This document shows, one piece after another, positions 1 to 43,882 of a stretch of 43,882 nt of DNA (positions within the stretch are counted from its first letter, which is position 1; every line of letters begins with the position of its first letter). The stretch is from positions 1 through 43,882 of the forward strand of contig JARGNO010000025.1 of the NCBI GenBank assembly GCA_029213165.1. The letters are read 5' to 3'. A model generated the notes under the pieces. The model ran no database searches. It was not told the origin of the DNA and saw nothing but the letters and a program-made list of their open reading frames with translations. The DNA is from Minwuia sp. GTDB taxonomy: Bacteria; Pseudomonadota; Alphaproteobacteria; Minwuiales; Minwuiaceae. A program made the translations under genes and the position numbers.

Positions 1-1
1 C

Positions 2-1039
2 TCAGCCATCCAGTCGATCCCGATCATTGCCGGGCAGGCGGAAGCCCTGACTGTCTTTCAGCGCACCGCGAACTATGCGATCCCGGCGCGGAACCGGCCC
101 CTGGACCCGGAGGATGTCGCGCAGACCAAGGCCCGTTATGCCGAGATCAGGGCGCAGGCAAGGCAGATGCCCGCCGGCATCCTGTTCCAGGCCAATGATG
201 TTTCGGCAAGAGCCGTTGACGATGCGGAGCGTCAGGCAAGGTTCGAACATCGCTGGCAGAAGGGGGGACTGACCTTTCTGGGGGCCTTCAACGATCTGCT
301 GCTGGACGAGGAATCGAACCGGTTTGCCGCTGATTTTGTCCGTAACAAGATCCGGGAAACCGTCAATGATCCGGAGGTCGCGGAACTGCTTTGCCCGAGC
401 AATATCATCGGCTGCAAGCGGCTGTGTGTGGATTCCGGGTACTACGAGACCTTCAACCGGCCGAACGTGCATCTGGTGGATATCCGTGACACCCCCATCG
501 AGGCACTGACGGAACGCGGGCTGAGGATCGCGGGGCAGGAGCACGCCTTCGACTGCATTGTCTTCGCGACCGGCTTCGACGCCATGACAGGGTCGCTGCT
601 GCGGGTCGATATCCGGGGTTGCGGCGGTCGCCCCCTCGCCGACAAGTGGCAGGAAGGGCCAAAGACCTATCTGGGCCTGATGACCACCGGGTTCCCGAAC
701 ATGTTCATGGTGACCGGCCCGGGCAGCCCGTCAGTGCTGACCAACATGCTGCCGTCCGTCGAACAGCATGCCGAGTTTATCGCCGATTGCATTGCCCACA
801 TTGCCGAAAGGGGCCTGAGACGCGTCGAGGCGGAGCCGGAAGCGGAGGAGGCTTGGGTGGCACATGGCGACCAGGTTGCTGGCCTGACCCTGCGGTCCAC
901 CTGCAGTTCCTGGTACATCGGTGCGAACATTCCTGGCAAGCCTCGGGTCTTCATGCCCTATATCGGCGGCTTTCCGGCCTATCTGCAGAAATGTGCCGAA
1001 GTCGTCGAGAAGGGCTATGAGGGCTTTCGCCTGAGTTGA
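2..1039 (+). CDS. Flavin-containing monooxygenase (Baeyer-Villiger type), 3' part
   Basis: The frame is open from the window edge, so the N-terminus with the first Rossmann fold is missing; 345 residues are visible. The text near the edge (QRTANYAIPARNRPL) is typical of the region after the NADP-binding fold in cyclohexanone/phenylacetone monooxygenase-like proteins. Further on are the family's conserved blocks CKRLCVDSGYYETFNRPNVHLVD, here at about residues 130-155 of the visible part, then DCIVFATGFDAMTG and the C-terminal YIGANIPGKPR segment. Family knowledge: FAD- and NADPH-dependent insertion of oxygen into ketones. The substrate cannot be read from the sequence. It converges on the hydrolase at 1100-2113, which could hydrolyse ester products, but the opposite orientation makes a shared operon impossible. 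The family assignment is strong; the exact reaction is not known. Confidence 0.85.
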   Translation, partial: SAIQSIPIIAGQAEALTVFQRTANYAIPARNRPLDPEDVAQTKARYAEIRAQARQMPAGILFQANDVSARAVDDAERQARFEHRWQKGGLTFLGAFNDLLLDEESNRFAADFVRNKIRETVNDPEVAELLCPSNIIGCKRLCVDSGYYETFNRPNVHLVDIRDTPIEALTERGLRIAGQEHAFDCIVFATGFDAMTGSLLRVDIRGCGGRPLADKWQEGPKTYLGLMTTGFPNMFMVTGPGSPSVLTNMLPSVEQHAEFIADCIAHIAERGLRRVEAEPEAEEAWVAHGDQVAGLTLRSTCSSWYIGANIPGKPRVFMPYIGGFPAYLQKCAEVVEKGYEGFRLS

Positions 1040-1099
1040 GACGTCAGGTGTGAGCCCCATGGGGAGCGGGCCGGTGCCGCAATCAACCTGCGGAACGTT

Positions 1100-2113
1100 C
1101 TAACTGTCCGCACGTGCCAGGTGTGTGTCGGGATTCGGGGTCTCGCACAATGCCGCCACTGTGCCGCCTCCCGCGCCACTGGGCAGGATCCCGTCGGGTT
1201 GCAGCAGCCATTGTCCGACATCGTGTTGCACGATCGGACCCTGCAGGTCCCGGAACAGCAGGTGCCAGCCATTCGGATAGACCGCCAGGTCCGGCGCGTC
1301 CGGAAAACGTTCCAGGGTCTTTCGCACTGACTGGCAGGGCACGATCTGGTCCCGCCGACCATAAAGCACCAGCAGCGGCGTCTGGATGCTGGGTACGGCA
1401 TTGTAGGCTGCATCCATCAGGTCAACCAATCCGGAAACGGCGTCAAACCGTGTCGCCTTGATGAACAGGGGGTCCGCGCCCATCGCGCGCAGCACCGCGT
1501 CGTTGTCGGATGCACGGACGCCCAGCCCGCCTCCCGTGGCAGTATAACCAGGCATGTTCGAAGAGAAGAAGTCGAGCGCCCAGCGGGCAAACCCGGTCAT
1601 TGTCTTGCGGCTCCAGACAGCAGGTGCCGACAGGACCGCACTGGTCACCTGCGGCGCCCCGGGGGAGCCCAGGGCCGCCATGACCACTGCACCCCCCATG
1701 CTCTCTCCCACCAGGTGAACCGGCAGGCCGGGATGGCGCGCCCGGACAAGGTCCACGACGCTGGAAAGATCTCGGGTGAGAGTGGGAACGCCAGGCCATA
1801 TCCCTCGGTTCTCGGTCTCCCCGAAGCCACGCTGATCATAGGCGTAGACGGCAATGCCCTGGGTGTTCCAGCGGCTGGCGGGTTCTTCCCAGGCCCTGCG
1901 GTAGTCATTGAAACCGTGAAGGGCAATCACCACTGCCTTTGGCCGGGCCGGGACGGAATGCGTGTAGGGCAGCTGATAACCATCAGCCATGACGAAGTGA
2001 CTGTCGGTTACCAATGGTTCCGCGACGCGGGGTCCGGCGGGTTGCTGCATTGAAGTGCAGGCGCTCAACATCCCGAGCGCCATTCCGGCGCAAAGCAGGC
2101 TGTTCAGGCGCAT
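1100..2113 (-). CDS. Alpha/beta hydrolase lipoprotein (monoacylglycerol lipase-like)
   Basis: 337 aa. I place the start at 2113 because it gives a clean lipoprotein signal: MRLNSLLCAGMALGMLSAC, with lipobox LSAC and the lipidated Cys at residue 19. The reading frame is open further upstream, but that stretch overlaps the divergent gene and lacks coding character. The fold shows ALHGFNDYRRAW (oxyanion region), the nucleophile elbow GESMGG, an acid in GRRDQIVP and the histidine in GWHLLF, so the Ser-Asp-His triad is complete. It resembles serine aminopeptidase S33 / lysophospholipase-type hydrolases. It probably sits in a membrane facing the periplasm and acts on esters or acylglycerols; the substrate is inferred only. 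It is transcribed divergently from the NTF2-like gene with about 60 bp between starts. Confidence 0.85.
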   Translation of the reverse strand: MRLNSLLCAGMALGMLSACTSMQQPAGPRVAEPLVTDSHFVMADGYQLPYTHSVPARPKAVVIALHGFNDYRRAWEEPASRWNTQGIAVYAYDQRGFGETENRGIWPGVPTLTRDLSSVVDLVRARHPGLPVHLVGESMGGAVVMAALGSPGAPQVTSAVLSAPAVWSRKTMTGFARWALDFFSSNMPGYTATGGGLGVRASDNDAVLRAMGADPLFIKATRFDAVSGLVDLMDAAYNAVPSIQTPLLVLYGRRDQIVPCQSVRKTLERFPDAPDLAVYPNGWHLLFRDLQGPIVQHDVGQWLLQPDGILPSGAGGGTVAALCETPNPDTHLARADS

Positions 2114-2176
2114 CGCATCACGTTGCAGGCGGAGGGTATTGAGACAATTCACGATCATGGCCGCTATGATGACCGG

Positions 2177-2593
2177 ATGACCGACGAAATCGACCCAAAA
2201 GATCACCTGCTGGCAATCAATGAAGCCTTCTACGCCGCCTTCGCCAGCGGGGATCTGGGCTGGATGACCGACATCTGGTCGGCCCGGCAGGAAATCACCT
2301 GCATCCATCCCGGGCACTTCGCCAGCCAGGGGCGAACCGAAGTCATTTCCGGCTGGTTCGATATATTGCAGCAGCCGCCGGGGATCAGCTTCGCCAATGC
2401 CGCCGCCTTCCTGCATGGTGACACCGGGATTGTCATCTGCACCGAACGGATCGGGCCGCATTCACTGGCTGCAACCAATGTCTTCCGTCTGGAGGCCGGG
2501 CGCTGGCGCATGGTGCACCATCAGGCCAGCGCGATCCATGTCCCGGCCGAAGGGCCGGGGACCGGCGAAGCGGGCAGCGGCAACATGCATTGA
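2177..2593 (+). CDS. NTF2-like / SnoaL-type small protein
   Basis: 138 aa from the ATG at 2177; an upstream in-frame ATG at 2123 would add 18 residues with no better ribosome site. The sequence begins INEAFYAAFASGDLGWMTDIWS and continues with CIHPGHFASQGRTEVISGWFDIL, a pattern of the NTF2-like (DUF4440/SnoaL_3) alpha+beta cone fold. The C-terminal strands end in GRWRMVHHQAS, where this family often closes its pocket. No catalytic assignment is possible; members include ketosteroid isomerase-like enzymes, polyketide cyclases and non-enzymatic ligand binders. No signal peptide is seen, so it is cytoplasmic. It is divergent from the lipoprotein hydrolase and converges on the glycosylase-like gene. 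Confidence 0.75.
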   Translation: MTDEIDPKDHLLAINEAFYAAFASGDLGWMTDIWSARQEITCIHPGHFASQGRTEVISGWFDILQQPPGISFANAAAFLHGDTGIVICTERIGPHSLAATNVFRLEAGRWRMVHHQASAIHVPAEGPGTGEAGSGNMH

Positions 2594-2711
2594 GGGGTTG
2601 GCCCGGCAGCCGCGCCTGATCGCCCTCGGGAAACCGGAACGCGCAGTGGCAATGACCGTGCCCGGTCTGCATCGGGCCGATCGGGTTGTGAAACAGTTCG
2701 CGACGGCTCCG

Positions 2712-3299
2712 TCAGCCCAGCAGACCGGCGACCCGGTTGCGCAATGCCGGAATGACTTCCGCCTCGAACCAGGGATTGCGGGCAAGCCAGCCATTGTTGC
2801 GTCCCGACGGGTGCGGCAGCGGCAGATAGCGTGGCATGTAGTCCTGCCATCTGGCGACAGTCGCGGTCAGCGTCCTCTCGCGATTGTCGCCGAGGTGCCA
2901 TTCCTGGGCGTAACGTCCAAGTACCAGCGTGAACGCGACATTCGGCAGGGTCGCCATCAATCTGGAATGCCATGTGGCGGCACATTCCGGCCGGGGCGGC
3001 AGGTCGCCAGAACCCTTGACTGTACCCGGATAGCAGAAGCCCATGGGAACGATGGCGAAGCGGTCGGGATCATAGAAAATGTCCCTGTCGACCCCCAGCC
3101 ATTCCCGCAGGCGGTCCCCGGAAGGGTCATCCCAGGGGATGCCGGAGCGTTGCACCCGGATGCCGGGAGCATGCCCGGCGACAAGGATCCGCGCAGCGGG
3201 TGCAGCCGCCAGGACCGGGCGCGGTTCACAAGGCAGATGAGCCGCACAGATACGGCAGACGCGAATTTCCGCCAGCAGCCGGTCAAGGTCATCCGTCAT
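2712..3299 (-). CDS. Uracil-DNA glycosylase family protein
   Basis: 195 aa. The first motif region (GHAPGIRVQRSGIPWDDPSGDRLREWL) and the last (LPLPHPSGRNNGW) match the two active-site ends of the uracil-DNA glycosylase superfamily fold, and the length suits the short single-domain members. Three cysteines near the N-terminus (CRICAAHLPC) recall the Fe-S-binding families 4 and 5, but the fourth ligand is not evident, so cluster binding is doubtful. The usual role would be excision of deaminated or damaged bases; this subgroup is poorly characterised and uracil activity is an inference. It lies downstream of the reductase gene at 3414-4694 on the same strand, but a terminator-like hairpin separates the two. 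Confidence 0.8.
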   Translation of the reverse strand: MTDDLDRLLAEIRVCRICAAHLPCEPRPVLAAAPAARILVAGHAPGIRVQRSGIPWDDPSGDRLREWLGVDRDIFYDPDRFAIVPMGFCYPGTVKGSGDLPPRPECAATWHSRLMATLPNVAFTLVLGRYAQEWHLGDNRERTLTATVARWQDYMPRYLPLPHPSGRNNGWLARNPWFEAEVIPALRNRVAGLLG

Positions 3300-3340
3300 C
3301 TGCGATTCCGGTCACCGGCCGCGCCGGGTGTTCTTGGGAA

Positions 3341-3363
3341 ACGAAAAGGGACGCCCCTGTCCC
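3341..3363 (-). terminator. Rho-independent terminator candidate ending the multiheme locus
   Basis: On the minus strand, GGGAC-AGGGGC-GTCCC forms a 5-bp stem with a 6-nt loop (3348-3352 paired with 3359-3363), followed directly by TTTTCGTTT. It sits 50 bp past the stop of the reductase gene and just before the glycosylase-like start. The stem is short, so termination may be partial. Confidence 0.5.
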
Positions 3364-3413
3364 ATGACCGGAGCGCCCCCAATTAGAGACCCGAGACTTT
3401 CATCAACCGAAAA

Positions 3414-4694
3414 TCAGGCATCAAGCTCCATGTCGGATTTCGGCGTGGAGATGCAGGTCAGACATGACCCCTTGTTGACCTCTGCGCTTGGCTCCGTCGC
3501 GTAATTGACGTCGCCCTTCAGCACCGCTGTGACACAGGTGCCGCAGGCCCCGGCACGACAGCCGGAATCCATGTCGATATCGTTTGCTTCCGCGAACTCG
3601 AGGATCGTGTCGGCGGAGCCATCCCAGACGATCTCCTTCTCGGAGCGCACGAACTTCAGCTTGAATCCGGTAGCCGGTGCCGCACCCGCATCTGCGGGTG
3701 CATCCGTGGACTTCTTCGACTTGACGGTCGCGGGACCAAAGGCTTCGAAGTGGATATTGCCTTCTGGCACATCCCAGTCACGCAGACCGTGGAAAAGGCT
3801 CTCCATCATCGGGGGCGGACCACAGAAGTAGTAGTCGTAGTTGTTCGACGGCAGCACTTCCTGGAACAGCGGAGCACCGACACGGGCCTTGTGGTGATAG
3901 TCCTTGCCTTCGACATCCGTGTCATCGGGACCGGAATAGCAGATGCGGACATGCACGTTCTCATGGGCGCGGTCGATGGCTTCCAGATGCTCCCGGAACA
4001 CGTGCTCCTTGCCGTTGCGGACCCCGAGGAAGAACCAGGTTTCCCGCTTGGAGCCGGATTCGACGATCGCGTTGAGCATGGAGAGGACCGGGGTGATGCC
4101 GATGCCGCCACCGATGAGGACAACCGGTGTCTGGCGATGCATGTCGAGGAAGAAATCCCCGTTCGGCGCCAGCACGTCGAGGATATCGCCCTCGTTGATG
4201 TTGTCGTGGAAGAAATTGGACGACGACTTGCCAACGTCGGCCTTGGCCGGATCCTTCGGCGGCGGATTGCGCTTGATCGAGACGCGATAATATTCGCTCT
4301 TCGGGCTGTCCGAGAGGGAATAGCAACGCGTCGTCACCTTCTTGCCCGACGGCAGGTCGAGCTTGAAGGTGAGGTACTGTCCGGGATTGAACGGTGGCAG
4401 CGGACGCTCGTCGTGCGGATGCAGGTAGAAGGAGCAGATATCCTTGTTCTCCGGGTTCTTCCGCTCCACCCGGAACTTGCGGATACCGTTCCAGGACAGT
4501 TCGTTCTTCTGCTTGTCGAACTCCCGAACCGCCTTGATCTGCTCGACCTTCTGGCGAAGGAAACCGATTTCCTCCTGCACGCCCCGATCAACAATCCCCG
4601 CCGTGCGGAAGTTGTTGTAGATCAGGCTGAGAACATAGAACCCGAGCAAAGCCAGTACGGCGAATGCTGCGGTATTGACCAGACCGAATTCCAT
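3414..4694 (-). CDS. Membrane-anchored FAD/NAD(P)H oxidoreductase with C-terminal [2Fe-2S] ferredoxin domain
   Basis: 426 aa. Residues 9-27 form one N-terminal membrane helix (FAVLALLGFYVLSLIY), followed by a short charged coiled-coil-like stretch to about 65. Next come an FR-type FAD domain (RCYSLSDSP, the RxYSxS flavin motif), an NAD(P) domain (GGGIGITPVLSML and CGPPPMM), a linker rich in Ala/Pro/Lys, and a plant-type [2Fe-2S] domain with GCRAGACGTC and a final Cys in GSCLTC. The domain order is FAD-NAD-FeS after the anchor, as in HCP-reductase or phthalate dioxygenase reductase types, and the reverse of NqrF. Its place as last gene of the multiheme cluster suggests it moves electrons between NAD(P)H and the membrane iron-sulfur protein encoded upstream. 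A strong SD-like GGGGG run lies about 5 nt before the ATG. Confidence 0.85.
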   Translation of the reverse strand: MEFGLVNTAAFAVLALLGFYVLSLIYNNFRTAGIVDRGVQEEIGFLRQKVEQIKAVREFDKQKNELSWNGIRKFRVERKNPENKDICSFYLHPHDERPLPPFNPGQYLTFKLDLPSGKKVTTRCYSLSDSPKSEYYRVSIKRNPPPKDPAKADVGKSSSNFFHDNINEGDILDVLAPNGDFFLDMHRQTPVVLIGGGIGITPVLSMLNAIVESGSKRETWFFLGVRNGKEHVFREHLEAIDRAHENVHVRICYSGPDDTDVEGKDYHHKARVGAPLFQEVLPSNNYDYYFCGPPPMMESLFHGLRDWDVPEGNIHFEAFGPATVKSKKSTDAPADAGAAPATGFKLKFVRSEKEIVWDGSADTILEFAEANDIDMDSGCRAGACGTCVTAVLKGDVNYATEPSAEVNKGSCLTCISTPKSDMELDA

Positions 4695-4740
4695 CCCGTC
4701 CCCCTTTGGATATCGCAGGTCAGCTCAGACCGGTGATCCC

Positions 4741-4762
4741 GCGGGTGGATCAAGCCACCCGC
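4741..4762 (-). other. Intercistronic hairpin between beta-barrel and reductase genes
   Basis: GCGGGTGG and CCACCCGC (4741-4748 and 4755-4762) form a perfect 8-bp stem with a 6-nt loop. No T-run follows on the minus strand, so it is not a standard terminator. It may stabilise or process the polycistronic transcript; the role is inferred. Confidence 0.5.
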
Positions 4763-4777
4763 AGGACCGGATTCCGA

Positions 4778-6289
4778 TCAGAACTTCCGGCGCACTTCGA
4801 ACCGGACACCCCCGATGTCGTCGTCGTTGAAGCGAACACCATACATCGCGTCGGCACGAAGGATCCATGCCTTCGAGATCGGCAACTGCCAGCGCACACC
4901 AAGCGCATACTGGTCACCGGCAATGTTTGCCTGCTCGCCATATTGCTGCACCGTCGCCGCCTCGACCACCAGCTGCTGGTCAAGGTTGAACAGATACTGC
5001 AGGCCGATGGCACCACCGAAGGTGTCAGCCGCCGTATCGTCGAGGAACGGGAACCCGGTCAGGCCATCCGTCTCGAAGTTGATGCCCGTGTTAATCAACA
5101 GGCCCTCGGCGTTCGCAAGCGGCTGCGGCCGGTTGATGCCGAGAAAGAAGTTGGCATAGGGGATGAAGGTGTAAGGCTTTGACGTCATCCAGCTTGTCTC
5201 GAGCAGGAAGGCCATGCCGTTGCCGAGATCCTGGCCACCATCTTCGCGTTTCTGCCGACTGATGAATGTCCGCAACGAGTAGCCGAAGATGTTCTTGTAG
5301 CGCGATGACCATGAAATACCGAGGCTGTGCAGGTCCTGGTCACCGATCTTGCTGCGATCAGCGTCGAGGATGCCGTAGCCGACCTCCAGATACCCCTCGC
5401 GGGCTTCGATGAAGGCATGGGCACCATAGGCCTGAACGCTGTGATCCGCGACACCCCCACTCAGGTCCCGGATCGCCGCATTGTTCACGTCGTTGAAACC
5501 GTAGAACAGCGTGAAATCCATGTTGGTGATGTCGAGCACCGGTGAATTCAGCGCCGGGAATGAGAAGGCCCCACCGAAGATTGCGTCATCCATCCACAAT
5601 CCGTTCTGGAAGAACAGCGGCACGAAACCGACGGTGAACGGACGGTCGGTCTTGTAGTAATCGCCGGTGATGCCGGACGCGATGTTTGCCAGGTCACCTT
5701 CGAAGAACAGTGTCTCCAGGTTCAGATCCGACTGAAGCTTGCACCCCTGGTCCCTGTCGTTGCCGGCAAGTTCGCAGCGCGTGAAGTCAGCCCCGCTGTC
5801 CAGCGGACGAATGAAGGCATGCAGACGCTCCGTCGACGTGATCTTCATGTCGATGTCGATGTTGAGGCGGGTCGCGATCTGGGCCAGTTCATTGTTGCCG
5901 AAATCGTTGAACGCGACTGCCGTCCGCCAGTCACCAAAGGCCTGGACCGCGAAATTTGTCGGGTTCAGCTCACCGAAGACTTCGCTCGGCTCCGGAAGCT
6001 GGCCGGGCACATACTGCTTGCGACCGAGTTCGAAGAGCGGGCGCGGTGCCACGACCTCCGACTTGCCGCCGTAAATGGCGAGCTGCGCTTCGATGTCATA
6101 TTCCTGATCCTCATAGGCCGGATCGGCCCCAAAGGCGTTTTCCTGCAGCTCAACACGCTTGGCGCCGGATGACATCTTCGGATTGTAGTCTTCTGCGGCC
6201 CATGACGGTCCGGTAAAGACAGCAAGTGCCGCGACAGCCGTGAGGCTCGCGACTGACCGTCGTACGAGACGGAGATCCAGAATACCCAA
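4778..6289 (-). CDS. Outer-membrane beta-barrel protein of the multiheme cluster
   Basis: 503 aa if started at the TTG at 6289. I choose this start because AGGAGGGG lies 5 nt upstream and because it gives a proper signal peptide (MGILDLRLVRRSVASLTAVAALAVFTGPSWA, cleaved before AEDYN). The frame is open back to 6430, but that part overlaps the cytochrome gene. The mature protein has alternating polar/aromatic strands throughout and ends in RRKF, the terminal Phe used for outer-membrane insertion. It contains no CXXCH and no N-terminal CXXC, so it is not an obvious MtrB/PioB homologue. Position between the five-heme cytochrome and the reductase suggests it houses or contacts a cytochrome at the outer membrane, but this is inference from context. 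An ordinary substrate channel is the alternative. Confidence 0.8.
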   Translation of the reverse strand: MGILDLRLVRRSVASLTAVAALAVFTGPSWAAEDYNPKMSSGAKRVELQENAFGADPAYEDQEYDIEAQLAIYGGKSEVVAPRPLFELGRKQYVPGQLPEPSEVFGELNPTNFAVQAFGDWRTAVAFNDFGNNELAQIATRLNIDIDMKITSTERLHAFIRPLDSGADFTRCELAGNDRDQGCKLQSDLNLETLFFEGDLANIASGITGDYYKTDRPFTVGFVPLFFQNGLWMDDAIFGGAFSFPALNSPVLDITNMDFTLFYGFNDVNNAAIRDLSGGVADHSVQAYGAHAFIEAREGYLEVGYGILDADRSKIGDQDLHSLGISWSSRYKNIFGYSLRTFISRQKREDGGQDLGNGMAFLLETSWMTSKPYTFIPYANFFLGINRPQPLANAEGLLINTGINFETDGLTGFPFLDDTAADTFGGAIGLQYLFNLDQQLVVEAATVQQYGEQANIAGDQYALGVRWQLPISKAWILRADAMYGVRFNDDDIGGVRFEVRRKF

Positions 6290-6336
6290 CTTCCCCTCCT
6301 GCTCCAGACAGAGCACCTGTTTTTTCGGTTGATGCT

Positions 6337-6362
6337 CCGGGGCGGTCCGCCGACCGCCCCGG
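6337..6362 (-). other. Strong intercistronic hairpin before the beta-barrel gene
   Basis: CCGGGGCGGT and ACCGCCCCGG (6337-6346 and 6353-6362) form a perfect 10-bp GC stem with a 6-nt loop. It lies between the stop of the five-heme cytochrome (6382) and the TTG start of the barrel gene. Downstream on the minus strand the sequence is A-rich, not T-rich, so simple termination is unlikely. An RNase-processing or mRNA-stability element is plausible. Confidence 0.6.
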
Positions 6363-6381
6363 CACCAATCGCTTGAGGTCC

Positions 6382-8157
6382 TTATTTGACCTCGATCTCC
6401 ACCGTGTAGGGATGCATGTCCAGCATCCACTGGTTCATCGTCTGCTCCATCTCCTTCGTCGCGCCGACAAAGCGCATGAAGTAGATGGGTTCCGCACGGC
6501 TGCGCATGCGGGCCGACAGACGATAGGTCCCCGGTTTGGTCATCAGCTCACCCGGTACCGTGTACTTGGCTTCCCGATCACCAAGCGGCGGGATCGAGCG
6601 GCCTTCCATCCGCACGAAGGCGGGATGGTTCAGCACCGTGGTCGGAATGTTCGGCTGACGCAGGAACGGACGCTGGTCGACATCGAAGTTCACCGGCAGG
6701 AACATTTCCCGATCCGTACCCTTGAGGTTCGTCGTCAGGAACTTGGTCTGCAGGTTGAACAGCTGGTCATCGTGAGCCAGCTTGCCCTGCTGGACATCTT
6801 CCGAATGCAGGTCCGCCATGTCACCTGCACTGTCGACATAACCCGATTCCCAGATGCGGTTGCCATCCGGATCGGTCAGCGCGACGTTCAGCCAGATTTC
6901 CGGCTGGGCGCCAAGGCTGCCCGAGGGCAGGTTATGCCCGGAGTTGATGTTGGTGACCAGGTAGTTGAAATCGAAGTCCTGGCCGGCAACCGGGGTGCCG
7001 TCGAAGAACGGACCATCAAGATGGCTGCCATTCTCCATGACTGCGCGCCGCAGTTCCCGCTTGTACTCCAGACCCTCGATATTCTCCTCGATGATCTCAC
7101 GGGCCTCGAAGCGGTCATCCTCGTTGTCCCAGACGTCGGGGAATTCGACCTCGATCTCACCGTCGTAGACCTTTTCCTCGAATTCCTCCGTGCCCCATCC
7201 GGAGCGGTAATCGAACTGCAGCCATTCATCAATGGTCCAGTTCTCGGCCGCAGGATTGTGCGGGAAGATTCCAGGATGCGCGATCGGATAACCCGGCCCG
7301 TAGAAGGCATGGTTGTGACGCGCGCGGTCAGGATTGATCTCCTCACCATTCACCACTGCGGCGGGCCCGCGGGCATAGCCGTTCGGCAGGCCCGGATCCT
7401 TGCCCATGTGGCATTCCTGACAGGTGACGCCAGCCGCATTGGCCGGGCTGTCACGATACTGGTCCCAGACAACTTCCAGCTTGATGCCCAGATTGACCGC
7501 AACCTGATGGCAGCTGACGCAGAATTCGGACTTGGAAATCTGCGTGAACTTCACCACTTCGGTGTGGATCTGGTTGCCGCGCTCCTCGTCGCTGGTCGCG
7601 ACGCGATAGAAGCTCTTGTCTTCCAGAACCTTCTTCAGGCCTTCGCCATCGGAGTTGGTGTAGACCGGCGAATAGATCTTGCCCGGTTCGATGCGACGCT
7701 CACCGTTCGCCTTCGCATAGGTATCCTTCACACGATGGCAGGTGATGCAGGTGATGCCCTCGCGGGAGACCTGGCTGCGTTCCCACAACGGGGCAGCGCG
7801 GCTCTCGCCGATGGTCGTGCCGACACTCTGGTGACACCGCACGCAGAACGTGCCGATTGTCCCCTGGGTCAGATTGGTGATTGCCTGCTCGAACTTGTGG
7901 AACATCGGGGAAATCGATGCATAGGCATGGTTCGATGACGACCATTCCTTGTAGATTTCCTCATGACATGCTGCACATTTCGAAGCACTCGGGAACACTT
8001 CTTCAGAAAAGAGTTCCGTGTGCGCAGCATCGGCCGCACTGGTGTCCTGCGCCTGCACCTGCGTTGACATACCGATGAACAGCATGGCTGCGAGCAGCGC
8101 AAGAAACAGACGGGCCGACTTCGTGGCTACACGATGGCCCTCAAACGCGTCTAACAT
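6382..8157 (-). CDS. Periplasmic five-heme c-type cytochrome, c554-like head
   Basis: 591 aa. The ATG at 8157 is preferred over a TTG at 8163 because GGAAGGAGG sits 6 nt upstream of the ATG and directly abuts the TTG. A Sec signal runs to about residue 36 (FLALLAAMLFIGMSTQVQA). Five haem-binding sites follow: CAACH (from residue 61), CVRCH, CITCH, CVSCH and CQECH, all within the first half. The first has the pattern CxxCHxxxYKxWxxxxHA, shared with the c554-like protein at 12872-13849. The second half has no haem sites; it is rich in acidic residues, then contains NINSGHNLPSG, a motif I associate with C-terminal beta-sandwich domains of multiheme cytochromes. It starts 2 nt after the decaheme gene ends, so the two are co-translated. 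It is probably a soluble periplasmic carrier or an enzyme with unknown substrate. Confidence 0.85.
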   Translation of the reverse strand: MLDAFEGHRVATKSARLFLALLAAMLFIGMSTQVQAQDTSAADAAHTELFSEEVFPSASKCAACHEEIYKEWSSSNHAYASISPMFHKFEQAITNLTQGTIGTFCVRCHQSVGTTIGESRAAPLWERSQVSREGITCITCHRVKDTYAKANGERRIEPGKIYSPVYTNSDGEGLKKVLEDKSFYRVATSDEERGNQIHTEVVKFTQISKSEFCVSCHQVAVNLGIKLEVVWDQYRDSPANAAGVTCQECHMGKDPGLPNGYARGPAAVVNGEEINPDRARHNHAFYGPGYPIAHPGIFPHNPAAENWTIDEWLQFDYRSGWGTEEFEEKVYDGEIEVEFPDVWDNEDDRFEAREIIEENIEGLEYKRELRRAVMENGSHLDGPFFDGTPVAGQDFDFNYLVTNINSGHNLPSGSLGAQPEIWLNVALTDPDGNRIWESGYVDSAGDMADLHSEDVQQGKLAHDDQLFNLQTKFLTTNLKGTDREMFLPVNFDVDQRPFLRQPNIPTTVLNHPAFVRMEGRSIPPLGDREAKYTVPGELMTKPGTYRLSARMRSRAEPIYFMRFVGATKEMEQTMNQWMLDMHPYTVEIEVK

Positions 8158-8159
8158 CC

Positions 8160-10184
8160 TCAACCTCCTTCCCTGCCGGTTTCAGTCTTTCCCTGGGCCT
8201 GGTGTTGAAAGCCCATCGTCCGATTGAAACCTGGCTCCAGGTGGTACTCATGACAAAGCTGACAGTCCTGCCGGACCTTGCCCGCAGTATGACACTGCGT
8301 GCATGTTTCCTGCGATACCGGCAGGAAGCCCGGAGCAAATTTCGTTGCGTCGTGTTGCTTGTAGGACGCAGCGAATTCCGCCTGCAGATCCTGCTTGTGG
8401 CAAGTGGTGCACAGAGTGCCCGGCCCCAGCAGGTTAACGTGTGGCCTGTGGTCGTACTCGACGTAGGGGCGATCAGTCACTGATTGATATCCCCATTCCA
8501 CTTTCAGGCCGACGACATTCTTCTCTGCTTCTGATCCCGTGTCGGTGACTTGGGTCACAGCGTGACACTTCGTGCAGTTGCCCAGACCGGAATCGGAAGT
8601 CAGAAGCCCGCTCAGCGCCGATGCCTGCTCGATCACCAGATCATCAGCACCGGCTGCCTCAGCGGCCTGTTCGGCGTTGATTGCGAAGTCGAACCAGGCG
8701 CGCGCAACCGGATCGGCGTGGCCGCTGGGCTGATAGCTCACCGCCAGGCCATCTGACGACCAGCCGCCACCACGGACATCGCTGGGTGTCTCATGTTCGA
8801 TCTTCTGCATCCACGCACAGGCTGCCTGCCGCAGGAGTTCTCCATCAAGGCCGGCCAGCATCACGTCTGTCCGATGGTCGCCAGGCAGAGCCTCGATACG
8901 GTCGAAGATCGCGTCGACGCCCGAGGCCGCAAGTTCAGGATACAACGCGCCGATGGCGTCCAGGTAGCCGTCCGGGTCGTCGGCGGCCACACCAAGAGCC
9001 AATGCGAGAGCGGCTGGAACATTGTCACCATTGTCTTCATAGAAGTACTCATCGGGCTCCAGCTCTTCGAGTTCCCCGGACTCCGCCGCTTCCCGCAGCA
9101 GTTCCACTTCCTCCGGCGTCGGCGCACAGACCTCTGACACCGCATCCTGATCAAAGGGATCCTCTTCCATGTAGGGGACGTTGATCAGCGCCAGTTTCCG
9201 GTCGGTGATGCCATTCAGATGGCACGACGCACAGTTCTGGTCGAAACTGCCCGGCGGCACGGTAAGGCCAGCCTTCTCGATCTGGTGGCAATCCACGCAG
9301 CCCCGCGTTTCGCCCGCCGGAAGCTTCTCCGGGAAATGCTTGCTGAAATGGCTGGTATGGTCGAATGCGATTGCCGGGCGCATATCGTGCGGGTAGCGGT
9401 TTCCGAACGCCGGATGATCCTTGCCGAAGGACTTGATCGACTGCACATGGCAGCTGTTGCACTGGGCGTCACGCATCGGCGCGATATTGGCTTCCTGGCC
9501 CCGGTGCTCCGTGTGGCACATGACGCAATCGGTCTTCATGTTCGCGCTTGGTGACGAGGTTGCGAAAGACGCCCCGGCGGCAGCGGTGAACGTGGCATTG
9601 TGCGGTGACGTCGGCGCGCCGCCAAAGCTGTGGCAGTCAACGCAGCTCTCACCAACGGACTGGTTGGTCACAAAGGCATTGGCCCAGGCCACCACGCCCT
9701 TGCCATGGTTCTCATGACAGGCGGCACACCCCTTTTCCTCAAGCGCAAAGTTCGAATGCGCACCGGAGAGGGCGCCCGGGCTGATGGAAGACAGGACCGC
9801 CTTCTCGCCGACGAAGGAGTCCGGCGAAAAATGCAGGAATGCGGCAATGATCGCCACCACGAAGGTCGCGACAAGCCAGGAGATCTGCTGGCGGCGACGG
9901 CGCAGCGAGGGCCGCGGCTTGCATGGCGGATGCGACTGACAGCAGGAGCCGTCTGGCAGCGGTCCGCCCTGGCAAGGTCCGCCTGCGCTCGGCGGGCGGC
10001 GGCATTCCCAGCGGTCACCGTTCCGGAACGGACTGCATTCGGTGGTGCCACCACAGGAGCCGTCGAAGTTCGGCCCGCGGCTGCACGGCTTCCCGAACGC
10101 ACAGGCCCGCCCGCAAACATAGGGAAATGTCGGACGCTCGTAGGCGCTCTTCTGGTAACTGAAGCGATCGGAGTCTGTAATCAT
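8160..10184 (-). CDS. Membrane-anchored ten-heme c-type cytochrome with cytoplasmic Cys-rich head
   Basis: 674 aa. Residues 1-90 hold ten cysteines (24, 28, 34, 44, 50, 61, 71, 81, 82, 88) within two loose repeats of PCxxGPxxDGSC. RRRRQQ at 95-100 then precedes a membrane helix at about 101-117, so by the positive-inside rule the Cys-rich head is cytoplasmic. The periplasmic part has ten CXXCH sites: CAACH (153), CVDCH, CVMCH, CNSCH, CVDCH, CASCH, CTKCH, CTTCH, CTQCH and CQLCH. A haem-free acidic insert of roughly 240 residues separates sites six and seven. The haem count equals that of MtrA/PioA, but those lack this head and are soluble. The ATG overlaps the stop of the cytochrome b gene (ATGA). 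It likely takes electrons across from the inner-membrane module; whether the head binds Fe-S or zinc is unknown. Confidence 0.88.
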   Translation of the reverse strand: MITDSDRFSYQKSAYERPTFPYVCGRACAFGKPCSRGPNFDGSCGGTTECSPFRNGDRWECRRPPSAGGPCQGGPLPDGSCCQSHPPCKPRPSLRRRRQQISWLVATFVVAIIAAFLHFSPDSFVGEKAVLSSISPGALSGAHSNFALEEKGCAACHENHGKGVVAWANAFVTNQSVGESCVDCHSFGGAPTSPHNATFTAAAGASFATSSPSANMKTDCVMCHTEHRGQEANIAPMRDAQCNSCHVQSIKSFGKDHPAFGNRYPHDMRPAIAFDHTSHFSKHFPEKLPAGETRGCVDCHQIEKAGLTVPPGSFDQNCASCHLNGITDRKLALINVPYMEEDPFDQDAVSEVCAPTPEEVELLREAAESGELEELEPDEYFYEDNGDNVPAALALALGVAADDPDGYLDAIGALYPELAASGVDAIFDRIEALPGDHRTDVMLAGLDGELLRQAACAWMQKIEHETPSDVRGGGWSSDGLAVSYQPSGHADPVARAWFDFAINAEQAAEAAGADDLVIEQASALSGLLTSDSGLGNCTKCHAVTQVTDTGSEAEKNVVGLKVEWGYQSVTDRPYVEYDHRPHVNLLGPGTLCTTCHKQDLQAEFAASYKQHDATKFAPGFLPVSQETCTQCHTAGKVRQDCQLCHEYHLEPGFNRTMGFQHQAQGKTETGREGG

Positions 10185-10999
10185 AGCAGATACACATGCA
10201 CCAGAATGATGTGCCAGATCATCACCAGAAATATACCGACGGCGAGGGGCACGTGGAAAAGAAGCCAGATCTTCAGGAACCCGTTCACCGCATAGGCGAA
10301 GTCCAGCCGGTTCTTGATCTGGGCCAGGTCTTCGAGCTGGCGGAGATATGTTTCTTCGGTTTCATCGACATAGCGCCGCATGGCCGTGAACTCGCGCCTG
10401 ATCCAGGCACGGCCCGACTGGGCGCCGAAGAAATGGCTGAACATGAACCGCGGACGCCGGAAGAACCAGGCCAGGGTCTCGATGTAATACTGCGCCAGCG
10501 TATCGGACGCGGCCTTGTCGGCGGCTTCCTCGACAATGGCTTCCGCCTGGTCCCGGATGTCCGAAAGTTCGTTCGGAATGCGTTCCCAGATGATTTCCAT
10601 GCCGTTGTCTGTCAGGCGCTTGGGCATGATCCGCTGCAGCCAGTAGCCGAGAATGCCTGACAGGCTGACGAGATAGAACAGCACGGCAAAGAGTTGTTCA
10701 TAGGCACCGTCCGGCCAGAACACCCCCTTGGTGTGAACGAAGAACACGCCGATCGCGAAGACACCGGCGACGCCATGCGCCGCCGTCCAGTAGGCACCGC
10801 GCCCGAGCGGGATCATCGCCAGGCGCTTGCGCATGTTGAACAGCGTCAGGAAGACGAAGATACCCGCCAGCGTATAGCCCGTGACAACCGCCGGCTCTCC
10901 GTTGTGAAGCCAGGTCTGCCAGGCGTTCCAGGCCACGAAGATGAAACCCGCGATCGCCGCGAGCCAGAAGATGATGAGAGCGCGGTGCAGGGACCTCAT
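10181..10999 (-). CDS. Diheme b-type cytochrome membrane subunit
   Basis: 272 aa with five predicted helices (about 8-25, 38-55, 70-90, 100-121, 244-270) and a charged cytoplasmic stretch of about 120 residues between helices 4 and 5. Helix 3 carries H75 and H89, and helix 5 carries H249 and H263. Both pairs are 14 residues apart, the spacing used by quinone-reactive diheme b cytochromes for one haem near each membrane face. This supports haem pairs 75/249 and 89/263. It would connect the quinone pool or the cytoplasmic Fe-S protein with the periplasmic cytochromes. It overlaps the upstream Fe-S gene and the downstream decaheme gene by 4 nt each (ATGA), so the three are translationally coupled. 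I recognise no named family; NarI-like or b561-like proteins are the nearest analogues. Confidence 0.78.
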   Translation of the reverse strand: MRSLHRALIIFWLAAIAGFIFVAWNAWQTWLHNGEPAVVTGYTLAGIFVFLTLFNMRKRLAMIPLGRGAYWTAAHGVAGVFAIGVFFVHTKGVFWPDGAYEQLFAVLFYLVSLSGILGYWLQRIMPKRLTDNGMEIIWERIPNELSDIRDQAEAIVEEAADKAASDTLAQYYIETLAWFFRRPRFMFSHFFGAQSGRAWIRREFTAMRRYVDETEETYLRQLEDLAQIKNRLDFAYAVNGFLKIWLLFHVPLAVGIFLVMIWHIILVHVYLL

Positions 11000-12672
11000 T
11001 GATAGGGACTCCTGAACGGATCCGGGCCGCGGAAGTCGACCCTGCGCAGGGCGTCATGCGGACAGGCCCTCTGGCAGGCAGGGCCGCCCGGATTGGTGGA
11101 GCAGAAATCGCACTTGGTCGCCTTCATGATCGGCTTGTGCTCGTCATCGACCAGCGGCTCGCCGGAAAGATTCGCCACCTGCACCAGACGGATGTTGTCG
11201 TAGGGGCAGGACGCGGCGCAGGTGCCGCAACCGATACATGTGTCATCGTTGATGACGACCGAGCCATCATGCATGGAACGATGGATTGCGCCCGTCGGAC
11301 AGCCGATCATGCAGACCGGATCGGCGCAGTGCATGCACGAATTGGCGACCATCCAGTTGTCGAACGTCTGGCCGTGGCGAATGAAGCGCGGGTTGCCGCC
11401 ATGCGTCGAGGCACAGGCCCGCACACAATCATCACAGCGGGTGCAGCGGTTCAGGTCGATCAGCATGGACCGGGTGCCATTGATGTAACGACGCCCGACG
11501 GCCCATTCCTTCAGGGCATCGGCGCTGATCTCGGTCCCCGCCTGATCCTTGAGACTGGTCTTTGGTGGCGCCATGTCCGGAAAGACGAACTCTTCCAGGA
11601 CCTGGCGCGGAATCCGCAGCAGATCGACATAACCCAGCGCCGTCAGGGAACTGCCGAAGACAATGTCCGGGTCCTGGTTCTTCCAGGCGTGATACAGCTC
11701 TTCCAGCCCGAAGAAGTCGCCTGCCCCGAGATAGGTCAGCGTGCGCTCGCCATTGCCGAGATGGGTCGACACCCGCGCGAAACCGGCGCGCACCATCAGA
11801 ATTCCGTCAGGATAGTCACCCTCGTTGGCGATCGGGGTGCCATGCTCCATCTCCCGGCCCTGAGCCAGCATGCGCTTGTAACTGGTGTGCCAGTCGAAGG
11901 CACCGTGGGTTTCGAACAGGGTCCTGTCCGCCACCTTCTTCAGCTGTTCCGGCGACAGGTGCTTGAACATCGGCGATTCAGCGAGCGCATTGCCCAGCGC
12001 GTTGTTGCGGTAGGCCGTGTCGATCTTGGTCTTCCAGGTATTGTCGAACCGGCGCAGTTCCCGCAGGCCCTGCCAGCGGATTTCCAGCACCCGCGCCTCG
12101 GTCTCCGCGAACACCGTCGCTGTCCGGGGAATGCGGCCCAGGGCGGCGAGTTCACCGAAGATCATCTCCGGCCCTAGCTGTGCCGTCTGATGCTTGTCGA
12201 GAATGACCGGAATGTCCTGCAGGAAGGACGTCGCGCCGCCGGCTGATGAGGCGTGCACCTGCTGGGCGGCGTTGTTGTAACGATCCGGGTCACGGACTTC
12301 TGGCCGCCAGGAATTGCGCCACAACTGGCTCAACGCCTCGAAGAAGCCCTTCTTCGAGGCACTTGCGCGACCGAGCAGGTTCTGGGGCAGATCGGGACTG
12401 ATGACGACACGCAGGTTGCCATCAAGGATCAGAAAGGCCGAATTGCCGTAGTCCCCTTCGCGAACGACAATATCGCCGGGCTGGAAACTGATGACCCTGG
12501 TGTCGTTCCCCAGGATACCGCGCAGAGGCGTGTTTCCCGGAAACCGATCTGCGTCAATATCCCCGAAGATGGGATATTTCATCAGTTCATCAATGGTCTC
12601 ATCGGTCATGTCCGGCCCGAACGGTGTGGACCACCGCTGCGGACGGGCCATCGTCTCGACGGCTGTCACCAT
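10996..12672 (-). CDS. Dual cyclic-nucleotide-binding domain / four-cluster [4Fe-4S] ferredoxin fusion
   Basis: 558 aa, no signal peptide, so cytoplasmic. The first cNMP-binding domain (about 60-205) has FQPGDIVVREGD and the phosphate-cassette text FGELAALGRIPRTATV, which keeps the Glu and Arg that contact the cyclic phosphate; a roughly 60-residue insert splits it. The second domain (about 215-375) has IANEGDYPDGI and GDFFGLEEL but lacks the Arg, so it is probably structural. Residues 401-558 form a DmsB/HybA-like ferredoxin with sixteen cysteines: 410/413/416/420, 446/449/454/458, 479/482/485/489 and 521/524/533/537. Family knowledge: such ferredoxins pass electrons between a membrane quinone site and a redox partner. 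The fusion suggests ligand-controlled electron transfer (inference). GGAGGG lies 10 nt before the ATG. It is first in the tight operon leading to the b cytochrome and decaheme protein. Confidence 0.88.
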   Translation of the reverse strand: MVTAVETMARPQRWSTPFGPDMTDETIDELMKYPIFGDIDADRFPGNTPLRGILGNDTRVISFQPGDIVVREGDYGNSAFLILDGNLRVVISPDLPQNLLGRASASKKGFFEALSQLWRNSWRPEVRDPDRYNNAAQQVHASSAGGATSFLQDIPVILDKHQTAQLGPEMIFGELAALGRIPRTATVFAETEARVLEIRWQGLRELRRFDNTWKTKIDTAYRNNALGNALAESPMFKHLSPEQLKKVADRTLFETHGAFDWHTSYKRMLAQGREMEHGTPIANEGDYPDGILMVRAGFARVSTHLGNGERTLTYLGAGDFFGLEELYHAWKNQDPDIVFGSSLTALGYVDLLRIPRQVLEEFVFPDMAPPKTSLKDQAGTEISADALKEWAVGRRYINGTRSMLIDLNRCTRCDDCVRACASTHGGNPRFIRHGQTFDNWMVANSCMHCADPVCMIGCPTGAIHRSMHDGSVVINDDTCIGCGTCAASCPYDNIRLVQVANLSGEPLVDDEHKPIMKATKCDFCSTNPGGPACQRACPHDALRRVDFRGPDPFRSPYQ

Positions 12673-12761
12673 CTGATCTCAACCCTCCAATGATGCCCTT
12701 CGCCACACATCATTCCCGTGCGTGCCCCCGGAACACCAACCCCTTTTCCCAGCGTCAACAA

Positions 12762-12796
12762 TACCGGCATGAATGGCAAGCCCCCGCATGCCGGTA
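12762..12796. promoter_or_regulatory. Perfect 10-bp inverted repeat upstream of the cNMP-ferredoxin operon
   Basis: TACCGGCATG (12762-12771) and CATGCCGGTA (12787-12796) are separated by 15 nt. It lies about 90 bp upstream of the start at 12672. A TTGACG hexamer on the minus strand just inside it could be a -35 box, but no clear -10 follows. It could be an operator or an RNA hairpin. Confidence 0.45.
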
Positions 12797-12809
12797 CCGG
12801 GTGAAACGG

Positions 12810-12846
12810 GGACGTGGTGGTGCCATATGGCTACACCACCCCGTCC
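12810..12846 (-). other. Large hairpin between c554-like gene and cNMP-ferredoxin gene
   Basis: On the minus strand GGACGGGGTGGTG pairs with CACCACCACGTCC (12 of 13 pairs, 11-nt loop containing a CCATATGG palindrome). It starts 26 bp after the c554-like stop. Only a weak CCGTTTC follows, so it may attenuate or process the transcript rather than end it cleanly. Confidence 0.5.
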
Positions 12847-12871
12847 GTCCGTTCCGATCGTGAGCAGGCGC

Positions 12872-13849
12872 CTACTTGTAGGTTGAGGGCGCCGGCAGCA
12901 TCGAACCGACCTGACCGGTCAGATCCATCTGCTCGCTGTAGATCTTCGCCACCAGAGCGCGGGCATTGGCCTCGCTCGGGTCGGCGATCAGTGCCTCTGC
13001 TTCAGGCAGGCCGGTCGCCTTGAGAGCCGCCTTGGCCTTCTCGGCACGTTCCTGCTGCACACCGACATACTTGGCGTGATCGGTCTTGCTCATGGCGTTG
13101 TTGGCCTGAACAAGCGAAGCCGCCTGACCGGTGACGAACCAGCGCGATTTCTCGGCCTCGCTCATCTCCTCATTGTTGGATGCGCTGTTGTAGAAACGGT
13201 GCCGCACCTGACCCTGGCTGTACTGCACCAGTTCGAACGAAGCCTTCAGCGGATGACCTGCATCCAGCATCTTGCCGGCGGTATCGCCATCCAGCGACTC
13301 ACGCGCCATGCCGTGACAGTTGAAGCAGTTCGCCGCAACGTCGAAGTTGATGTCGGCAGGCATCGCGGGGATGTCCTGGCGCCAGCGCGGCCAGCGCATG
13401 CCCGCATCACGGGCCTTCTGGAACCGCTCGTTCTTGTGCGCATCCGATTCGTCAGCCTTCTTGGTGCCTTTCGGCCCATAGACATTGTGAATCTCGATGA
13501 ACTCCGAGCCCGGACCATGACAGCTCTCGCACGACGGGCCGAAGTTGTTGCCCTCACGCCCACCGGGCTTCTTCGGGGCCTGGGTATAGTGGCACTGCCC
13601 ACAGGTATCGGAGCGCTTCATGCTCCGCTCACCCAGGGCTTCCGTCACCTTGTCGGCAAGATCGGTCTTGTGAACCTCCTTGTACGACTCGGCATGCGGC
13701 GTCCCTTCCCAGACCTTGTATTCCGGTGAATGACAATCCTTGCAGGCGTCGGGTCCGACATTGGTCGGCTGCGCGTTGACCGCGGCACCTGCTACCATGA
13801 AGCCTGCCGCCGCGAACAGCGCCAGGCCGAATTTGCGTAGTCCAGACAT
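12872..13849 (-). CDS. Cytochrome c554-like tetraheme protein
   Basis: 325 aa from the ATG at 13849, chosen over an in-frame ATG at 13924 because it gives a standard Sec signal (MSGLRKFGLALFAAAGFMVAGAAVNA, cleaved before Q27) and follows an AAGGGG purine run. Four haem sites are present: CKDCH (from residue 36), CGQCH, CESCH and CFNCH. The first lies in CKDCHSPEYKVWEGTPHAES, the c554 family hallmark with a likely distal His. The C-terminal 100 residues are helical and haem-free. c554 family members carry electrons from periplasmic oxidoreductases; the partner here is presumably the decaheme or five-heme protein. It is transcribed ahead of the cNMP-ferredoxin operon across a 199-bp gap with two inverted repeats, so expression may be only partly coupled. 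Confidence 0.87.
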   Translation of the reverse strand: MSGLRKFGLALFAAAGFMVAGAAVNAQPTNVGPDACKDCHSPEYKVWEGTPHAESYKEVHKTDLADKVTEALGERSMKRSDTCGQCHYTQAPKKPGGREGNNFGPSCESCHGPGSEFIEIHNVYGPKGTKKADESDAHKNERFQKARDAGMRWPRWRQDIPAMPADINFDVAANCFNCHGMARESLDGDTAGKMLDAGHPLKASFELVQYSQGQVRHRFYNSASNNEEMSEAEKSRWFVTGQAASLVQANNAMSKTDHAKYVGVQQERAEKAKAALKATGLPEAEALIADPSEANARALVAKIYSEQMDLTGQVGSMLPAPSTYK

Positions 13850-14053
13850 GAGCACGTCTGCCACCCCTTGAATCTGTTTACCACCACAGTTCACTGCTGC
13901 GTCCGCCCGCCCTGTTGTTTGCATTCTCTGGACGGAGCGTTTCGTGACGCGACGTTAGTGTAACAGTCCGCTCGGCTGATGAAAGTGTTGATTCGTCACG
14001 ATCTGTCGCCGATATGACCGCTGTCGCACTATTCAACAGATTGGCAGGCCGGG
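13850..14053. promoter_or_regulatory. Divergent promoter region, c554-like / TPR protein
   Basis: About 200 bp separate the two divergent starts. I see an 8-bp inverted repeat, TCGTGACG (13942-13949) and CGTCACGA (13994-14001), and a TTGAT half-site without its partner, so no complete FNR/CRP-type box. Promoters for both genes must lie here or close by, but no hexamer pair is convincing. Confidence 0.35.
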
Positions 14054-14389
14054 ATGCGCAACACATTGAACGAGACACAGGGCGGACGCTGGCTGATCGC
14101 GGTGGCCGTGGCGGCGGCCCTGGGCGCATCCGCCTATGGATACAGCACGACCACTGCCAGTCATGTCGGGGGGCGGACGTTGCCGGCTTCGGCGAGCGTT
14201 GCGGAACTCGCGAACGCCGCCGAGCGCGATCCGGGCAATGTCACGCTGTGGAAACAGCTTGCCCAGGCGCATCGCCGCGCGGGCGACAAGGCGGCTGCGA
14301 TCTCGGCGCTGGTGCGTGCCGCGCGTCTCGCCCCGGATGACCGCGAAATCAATGCTGCACTGCGGGACCTTTCAGACAGTCGCCCCTGA
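14054..14389 (+). CDS. Small membrane-anchored TPR protein
   Basis: 111 aa. Residues 12-30 (RWLIAVAVAAALGASAYGYS) form a signal anchor or signal peptide. Residues 50-107 contain about one and a half TPR units (ERDPGNVTLWKQLAQAHRRAGDKAAAISALVRAARLAPDD). The pattern resembles the C-terminal TPR part of CcmI/NrfG, which hold apocytochromes for haem attachment, and the gene is divergent from a tetraheme cytochrome. A helper role for the multiheme proteins is therefore attractive but unproven; a generic scaffold is equally possible. The ATG is preceded by a weak GGCAGGCCGGG purine-rich stretch. Confidence 0.7.
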   Translation: MRNTLNETQGGRWLIAVAVAAALGASAYGYSTTTASHVGGRTLPASASVAELANAAERDPGNVTLWKQLAQAHRRAGDKAAAISALVRAARLAPDDREINAALRDLSDSRP

Positions 14390-14692
14390 TCATCCGGCGG
14401 CACCCTGAATTTGTGTGTCCTTCCAGCAACATGATGCTCGGAATTGGGGCACTTGCGCTGCGAAACCACTTGGATCACGCCCGCGTTATCGGCATTTTTT
14501 CCTCATATTTCATGATGTTACATATATTTTCGCCCGGTTAACCTATTATTGCAGCGCTTCGGTGGACAGGGGCAGAGAGGCTTGCACCCGCCGCCGTGCT
14601 GGCGTAACAGACATTCAAGTCGCAAATCGGTGGGGAAGGGCCCCGACGAATGCGACGGAGGAAGTGCGTATTTCCTTTAGGAGGGCAAATAA
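14390..14692 (+). promoter_or_regulatory. AT-rich leader and promoter region of the porin gene
   Basis: This 303-bp gap contains an unusually AT-rich block (about 14491-14552, with ATTTTTTCC, CATATATTTT and CTATTATT) in otherwise GC-rich DNA, the likely promoter core. TATTAT at about 14543 is a possible -10. A leader of roughly 140 nt then runs to a near-ideal ribosome site, AGGAGGG, 7 nt before the GTG start. I found no ORF of note and no confident sRNA. Confidence 0.4.
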
Positions 14693-15814
14693 GTGAACCA
14701 TAAGCACCTGCTCGCTGGTGTTGCAGCTACTGCGCTGCTGACCGCCGGCTCCGCGTTTGCTGCGTCGCATAGTGGCGACCAGCTCCAGGCTCAGGCCGCC
14801 ATGATCGACGCTCTGTCGAAGAAGGTGGAACAGCTGAGTGCCAACCAGGGCGGCGTTTCCGGTGGCGTCAAGGGCGTCAGCCTGAAGGTGTCCGGCCAGG
14901 TCAACCGCGCTGTGATGTTCGTCAGCGACGGCAATGACAAGTCCGCGTTCAACTATGTTGACAACGACGCCTCTTCGACCCGCGTCCGCTGGGATGCCGT
15001 GGCCAACGTTTCCGACAGCACCGAGGTCGGTACCCGCCTCGAGATGGAGATGGAATCCAACACGTCCGCTGGTGCGGTCCTGAACGGCAACGCCGGTGGT
15101 AACGCTTTCGTTGCCCGCCATGCGTATGTCTACATCAAGGGCGGCTTCGGCACGCTGACCACCGGTCAGCAGGGCGAGGCGACCGAAGGCCTGCTGCACA
15201 GCTCCTTCAACTACGCGTCCCTGGCCGCGATCAACCCGGAAGACACCACCGGTATCGCCAACGCCGGCGTGAACTTCCTGTCATTCGGTGACGGCGGTCG
15301 TGAAGATGCGCTGCGCTACGACACCCCGAACTTCGGTGGTGCCAAGGCCTCCATCTCGACCCGTGACAACGGTGAAGTGACCGCTGCCATCCGCTATGCC
15401 GGTCAGGTTGGCGGCATGGGCGTTCTCGCAGCTCTCGGCTACGAAGCCGGCAGTGCGGGTAACGATGCGATCGTCGCTGGTTCTTTCGGCATCAACTTCG
15501 GTCCGGTTGCGCTGAATGGCTCCTTCGGCGATGAGCTGGACGACAACAACAACGACCGCTTCTACTACGCTTTGGGCCTCGCCCATAAGGGTTCGTATGT
15601 GGACATGGGCCCGACCTCGCTGGGCGTGCAGTACATGTCCAACAACGGTGGCGCGGATGCCGGCCAGGGTAACATCTACAGCGTCGGCTTCGGTCTGGTG
15701 CAGGGTGTCGCGGCTGGTGCCGAGGCCTTTGCCCAGCTGACCTTCCACGGTGGCAATGAGGGCGCCGTCGGCGACGCCATCGCCAGCATGGTCGGTATGC
15801 GCGTCAAGTTCTGA
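14693..15814 (+). CDS. Trimeric-type general porin
   Basis: 373 aa starting at GTG, fixed by AGGAGGG 7 nt upstream and by the signal peptide MNHKHLLAGVAATALLTAGSAFA cleaved before ASHSGD. Residues 28-55 form a short coiled coil (DQLQAQAAMIDALSKKVEQLS). About 300 residues of Gly/Asn-rich beta-strands follow, ending in MRVKF with the terminal Phe for barrel assembly. KGGFGTLTTGQQ resembles the conserved eyelet strand of Gram-negative porins. The codon choice differs from neighbours, with many GGT, CGT, GTT and GCT codons, as expected for an abundant protein. It is followed with a 1-nt overlap by a small lipoprotein gene and a strong terminator. Confidence 0.92.
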   Translation: MNHKHLLAGVAATALLTAGSAFAASHSGDQLQAQAAMIDALSKKVEQLSANQGGVSGGVKGVSLKVSGQVNRAVMFVSDGNDKSAFNYVDNDASSTRVRWDAVANVSDSTEVGTRLEMEMESNTSAGAVLNGNAGGNAFVARHAYVYIKGGFGTLTTGQQGEATEGLLHSSFNYASLAAINPEDTTGIANAGVNFLSFGDGGREDALRYDTPNFGGAKASISTRDNGEVTAAIRYAGQVGGMGVLAALGYEAGSAGNDAIVAGSFGINFGPVALNGSFGDELDDNNNDRFYYALGLAHKGSYVDMGPTSLGVQYMSNNGGADAGQGNIYSVGFGLVQGVAAGAEAFAQLTFHGGNEGAVGDAIASMVGMRVKF

Positions 15815-15999
15815 TGCGTCATCTTCTTCGCATCGCTTTCGCGAGTGCAGCAGTCGGCCTTCTGGCCGGCTGCTCGCACACGCCGCTTCAGGAGCAGCCG
15901 CCTCAGCATGGTGAGATTGCGCCCGGTCCGGGTGTGTTCTCCGGTGCAGACGGCTCCTTCACGATCGTCGGTGATTCGAAGAGGAGAAAGCGTTACTGA
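15814..15999 (+). CDS. Small lipoprotein co-transcribed with porin
   Basis: 61 aa. MRHLLRIAFASAAVGLLAGC is a clear lipoprotein signal with lipobox LAGC and the lipidated Cys at residue 20, leaving a mature peptide of about 42 residues that is Pro/Gly-rich and ends in SKRRKRY. The ATG overlaps the porin stop by one base (TGATG), so the two are translationally coupled. Function is unknown; an outer-membrane lipoprotein that supports porin assembly or anchoring is a reasonable guess. The coupling, signal and following terminator make a real gene likely despite its size. Confidence 0.75.
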   Translation: MRHLLRIAFASAAVGLLAGCSHTPLQEQPPQHGEIAPGPGVFSGADGSFTIVGDSKRRKRY

Positions 16000-16021
16000 C
16001 CGGAACCCGTTCCGGTTCGTC

Positions 16022-16055
16022 AAAGGGCGGCTCTCACGAGCCGCCCTTTTTCGTT
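16022..16055 (+). terminator. Rho-independent terminator of the porin operon
   Basis: AAAGGGCGGCTC and GAGCCGCCCTTT pair perfectly over 12 bp around a TCAC loop (16022-16049), followed by TTCGTTT. It lies 23 bp after the lipoprotein stop. The upstream A-run makes it usable from both sides. Confidence 0.92.
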
Positions 16056-16179
16056 TGGGCAAGGCCTGAGATGTCAGATGGCACTCGTCGCTGCAGGACC
16101 GACATGGCGCTCCGGCCTTTGGCAAATCCAGCGGACTACAATGACCTCACGCGATCATCGCGACAGCCTGAAGCCCCTC

Positions 16180-17694
16180 TCAGACCGGCATGACGTCAAA
16201 GGCGACGCTGATGCGGCGGTCATGTTCCGCGAAGGGAATTGTCCGATGACCCAGAAAAGAGGGAAACAGGACAATCATGCCCGGTTGCGGCTTCAACATG
16301 CGTACCGGTGGGTCATCCCTGCTCAACAGCATGTAGTAGGCCCGACCGAACTCGATCCAGCCTTCATGACCCGTGATGCCGTCGCCGATGCCGGACGGGA
16401 CCTGGGGATAATAGACACCGCTCAGCCAGCCCGGCGGATGAAAGTGAACGTCATGAAAGCCGCCACGGTCCATGATGTTTGCCCAGCAGCCGATACGCGT
16501 CCGGCGTGGTCGTTGCGCCAGCCACGGGTGTGCCGGGTCGATGGGATGCGCTTCTGACCATCGCGCCACGGCGCGCTCGATCACCATTCGAAACACGGCG
16601 ATCGCACCTTCCGGGTTCTCGAAAAGTTCGTCGGTGCTTCGTCCACGGGTCAGTGAGCGGTTGAGAGGCGAATACTGCAAAGACGGATGCGCTTCAATCT
16701 CAGCCACCAGAGCGGCATTGAAATCCGCAAGTGAACCGTAGCCGGACGGCGGATCGACAATCGAGCTGCTGACCAGCCGATCCATGTCCATCAGTTCCGC
16801 CGCAGCCTCGCGCTGCCCGATCTCGTTCAAGCCCATGCCCTTGTAGGCGATGGCGGTGGTCCGGCCTGGATACTGCTGCAGGACAGCATCGCAGCGTCGT
16901 ATGCAGTCGGCCACATCGCCTGCACGAAATGCGGCGAAGGCGGCAAGTTCGGCAAAGTCGGGCGGCGCCTTGCCGGAAGCGATGACAGGATCAAGAACAG
17001 CCAGAGCCTTCTCCGGCGCACTGGTACTTGCAAGCGCATGTGCCAGATCGTAGATCACGGCGCCGTCACCAGGTGACAGGCGCAAAGCGGCCTGATTGAC
17101 AATGGCCGCATCCTGAAACCGGCCGATCTTCGTCAGCATGTTGCCCAACTGGCGATGCGCGGAGACATGTGCCGGATTGATCGCAATGGCGGATTGATAG
17201 GCCTTTTCGGCTGCCTTGTGGTCGCCGATCTTCGAACAGGCTGTGCCCAGCCAGAATGCCGTTTCGGCATCGCCGGGATTTCCTGCTGCGGCTGCCCGCA
17301 GGGCGACAATCGCCCTTTCGGTCTCCCCTGCCTGAACAAGTGCGATGCCAAGTTGGCCGAGGATTTCCACATTGTCAGGCTGGATCGTGCTCGCCCGTTC
17401 AAGCTCGGCAACAGCCGCCGGGAAATCACCAACAGACAGCAACATCGTTCCCAGATTCAGTGCGATCGCCAGGGCACCGGGCTGCAGCTTCGCAGCGCGC
17501 TTCAGATGCGTGATCCCGCGCCGGGTCTGCCCGCATGCGTGCTCGGCAAGGCCCGCGACAAACAGCAGCGTCGGGTCCCGTGGCGTCTTCTTCAGCGCCC
17601 TGGATGCAAGCCGTGCAGCCTCCCCGGCCTTGCCCTGTTGCAACAGGGCCAGCAGGTCAGAGGCTGCAACAGGGCTGGATGCACCCGGAGACAC
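16180..17694 (-). CDS. TPR-repeat protein with C-terminal 2OG-Fe(II) oxygenase domain
   Basis: 504 aa from a GTG at 17694. Residues 10-310 carry about eight TPR units (for example DAETAFWLGTACSKIGDHKAAEKAYQSAIAINP). Residues 330-504 match the putative 2OG-Fe(II) oxygenase family of the TIGR02466 type: the strand WANIMDRGGFHDVHFHPPGWLSGVYY supplies candidate iron ligands, and GHRTIPF plus RRISVAFDV give the distal His and the 2-oxoglutarate-binding Arg. Such proteins probably hydroxylate proteins or small molecules; the target is unknown. It starts 12 nt after the enoyl-CoA hydratase-like gene on the same strand, so the two probably form an operon. No signal peptide is visible. Confidence 0.82.
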   Translation of the reverse strand: MSPGASSPVAASDLLALLQQGKAGEAARLASRALKKTPRDPTLLFVAGLAEHACGQTRRGITHLKRAAKLQPGALAIALNLGTMLLSVGDFPAAVAELERASTIQPDNVEILGQLGIALVQAGETERAIVALRAAAAGNPGDAETAFWLGTACSKIGDHKAAEKAYQSAIAINPAHVSAHRQLGNMLTKIGRFQDAAIVNQAALRLSPGDGAVIYDLAHALASTSAPEKALAVLDPVIASGKAPPDFAELAAFAAFRAGDVADCIRRCDAVLQQYPGRTTAIAYKGMGLNEIGQREAAAELMDMDRLVSSSIVDPPSGYGSLADFNAALVAEIEAHPSLQYSPLNRSLTRGRSTDELFENPEGAIAVFRMVIERAVARWSEAHPIDPAHPWLAQRPRRTRIGCWANIMDRGGFHDVHFHPPGWLSGVYYPQVPSGIGDGITGHEGWIEFGRAYYMLLSRDDPPVRMLKPQPGMIVLFPSFLGHRTIPFAEHDRRISVAFDVMPV

Positions 17695-17706
17695 TGCGCG
17701 CGCCCC

Positions 17707-18507
17707 CTACTCGCCGGTGAAGGTCGGTGTCCGCTTCTCGAAGAAGGCTTCCACCGCCTCCGCATGATCGGCGGTCTGGTGTGCCAGCGCCTGATAGGCG
17801 GCTGAGAGTTCCAGCACGCCCTTCAGATCAGTCTTCTGCCCTTCGCGCAGCAGCCGCTTCGACATGCGTAGCACCTCCGGCGGGTTGCTCGCGATGCGGG
17901 CCGCAAGCGCATTCGCCTCGGCCAGCAGTTCATCCTCCGGCACGCACATGCTGGCCAGTCCCCATTCCGCCGCCTGCGGTCCATAGACCCGGTCGCCGGT
18001 GAAGGTCATCTCCGCCGCACGGCTCATTCCCACGGCACGCGGCAGCAGGAAGGCCCCGCCATCGCCGGGAATGATGCCCAGCTTCAGGAAGGACTCGGCG
18101 AAGAAGGCCTTCTCCGCCACCAGCCGGATATCGCACATGCAGGCCAGATCGCAGCCCGCACCAACGGCCGGGCCATTGACGGCGGCGATGGTCGGCACCT
18201 CCAGCTCATACATGGCCAGCGGGATCTTCTGGATGCCATTGCGATAGCTGTCGCGGGTCTTCATGCCGCCTGAGCCAAAGATTCCGGCACGCTCCCGCAT
18301 CTGCTTGACATTGCCGCCGGCTGAAAACGCCCGGCCCTTGCCGGTCAGGATAACACAGCGGACTGTGAGATCGTTCTGGATGCGGTCCGCCGCCGACACG
18401 AAAGCCTCGAAGGTTTCCTGGTAGGACAGGGCATTCATCTGCTCGGGCCGGTTCATGGTCAGTGTCACCACGTGACCGTCCTGTTCGTACAGCAGTTCGT
18501 CGCTCAT
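17707..18507 (-). CDS. Crotonase-family protein with atypical active site
   Basis: 266 aa from the ATG at 18507, which has GGGGAGAGG about 8 nt upstream; an in-frame ATG at 18525 is less well placed. The crotonase fold is clear: GKGRAFSAGGNVKQM (first oxyanion strand) and NGPAVGAGCDLACMCD (second). The two catalytic glutamates of classical enoyl-CoA hydratase are not kept: the first is Asp in GAGCDL, and the second falls in SFLKLGIIPGDGG where Phe occupies its place. A simple hydratase is therefore unlikely; an isomerase, hydrolase or other CoA-ester enzyme of the family fits better. Compare the canonical gene at 37228-38004. It is upstream of the 2OG oxygenase gene. Confidence 0.85.
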   Translation of the reverse strand: MSDELLYEQDGHVVTLTMNRPEQMNALSYQETFEAFVSAADRIQNDLTVRCVILTGKGRAFSAGGNVKQMRERAGIFGSGGMKTRDSYRNGIQKIPLAMYELEVPTIAAVNGPAVGAGCDLACMCDIRLVAEKAFFAESFLKLGIIPGDGGAFLLPRAVGMSRAAEMTFTGDRVYGPQAAEWGLASMCVPEDELLAEANALAARIASNPPEVLRMSKRLLREGQKTDLKGVLELSAAYQALAHQTADHAEAVEAFFEKRTPTFTGE

Positions 18508-18689
18508 CTCGTGTCCTCTCCCCATCTGGCATGCGCTGGCCAGACACTATCCGCCGGGGTCCGTCTTGAAAAGCGCGCACGCTGACGCTGATGATTGCCG
18601 CTGGCGCGGACAGGACCTAGTGTTGAATTCGCAAACAGGCAGGAGGCGAACAATGACCTCCGCGACAAGGATCATGGGGAGGGTTTCAG

Positions 18690-20420
18690 GTGAGCGAAGA
18701 CAGCAGGAAATACCGCAGTGCCAACTGGTTCGGGGCGGGGGCCAAGGATGGTTTCAACCATCGCGCCTGGATGAAGAATCAGGGCACGCCGCATGACGCC
18801 TTCGACGGACGACCCGTGATCGGCATCTGCAATTCATGGTCGGAACTGACCCCGTGCAACGCCCACTTGCGCGACGTGGCCGAGCGTGTGAAGCGCGGCG
18901 TCTGGGAGGCCGGGGGCTTTCCGCTGGAGTTTCCGGTGATGTCGCTGGGCGAGACCCTGATGCGCCCGACCACCATGCTGTTCCGCAATCTGATGGCCAT
19001 GGATGTCGAGGAATCCATTCGCGCCAACCCGCTGGATGGTGTCGTCCTGCTTTCCGGCTGTGACAAGACCCAACCCGCGATGATGATGGGGGCGGCCAGC
19101 TGTGACCTGCCCACCGTCGTCATTACCGGCGGGCCGATGCTGAACGGCAAGTTCCAGGGCCAGGATATCGGTTCCGGCACCGATGTCTGGCGCTTTTCCG
19201 AGGATCTGCGCGCCGGAAAGATGACCCTGGCCGACTTCATGGAGGCGGAGAACTGCATGTCCCGCTCCAACGGGCACTGCATGACCATGGGCACCGCATC
19301 CACGATGGCGTCGATGACCGAATCGCTGGGCCTGACCCTGCCAGGTGCCTCCGCCGTGCCCGCCGTGGACGCCAACCGCTATCGCATCGCCCATCTGGTC
19401 GGTCGCCGCATTGTCGACATGGTGAAGGAGGACCTGCGTTTCTCCAAGGTCGTGACGCGAAAGGCGTTCGAGAATGCCGTGCGCGTCAATGCCGCCATCG
19501 GCGGATCCACCAACGCCATCATCCATCTGATCGCGCTTGCCGGGCGACTGGGGGTCGAGCTGACGATCGATGATTTCGATCGCCTGGCGCGGGACGTGCC
19601 GCTGCTGGTCAACCTGATGCCCAACGGCAAGTACTTGATGGAAGACTATTACTATGCGGGCGGGCTGCCGGTCGTGGTGCGGTCGCTGGCGGAGAACGGG
19701 CTGCTGAACGATGACGTCGTGACGGTCAACGGTGCCTCCCTCACCGCCAACGCAGCGGAGGCACGGAACTGGAACGAGGACGTGATCCGTCCCTTCGACA
19801 ACCCGCTGAACAGGAATGTCGGTCTTGCCGTGCTGCGCGGCAATCTGGCCCCCGATGGCGCGGTGATCAAGCCGTCCGCCGCCACGCCCGCGCTGCTGAA
19901 CCATCGCGGGCGCGCCGTGGTCTTCGAGAGCATCGAGGAACTGCGTGCCAAGGTGGAGGATGATGATCTGGATATCGACGAGACCTGCGTCATGGTGCTG
20001 AAGGGTGCGGGGCCGAAGGGTTATCCCGGGATGCCGGAGGTCGGCAACTTCCCCCTGCCGGCCAAGATCCTGCGCAAGGGCATCACCGACATGGTGCGCA
20101 TTTCCGACGCCCGCATGTCAGGCACCGCCTATGGCGCGGTCGTGCTGCATGTCAGCCCGGAATCCGCCGCTGGCGGTCCGCTGGCCCTGGTGCAGACCGG
20201 CGACATGATCGAGCTGGATGTGGCCAACCGTCGCCTGCATCTGGACGTCAGCGACACGGAACTGGCCCGGCGCAAGGCCGCCTGGACACCGCCGCCGACG
20301 CCGATGGAGCGCGGCTATGTCCGGCTGTACCACGATCATGTCATGCAGGCGCATGAGGGCTGCGACCTGGATTTCCTGGTCGGAGGCTCAGGTGCCCCGA
20401 TCCCACGCGAAAGCCACTGA
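18690..20420 (+). CDS. IlvD/Edd-family sugar-acid dehydratase (L-arabonate dehydratase-like)
   Basis: 576 aa from GTG at 18690, with GGGGAGGG 6 nt upstream. Cysteines 56 (ELTPCNAH), 124 (LLSGCDKTQPA) and 197 (SRSNGHCMTMGTAST) are the three Fe-S ligands of the family; the WRFSEDLRAG segment and overall length match the sugar-acid branch (arabonate/xylonate dehydratases) better than branched-chain IlvD. The reaction is loss of water from an aldonate to give a 2-keto-3-deoxy acid. The next gene follows at a 1-nt gap and encodes a DenD-like dehydrogenase, so the two probably act in one sugar-acid degradation route. The exact sugar acid cannot be told. Confidence 0.88.
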   Translation: MSEDSRKYRSANWFGAGAKDGFNHRAWMKNQGTPHDAFDGRPVIGICNSWSELTPCNAHLRDVAERVKRGVWEAGGFPLEFPVMSLGETLMRPTTMLFRNLMAMDVEESIRANPLDGVVLLSGCDKTQPAMMMGAASCDLPTVVITGGPMLNGKFQGQDIGSGTDVWRFSEDLRAGKMTLADFMEAENCMSRSNGHCMTMGTASTMASMTESLGLTLPGASAVPAVDANRYRIAHLVGRRIVDMVKEDLRFSKVVTRKAFENAVRVNAAIGGSTNAIIHLIALAGRLGVELTIDDFDRLARDVPLLVNLMPNGKYLMEDYYYAGGLPVVVRSLAENGLLNDDVVTVNGASLTANAAEARNWNEDVIRPFDNPLNRNVGLAVLRGNLAPDGAVIKPSAATPALLNHRGRAVVFESIEELRAKVEDDDLDIDETCVMVLKGAGPKGYPGMPEVGNFPLPAKILRKGITDMVRISDARMSGTAYGAVVLHVSPESAAGGPLALVQTGDMIELDVANRRLHLDVSDTELARRKAAWTPPPTPMERGYVRLYHDHVMQAHEGCDLDFLVGGSGAPIPRESH

Positions 20421-20421
20421 C

Positions 20422-21420
20422 ATGCGGGTTGTCATTACCGGCGGTGCCGGTTTCATCGGCAAGCGGCTAGCCCGCCAGATCCTGCAGCGCGGCAGCCTGA
20501 CCAACGCGGCGGGGGAGGAGAAACCCGTCACAGCGATAACCCTGTTCGATGTCGTGGAGGCGACAGGTTTCGAAGATGCCGCAATCGTGAACACCGTGGC
20601 TGGCGACATCGCCGACAGCACGCAGGTCGCGGCGGTCCTCGGTGGGGAAGCGGAGAGCATCTTTCATCTGGCGGCCATCGTCTCCGCGCATGCGGAGGAA
20701 GACTATGATCTCGGCATGCGCATCAATCTCGACGGCACCCGGCATGTCATCGCGGCAGCACGGGCCATGGCGGCTCCGCCGAAGGTGGTGTTTGCCAGTT
20801 CGGTTGCTGTCTACGGCGGCGCGAACCTGCCGCGCACCGTGACCGACGAGACGCCGATCACGCCCCAGACCAGCTATGGCGTCGCCAAGGCCTGCGGAGA
20901 GCAACTGTTGAACGATGCATCGCGAAAGGGCTTTCTCGACGCCCGCTCGCTGCGCCTGCCCACCATCTGCGTGCGCACGGGCAAGCCCAACCGCGCCGCC
21001 TCGACCTGGGCCAGTTCCATGATCCGTGAGCCGCTCTGCGGCATCGACATGGAGGTACCGGTATCCCCAGAAAGCGCCATGGCGCTGATGAGCCCGCGCC
21101 GCGTGGTTGATGCCTTCATCACGGCACACGAGGTGGCCGCAGCGGAGCTTGGTGACTGGCGCACGTTGCTTCTGTCGGGCTTCACCGCGACGGCGGCGGA
21201 AATGCAGCAGGCCGTGGTCCGCAATCGCGGCAACCGGAAACTGGGTGAGATCCGCTTCACGCCCGACCCGAAGACCCAGGCCATCGTCAACGGCTGGCCT
21301 TCAGGTACGAAGGGCGCACGCGCGGAGGCCCTCGGCATCCACACCGACGCCTCCATCGACGAGATTGTCCGCCACTTCATCGACGATGACCTGGACAACC
21401 AGATCAAGGGCGATTTCTAG
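20422..21420 (+). CDS. NAD-dependent epimerase/dehydrogenase, DenD-like
   Basis: 332 aa from the ATG at 20422, one base after the dehydratase stop; the frame is open upstream but that is inside the dehydratase gene. TGGAGFIG is the NAD Rossmann motif, SSVAVYG and SYGVAK give the Ser and Tyr-x-x-x-Lys of extended SDRs. The text RLPTICVRTGKPNRAASTWASSMIREPL is close to D-erythronate dehydrogenases (DenD). Family knowledge: DenD oxidises D-erythronate at C2 in a four-carbon acid pathway with a DUF1537 kinase, not seen here. With the dehydratase partner the natural substrate may be a different sugar acid. Operon with the upstream gene is near certain. Confidence 0.85.
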   Translation: MRVVITGGAGFIGKRLARQILQRGSLTNAAGEEKPVTAITLFDVVEATGFEDAAIVNTVAGDIADSTQVAAVLGGEAESIFHLAAIVSAHAEEDYDLGMRINLDGTRHVIAAARAMAAPPKVVFASSVAVYGGANLPRTVTDETPITPQTSYGVAKACGEQLLNDASRKGFLDARSLRLPTICVRTGKPNRAASTWASSMIREPLCGIDMEVPVSPESAMALMSPRRVVDAFITAHEVAAAELGDWRTLLLSGFTATAAEMQQAVVRNRGNRKLGEIRFTPDPKTQAIVNGWPSGTKGARAEALGIHTDASIDEIVRHFIDDDLDNQIKGDF

Positions 21421-21448
21421 GGACGGTTTCCTCGGAAATGGTGTCGTG

Positions 21449-21522
21449 CCCGGGCTCGACCCGGGTGTCCAGTCGCCGGTGCTAGCGCGGCACCCCTGGG
21501 CTGCCGGATCGGGTCCGGCAGC
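21449..21522. repeat. 74-bp palindromic repeat, copy A
   Basis: This unit is repeated at 21583-21656 with only two mismatches, 134 bp apart. It contains two palindromes: CCCGGGCTCGACCCGGG at its left end and CTGCCGGATC...GGTCCGGCAG at its right end. It lies in the spacer between convergent genes, the usual site for REP-type elements. Confidence 0.85.
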
Positions 21523-21582
21523 GTCATCGGTGTGGTTGGGATGCCAATCGGGCAAGGCCATCACCTCATCACCCACGCCTCA

Positions 21583-21656
21583 CCCGGGCTCGACCCGGGT
21601 GTCCAGTCGCCGGTGCTAGCGCGGCACCCCTGGGCTGCCGGATCGAATCCGGCAGC
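21583..21656. repeat. 74-bp palindromic repeat, copy B
   Basis: Second copy of the unit at 21449-21522, in the same orientation. The mismatches are AA against GG within the right palindrome loop (GGATCGAATCC against GGATCGGGTCC). Confidence 0.85.
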
Positions 21657-21692
21657 ACCGTCTGAACGAACAGAAGGCCCATACAACAGGAA

Positions 21693-21719
21693 AGGGGCCT
21701 GCCAATCCGGCAGGCCCCT
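21693..21719. terminator. Bidirectional terminator hairpin
   Basis: AGGGGCCTGCC and GGCAGGCCCCT pair perfectly (11 bp) around an AATCC loop. CTTCTTC follows on the plus strand and TTTCCTGTT on the minus. It is well placed to end both the dehydratase-DenD operon and the aldehyde dehydrogenase transcript. Confidence 0.7.
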
Positions 21720-21734
21720 CTTCTTCAGAGATCG

Positions 21735-21772
21735 GGAGACGGCGGGCTGGCCGACCCGGCCAACCCCAGCCC
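21735..21772. repeat. 38-bp direct repeat, copy A
   Basis: GGAGACGGCGGGCTGG... through CCCCAGCCC is repeated exactly at 21807-21844, 72 bp away. Internally GGGCTGGCCG...CGGCCAACCCCAGCCC can fold on itself. It is distinct from the 74-bp repeats next to it. Confidence 0.8.
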
Positions 21773-21806
21773 AGTGCCCCAACTTGCGGCACCGGCGGTG
21801 TCTACT

Positions 21807-21844
21807 GGAGACGGCGGGCTGGCCGACCCGGCCAACCCCAGCCC
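21807..21844. repeat. 38-bp direct repeat, copy B
   Basis: Exact second copy of 21735-21772 in the same orientation. It ends 11 bp before the stop of the aldehyde dehydrogenase gene. Confidence 0.8.
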
Positions 21845-21855
21845 GCCTGCTCTTC

Positions 21856-23283
21856 CTACGCCGCGTTGTGGCCAAGGATGGCCTTGATCTCGAGGTATTC
21901 CTCCAGGCCGTACTCACCCCATTCGCGACCGTTGCCTGACTGCTTGTAGCCGCCGAACGGTGCAAAGACGTCGGCCATGGCGCCGTTCACATGCACGTTG
22001 CCGGTGCGCAGCTGCTTGGCAATTGCCTGGGCATGTTCCGGGGCGCCGGAGACATAGCCGGACAGGCCATAGGGCGTGTCATTGGCAATGCTGACCGCGT
22101 CGGCGTCATCCTTGTAGCCGAGGATCGACAGCACCGGGCCGAAGATTTCCTCCCGCGCGATGGTCATGTCGTTGGTGACGTTGGTGAACACCGTCGGGCG
22201 GGCGAAATAGCCCTTGTTGACGCCCTCGGGCAGACCGGTGCCACCGGCGACCGGGTTCGCGCCCTCGTCGATGCCCTTCTGGATCAGGCCCTGCACCTTG
22301 TCCCACTGGGCCTTGGAGACCAGCGGACCCATGGTGGTGTTCTCGTCCGCCGGATCACCGACGCGCACCTTGGCGGCGGCCGCCTTGGCAATCTCACCGG
22401 CTTCCTCCATCCGGTCCATCGGCACCAGCATCCGGGTCGGCGCGTTGCAGGACTGGCCCGTGTTGCCGAAGCACTGCAGCACACCGCCGAACACGGCCTT
22501 CTGGAAGTCGGCATCGTCCAGGATGATATTGGCCGACTTGCCACCCAGTTCCTGCGACACGCGCTTTACGGTCGGCGCGGCATTCTGCGCCACGGCGACA
22601 CCGGCGCGGGTGGAGCCGGTGAAGGACACCATGTCCACATCCGGGTGGGAGCTGATGGCGGAACCGACACCCGGGCCGTCACCGTTGACCATGTTGAACA
22701 CGCCCTTCGGCACGCCGGCCTCATGCAGGATCTCGGCGAAGACGATACCGCTCATCGGTGCGATCTCCGACGGCTTCAGCACCATGGTGCAGCCTGCGGC
22801 CAGCGCCGGAGCGACCTTGGCGGCAATCTGGTTCACCGGCCAGTTCCACGGCGTGATCATGCCACAGACACCGATCGGTTCCTTGCTGAGACGCGTGGTG
22901 CCACGGTCCTCATCAAATTCGAAGTTGGCCAGCAGCTTCGACATGGTCTTGAAGTGGCCGATGCCGGTTGCGGCCTGGACCTTCTGCGCGAAGGTGGCGG
23001 GCGCGCCCATTTCCTTCGAGATCGCGTCGGCCATCTCGGCGTAATGGTTCTTGTAGGCGGCCATGATGGCGTCGAACAGTTCCAGGCGCTCCTGCTTCGT
23101 GGTCTGCGACCAGCTCGGGAACGCCCGCTTCGCGGCCTGCACGGCACGGTCCACGTCTTCCGCATTGCCGAGGCTGATCTGCGCGAAGGCTTCTTCCGTC
23201 GCCGGATTGATAACGTCGAAAGGCTTCGGATCGACCGGATCGACCCAGGCACCGTCGATATAGAACTTCATGCTGTTGGACAT
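21856..23283 (-). CDS. NAD(P)-dependent aldehyde dehydrogenase
   Basis: 475 aa from the ATG at 23283, with GAGGAGAAG upstream; the open frame continues to 23826 but that part is non-coding. The ALDH fold is complete: TPWNWPVNQ and KPSEIAPMS (cofactor), FTGSTRAG (NAD loop), QELGGKS with the general-base Glu, and GNTGQSCNAPTR with the nucleophilic Cys. EEIFGPVLS and GYKQSGNGREWG close the enzyme. It oxidises an aldehyde to an acid with NAD(P)+. The subtype resembles broad-range aldehyde dehydrogenases; the substrate is unknown. It converges on the sugar-acid operon and is divergent from the histidine kinase. Confidence 0.93.
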   Translation of the reverse strand: MSNSMKFYIDGAWVDPVDPKPFDVINPATEEAFAQISLGNAEDVDRAVQAAKRAFPSWSQTTKQERLELFDAIMAAYKNHYAEMADAISKEMGAPATFAQKVQAATGIGHFKTMSKLLANFEFDEDRGTTRLSKEPIGVCGMITPWNWPVNQIAAKVAPALAAGCTMVLKPSEIAPMSGIVFAEILHEAGVPKGVFNMVNGDGPGVGSAISSHPDVDMVSFTGSTRAGVAVAQNAAPTVKRVSQELGGKSANIILDDADFQKAVFGGVLQCFGNTGQSCNAPTRMLVPMDRMEEAGEIAKAAAAKVRVGDPADENTTMGPLVSKAQWDKVQGLIQKGIDEGANPVAGGTGLPEGVNKGYFARPTVFTNVTNDMTIAREEIFGPVLSILGYKDDADAVSIANDTPYGLSGYVSGAPEHAQAIAKQLRTGNVHVNGAMADVFAPFGGYKQSGNGREWGEYGLEEYLEIKAILGHNAA

Positions 23284-23572
23284 AGTCTGCTTCTCCTCAT
23301 GCAGGATCCGGGCGCAGGGCTTCCTCCCCTGAAGGCCCCGGAAGAAATTGTCTGAACGCCATATGGGGCGCTTGCATGCAATAAACACGAGTTCGGGCAC
23401 GGTTAACAAGAGACACAACGTCCCGTGGCCGCCGGGATCACTCCCGCCGTCGCAGCAGGCCGCGTCGCGGGCGGTCCCGGTCGCGCCTGGAACCGAACGG
23501 GATATGCGCCGCAGGAACCACGGAGGCATCACCTGTGCTAAGGTCGCTCCGGCGCATATAACGCAGGGCAAG
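23284..23572. promoter_or_regulatory. Divergent region, aldehyde dehydrogenase / histidine kinase
   Basis: This 289-bp spacer holds a TTGCATGCAA palindrome at 23372-23381 and an AT-richer stretch after it. Promoters for both genes are expected here. I see no convincing hexamer pair or further gene. Confidence 0.35.
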
Positions 23573-25462
23573 ATGATCACGCACGATGACAGACCGACCA
23601 CGGCCACCGGCGGCACCCCATCCCTGATGGCGCGCATGACCGGGCGGCTGCAGTGGGCGCAGCACCCGACCAGGCTGCGCACGGTATTGTTCATCGCCTT
23701 CACCCTGATTGCCACGATTCCGGTTGGCCTGCTCGCTGCCTGGCAACAACAGTCGGCATTCGAGAAGGAACTGGCGGAAGTCAGCGAACGGCATCTGCTG
23801 ATTGCGCAGAACCTTTCCCATGCCATCGACCGCTACTCAGAGGATGTCGAGGCCGTCTTTCGCATGGCTGTCTCGGAAATGCAGACCCGCAATGCCGAGG
23901 CCGCTGCCGTTGCGGCGCTGCTCGCCGAAATGGGATTCCGCCATGCCTGCATCATCGACAGCGCCGGTCGCATTGTCGCCAGCCTGGATGGCACTGCGCA
24001 GGGAGAGGAGATCAACCGGAAGGTCGGAGACATGACCCCTCTGCGCCGTATCGCAAAGGCTGCGGGAATCGACCCGGCTTTCTCGGGCGTGCGCCTCGAC
24101 CGTGAGGCGAGGCCGACCCTGCACATCGTGCAACAGCTTTCTGAGGGGCGCCTGGCCATCGGCACCCTGGGGACCAGCTATATCGTGGATGTGCAGCAGC
24201 GGATCGCCTTCGGTCAGCGTGGGCATTCCGCGATCGTGGACCAGTATGGTCGCGTCATCGCCCATCCGAACAAGACCTGGCAGCAGCAGGCGAAGGATAT
24301 CTCGCGCGTCTCTGCGGTCGCCCGGATGATGAAGGGTGAGACCGGCGTCACGACCTTCTATTCCCCTGCCATGGACGCGGAGATGATCGCCGGGTTCACC
24401 AGCGCGCCGCACACAGGCTGGGGCGTCATGGTTCCGCAGCCGCTTGCCGAGCTGTCCGCCCATGCCAGAAGCGTGCAACTGGTCTCTATCCTGATCGGCG
24501 GGCTCGGCCTGCTGGTTGCCATCATCATTGCCTGGGTGATTGCCCGCTATCTCGCGCGCCCGATCGAGCAGGTGGCCGATGTGGCGCGGGCGGTCAGCGC
24601 CGGTGACACCAGCGCGCGGGTGAGTGACCTGCCGCCCCGGACGCCGCGCGAGATCGTGGCGTTGGCGGAGGCGACCAACCAGATGCTGACCGACCTGTCG
24701 AGCGCCAGTCGCCGCTTGCGGACCGAAGCTGCGCGGGCCGAGGCCGCCAACCAGGCCAAGGGCCGGTTCCTGGCCAACATGAGCCATGAGTTCCGCACCC
24801 CGCTGAACGCGATTCTGGGATTTGCCGAAATCATGCGGGACCCGAAGATACACACCGACGATGCGGCCCTGTCGCGGGAATTCTCCACCGACATCCTGCG
24901 GGCCGGGCAGCACATGCTGAACATGGTGGACAATATCCTGGAACTGACGCGGGCTGAAGGCGGCCACCTGCAGCTCGATCTGGCACCTGTCGACGTGCGG
25001 GAGGCCGTTGGCTTTGCGGTGTCGCTGGTGCGTCAGGACGCAGTCGCACGGAACATCACCCTGACAACAGAGGCCGTTCCGGACCTGCCGGTGATCAACA
25101 GCGACGTCAGCAAGATCCAGCAGATCGCCGTCAACATTCTTTCCAATGCCGTGAAGTTCACCGATCCGGGAGGCAATATCCAGGTCCGTCTGGCAACCGA
25201 CCCGCACTGGCCGGTTGTCATCCAGGTCATTGACGACGGTATCGGGATTTCCGAGGGCGACATGGCACTTGTCATGACGCCTTTCGGCCAGGTCGCCGAC
25301 GCCCTGACCCGCAATCACGACGGCACCGGCCTGGGGCTTGCCCTGACGCAGGAACTCGTGGACCTGCTGCAGGGTCAGATCGAGATGCAGTCCGCCCTGG
25401 GTGAGGGAACCACCGTCACCATCCGATTGCCCGACATCACCGCCAGAGAGACCGGTTCCTGA
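23573..25462 (+). CDS. Membrane sensor histidine kinase with extracytoplasmic sensor domain and HAMP
   Basis: 629 aa from the ATG at 23573; the frame is open to 23348 but the extra residues lack coding character. TM1 at about 40-62 (LFIAFTLIATIPVGLLAAW), a dCache-like periplasmic sensor to about 300 (with FGQRGHSAIVDQYGRVIAHPN), and TM2 at about 302-328 (LVSILIGGLGLLVAIIIAWVIA). A HAMP linker follows (ARPIEQVADVARAVSAGD). The kinase core has MSHEFRTPLN with phospho-accepting His405, N-box NILSNAVKFT, and G boxes DDGIGI and GTGLGLAL. No response regulator gene is adjacent, so the partner and signal are unknown. Such sensors commonly bind small organic ligands. Confidence 0.9.
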   Translation: MITHDDRPTTATGGTPSLMARMTGRLQWAQHPTRLRTVLFIAFTLIATIPVGLLAAWQQQSAFEKELAEVSERHLLIAQNLSHAIDRYSEDVEAVFRMAVSEMQTRNAEAAAVAALLAEMGFRHACIIDSAGRIVASLDGTAQGEEINRKVGDMTPLRRIAKAAGIDPAFSGVRLDREARPTLHIVQQLSEGRLAIGTLGTSYIVDVQQRIAFGQRGHSAIVDQYGRVIAHPNKTWQQQAKDISRVSAVARMMKGETGVTTFYSPAMDAEMIAGFTSAPHTGWGVMVPQPLAELSAHARSVQLVSILIGGLGLLVAIIIAWVIARYLARPIEQVADVARAVSAGDTSARVSDLPPRTPREIVALAEATNQMLTDLSSASRRLRTEAARAEAANQAKGRFLANMSHEFRTPLNAILGFAEIMRDPKIHTDDAALSREFSTDILRAGQHMLNMVDNILELTRAEGGHLQLDLAPVDVREAVGFAVSLVRQDAVARNITLTTEAVPDLPVINSDVSKIQQIAVNILSNAVKFTDPGGNIQVRLATDPHWPVVIQVIDDGIGISEGDMALVMTPFGQVADALTRNHDGTGLGLALTQELVDLLQGQIEMQSALGEGTTVTIRLPDITARETGS

Positions 25463-25522
25463 TAGATCAATGCCTGCGGCACAGAGGCCCCAACCTGACC
25501 GGCAAGCGGCCCCGGTTGGAGA

Positions 25523-26272
25523 TCACCCCATGGGGCACTGTGATACAGCCGCTCGGTTGCGCCAGTGTTCCAGAAGCTTGTCGAAATCGGCCTGCGGAAA
25601 TCCCTGTGGCGGGCGGGTGTCGAGGATGCGCAGGATCATGGCGCAGCCCTCGCGACGTTCCTCCAGCCAGAAATGCACGTCGGCCAGATACATCATCGCC
25701 CAGGCGTTCTCCGGCTCCAGCTCCAGTGCCCGGATCAGCACGGGGCGGGCTTCCGCATGCCGCCGGCCGGCCACCATGTAGCGGCCGTAGTCGGCAAACC
25801 GGCCCGGGCGGCCCTGCGGCTTGCTGACCGCCTGCGCGAACCAGTAGTCCACGACCTCCGATGGCTGTCCCAGCTCGGCCATGGTGACCGCGATGCCGTG
25901 GAAGACATCGCCATCCTCCGGGGCATATCGCCAGGCAAGATTGAAACGGTTGATGGCAGACCCCGGCTGGCGCATTCCGATCCATTTCCAACCCAGCCGG
26001 ATCAGTTCCCGTGCCGTTTCCAGATCGCCGCTGCCATGCGATTGCAGCTTCTCGACGAAATGCGCGTCCGCATCCTCCCGCGCGCCGCTGCGCTCCGCAC
26101 AGCCGAACAGGGGCCGCGCGTCGCCGGGCAGACGGTCATCGCCGAAGGCGAATTCGGGGTGATCCTGCGCCTGACAGGTCTCGCGCCAGGACGACACGTC
26201 AGCGGCGCCGGCCGACATGCCGGCCAGCGTGATCAGAACCCCGGCGAGGGCTGCTGCGATCACACCCCTCAC
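25523..26272 (-). CDS. Secreted TPR-like protein of unknown function
   Basis: 249 aa from a GTG at 26272 whose four bases GTGA overlap the stop of the acyl-CoA dehydrogenase gene, so it is translationally coupled. The longer open frame to 26794 lies inside that gene and is a shadow. The N-terminus MRGVIAAALAGVLITLAGMSAGAA is a Sec signal. The rest has two or three TPR-like helical repeats (SAINRFNLAWRYAPEDGDVFHGIAVTMAELGQ; ARPVLIRALELEPENAWAMMYLADVHFWLEE). Three cysteines in the mature N-terminal half and C-terminal region could form disulphides. A periplasmic scaffold is likely; the pairing with a fatty-acid enzyme offers no clear job. Confidence 0.75.
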   Translation of the reverse strand: MRGVIAAALAGVLITLAGMSAGAADVSSWRETCQAQDHPEFAFGDDRLPGDARPLFGCAERSGAREDADAHFVEKLQSHGSGDLETARELIRLGWKWIGMRQPGSAINRFNLAWRYAPEDGDVFHGIAVTMAELGQPSEVVDYWFAQAVSKPQGRPGRFADYGRYMVAGRRHAEARPVLIRALELEPENAWAMMYLADVHFWLEERREGCAMILRILDTRPPQGFPQADFDKLLEHWRNRAAVSQCPMG

Positions 26273-27471
26273 AGGCCCAGCACCGCCTTCGCGATGACGT
26301 TCTTCTGCACCTCGTTGGTACCGCCATAGATGGTGGAGGCGCGTTTCAGCAGGTGTTCCGGCATCACCCCATCCGCGTGGGCCGGACCGACCGGGGCCAC
26401 ATTGCCCTGCCAGTTCAGTGCGGTGTGGACATAGGGCGCGCTGTAGTAGCCGATGGCCTCGACCATGGTTTCGTTGATCGACTGCTCGATCTCCGTCCCC
26501 CGGATCTTCAGCAGCGATGATTCGGCCCCTGGCGGGCGACCTGCCGCCGCTTCGGCGAGGTTGCGCAGGTTGGTGACCTCCAGCGCGGCAAGCTCGGCCT
26601 CGATCTCCGCAATCTTGCGCCGGAATGCCGGGTCCTCGATCAGGCGTCCGCCACCGTCGGCCTCCGCGCCAGCCATCTCCTTCAACTGCTCCAGCCGTCC
26701 CTTGGAGCGCCCGACACCGGCAATGCCTGTCCGTTCGTTGCCCAGCAGGAACTTGGCGCAGGTCCAGCCCTTGCCCTCCTCCCCGATCAGGCAATCCAGC
26801 GGCACCTTCACATCATCCAGGAAGACCTCGTTCAGATAGTGGTAGCCATCCATGGAGACGATGGGCTTCACCGTCACGCCCGGGGTGCGCATGTCGATCA
26901 GCAGGAATGAAATGCCCTGCTGCGGCTTCTCCGCCGTGGGGTCGGTGCGGACCAGCGTGAACATCCAGTTCGCCCGATGCGCACCGGAGGTCCAGATCTT
27001 GTGGCCGTCGACCACGTAATGATCCCCCTCCCGCCGGGCCTTCGTCGCCAGACGCGCGAGGTCGGACCCGGCACCGCGCTCCGAATAGCCCTGGCACCAC
27101 CAGTCCTCCGTCGAAAGGATGCGCGGCAGGAACCGCTCCTTCTGCTCCGGCGTGCCGAAGGTGTAGATGACCGGACCGACCATGGTGATGCCGAAGGGGA
27201 TGATGCGCGGGCAGTCGGCGCGGGCGCATTCCTCGTCGAAGATGAACCGCTGCGCGGCATTCCAGCCGGTGCCGCCATATTCGACCGGCCAGCCGGGCGC
27301 GATCCAGCCACGCTCGTACAGGATCTTCTGCCAGCGCAGGTAATCGTCCTTCGGCAGATAGGACCAGCCGATGCGGGCACGTTCCCGAATGTCGCTTGGC
27401 ACCTTTTCCCGCAGGAACGTCCGGACTTCCTCACGAAAGGCGATCTCTTCCGTACTGAAAGACAGATCCAT
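26269..27471 (-). CDS. Acyl-CoA dehydrogenase
   Basis: 400 aa, starting at an ATG preceded by GGGGAGGATC. The FAD-dependent fold is clear: WCQGYSERGAGSDLARLAT (flavin-binding middle strand), DGHKIWTSGAHRANWMFTLVRTD, and the C-terminal helices with the QSINETMVEAIGYYS segment and YGGTNEVQKNVIAKAVLGL. It introduces a double bond alpha-beta in an acyl-CoA and passes electrons to ETF. The catalytic base usually lies near the C-terminal GGTxE or in helix G; it is not fixed here. This long-branch subtype often occurs in pairs for sterol or branched acyl-CoAs, but no second subunit gene lies nearby. Confidence 0.92.
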   Translation of the reverse strand: MDLSFSTEEIAFREEVRTFLREKVPSDIRERARIGWSYLPKDDYLRWQKILYERGWIAPGWPVEYGGTGWNAAQRFIFDEECARADCPRIIPFGITMVGPVIYTFGTPEQKERFLPRILSTEDWWCQGYSERGAGSDLARLATKARREGDHYVVDGHKIWTSGAHRANWMFTLVRTDPTAEKPQQGISFLLIDMRTPGVTVKPIVSMDGYHYLNEVFLDDVKVPLDCLIGEEGKGWTCAKFLLGNERTGIAGVGRSKGRLEQLKEMAGAEADGGGRLIEDPAFRRKIAEIEAELAALEVTNLRNLAEAAAGRPPGAESSLLKIRGTEIEQSINETMVEAIGYYSAPYVHTALNWQGNVAPVGPAHADGVMPEHLLKRASTIYGGTNEVQKNVIAKAVLGL

Positions 27472-27572
27472 CTTGCTGATCCTCCCCGATCATCTGTGTG
27501 GCCGCCGGGCGTTCGATGCCACACGCGTGCAGGCTGCATTCATAGCGCAAGCGCGGGGCGGGCGAAAAGCCT

Positions 27573-29012
27573 TCACTGTTGGCGCAGCGCGTTGTCCAGA
27601 CGTGTCACGGCCAGCCTGATCTCCGCCTCGTCGAAACCGGCGAAGCCCAGGATCAGCCCCTGTCTGGGATTCTCCGCGACGTAGAAGGGGCTGAGCGGGC
27701 GGACGATCACCCCTGCCGCCCCCGCGCGTTGCGCCGCCACCACGTCCGTCATTCGTGCGCTGAGCAGCGGGGTCGACCAGGCAATGGCGTGCATGCCGCT
27801 GTCCACCTCCTGCAAGGTCAGCAGGTCACCGATGCCTTCCATTGCCGCCGCCAGCGCCCGACAGCGCTGACCGTAGAGGCGGCGCATGCGCCTGAGATGG
27901 GTCGCGAAGCCGCCGCTGGTGATGAATTCCGCGAGGGCAGGCTGGGCCACGATGGAGGTGGCAGGCGACCGGACCTGCAGCGTTTCACGGAACCGGTCCA
28001 GGGTCCGGCGCGGCACCACCAGATAACTGATGCGCAGGGACCGGAACAACACCTTGGAGAAGCTGCCGAGGTAGACCACACGCCCATCCCGGTCCAGGTT
28101 GGCCAGAGCCTCCAGCGGGCTGCCCCGATAGCGGTACTCGCTGTCGAAATCATCCTCGATCACGAACCGGTCCGCGGCCCCCGCCCATTGCAGCAGCGCC
28201 AGCCGACGGGGCAGCGTCATGGTCACCCCCAGCGGAAACTGCCGCGACGGGGTCACGACAATGCCTCTCGCCTGATTGCCCTCCGGCAACCGGTCGGTAC
28301 ACAGGCCTTCCGCATCGACCGCGACATGCGCCACCCTCTGCCCGGCCTCCGCCAGAACCGCCCGCATGTCCTGATAGCCGGGATCCTCCATCACCACGGT
28401 CGCATTGACCGGAAACAGGGCCGCCAGCACCAGCCGCAGTGACTCGGCCGAGCTGGAGGTGACGATGATCTGGTCAGGCAGCACATCCAGACCGCGCCAG
28501 GCCTTCAGATGGTCCGCGATGGCTTCACGCAGCGCAGGCAGGCCGAAGGGATCGCCGCGTTCCAGATGTGCCGGGTCCAGGTTCTGGAACCCGCGCTGCA
28601 GCAAACGGCCCCATTCCCTGCGCTCCACAGCGCCGAGATCCGGCACCATGTGGGCCAGCGGGCGGGGGCGTTCCGGTGCAGCCAATGGTGTGCTCGCCGG
28701 TCCGGTCACGGCCCGCGCTGCGGTTGCACCCGCCAGCAGTTCGGGCACCAGTTCCGCCACGAAGGTGCCCGCCCCACGGCGCTGTTCGACATAGCCCTCG
28801 CTCTGCAACTGGTCATAGGCGGCGACGATGGTGGTACGGGACAGACCAAGCTCCGTTGCCAGATCCCGGCTGGAGGGCATGCGCGCCCCGGAACGCAGCC
28901 GCGCGTCCAGGATCAGGTCACGGACCTGATCGTAGATCTGCATGAAGGCAGGTCGGACATGGGACCGGTCCACACTAATGGTCAACAGGGAGGCTGGCAG
29001 GACTTCAGGCAT
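27573..29012 (-). CDS. MocR-family regulator (GntR HTH plus aminotransferase-like domain)
   Basis: 479 aa from the ATG at 29012. Residues 20-85 form a GntR-type winged helix (QVRDLILDARLRSGARMPSSRDLATELGLSRTTIVAAYDQL). Residues 130-479 have the fold-type I aminotransferase domain: NLDPAHLERGDPFGLPALREAI, DDFDSEYRYRG, and GSFSKVLFRSLRISYLV with the PLP-binding lysine. MocR proteins use PLP or a derivative as effector and often control PLP, GABA or taurine genes. It is divergent from a gene for a pyridoxamine-phosphate-oxidase-fold protein, and a 9-bp inverted repeat between them is a likely operator. Confidence 0.9.
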   Translation of the reverse strand: MPEVLPASLLTISVDRSHVRPAFMQIYDQVRDLILDARLRSGARMPSSRDLATELGLSRTTIVAAYDQLQSEGYVEQRRGAGTFVAELVPELLAGATAARAVTGPASTPLAAPERPRPLAHMVPDLGAVERREWGRLLQRGFQNLDPAHLERGDPFGLPALREAIADHLKAWRGLDVLPDQIIVTSSSAESLRLVLAALFPVNATVVMEDPGYQDMRAVLAEAGQRVAHVAVDAEGLCTDRLPEGNQARGIVVTPSRQFPLGVTMTLPRRLALLQWAGAADRFVIEDDFDSEYRYRGSPLEALANLDRDGRVVYLGSFSKVLFRSLRISYLVVPRRTLDRFRETLQVRSPATSIVAQPALAEFITSGGFATHLRRMRRLYGQRCRALAAAMEGIGDLLTLQEVDSGMHAIAWSTPLLSARMTDVVAAQRAGAAGVIVRPLSPFYVAENPRQGLILGFAGFDEAEIRLAVTRLDNALRQQ

Positions 29013-29036
29013 GAATTGGTCTGGTGTTATTGCTGG

Positions 29037-29064
29037 CAATTGGCACTTTCTACCATGCCAATTG
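29037..29064. promoter_or_regulatory. Candidate MocR operator
   Basis: CAATTGGCA and TGCCAATTG (29037-29045 and 29056-29064) form a perfect 9-bp inverted repeat with a 10-bp spacer, about one and a half turns centre to centre between half-sites. A further GAATTGGTC lies at 29013-29021. The site is midway between the MocR start and the divergent flavoprotein start, where an autoregulatory operator is expected. Confidence 0.65.
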
Positions 29065-29112
29065 ACCGCTATCCAGCGACAGGATCGCGAACACATTCGA
29101 TGGAGAAATGAC

Positions 29113-29775
29113 ATGGCACGCGAGAGCAAGGCACCCAGCGAGCGGACCCGAGTGAAGCGCGTCAACCAGCGTGCGGTCTATGACCGGCCGGGGATCGACG
29201 CGATTCTGGACGCGCAGCCGCTGTGTCACGTGGGCTACCTGCGCGACGGCCATCCGTTTGTCACCCCGACATTCCAGTGGCGGGAGGGTGATACCGTCTA
29301 TTTCCATGGCTCGGCAGCCAGCCAGGCGCTGCGGGCGGCCAATGGCGCCGATGTCTGCCTGACGGTCTCCTGCCTTGATGGTTTCGTTCTGGCACGGTCC
29401 GGTTTCCATCACTCGGTCAATTACCGCTCGGTCATGATCCTGGGCAAGGCCATGCCGATCGAGGATCCGGAAATCAAGAACACGTTGCTGAACAATTTCG
29501 TCGAAGGCCTGTTCCCCGGGCGTGTCGAGACCTTGCGCCCCAACAATGACCAGGAAATCAAGGCAACAACCGTCCTGTCGCTGCCGATCAGCGAGGCTTC
29601 GGCGAAGGTACGCACGGGCAACCCGGTCGATGATGACGAGGACTATGAACTGCCGATCTGGGCAGGCGTGATACCGCTGCACACGACCATTGGCAAACCG
29701 CAGGATGATGGCCGTGTGCTGGACGGGGTTGAAGTACCGGATCACGTGCTGAATTTCGGCAAAAACCTGTTCTGA
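29113..29775 (+). CDS. Pyridoxamine 5'-phosphate oxidase-fold flavin-binding protein
   Basis: 220 aa from the ATG at 29113 with GGAG 8 nt upstream. The split-barrel FMN-binding fold is shown by LCHVGYLRDGHPFVTPTFQWREGDTVYFHGSAAS and SVMILGKAMPI. This subgroup is annotated as flavin-nucleotide-binding or PPOX-class proteins; members reduce or bind small molecules, and some use F420 or haem. True PdxH function is unlikely because the C-terminal substrate-binding block is different. Divergence from a MocR regulator suggests expression tied to PLP-related metabolites. A hairpin follows its stop. Confidence 0.85.
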   Translation: MARESKAPSERTRVKRVNQRAVYDRPGIDAILDAQPLCHVGYLRDGHPFVTPTFQWREGDTVYFHGSAASQALRAANGADVCLTVSCLDGFVLARSGFHHSVNYRSVMILGKAMPIEDPEIKNTLLNNFVEGLFPGRVETLRPNNDQEIKATTVLSLPISEASAKVRTGNPVDDDEDYELPIWAGVIPLHTTIGKPQDDGRVLDGVEVPDHVLNFGKNLF

Positions 29776-29784
29776 AGCCCGAAA

Positions 29785-29817
29785 AAGCCGGTACATGTCC
29801 GATCCATGTACCGGCTT
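29785..29817. terminator. Terminator-like hairpin after the PPOX-fold gene
   Basis: AAGCCGGTACATG and CATGTACCGGCTT pair perfectly over 13 bp around a TCCGATC loop. On the plus strand only CTCTGC follows, while on the minus strand TTTTTCGGGC follows. It probably ends the flavoprotein transcript and blocks antisense reads. Confidence 0.7.
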
Positions 29818-29916
29818 CTCTGCAAACTTACCGCATGACAGCCATCACGCAGGCAATATTCGACAGTCCATGATGATCATGATACCACGTGTGTGGAACC
29901 GCACGGGGTAGCAATC

Positions 29917-30378
29917 ATGGCTGGGCATGATGCGGACATACTTGATATCCGCGATCAGCAGCTGAGGGACCTGTACACCTACTGGCAGACAATGCGGGGG
30001 GACAGGCGGATTCCGTCCCGTTCCTCTTTCAGTCCGGCAGAAGTTCCCCGTCTGCTGCCCAGTCTGATCCTGCTGGATGTCGAACCGGGCACCGGTCGTA
30101 TGGTGGTCCGGGTACTGGGTACACGCGTCGCAACCGTCTATGGCAAGGATTATACCGGGCGATACCTGGACGAGATCTATTTCGGGGCGAATACCACAAG
30201 CGTGCTCGACGACTACGGGACCTGCGCGCGCGATGGCGTTCCGGTGCTGGGCGAACGCAACTTCCGCAATGTCAGGGATGTTGTCTATCGCATGGAGCGT
30301 CTGATCCTGCCATTCTCCGACGATGGCAAGTCGGTCAACAAGCTGATCGCGGGCCTGCACTTCATCGAACTGAACTGA
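29917..30378 (+). CDS. PAS domain protein (PAS_5 / DUF1457 type)
   Basis: 153 aa from the ATG at 29917, preceded by GGGGTA; a GTG at 29893 would add eight residues. The sequence LRDLYTYWQTMRGDRRIPSRSSFSPAEVPRLLPSLILLDVE is the start of the alphaproteobacterial PAS_5 family, followed by VRVLGTRVATVYGKDYTGRYLDEIYFG, the PAS core. It has no output domain, as is usual for these single-domain proteins. The ligand is unknown. It lies 27 nt upstream of the asparaginase gene on the same strand, so it may be co-transcribed. Confidence 0.82.
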   Translation: MAGHDADILDIRDQQLRDLYTYWQTMRGDRRIPSRSSFSPAEVPRLLPSLILLDVEPGTGRMVVRVLGTRVATVYGKDYTGRYLDEIYFGANTTSVLDDYGTCARDGVPVLGERNFRNVRDVVYRMERLILPFSDDGKSVNKLIAGLHFIELN

Positions 30379-30405
30379 TCTGAACTGAATCCGGGACGGC
30401 ATTTC

Positions 30406-31419
30406 ATGAGCGAGGCAGCGCCCATAGAGATCGTGGCGACACGCGGCGGCGTGGTCGAGAGCACGCATCTGGTACATGCGGTGGTCGCGGGACCCGACGG
30501 CGATGCCACACATGTCTTCGGCCAGGCCGACAGGCCGACATTCCCCCGTTCGGCGATCAAGGCGATGCAGGCACTCCCGCTGGTGGAAAGCGGCGCAGCA
30601 CGGGCACATGGCCTGTCACCGGCGGAGCTGGCGCTTTCCTGTGCCTCCCATGAGGGCGAGGGCTTTCATACCGGGGCAGTGGAGGCCTGGCTGAAACGCC
30701 TGGGGCTGACGGAAGACGCACTGGCCTGCGGGCCACAATGGCCGCGCCGGTTTGATGACCAGGCGACACTGATCCGCGATGGCCAGCAGCCGGTGCGCCG
30801 CCACAACAACTGCTCCGGCAAGCATTCCGGCATGTTGACCACGGCGCTGCATCTGGGAGACCCGGTGCGCCACTATCAGGACCGCCGCCATCCGGTTCAG
30901 CAACGCATCTTTGCCGCCATTGGCGAGATGGCCGGCGTTGACCTGGCCGACGCGCCGTTCGGCATCGACGGCTGTTCCGCGCCCAACCCGAACCTGCCCC
31001 TGTCGGCGGTCGCAGTGGCAGCCGCCCGGCTTGCCGAGGCTGATGCTGGACGGCTTGGCGCGACACGCGCGGACGCCTGCCGCACGCTCTGCCATGCCAT
31101 GCGGGCGCATCCGGAGATGATCGGTGGCACGGAACGCGTCGATACCGATCTGATCCGTGCCTCCGGCGGGCGCATCCTGTCGAAGACCGGCGCGGAAGGG
31201 GTCTACGTCGTCTATCTGCCGGAACGGAAACTCGGTATGGCATTGAAGGCGGAGGATGGGGCGTCCCGAGCCTCGGCGGCAGCCCTCTGGTCGGTGCTCG
31301 AAACCCTGGGCCTGATGGACGAGGGCCTTCGTGCCGCCATGACCGAGCATTGCCGCCCGCCGCTGCGCAACTGGGATGGTCTGGTCACGGGACAATTGCT
31401 CGACGCCCGGGAACTCTGA
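30406..31419 (+). CDS. Class 3 L-asparaginase (Rhizobium etli AnsA / ReAV type)
   Basis: 337 aa. The family's catalytic and metal residues are all present, each displaced by one from the R. etli numbering: Ser49 and Lys52 in RSAIKAMQ, Ser81 in LSCASHEGEG, Cys136 and Lys139 in NNCSGKHSGM, and Cys190 in DGCSAPN. The second lysine is likely in LSKTGAEGVY. The enzyme hydrolyses L-asparagine to aspartate and ammonia and binds zinc through the two Cys and Lys. It has no signal peptide, so it is cytoplasmic. Upstream is a PAS protein; downstream an SDR gene starts 107 bp later. Confidence 0.93.
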   Translation: MSEAAPIEIVATRGGVVESTHLVHAVVAGPDGDATHVFGQADRPTFPRSAIKAMQALPLVESGAARAHGLSPAELALSCASHEGEGFHTGAVEAWLKRLGLTEDALACGPQWPRRFDDQATLIRDGQQPVRRHNNCSGKHSGMLTTALHLGDPVRHYQDRRHPVQQRIFAAIGEMAGVDLADAPFGIDGCSAPNPNLPLSAVAVAAARLAEADAGRLGATRADACRTLCHAMRAHPEMIGGTERVDTDLIRASGGRILSKTGAEGVYVVYLPERKLGMALKAEDGASRASAAALWSVLETLGLMDEGLRAAMTEHCRPPLRNWDGLVTGQLLDAREL

Positions 31420-31526
31420 ACCTCCGGCCTCCACAGTGGCATATCCGGCCCGCATTCATGCGTGCAGACGATTCCCCGCGCAGACGGTAGGTTTGCTGCG
31501 ATGCATGCTGAAGGGGAGGGCACGCC

Positions 31527-32381
31527 ATGGCCACAGAGGCAAAATACGGATTCACCGAAGCCGACATGCTGGAGACACCACTGTCGTTCCGTGACGGGCT
31601 GTTCGCGGGCAAGACCGTGCTGGTCTCCGGTGCCGGCAGCGGCTTCGGCAAGGCCATGGCCATTGTCTTCGCGCGGCTGGGCGCCAACCTCTATCTCTGC
31701 GGGCGCAAGCCGGAGAAGCTGGACCGTACGGCGGAGCTGATCGCGGGACTGGGGCGGGAGGTGGAGACCCGCGCGCTCACCATCCGTGACGCGGACGCCG
31801 TCGATGAGATGGTGGGGGCGGCGTTCGACCGGTTCGACGGACTGGACCTGCAGATCAACAATGCGGGCGGCCAGTTCGCGCAGGATGCGATCGATTTCTC
31901 CGTCAAGGGCTGGAACGCGGTCATCGACACCAACCTGAACGGCACCTGGTACATGATGCAGGCGGCGGCGAAGCGCTGGCGTGACCGGGGACAGCCTGGC
32001 AGCATCGTCAATATCACTGCCAGCGTCGACCGCGGCATCCCCCAGATGGCCCATACGGCGGCATCCCGCTCCGCCGTCAACACCCTGTCGAAGACCGTGG
32101 CCACGGAATGGGCACCCTACGGTATCCGGGTGAACTGCCTCGGCATCGGCACCATCGCCAGCAGCGGCTTCGAGAACTACACCGATGCGGGACGCGAGAC
32201 CTTCAAGGGCTCCAATCCCATGAAGAAGGTCGGCGATCTGTGGGACGTGGCGGAGACGGCTGTCTTCGTCGGCGGCCCGACGGGCAAGTTCATGAACGGC
32301 GAGATCGTGCATGTCGACGGCGGCTCGCGCATGTGGGGCGACCACTGGGGCGCGGGACGCCCGGCATACTTCGAGCACTGA
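31527..32381 (+). CDS. SDR oxidoreductase, 2,4-dienoyl-CoA reductase-like branch
   Basis: 284 aa, start with GGGGAGGG 7 nt upstream. The NAD(P) motif SGAGSGFGKAMA and NNAGG are canonical. Where classical SDRs have Tyr-x-x-x-Lys the sequence reads MAHTAASRSAV: Tyr is absent, as in the dienoyl-CoA and peroxisomal enoyl-CoA reductases (pattern HAxxxK), and the lysine is replaced by Arg. GTWYMMQAAAKRW and WAPYGIRVNCLGIG support this branch. An acyl-CoA ester as substrate is likely but not proven. The MFS gene follows after 20 nt, suggesting an operon. Confidence 0.85.
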   Translation: MATEAKYGFTEADMLETPLSFRDGLFAGKTVLVSGAGSGFGKAMAIVFARLGANLYLCGRKPEKLDRTAELIAGLGREVETRALTIRDADAVDEMVGAAFDRFDGLDLQINNAGGQFAQDAIDFSVKGWNAVIDTNLNGTWYMMQAAAKRWRDRGQPGSIVNITASVDRGIPQMAHTAASRSAVNTLSKTVATEWAPYGIRVNCLGIGTIASSGFENYTDAGRETFKGSNPMKKVGDLWDVAETAVFVGGPTGKFMNGEIVHVDGGSRMWGDHWGAGRPAYFEH

Positions 32382-32401
32382 GACGAACCGGATACCGATA
32401 C

Positions 32402-33649
32402 TTGAATTCCTATCTCGCCTTCATCGCCGCCAACCGGCGCTTCCTGTCGTTCGGCGTCACGGCGGCTTTCCTGTCCAGCTTTGGCCAGACGTTCTTCATT
32501 GCCCTGTTCGGTGGCGCCTGGCGCGCGGAATTCGATCTGAGCCATGGCGAATTCGGGACGCTCTATTCGCTCGGCACGCTCTGCGCCGGGCTGACGCTGA
32601 TCTGGCTGGGGCGGAAGATCGACCATGTGGACCTGACCCGCTACACGCTGATGGTTTCAGCCGGACTCGCGGCTGCCTGCCTGCTGACAGCGGTCGTGCC
32701 GTCAGCCATCCTGCTCTGCCTTGTCTTCTACCTGCTGCGCCTGACCGGACAGGGGCTGATGAGCCATGTCTCCATCATTGCCATGGCCCGCTATTTCGAC
32801 CGGGCACGGGGGAAGGCTGTCAGCCTGGCCGCACTGGGGCATCCGTTGGGGGAAGCGGTGTTCCCGCCCATGGCCGTCATCCTGCTGGGCCTGATCGGCT
32901 GGCGCTGGACCTGGGCCGGGTTCGGCATCGTGCTGCTGGTCGGCGTCGCGCCACTGATGATCTGGCTGCTGCGCGGCCAGGCAGAGCGGGAAACCGCGCG
33001 GCAGGCCGGGCTGACCGACGCCATCCGGACAGGCACACGCCCGGCCCGGTCACGCACCCTGTCCGAGGTCGTGCGCGACCCCGTCTTCTACCCGCAGGTC
33101 TTCGCCATGATGGCCCCGGCCTTCATCTCGACCGGGCTGTTCTTCCATCAGGTGCATCTGGCGGAAGTGAAGGGCTGGAGCCTGGAATGGCTGGCGAGCT
33201 GCTTCGTGGGCTTCGCCATCGCCCAGGCGCTCTCCAGCCTGATCGCGGGCAATCTGGTGGACCGAGTCGGCGGCATCCGCCTGCTGCCGTTCTACCTGCC
33301 AGCCCTGGGCCTGTCGGCGCTGAGCCTGATCGTCACCGATCACGCGCTGGGGGCGCTGATATACATGATGCTGGTCGGCACCACGGCAGGGGCCGGTTTC
33401 ACCCTGATGGGCGCGGTATTCGCAGAGATGCATGGCACCGGCAATCTGGGCGCGATACGCAGCCTGATCCAGGCAACGATGGTCATGGCCACCGCCGCCT
33501 CACCCATCTGTTTCGGACTGCTGCTGGATGCGGGGATCAGCTTCGACATGCTGGCAGCCGGATGTGTGGCCTATGTCGCGGTCGGTGTGGTGATCCTGAG
33601 CCTGCTGCAGCCCGCCCTGCGGGCCCGGCGGGACGCCCTCACCAGATAG
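32402..33649 (+). CDS. MFS transporter
   Basis: 415 aa, with twelve predicted helices, from a TTG at 32402. No ATG or GTG occurs before the first helix, and the stop of the SDR gene lies 20 nt upstream, so the TTG is the only start that keeps the whole first helix (SYLAFIAANRRFLSFGVTAAFLSSFG). No strong ribosome site is seen. RLTGQGLMSHVSIIAMARYFDRARGKAVSLAALGHPLGEA is the helix 4-5 region of the monocarboxylate/oxalate-like MFS groups (RxxGqG and RARG). The substrate is not known; an organic acid is plausible. Its 3' end overlaps the convergent ubiB gene by 11 nt. Confidence 0.85.
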   Translation: MNSYLAFIAANRRFLSFGVTAAFLSSFGQTFFIALFGGAWRAEFDLSHGEFGTLYSLGTLCAGLTLIWLGRKIDHVDLTRYTLMVSAGLAAACLLTAVVPSAILLCLVFYLLRLTGQGLMSHVSIIAMARYFDRARGKAVSLAALGHPLGEAVFPPMAVILLGLIGWRWTWAGFGIVLLVGVAPLMIWLLRGQAERETARQAGLTDAIRTGTRPARSRTLSEVVRDPVFYPQVFAMMAPAFISTGLFFHQVHLAEVKGWSLEWLASCFVGFAIAQALSSLIAGNLVDRVGGIRLLPFYLPALGLSALSLIVTDHALGALIYMMLVGTTAGAGFTLMGAVFAEMHGTGNLGAIRSLIQATMVMATAASPICFGLLLDAGISFDMLAAGCVAYVAVGVVILSLLQPALRARRDALTR

Positions 33650-35189
33650 CGTCCCCGAAGGTAAGTGCCACCAGAAGCCCGGCAATGATGCCCGCGACAC
33701 CGGCCAGCGCGGCCCAGCGGGCGTTGCCGCTGACCGCCTCCCCCACCGCTTCGCCTTCGATCTGCTCCAGACGGTCGAAGGCCTTCTCCGCGCGGGCCAG
33801 CAGGCGCGGCACCTTCTCCACGATGTCCAGCGTGTCGGTGATGAACCCGGCGATCCGCGCCTCCGGCCCCAGATTGTCCCGCGCCCAGCCCTCGATCACC
33901 GGCTGAGAGGCACTCCAGAAATTGATGTCCGGGTCGATGCCGCGCGACACCCCCTCCACCGTCACCATGGTCTTCTGCAGCAGCAGCAGCTCGGTACGGG
34001 TTTCCATGGCGAAGGTCTCGGTCACCCGGAACAGTTGTGCCATCAGCCGTCCGATGGAAATCTCGCTGACAGGCTTGCCCCGGATCGGCGCACCGATGGA
34101 ACGGCAGGCCTGGGCGAACAGATCGACGGAGGTCTCGGGCGGCACGTAACCGGCGGCGATATGCACCTCCGCCGCGCGGCGGTAATCCCCTGCGATGAAG
34201 GACCCGAGCATCTCCGCCATGAACAGCCGGGTGCGGTGGTCCAGCCGCCCCATGATGCCGTAATCGACAGCCACCACGGTGCCATCCGGATCAACAAACA
34301 GGTTCCCCTGGTGCATGTCGGCGTGAAAGAAGCCATGTGCCAGGCTCTGGCGCAGGAAGATGCGGATCACACGCTCTGCCAGCGCCGGACGGTCGATCCC
34401 GGCAGCGTCCAGCGCCGCATTGTCACCGATGGGCACGGACCCGATCCGTTCCATGGTCATGACACGGCCCGCGGTCCGTTCCCAGTCGATCTGCGGCGTG
34501 CGGAAGTCGGAATCCTGCTGGAAGACCTCCCCCATCTCGTCGGCGGCAGCGGCCTCCAGCCTCAGGTCCATCTCCAGCGCCACGGATTGCTGCAGGGTAC
34601 GCACGATGTCGACCGGGCGCAGCCGTTTCAGCTTCGGGTCCGCACGCTCCGCGATCCTGGCCAGCCAGAAGAACAGGTCCATGTCCTGCTGCAGCTTCTC
34701 CTCGATCCCCGGACGCAGCACCTTGACGGCGACCTCTGCCGGGCCGTCCGGGGTGGCGATGGTGGCGAAGTGGACCTGGGCGATGGAGGCGGCGGCGACC
34801 GGCTTGCGTTCGAAGTCCAGAAACAGTTCGGCAAGCGGGCGTTCAAGCTCGCTTTCGATGGTCTGGCGGGCTTCATCAAAGCTGAACTCGGGCAACCGGT
34901 CGCGCAGCCGCCCCAGATCGTCCGCAATGCCTTCACCCAGCAGATCGGCACGGACGGAGAGCGCCTGCCCCAGCTTGATGAAGGACGGCCCCAGATCTTC
35001 CAGCGCGGCGGCGAGCCTCTCCCCCGGCCGGCGGTTCCGGTTGCGCCGCGACCGCCCCGCGAACAGTCGCGCCAGCCGCCGCACGAACGGCGGCGCATCC
35101 AGCCGCTCCAGCGGGAACAACGCATCGTGCTTCTGCAGGGTCCGCGCGATGAAGACCAGCCGCGCGACATAGGTCAGGCGTCTGATCAT
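33639..35189 (-). CDS. ubiB: UbiB, ubiquinone biosynthesis ABC1-family protein
   Basis: 516 aa. The ABC1/ADCK signature is in place: LGPSFIKLGQALSVRADLL (KxGQ) near residues 70-88, AAASIAQVHFA (Ala-rich nucleotide loop), VAVKVLRPGIE (invariant Lys), DMHQGNLFVDPDG and VDYGIMG. Two C-terminal membrane segments (AALAGVAGIIAGLLVALTFG) anchor it. UbiB is an ATPase required for ubiquinone synthesis, acting on the membrane-associated biosynthetic complex. It follows ubiE by 3 nt, so ubiE-ubiB form an operon. No dfp/dut genes follow as they do in several relatives. Confidence 0.95.
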   Translation of the reverse strand: MIRRLTYVARLVFIARTLQKHDALFPLERLDAPPFVRRLARLFAGRSRRNRNRRPGERLAAALEDLGPSFIKLGQALSVRADLLGEGIADDLGRLRDRLPEFSFDEARQTIESELERPLAELFLDFERKPVAAASIAQVHFATIATPDGPAEVAVKVLRPGIEEKLQQDMDLFFWLARIAERADPKLKRLRPVDIVRTLQQSVALEMDLRLEAAAADEMGEVFQQDSDFRTPQIDWERTAGRVMTMERIGSVPIGDNAALDAAGIDRPALAERVIRIFLRQSLAHGFFHADMHQGNLFVDPDGTVVAVDYGIMGRLDHRTRLFMAEMLGSFIAGDYRRAAEVHIAAGYVPPETSVDLFAQACRSIGAPIRGKPVSEISIGRLMAQLFRVTETFAMETRTELLLLQKTMVTVEGVSRGIDPDINFWSASQPVIEGWARDNLGPEARIAGFITDTLDIVEKVPRLLARAEKAFDRLEQIEGEAVGEAVSGNARWAALAGVAGIIAGLLVALTFGDAIW

Positions 35190-35192
35190 CCG

Positions 35193-35960
35193 CTAGATTC
35201 GCCAGCCGCGATGGATGGCGGCGATTCCCCCCGTCAGGGCGTCGAAACCCACCCTGCGCAGGCCCGCATCCCTGATCATGTCGGCAAATGTCTCCGGCGC
35301 GGGGAAGCGGCGAATGCTCTCGGCCAGGTACTGGTAGGCATCAGGATCGTCGGCAATCATCCTGCCGATGCGCGGCATCGCCTGAAACGACCAGGCGTCA
35401 TAGACCGGCTTCAGCGCAGCGGCGGAAACGGTCGAGAATTCGAGGCAGAAGAAACGCCCGCCCGGCCGCAGCACGCGCCGGATCTCCCGCAGGGCCAGAT
35501 CGATACGGGTCACATTGCGGATACCGAAGGCGATGGTCACGGCATCGAACTGCGCATCCCCGAACGGCAGCGCCTCCGCGTCGCCCACGGTCCATTCAAT
35601 GCCCCGGAACAGGCCCTGGTCCAGCAGCCGGTCGCGCCCGACCTGCACCATGGAGGGGTTGATGTCGCACAGCGTCACATGGGCCGCGCCGTCCGCGCGG
35701 CGGTGGATCAGTCGCGCGATGTCGCCTGTGCCGCCTGCAAGGTCCAGCACGTTCTCCCCTGCCCGGGGGCGCAGACCGGTGACGAACCGGTTCTTCCAGA
35801 TGCGATGCACCCCCAGCGACAGGACGTCGTTCATGACGTCATAGCGCGCCGCGACGGAATGGAAGACCTGGCCCACCAACCCCGCCTTCTCCGCCTCCGG
35901 CACCTCCCGATAGCCGAAGGAGGCCATGGATTCGCCATCGCTGTTTCGTGTCTCGACCAT
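35193..35960 (-). CDS. ubiE: UbiE, demethylmenaquinone/ubiquinone C-methyltransferase
   Basis: 255 aa from the ATG at 35960; another ATG at 35972 is in frame and no ribosome site decides. VFHSVAARYDVMNDVLSLGVHRIWK and VLDLAGGTGDIARLI are the family signatures and SAM motif I; DAEALPFGDAQFDAVTIAFGIRNV is motif II/III, and YQYLAESIRRFP the conserved end. The enzyme C-methylates the quinone ring in ubiquinone (or menaquinone) synthesis using SAM. It is divergent from mutM, the starts being less than 50 bp apart, and precedes ubiB. Confidence 0.96.
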   Translation of the reverse strand: MVETRNSDGESMASFGYREVPEAEKAGLVGQVFHSVAARYDVMNDVLSLGVHRIWKNRFVTGLRPRAGENVLDLAGGTGDIARLIHRRADGAAHVTLCDINPSMVQVGRDRLLDQGLFRGIEWTVGDAEALPFGDAQFDAVTIAFGIRNVTRIDLALREIRRVLRPGGRFFCLEFSTVSAAALKPVYDAWSFQAMPRIGRMIADDPDAYQYLAESIRRFPAPETFADMIRDAGLRRVGFDALTGGIAAIHRGWRI

Positions 35961-36007
35961 GCGGCGCACCATAGCGGAGCCGCCGGGGCCACGCTACAGT
36001 GCCCCCC

Positions 36008-36838
36008 ATGCCGGAGCTTCCCGAAGTAGAGACCGTTCGTCGCGGGCTGGACCGTCGCCTTACAGGGCGGCGCCTGACCCATGTGGCCGTGAACCGGCCC
36101 GACCTGCGGTTCCCGCTGCCGCCTGACCTGGGTGCGCGCCTTTCCGGGCGGCGGGTGGAGGCCATGCGCCGTCGCGCCAAGTACCTGCTGTTCGATCTGG
36201 ACAGTGGCGAGACCCTGATCGGGCATCTCGGCATGTCGGGGCGAATGCACATCCACGACGCCCGTCCCAACAGCCAGCAGCCGCATGAACACATCGTCTT
36301 CGAAGTGGAGGACGGCACGGTGGTCATCTTCCAGGACCATCGCCGCTTCGGCTACTTCGACCTGTGTCCAACGGCGGAACTGGACGATCACCGCTTCTTT
36401 CGCGATCTGGGGCCGGAGCCGCTGGGTGACGGTTTCACGCCCGCCAGCCTGTCCGCCGCCATCGCGACCAAGCGCACGCCCATCAAGTCGGCCCTGCTGG
36501 ACCAGCGCGTGGTGGCCGGGCTGGGCAATATCTACGTCTGCGAGGCCCTTTTCCGCGCCGGAATCTCTCCCACCCGACTGGCCATGACCGTCCCGGGCCG
36601 TCGCGCCGCAAGACTGGTGCCGGAGATCAGGGATGTACTGACGGAGGCGATTGCCGCAGGCGGATCGACGCTGCGTGACTACGTTCAGGCCTCAGGCGAG
36701 CTTGGCTATTTCCAGCATGATTTCCGCGCCTACGGTCAGGAGGGGGAACCCTGCCGCAAGCCGAAGTGCCGCGGCACCATTGCCCGGATCGTGCAGTCGG
36801 GCCGCTCCACCTTCCACTGTCCGGCGTGCCAGCGATGA
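36008..36838 (+). CDS. mutM: MutM, formamidopyrimidine-DNA glycosylase
   Basis: 276 aa. The start must be the ATG at 36008, because the catalytic N-terminal proline follows Met in [13 protein letters not shown]; a GTG at 35999 would bury it. Glu3 is conserved, the lysine of the beta-turn is present in [15 protein letters not shown], and the helix-two-turn-helix is in [19 protein letters not shown]. The C-terminal zinc finger has CRKPKCRGT and FHCPACQR. It excises oxidised purines such as 8-oxoguanine and cuts the abasic site. The stop overlaps the next start (ATGA). Confidence 0.97.
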
Positions 36839-37182
36839 AACAGGTTTCGGTGATCCTTCTCTGCCTGGCCCTGTTCGCGGGCAGCGCCCTTGCCGAACCA
36901 TGGCTGGACCAGCTCGACATTCCGCTGGCCGAGGGACTGGTGGAGGATGACGCGGCGAGCACGGTCTTCGAGACGGCCACGGGCCGCGTCGTGGTGGTGG
37001 AGGCGCGCGGCGATGTTGCGGCGGCGGCGGTGGAGCAGTACTACGTGCGGGTGCTGCCGGAGCTAGGCTGGCGCGCCATCGGCGCCAACCGGTTCCTGCG
37101 CGACGGCGAGGCGCTGAGCCTTGCCGTCACCAGGAGCGACGGCCAGACACTCGTGATTTTCCGGCTTTCGCCCGAGGGCTGA
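36835..37182 (+). CDS. Small secreted protein coupled to mutM
   Basis: 115 aa starting inside the mutM stop (ATGA overlap). [20 protein letters not shown] is a Sec signal, cleaved before EPWLDQ. The mature part has a [22 protein letters not shown] strand pair and an [17 protein letters not shown] helix, typical of short periplasmic proteins found next to mutM in relatives. No catalytic motif is recognised. A role in envelope or membrane stress is possible only by context. Confidence 0.8.
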
Positions 37183-37227
37183 GCCAGACCGAACAGTCAA
37201 CTGACACGACCAGGGGGAGACCTGAAA

Positions 37228-38004
37228 ATGAGCTATGGATGCATCCTGACCGACACGCGCGGTCCCGTCGGCCTGATCACGCTGAACCGGCCGGAGGCGC
37301 TGAATGCGCTGAACAAGCAGCTGATGGACGAACTGTCCCAGGCGCTGGATGGCTATGAGGCGGATGACGCCATCGGCTGCGTGGTCATCACCGGGTCCGT
37401 CAAGGCCTTCGCGGCGGGCGCGGACATCAAGGAGATGCAGCCCAAGTCCTACATGGATGCCTACAAGGAAGACTTCATCACCGCGAACTGGGAGCGCGTC
37501 ACCCGCTGCCGCAAGCCCGTTATCGCTGCCGTGAACGGCTACGCGCTGGGCGGTGGCTGCGAACTGGCGATGATGTGCGATTTCATCCTCGCCGGTGACG
37601 GTGCCAAGTTCGGCCAGCCGGAGATCAACCTGGGTGTCATTCCCGGCTCCGGCGGTACGCAGCGCCTGACCCGCTTCGTCGGCAAGTCGAAGGCCATGGA
37701 GATGGTGCTGACGGCCCGCATGATGGACGCTGAGGAGGCCGAGCGTTCCGGTCTGGTCAGCCGCATCGTCCCCTCCGACGATCTGGTGGACGAAGCCCTG
37801 AAGGTCGCCACGCGCATCGCCGAACTGTCGCGCCCGTCGGTCATGATGGCCAAGGAAGCGGTCAACAAGTCCTACGAGAGCATGATGCGCGAAGGCGTGA
37901 TGTTCGAACGCCGGCTGTTCCACTCCCTCTTCGCCACCGACGACCAGAGCGAAGGCATGGCCGCCTTCGCCGAGAAGCGGAAGCCCAAGTTCACGCACAA
38001 GTAG
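37228..38004 (+). CDS. Enoyl-CoA hydratase
   Basis: 258 aa, start with AGGGGGAG 7 nt upstream. [12 protein letters not shown] gives the first oxyanion site, [16 protein letters not shown] contains the first catalytic Glu, and [19 protein letters not shown] contains the second, so this is a standard hydratase. It adds water to trans-2-enoyl-CoA in beta-oxidation. In Sinorhizobium-type alphaproteobacteria the same gene follows mutM, in front of rpsT and dnaA. Here the next gene is a convergent GST. Confidence 0.95.
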
Positions 38005-38016
38005 GCTGCGGGGATC

Positions 38017-38041
38017 GGGTGCCGCCGGTCGCGCGGCACCC
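38017..38041. terminator. Hairpin between convergent hydratase and GST genes
   Basis: GGGTGCCGC and GCGGCACCC form a perfect 9-bp stem with a 7-nt loop, midway between the two stops. No T-run follows on either strand, so termination strength is uncertain. Confidence 0.45.
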
Positions 38042-38049
38042 CACCCGGA

Positions 38050-38712
38050 TCAGAGCGCGTCGATGTCGCTGATCGCCCAGGTCTCTGCGGTCGCGAGTTC
38101 GGACCATTCGCGCATCAGCGGGTGGTTCATCACCGCCGTGCAATAGGCTGTCGCCTGTGGGTCGAGCGGTGCGACATAGCTGACAAAACGGCTGACGACA
38201 GGTGCGAACATGGCATCCGCCGCGCACCAGTCACCGAACAGGAATGGCCCCCCGGTACTGCTGCACGTGCCGAATCGCGCACGGCAGTCGGCCCATATGG
38301 CGCTGATCCGGGCGATATCGGCGACGACGGCCGCGTCAGGTGCCAGGGCCGGTCCCTGGCGTTTCAGGTTCATCGGCCAGGCCCCGCGCAGGGCCTGAAA
38401 CCCGGCGTGCATCTCCGCCGATACCGACCGCGCCACCGCACGGGCCGCAGCATCGGCGGGCCAGAGTCCGGCGTCCGGTGCCTGTTCCGCACAGAATTCC
38501 GCGATCGCCAGGCTGTCCCAGACCGTCAGGTCACCCACCACCAGTGTCGGAACCTTGCCGGAAGGCGAATGCTGCCGGATCTGCGATCCCGTCTCCGGCG
38601 TGCGCAGGGGAATCACGATCTCCTCCACCGCCAGTCCTGCCTGTCGCACCAGCAGCCAGCCGCGCAGCGACCATGACGAATAGATCCGATTGCCAAGCAC
38701 CAGTGTGGCCAT
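38050..38712 (-). CDS. Glutathione S-transferase family protein
   Basis: 220 aa with AGGAGAG upstream of the ATG. The thioredoxin-like N-domain (LVLGNRIYSSWSLRGWLLVRQAGLAVEEI, then SGKVPTLVVGDLTVWDSLAIAEFCAE with the GSH-binding cis-Pro and the SNAIL/DSLAI motif) is followed by an all-helical C-domain. Ser in YSSWS is the likely catalytic residue. It conjugates or reduces small electrophiles with glutathione; the substrate is unknown. It is divergent from the ketoacyl synthase gene. Confidence 0.9.
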   Translation of the reverse strand: MATLVLGNRIYSSWSLRGWLLVRQAGLAVEEIVIPLRTPETGSQIRQHSPSGKVPTLVVGDLTVWDSLAIAEFCAEQAPDAGLWPADAAARAVARSVSAEMHAGFQALRGAWPMNLKRQGPALAPDAAVVADIARISAIWADCRARFGTCSSTGGPFLFGDWCAADAMFAPVVSRFVSYVAPLDPQATAYCTAVMNHPLMREWSELATAETWAISDIDAL

Positions 38713-38808
38713 CCCGAACTCTCCTGCACATGAGCCATGCGCGCCACCGTCTGTTGGTTCACGCGCGTCCGCTTGCGGTTTAGCATTGGCTCAAGGGGAG
38801 GACTACTC

Positions 38809-40083
38809 ATGGAAGCAATCGCGATCACCGGAGCCGGTGTCGTCTCATCGCTCGGCAGTAACGTGCCGAAGTTCCACAGCAACGTCATGTCCGGGGCGAC
38901 GGGTATCAGGGTAGCACCCTGGTACGACCCGGCGCGCGACCCGCGCAAGATCTTCTGGGGCGTGGTCACCGACTTCGACCCCAATGACTGGATGTCGCCG
39001 AAGGTCGCAGAAGGATCGGACATGTTCGCCCAGTTCGCCATCGCCGCCGCACGGCAGGCGATGCAGCAGGCCGGGCTGGATGGTGGTGACTTCGATGCGG
39101 AGCGGACCGGTGTCGTCCACGGCACCTCCGGCGGGGGCGTCCGTGCATTCCAGAAGGCGCAGTACATGCTGGACACCCAGGGGCCGGAGGCCGTGCCGCG
39201 CAAGACCCAGCTTCAGGTCTGGGCCAACATGGCGGCGGCGCAGGTGGCGCTGCACTACAGGCTGCACGGCCCCAACCTGACCGTGACCACCGCCTGCGCC
39301 AGTTCACTCGACGCCATCGGCACGGCGGCGAACCTGATCCGCGCCGGTGAGGCGGACGTGATCGTGGCTGGCGGAACGGAGGGCGGGCTGGCCCTGTCCG
39401 ACGGCACCCAGGACGGGGATTTCGTCCCCGCCATGTACTACGCCGGCGGCGCCTATGGCATGGAGGGGCCGATCGAGGACCCGAAGCGCGCCATGCTGCC
39501 CTTCGACGTCAATCGCTCCGGCATCGTGGTCGGCGAGGGCTCCGCGATGATCGTGCTGGAGCGCGAGAGCCATGCAAAGGCACGTGGTGCCAGGATACTT
39601 GGTTACCTGCGCGGATATGGCTCGCTGGCCGACAGCTATCATCCTTCCTCCCCCGATCCGAGCGGGGAGTGGGAGGCGCGGGCAATGCAGAAGGCGCTGA
39701 AGAGCGCAGGGCTGGGTGCGACCGATGTCGATGGCCTGTTCGCCCATGCAACGGCAACGCCGAAGGGCGACACGGCGGAGATCAATGCCATCAATCTGGT
39801 GCATGGCAAGGCGTCCGGCCGGAAATCACCCCTGCTGGTGACCGGACTGAAGGGCCATACCGGACATTCCGGTGCGTCGTCGGGTGGCATGGCCCTGATC
39901 GAGGGGCTGAAAGGCATGGCCGAAGGCCGCTTCGCCCATACCGCCAATACCACTGACCCGGACCCGGCCGCCGAATTCGAGATCGTCACGGGCAAGCCGA
40001 AGAACCAGGACTTCGACGTGGTGCAGGTCAATTCCTTCGGTTTCGGCGGGCAGAACGCCTCCATGATCGTGACACGGAGCTGA
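38809..40083 (+). CDS. Beta-ketoacyl synthase (FabF/KAS II-like), stand-alone
   Basis: 424 aa from the ATG at 38809 with AGGGGAGGA upstream; the open frame starts 72 bp earlier, without support. The triad is present: Cys163 in TTACASSLDA, His in FAHATATPKGDTAE and His in LKGHTGHSGASSG. It condenses acyl groups with malonyl thioester. No ACP, ketoreductase or malonyltransferase gene is near, so this is not the housekeeping fab cluster. The acyl-CoA ligase gene starts 5 nt after its stop, so the two probably make or extend a specific acyl chain. Confidence 0.9.
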   Translation: MEAIAITGAGVVSSLGSNVPKFHSNVMSGATGIRVAPWYDPARDPRKIFWGVVTDFDPNDWMSPKVAEGSDMFAQFAIAAARQAMQQAGLDGGDFDAERTGVVHGTSGGGVRAFQKAQYMLDTQGPEAVPRKTQLQVWANMAAAQVALHYRLHGPNLTVTTACASSLDAIGTAANLIRAGEADVIVAGGTEGGLALSDGTQDGDFVPAMYYAGGAYGMEGPIEDPKRAMLPFDVNRSGIVVGEGSAMIVLERESHAKARGARILGYLRGYGSLADSYHPSSPDPSGEWEARAMQKALKSAGLGATDVDGLFAHATATPKGDTAEINAINLVHGKASGRKSPLLVTGLKGHTGHSGASSGGMALIEGLKGMAEGRFAHTANTTDPDPAAEFEIVTGKPKNQDFDVVQVNSFGFGGQNASMIVTRS

Positions 40084-40088
40084 ATGCC

Positions 40089-41603
40089 ATGCGCCTGACG
40101 CTCGCCGAGACCATCCTGAACCGCTGCCTCAATCATCCCGACCGCATCGCCATCGACGTGCTGCAGGGCGGCCCGACCCTCAGCTATGGCCAGGTCAAGG
40201 ACCGCATCCTGGCACTGGCCGACGCCGTCGCCGGTGTCGCGCCGGGTCGCCACGGGCGCATGGTTGCCATCCTGCTGCCCAATGCGTCCGACCATGTACT
40301 GGCCTACATGGCCTGCCAGTGGGCGGAGGCCGGGGCAGTACCGGTGAACAGCCGCATGGCCCCGCCGGAGATGCAGTTCGTGATCGAGGATTCGGACGCG
40401 AAACTGATCCTCGCCGCCGAACCCTACATGGAGGCTGCGCGGAGCCTCGCCGCGGCAACCGGGGCCACCGTGGTCGATGCCGACAGCATCGGCACACCGG
40501 ACCGCTCCGGTCCGCTAGTGCTGGGTGAATCAGGGCGCGGCGCGGAACATGCGGTGGTCGGATATACCTCCGGCACCACGGGATTTCCGAAGGGTGCGCT
40601 CTATTCCAACGACCACTACCTGACATCCTGCATGCGCTGGGGCTGGGAGTTCGGCCTGACCGCCCGCGACACGATGCTGGTGCCGGGACCGCTGTTCCAC
40701 CTGTCCTATGCCGGGCTGTCGTTTGCCGCACTGGCCATCGGTGCCCGCATCCGCATCATGCAGACCTTCGAGGCCCCGCTGGCCTTGGAAGAGCTGGCGA
40801 AGCGCTCGACCTTCGCCTTCCTCGTCCCCTCCATGACCACGATGATCGCGGAGGAATGGCGACGGCAGGACTGCCCGCCGATCAATGCCTTCCGCTTCAT
40901 GATCTCCTCCGGCGCGCCGGGACCGCTCTCCCTGACGAAGCAGTGCCTGGAGATGTTCCCCAACGCGCAGATCGCGGAGGCCTACGGCTGGACGGAAGGC
41001 GGCTGGGTCACCTTCGAAGTGAAGGACCGGGAAACCCTGCTGGCCCATTCCGTCGGTTGGCCCACCTTCGGCAATGAGGTCGCGGTGTTCGATGAGGCAG
41101 GCAGGCCCTGTCCGGTGGGGGAGCCGGGAGAGGTCGGCGTCAAGGCGCTGACTCATTTCTCCGGCTATCTGGGCCGTGACGACGCGACGGAGGCGGCATG
41201 GCATCGCCCCGAAGGCCACACGAAGGGCTATGTCATGTCAGGCGACGTGGGGATCTGGCAGCCGGACGGGCGGCTCTGCATCGTTGACCGGAAGAAGGAC
41301 ATGATCATCTCCGGCGGGGAGAACATCTATACCGCCGAGGTCGAGCGCATCCTGCACGAACACCCGGATATCATCGAGGCGGCGGTGGTCGGCCTGCCTG
41401 ACGAGCGCTGGGGGGAACTGGTCACGGCCATGATCGTCAGCCGTGACCCGGACCTGCAACCGGATGCGGTGGAGACGTTCTGCCGTGAGCGGCTGGCCGG
41501 CTACAAGGTGCCGCGCCGGGTCATCGTGACCGCGGAACTGCCCCGCAACCCCATGGGCAAGGTGCAGAAGTTCAGGATCATCGAGGAATTGACCGGCACC
41601 TGA
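40089..41603 (+). CDS. AMP-forming acyl-CoA synthetase
   Basis: 504 aa. The adenylate-forming signature is complete: VGYTSGTTGFPKGALYS (P-loop-like), YGWTEGGWVTF, GDVGIWQPDGRLCIVDRKKDMIISGGENIYTAEVE (hinge region) and PRNPMGKVQK with the C-terminal catalytic Lys. It activates a carboxylic acid to an acyl-CoA via acyl-AMP. The start at 40089 follows a second ATG at 40084 in another frame. Substrate length cannot be told. Tight spacing to the ketoacyl synthase suggests a common product. Confidence 0.93.
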   Translation: MRLTLAETILNRCLNHPDRIAIDVLQGGPTLSYGQVKDRILALADAVAGVAPGRHGRMVAILLPNASDHVLAYMACQWAEAGAVPVNSRMAPPEMQFVIEDSDAKLILAAEPYMEAARSLAAATGATVVDADSIGTPDRSGPLVLGESGRGAEHAVVGYTSGTTGFPKGALYSNDHYLTSCMRWGWEFGLTARDTMLVPGPLFHLSYAGLSFAALAIGARIRIMQTFEAPLALEELAKRSTFAFLVPSMTTMIAEEWRRQDCPPINAFRFMISSGAPGPLSLTKQCLEMFPNAQIAEAYGWTEGGWVTFEVKDRETLLAHSVGWPTFGNEVAVFDEAGRPCPVGEPGEVGVKALTHFSGYLGRDDATEAAWHRPEGHTKGYVMSGDVGIWQPDGRLCIVDRKKDMIISGGENIYTAEVERILHEHPDIIEAAVVGLPDERWGELVTAMIVSRDPDLQPDAVETFCRERLAGYKVPRRVIVTAELPRNPMGKVQKFRIIEELTGT

Positions 41604-41621
41604 AGGGCGCAGCCTGACCCC

Positions 41622-42647
41622 TCAGAGACCCCAGTGACGCCTTGCGTAATCGGCGCCTTCGCGAATGGCTTCCAGGCCTTCCGGTATGGCCTTGGTCAGC
41701 ATCATGAACCCGTGGATCTGGCCGGGATATTCATGGTGCGTGGTGTGCACGCCCGCGTCACGCAGGCGGTTGGCGTAGTCCAGCGCCTCGTCACGCAGCG
41801 GGTCGAAGCCGGCGGTCTGGATCAGGGCGGGCGGCTGGCCTTCCAGGTTCTCGGTCAGCAGCGGTGAGGCGCGCACGTCCTTGCCGTCGGATTCCTGCGC
41901 CAGATACTGGTCGCGGTACCAGAGCACCCGGTCGCGCGGAATGATCGCGCCTTCGATGAATTCGTCATGCGACGCGGCAGTCATGGCGAAATCGGTGGCC
42001 GGATAGATCAGCCACTGGAAGTCCGGTACAGCCTGCCCTGCCGCCGCCACTTGCTGGCTGACCGCAATCGACAGGTTGCCGCCTGCCGAATCACCACCAA
42101 CGGCGACCCGCGCCGGATCACCACCGATCTCCGCCGCATGTTCGCGCAGCCAGGAATAAGCAGCGATACAGTCGTTCAGGCCACCGGGAAACTTCGTCTC
42201 CGGCGACAGGCGATAGTCAATGGCCACCACCATCGCCCCCGACCATTTGGCGAAATGGGCGCAAAGACCATGGTGCGATTCCAGATCGCCCTGCACCCAG
42301 CCGCCACCATGGAAGAAGGCAAGCACCGGCAGCGGCCCGTCACTGTCGGCATAGACGCGCGCATTCACCGGCCCCTCTGCCCCCGGCAGCTGCATGTCCT
42401 CGATGCGTTTCAGGTCCGGTGCAGGCGTGTCGAGCAGTTCCACCAGCGTGCGGATCTGCTGGCGCAGTTCTGGCAGCGGCGGGAAATAGCCGGGCACCCG
42501 GACGGAGCGGGAGAATTCCGCGACCACCTGCGCCTTGGGGTCCATGACGCGCCCCGCGCTACGCTCCCGCCTGCCCTCCAGCATCGGCAGGATCTGATCA
42601 GCGGGCATCAGGCAGTGCTGCAGCTCGAAGGCGGCTGTGTCGGTCAT
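41622..42647 (-). CDS. HSL-type alpha/beta hydrolase (esterase)
   Basis: 341 aa from the ATG at 42647, with GGGGAGC 8 nt upstream; the longer frame is not supported. FFHGGGWVQGD is the oxyanion loop of the hormone-sensitive lipase family, GGDSAGGNLS the nucleophile, FDPLRDE the acid and QIHGFM the histidine. These enzymes cleave short-chain esters. No signal peptide is seen. It converges with the acyl-CoA ligase, with 18 bp between stops, and is divergent from the ABC ATPase gene. Confidence 0.92.
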   Translation of the reverse strand: MTDTAAFELQHCLMPADQILPMLEGRRERSAGRVMDPKAQVVAEFSRSVRVPGYFPPLPELRQQIRTLVELLDTPAPDLKRIEDMQLPGAEGPVNARVYADSDGPLPVLAFFHGGGWVQGDLESHHGLCAHFAKWSGAMVVAIDYRLSPETKFPGGLNDCIAAYSWLREHAAEIGGDPARVAVGGDSAGGNLSIAVSQQVAAAGQAVPDFQWLIYPATDFAMTAASHDEFIEGAIIPRDRVLWYRDQYLAQESDGKDVRASPLLTENLEGQPPALIQTAGFDPLRDEALDYANRLRDAGVHTTHHEYPGQIHGFMMLTKAIPEGLEAIREGADYARRHWGL

Positions 42648-42754
42648 CGCGGTGCTCCCCATTTGCAAACCGGGCAGGATCATAACGGCTTTCGATCCGG
42701 TTTGGCAGCACCGGTATGGCGTCGTTTTCGATCCGCGTGTATTGCTTGGGAACC

Positions 42755-43882
42755 ATGACAACGACCCCGCTTCTGCACCTCGAGAGCCTGACCCGTTCGT
42801 TTCCCGGGATCGTGGCCAACAACCGGATCGACCTGACTGTCGGGCAGGGGACGATCCACGCCCTTCTGGGGGAGAACGGGGCCGGCAAGTCGACGCTGGT
42901 GAAGATGATCTACGGCGCGTTGCGCCCCGACAGCGGCAGGATGTTGTTTGACGGGAAGCCTTATGCGCCGGGCAACCCCGCGGCGGCACGCGCCAGCGGC
43001 GTCGGCATGGTTTTCCAGCACTTCTCGCTGTTCGAGGCGATGACGGTGGCGGAGAACATCGCCGTCGCCCTGCCCGCCGATCTGGTGAACTCCGACCTGC
43101 CTGACCGGATCCGCGATGTCTCCGCCTCCTACGGTCTGGTGCTCGACCCCTTCAGTCGGGTCGACCAGTTGTCGGTGGGGGAGCGCCAGCGGGTGGAAAT
43201 CGTGCGTTGCCTGCTGCAGTCGCCGCGACTGATCATCATGGACGAGCCGACTTCCGTCTTGACCCCGGGGGAGGTCGGTCGGCTGTTCACCGTCCTGCGC
43301 AAGCTGCGCGACGAGGGACGCTCCATCCTCTACATCTCGCACAAGCTGCGGGAAATCCGGAACCTGTGCAGCCATGCCACGATCCTGCGGCGCGGCAGGG
43401 TTGTCGGCACCTGCGACCCGGGCGCGGAAACCCCGGAGTCCCTGGCACGGATGATGATCGGCAATGCCGTGCGCCACCACATCCGCAAGGTACAGGAACC
43501 GGGCGCAGTGCGGCTCTCCATCGATCACCTCAGCATGTCTGCCACGACAGAGTTCGGTGTCGATCTGAGCGACATTTCGCTGGAGGTAAGGGCAGGGGAA
43601 ATCATCGGAATCGCCGGGGTGGCGGGCAATGGCCAGGACGAACTGATGGCCGCCCTGATCGGCGAGCGCCGCAGCGCGACGCCGGATGCGATCAGCCTGG
43701 ATGGTGCGCCGGTCGGCAACCTGGGACCGACACGCCGCCGCGCCATGGGCATGGCCTTCGTGCCGGAGGAACGGCTGGGACATGGTGCCGCCGCAGCCAT
43801 GAGCCTGACGGAAAACACCCTGATCTCGGCGCGGGGAAGACGTAACCTGGCACGTCGGGGCGTATTGGACTTCGGGGCCGCG
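42755..43882 (+). CDS. ABC transporter ATPase, double-domain sugar/nucleoside type, 5' part
   Basis: 376 codons are visible and the frame is open to the window end, so the C-terminus is missing. Domain 1 has Walker A GENGAGKST (residues 39-47), Q-loop MVFQHFSLF, signature LSVGERQRVEIVR and Walker B LIIMDEPTSVL. Domain 2 begins at about 255 with ISLEVRAGEIIGIAGVAGNGQDEL, the degenerate Walker A typical of RbsA/YufO-like fused ATPases. Such proteins power BMP- or ribose-type importers for nucleosides, sugars or autoinducer-like compounds. The permease and binding-protein genes are expected downstream, outside the window. Confidence 0.92.
   Translation, partial: MTTTPLLHLESLTRSFPGIVANNRIDLTVGQGTIHALLGENGAGKSTLVKMIYGALRPDSGRMLFDGKPYAPGNPAAARASGVGMVFQHFSLFEAMTVAENIAVALPADLVNSDLPDRIRDVSASYGLVLDPFSRVDQLSVGERQRVEIVRCLLQSPRLIIMDEPTSVLTPGEVGRLFTVLRKLRDEGRSILYISHKLREIRNLCSHATILRRGRVVGTCDPGAETPESLARMMIGNAVRHHIRKVQEPGAVRLSIDHLSMSATTEFGVDLSDISLEVRAGEIIGIAGVAGNGQDELMAALIGERRSATPDAISLDGAPVGNLGPTRRRAMGMAFVPEERLGHGAAAAMSLTENTLISARGRRNLARRGVLDFGAA

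Follow-up and report, generated by a model that had tools for sequence, protein, structure and literature searches.

Gene Content and Cofactor Sites of the Locus

The analyzed window, a stretch of 43,882 nucleotides of Minwuia sp. DNA (assembly GCA_029213165.1, contig JARGNO010000025.1, positions 1–43,882, forward strand), carries seven genes between positions 3414 and about 13850, all on the minus strand, whose products we denote P1 to P7. The original prediction had placed seven same-strand genes here, and its descriptions of their products, namely a tetraheme c554-like protein, a cNMP-binding/4x[4Fe-4S] fusion, a diheme b membrane protein, a membrane-anchored ten-heme and a five-heme cytochrome, an outer-membrane barrel, and an NAD(P)H-type flavin/[2Fe-2S] reductase, agree with our analysis. 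Recounting also reproduced the predicted 19 CXXCH sites (four in P1, ten in P4, and five in P5), with none in the other four genes. In 2000 shuffles of P1, P4, and P5, the mean numbers of such sites were 0.01, 0.07, and 0.004, with maxima of 1, 2, and 1, respectively, which excludes a chance origin of the heme motifs.

At the cytoplasmic end, P2 (positions 10996–12672) combines cNMP-binding sequence (PF00027, matched in three stretches) with ferredoxin domains of the Fer4 family, including PF13247 at 36.2 bits (cutoff 26.2); no hydrophobic segment was found in it. Thirteen of its 16 C-terminal cysteines are present in all 61 rows of an alignment which, like the others used here, includes near-copies, and the other three are present in 59–60 rows, so that four [4Fe-4S] clusters are a fair reading. 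The FGE...R[TS]A motif, which we take to be the phosphate-binding motif of known cNMP domains, lies at residues 172–185 and is well conserved (F in 59, G in 61, E in 59, and R in 60 of the 61 rows); in the window's P2, a single stretch fits the pattern. The P7 gene (positions 3414–4694) encodes an NAD(P)H:FAD/[2Fe-2S] reductase matching NAD_binding_1 and, at its C-terminus, Fer2 (PF00175 and PF00111), with a hydrophobic N-terminal segment at residues 8–26 as a membrane anchor.

The P2 gene overlaps by four bases the start of the gene of P3 (positions 10181–10999), a five-helix cytochrome b with five hydrophobic regions. Its histidines 75, 89, 249, and 263 are kept in 48 of 48 rows, which makes two b hemes a fair reading, and two WX3HX13H motifs, at positions 71 and 245 in the window's protein, are found in all 48 rows as well. 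The SGXXG motif (SGILG at 114 in the window) is present in 37 of the 48 rows, with 11 rows lacking the exact form. A profile search of the PDB with P3 gave no credible match.

P4 (positions 8160–10184) consists of an N-terminal domain with eight cysteines, one transmembrane helix, and a decaheme periplasmic domain, and its profile matches are to generic multiheme cytochromes; its scores with the HmcA (NF045713, 35.4 bits) and QrcA (NF041781, 27.6 bits) models lie far below the cutoffs of 400 and 180. Eighteen histidines are invariant in 53 of 53 rows and by count leave two hemes without an invariant distal histidine, so that a reactive heme in P4 is possible. The N-terminal domain (positions 9897–10184), which the original prediction had missed, is a tandem repeat of two C-x9-C-x9-C-x5/6-C units of duplicated spacing, whose eight cysteines are present in 51 of the 53 rows. 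With six lysine and arginine residues before the helix and one after it, the domain would be cytoplasmic by the positive-inside rule. It has no Pfam match at E 10, and the best PDB match (E 0.16) is not credible; we regard it as a candidate undescribed redox domain.

The tetraheme protein P1 (positions 12872–13849; the reading frame is open to 13924 and the start is uncertain) matches the c554-type family PF13435 and would be periplasmic. Four further histidines, enough for bis-histidine ligation, are conserved in 43–46 of 46 rows, two of which are repeated records. P5 (positions 6382–8163) is an exported pentaheme cytochrome, also matching PF13435, with a β-rich C-terminal part. Its heme domain and a short part of the β region align with PDB entry 5ze8 (E 4e-17), which we take to be the pentaheme cytochrome c552 from Thermochromatium tepidum; the structure model (pLDDT 78.7) gave only weak fold matches, to β-sandwich and unrelated proteins. 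The conserved distal histidines of P5, like those of P1, suffice to cap all its hemes, which favors electron transfer over heme catalysis in both proteins. The window's P5 has a signal region without cysteine and is thus evidently not a lipoprotein.

P6 (positions 4778–6313; the frame is open to 6430 and the start is uncertain) has no match in Pfam or NCBIfam and is identified as a porin-type outer-membrane barrel by its structure model (pLDDT 85.2), with about 18–19 strands after residue 118. The fold matches are OprD/Occ, MOMP, and AlgE proteins (Z about 23–27), so that the model of P6 is that of an OprD/AlgE-type channel and not of a sheath like MtrB; no MtrB entry was among the matches listed, which by itself proves nothing. 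On this model, a small acceptor entering the periplasm is no less likely than a wire through the barrel.

Relation to Described Porin–Cytochrome Systems

The original prediction held that the locus does not match a named system, and this part has to be withdrawn: in gene content and in the inner-membrane signature, the locus matches the porin–cytochrome class PCC4, which He et al. 2017 proposed in silico (PMC5566968) and whose first known carriers were four iron-oxidizing marine Zetaproteobacteria and a Hyphomicrobium from a pyrite-oxidizing enrichment. Common to both are a porin; periplasmic cytochromes with 4, 5, and 10 hemes; a five-helix inner-membrane protein (“IMP”) with two WX3HX13H motifs and SGXXG on helix 4; and carriers among Alphaproteobacteria, Gammaproteobacteria, and Planctomycetes (PMC5566968). 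The PCC4 cluster contains no extracellular multiheme cytochrome (PMC5566968); here, the CXXCH sites are confined to P1, P4, and P5, which are predicted to be periplasmic. As in PCC4 Subgroup II, a PF13247 Fe-S gene, here that of P2, immediately precedes the gene of the inner-membrane protein (PMC5566968). In Subgroup II, however, the redox genes are located upstream of the tetraheme gene (PMC5566968), whereas the reductase gene is the last in the window; in three other loci (L046, L063, and L037), the P7 gene is directly upstream of that of P1, and we place the window's locus in neither subgroup. The main text of the PCC4 paper (PMC5566968) does not mention cyclic nucleotides, ferredoxin, or FHA, and the cNMP domains, the eight-cysteine domain, the cyclase neighbors, and the cassette exchange described below go beyond it. 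The apparent cyclic-nucleotide control and the swappable outer part of the PCC4-type set look new, as do the porin-type model of P6 and the second core.

The difference from Mtr/Pio that had been predicted is supported. The likeness to MtrCAB/PioAB is limited to a decaheme cytochrome and an outer-membrane barrel, whereas here the barrel models as a porin and the unit has a cytoplasmic end of NAD(P)H reductase and ferredoxin. Membership is rejected on the lack of an MtrB_PioB (PF11854) match in both P6 and the organism's own genome, and on the TIGR03508 model (DmsE/MtrA-family decaheme), which listed only P5, at 29.8 bits against a cutoff of 192.2, and did not list P4. Among 42 entries of carriers of the unit, MtrB_PioB scored over the cutoff in two and reached E ≤ 0.001 in three.

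The Geobacter extHIJKLMNOPQS cluster resembles the unit in its porin ExtI, pentaheme ExtKL, deca- and tetraheme cytochromes, inner-membrane cytochrome b, and Fe-S protein (PMC5877670), and likewise has a variable outer-surface part and a conserved periplasmic part (PMC6148476). It differs in a Rieske protein instead of the ferredoxin, an additional 12-heme protein, and a rhodanese lipoprotein, and the descriptions of the cluster in those two papers mention neither an NAD(P)H reductase nor a cNMP domain (PMC5877670, PMC6148476). P5 is only remote kin of ExtKL (NF040886, 53.6 bits, cutoff 250). A further case is strain IMCC26134, for which He et al. 2017 named a porin–cytochrome cluster (PMC5615132). 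Its genome has a P7-P2-P3-P4 core followed by a large protein without a Pfam match and a ten-heme LVIVD protein, neither of which the profiles of P5 and P6 pick up. This locus is likely to be the published Verrucomicrobial porin–multiheme cluster, although eight-heme periplasmic cytochromes were described for the latter (PMC5615132).

Conservation of the Unit and Exchange of the P5–P6 Pair

Judged by record titles, units of this seven-gene type occur in at least five phyla (Pseudomonadota, Planctomycetota, Verrucomicrobiota, Nitrospinota, and Hydrogenedentota), many of them in metagenome-assembled genomes; named isolates among the carriers are Ferruginivarius sediminum and Tistlia consotensis. 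The gene order is complete in four of the six other loci of the same genus, and in the remaining two, a contig end cuts off P1 alone or P1 together with P7. Wider surroundings were surveyed with P2 in the best 80 of at least 575 relatives, so that the spread is a lower bound biased toward close relatives; after omission of 15 generic or distant loci (L089–L103) and three repeats (L024, L025, and L064), 62 loci were counted. Within this set, P3 was found in 58, P4 in 57, P7 in 57, and all seven genes in 29 loci. Of the four loci lacking P3, three (L036, L055, and L080) terminate close to P2, and in the fourth, L062 on a planctomycete contig, the 6 kb downstream of P2 contain no other gene of the seven.

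Choosing loci by P3 instead gave P2 and P4 in 14 of 14, three of these being apparently repeats of earlier records. Of 60 relatives, nine had strong matches to P2, and strong matches to P5 fell in exactly these nine. P5 (E ≤ 1e-40) was found in 26 of 289 Alphaproteobacteria, every one of which had a P3 match (19 strong and 7 weak), compared with 69 of 387 overall. The heme numbers are largely kept in the clustered proteins of relatives: exactly ten CXXCH sites in 42 of 47 proteins, five in 26 of 27, and four in 30 of 46, most three-heme proteins of the P1 type being divergent proteins of the Verrucomicrobial layout. In 14 genomes of that layout, full-length P5 was found nowhere. Scattering of the genes in relatives, with no conserved order, which the original prediction had named as evidence against itself, was not seen; the genes are together across phyla in a few arrangements, although half of the loci have no P5–P6 pair next to the core.

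The pair itself behaves as one piece. Among the 62 loci from the best 80 of at least 575 relatives, P5 and P6 adjoin in all 30 that hold both, and in 32 the pair is not beside the core. Within one core clade, comprising 13 loci, the mean A-A/A-B identities are nearly equal for the core proteins (62/62 for P2, 47/48 for P3, 41/43 for P4, and 56/58 for P7) and far apart for the outer ones (63/37 for P5 and 53/24 for P6), and the cassette type needs six changes on a P2 tree of 32, which, like our other trees, is a quick one with several weak forks. Judged by these sequence comparisons, the P5–P6 pair is an exchangeable outer cassette, and the same cassette can also serve a second core, whose flavoprotein is fused and which has an FHA-like head. 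As to mobile carriage, five plasmid records gave only remote P5 matches (<25% identity), and tblastn gave no viral relative of P2. The results show the PCC4-type set as a conserved, modular unit in at least five phyla by record titles.

Cyclic Nucleotides and the Direction of Electron Flow

With its putative binding site, the P2 ferredoxin appears to be under cyclic-nucleotide control. In 9 of the 62 loci (again from the best 80 of at least 575 relatives), class III cyclase genes are neighbors of the module, against 1.13 expected, and nine were reached in none of 300,000 simulations. For the expectation, 30 loci were given the cyclase density of their own genome and the remaining 32 the median of these values, with loci taken as independent; all nine positive loci are among the 30 chosen, so that this choice was not blind. 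The nine include the near-copies L070 and L086 and the cyclase-rich Alphaproteobacteria L026 and L029. The window's contig carries no cyclase gene, and 12 are found elsewhere in the same genome. A literature search found nothing on cNMP control of such units, which is weak evidence that it is unpublished.

We propose, with confidence evenly divided for and against, that the locus is a PCC4-class unit for cyclic-nucleotide-gated, NAD(P)H-driven electron export, with the acceptor set by the outer cassette. As to direction, gating, carrier order, and acceptor, we infer the following scheme. P7 would oxidize NAD(P)H on the cytoplasmic side of the inner membrane and reduce the ferredoxin P2, a step that a cyclic nucleotide bound to P2 would open or close. 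From P2, electrons would pass to the membrane pair of P3, with its two b hemes, and P4, through the eight-cysteine domain and then the ten c hemes; the tetraheme P1 would carry them across the periplasm to the pentaheme P5 at the outer membrane, where P5 and the porin P6 would form the exchangeable cassette. P6 would most likely let a small acceptor in rather than sheathe a heme wire. The conduit originally predicted is upheld as one conserved electron-transfer unit from the cytoplasm to the outer membrane, while a heme conduit through the barrel is doubtful in view of the OprD/AlgE-type model.

The direction is opposite to that proposed for PCC4, where electron flow was drawn from a donor to the quinone pool (PMC5566968). 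Electron uptake, in which an extracellular donor such as Fe(II) or Mn(II) is oxidized and electrons pass inward to quinone or NAD(P)+, would suit the iron- and pyrite-oxidizing sources in which the class was first seen, as well as the RuBisCO-family genes that 10 of the 42 entries carry (or 9 of 41, if L029 and G127, which gave identical matches, are counted once). RuBisCO-family matches are absent from the other 32 entries and from all five Minwuia-genus genomes, however, no quinone partner was identified, and the unit contains an NAD(P)H:[2Fe-2S] reductase and a four-cluster ferredoxin. Reduction of NAD(P)+ from Fe(II) needs an energy input, which evidently none of the seven genes supplies, and we consider uptake unlikely.

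What happens at the outer membrane allows two further readings. P6 could be a specific porin admitting a compound, for example an oxyanion, that a heme of P5 or P4 reduces in the periplasm, with no strict extracellular electron transfer. The channel-type model of P6 would fit, the cassette types would equal substrate types, and ExtI, the partner porin of ExtKL, to which P5 is remotely related, matters for selenite and tellurite reduction (PMC5877670). The unit contains no known terminal-substrate reductase domain, however, and with all hemes of P1 and P5 capped, no open catalytic heme is evident in these two proteins; a dedicated reductase of this kind seems to us rather doubtful, though it deserves some weight. 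That P5 sits inside P6 and passes electrons to surface minerals, as MtrA does in MtrB, would agree with the invariable adjacency and joint exchange of the two proteins and with the cluster of IMCC26134 (PMC5615132), where the core is followed by the ten-heme LVIVD protein. The porin-type model of P6, the lack of an MtrB_PioB match, the non-lipoprotein P5, and the absence of an encoded surface partner make such a solid-state conduit quite improbable.

The export reading may extend beyond this locus. It is possible, though we hold it only tentatively, that there is a widespread cNMP-gated electron-export class in which two types of entry flavoprotein, namely an FNR/[2Fe-2S] protein with a separate cNMP-ferredoxin and a fused flavoprotein–cNMP-ferredoxin with an FHA-headed decaheme protein, would feed inner-membrane wiring of the same kind and acceptor-specific outer cassettes. 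If so, respiratory electron flux would be under direct second-messenger control at the protein level, and the eight-cysteine domain would be a new metal-binding, probably Fe-S, domain. Gating of the unit by cyclic nucleotides would mean a transmembrane electron circuit switched by a second messenger, beyond transcription alone, and the swappable outer cassette would offer a natural handle for finding the acceptors.

A locus of PCC4 type

The seven genes span the window from 3414 to about 13850, all on the minus strand, and their contig, C88, belongs to a 4.12 Mb genome. In transcription order, they encode a tetrahaem c554-type cytochrome (P1), a cNMP/4x[4Fe-4S] protein (P2), a cytochrome b (P3), a decahaem cytochrome (P4), a pentahaem cytochrome (P5), an outer-membrane barrel (P6) and, last, an NAD(P)H:FAD/[2Fe-2S] reductase (P7). 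P2 is 99% identical to its counterpart in a MAG titled Minwuia thermotolerans (L024). The original prediction of a seven-gene electron-transfer locus with 19 CXXCH sites is borne out, the CXXCH counts being far above those in shuffled copies; its statement that the locus matches no named system is wrong, since by content and motifs the locus is a PCC4-type system when set against the published description of this in-silico porin–cytochrome class.

The passages of PMC5566968 (He et al. 2017) describing PCC4 give a porin with three periplasmic cytochromes of 4, 5 and 10 haems, and a five-helix inner-membrane protein that carries SGXXG and a pair of WX3HX13H motifs; Subgroup II also has an Fe-S gene, located upstream of the gene for the inner-membrane protein. 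The carriers named there are Zeta-, Gamma- and Alphaproteobacteria and Planctomycetes. The window has the porin, the 4, 5 and 10 haems, the five-helix protein with both motifs and the upstream Fe-S gene. Unlike Subgroup II as described in these passages, it has no redox genes ahead of its tetrahaem gene, and we therefore place it in no PCC4 subgroup. The terms ‘cyclic nucleotide’, ‘ferredoxin’ and ‘FHA’ are each absent from the main text of PMC5566968. The features worth attention are a cytoplasmic end that appears to be regulated, an eight-cysteine domain in P4, a second type of core and an exchangeable outer cassette.

Conservation of the unit and its outer cassette

The seven genes form a unit. 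All seven stand in the same order in 4 of 6 other same-genus loci, the remaining two being cut by contig ends, and two loci from other families also have the full set, one in the order of the window (L016) and one as P5-P6-P7-P1-P2-P3-P4 (L017). Named genomes were scanned with a P2 profile, and the best 80 of 575 relatives were taken as loci, of which 62 were usable; by title, the 80 belong to Pseudomonadota (Alpha- and Gammaproteobacteria), Planctomycetota, Verrucomicrobiota, Nitrospinota and Hydrogenedentota. Among these best P2 matches, P3 was present in 58 of the 62 usable loci, P4 and P7 in 57 each, P1 or a P1-like gene in 54, P6 in 32, P5 in 30 and all seven in 29, with P5 adjoining P6 in 30/30 loci holding both. 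One planctomycete contig carries P2 alone (L062, 238-2007), the other six genes being absent from the next 6 kb. Loci chosen via P3 contained P2 and P4 in 14/14 cases, three of which repeat earlier records. Strong matches to P2 and P5 coincided in the same 9 of 60 relatives, and a tenth, genome G015, has a P5 fragment at a contig end. P5 was found in 26 of 289 Alphaproteobacteria, all 26 with a P3 match (19 strong, 7 weak), and any P3 match occurred in only 69 of 387 Alphaproteobacteria. Some planctomycete loci (L066, L067, L070, L086) have two tandem tetrahaem P1 genes, and genomes G301 and G421 each hold two core (P7-P2-P3-P4) copies in differing arrangements (L113 and L114; L117 and L118).

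The P5 tree shows a deep split between two groups, A and B. Within a single core clade of 13 loci (10 A, 3 B; SH-aLRT 100), the mean A–B versus A–A identities (%) were 52/50 for P1, 62/62 for P2, 48/47 for P3, 43/41 for P4 and 58/56 for P7, whereas those of the cassette were 37/63 for P5 and 24/53 for P6. On a P2 tree of 32 loci, the type label has to change six times, and type B occurs in L016 and L027 with the gene order of their type A neighbours. These comparisons indicate that the P5-P6 pair is an exchangeable outer cassette. Eight genomes of other than Verrucomicrobial layout lack P5 beside the core; full-length P5 lies elsewhere in the assembly in six of them and nowhere in the assembly in the other two (L054, L087). 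Full-length P5 was found in 0/14 Verrucomicrobial-layout genomes, 13 titled Verrucomicrobiota or kin and one (L043) Proteobacteria; two records titled Verrucomicrobia (L033, L058) have both P5 and P6.

Cofactors, electron route and direction

P2 has 16 conserved cysteines in a 61-row alignment, and one of its cNMP domains keeps the FGE...R[TS]A motif (F in 59, G in 61, E in 59, R in 60 and T/S in 55 of 61). In P3, four histidines paired at a 14-residue distance are invariant (48/48); P4 has ten CXXCH and eight further invariant histidines in 53/53 rows so that, by count, two of its haems would lack an invariant distal histidine. The first 95 residues of P4 contain eight cysteines, all present in 51/53 rows; their spacing pattern is that of a duplicated unit. 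Since six Arg/Lys precede the P4 helix and one follows it, this domain should face the cytoplasm. It gave no Pfam match at E 10 and nothing credible in the PDB (best E 0.16). In P1 and P5, conserved extra histidines suffice for bis-His ligation of every haem; this favours a role in electron transfer over catalysis at the haems. The P6 model (pLDDT 85) matches OprD/Occ, MOMP and AlgE channels, which we take to be 18-stranded, at Z about 23-27. The P5 model (pLDDT 79) has a beta-rich C-terminal part with weak fold matches only, and its haem part is related by sequence to 5ze8. In P5 of the same-genus MAG G005 (L023:1814-3595), a stretch that looks out of frame precedes an internal TGA, which probably reflects misassembly or a defective gene.

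The cofactor sites are evident from the sequences; the most likely route would run from NAD(P)H to P7 (FAD, [2Fe-2S]) and the four [4Fe-4S] clusters of P2, a step that a cyclic nucleotide may open or shut, would then cross the inner membrane by way of P3 and P4, and would continue via periplasmic P1 to P5, with the acceptor at P6. Of the 62 loci among the best 80 P2 matches, 9 have class III nucleotide cyclase genes close to the module, against 1.13 expected from genome-wide densities, two of the nine (L070, L086) being near-copies. The distance is at most 150 bases in L057, L070, L083 and L086, at most 760 bases in L055 and L066, and 1.8-3.1 kb in L026, L029 and L048; the four cyclases scanned all have Guanylate_cyc, one also CHASE2. 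The window's own genome has 0 cyclases beside the module and 12 elsewhere.

As to direction, He et al. proposed for PCC4, in the passages cited (PMC5566968), inward electron flow to quinone. However, an NAD(P)H reductase is part of the unit itself, and of 42 carrier entries (one genome entered twice) 32, among them 5/5 Minwuia-genus genomes, show no match to the RuBisCO family, which also takes in RuBisCO-like proteins; electron export is thus favoured.

A second core and the Verrucomicrobial layout

Weak P3 relatives sit in a different arrangement, comprising a fused protein, a cytochrome b and a decahaem protein with an FHA-like head in place of the eight-cysteine domain (L122-L126, with L125:7773-12772; L127:6406-12734). 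The FHA match of this head is above the cutoff in L123 and just below it in L125, and L127 has a related sub-cutoff match only. In L123 and L125, where it was scanned, the fused protein combines Pyr_redox with cNMP and Fer4 domains, so cNMP domains, present on these ferredoxins and on P2, accompany both cores despite the differing entry flavoprotein. FGE...R[TS]A is kept in four of five second-core ferredoxins, the fifth (L124) having FGE with RGA; the protein of the acidobacterial locus L089 gave no match to this pattern. The second core lies next to P1, P5 and P6 in L125, and P1, P3-like, P4-like, P5 and P6 are consecutive in L127. L089 (149-15893) divides this set of domains in another way, with a 1109-residue frame for FHA, haems, Fer4 and Pyr_redox, a second frame with cNMP and Fer4, and several further multihaem genes around them. 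P2 of Candidatus Uabimicrobium amorphum (L038:9689-11704) has an added FHA domain ahead of its cNMP domains.

In seven loci (L045, L049, L052, L053, L059, L061, L079), a large protein family lies 3' of the Verrucomicrobial core; its L053 member has no Pfam match. The family is absent from L041, L043, L048, L050 and L071 over at least 3.9 kb past P4. In L053 (14133-20498), and likewise in L059 and L061, directly after the large protein comes one with ten haems and some 1300 residues; the L053 copy, which was scanned, has LVIVD repeats. A passage of PMC5615132 (He et al. 2017) names IMCC26134 (L053) as carrying a novel porin–multihaem cluster. HbpS-like (GlcG-type) proteins adjoin both the Verrucomicrobial core (L053:5917-7449) and a second-type core (L123:5390-7312).
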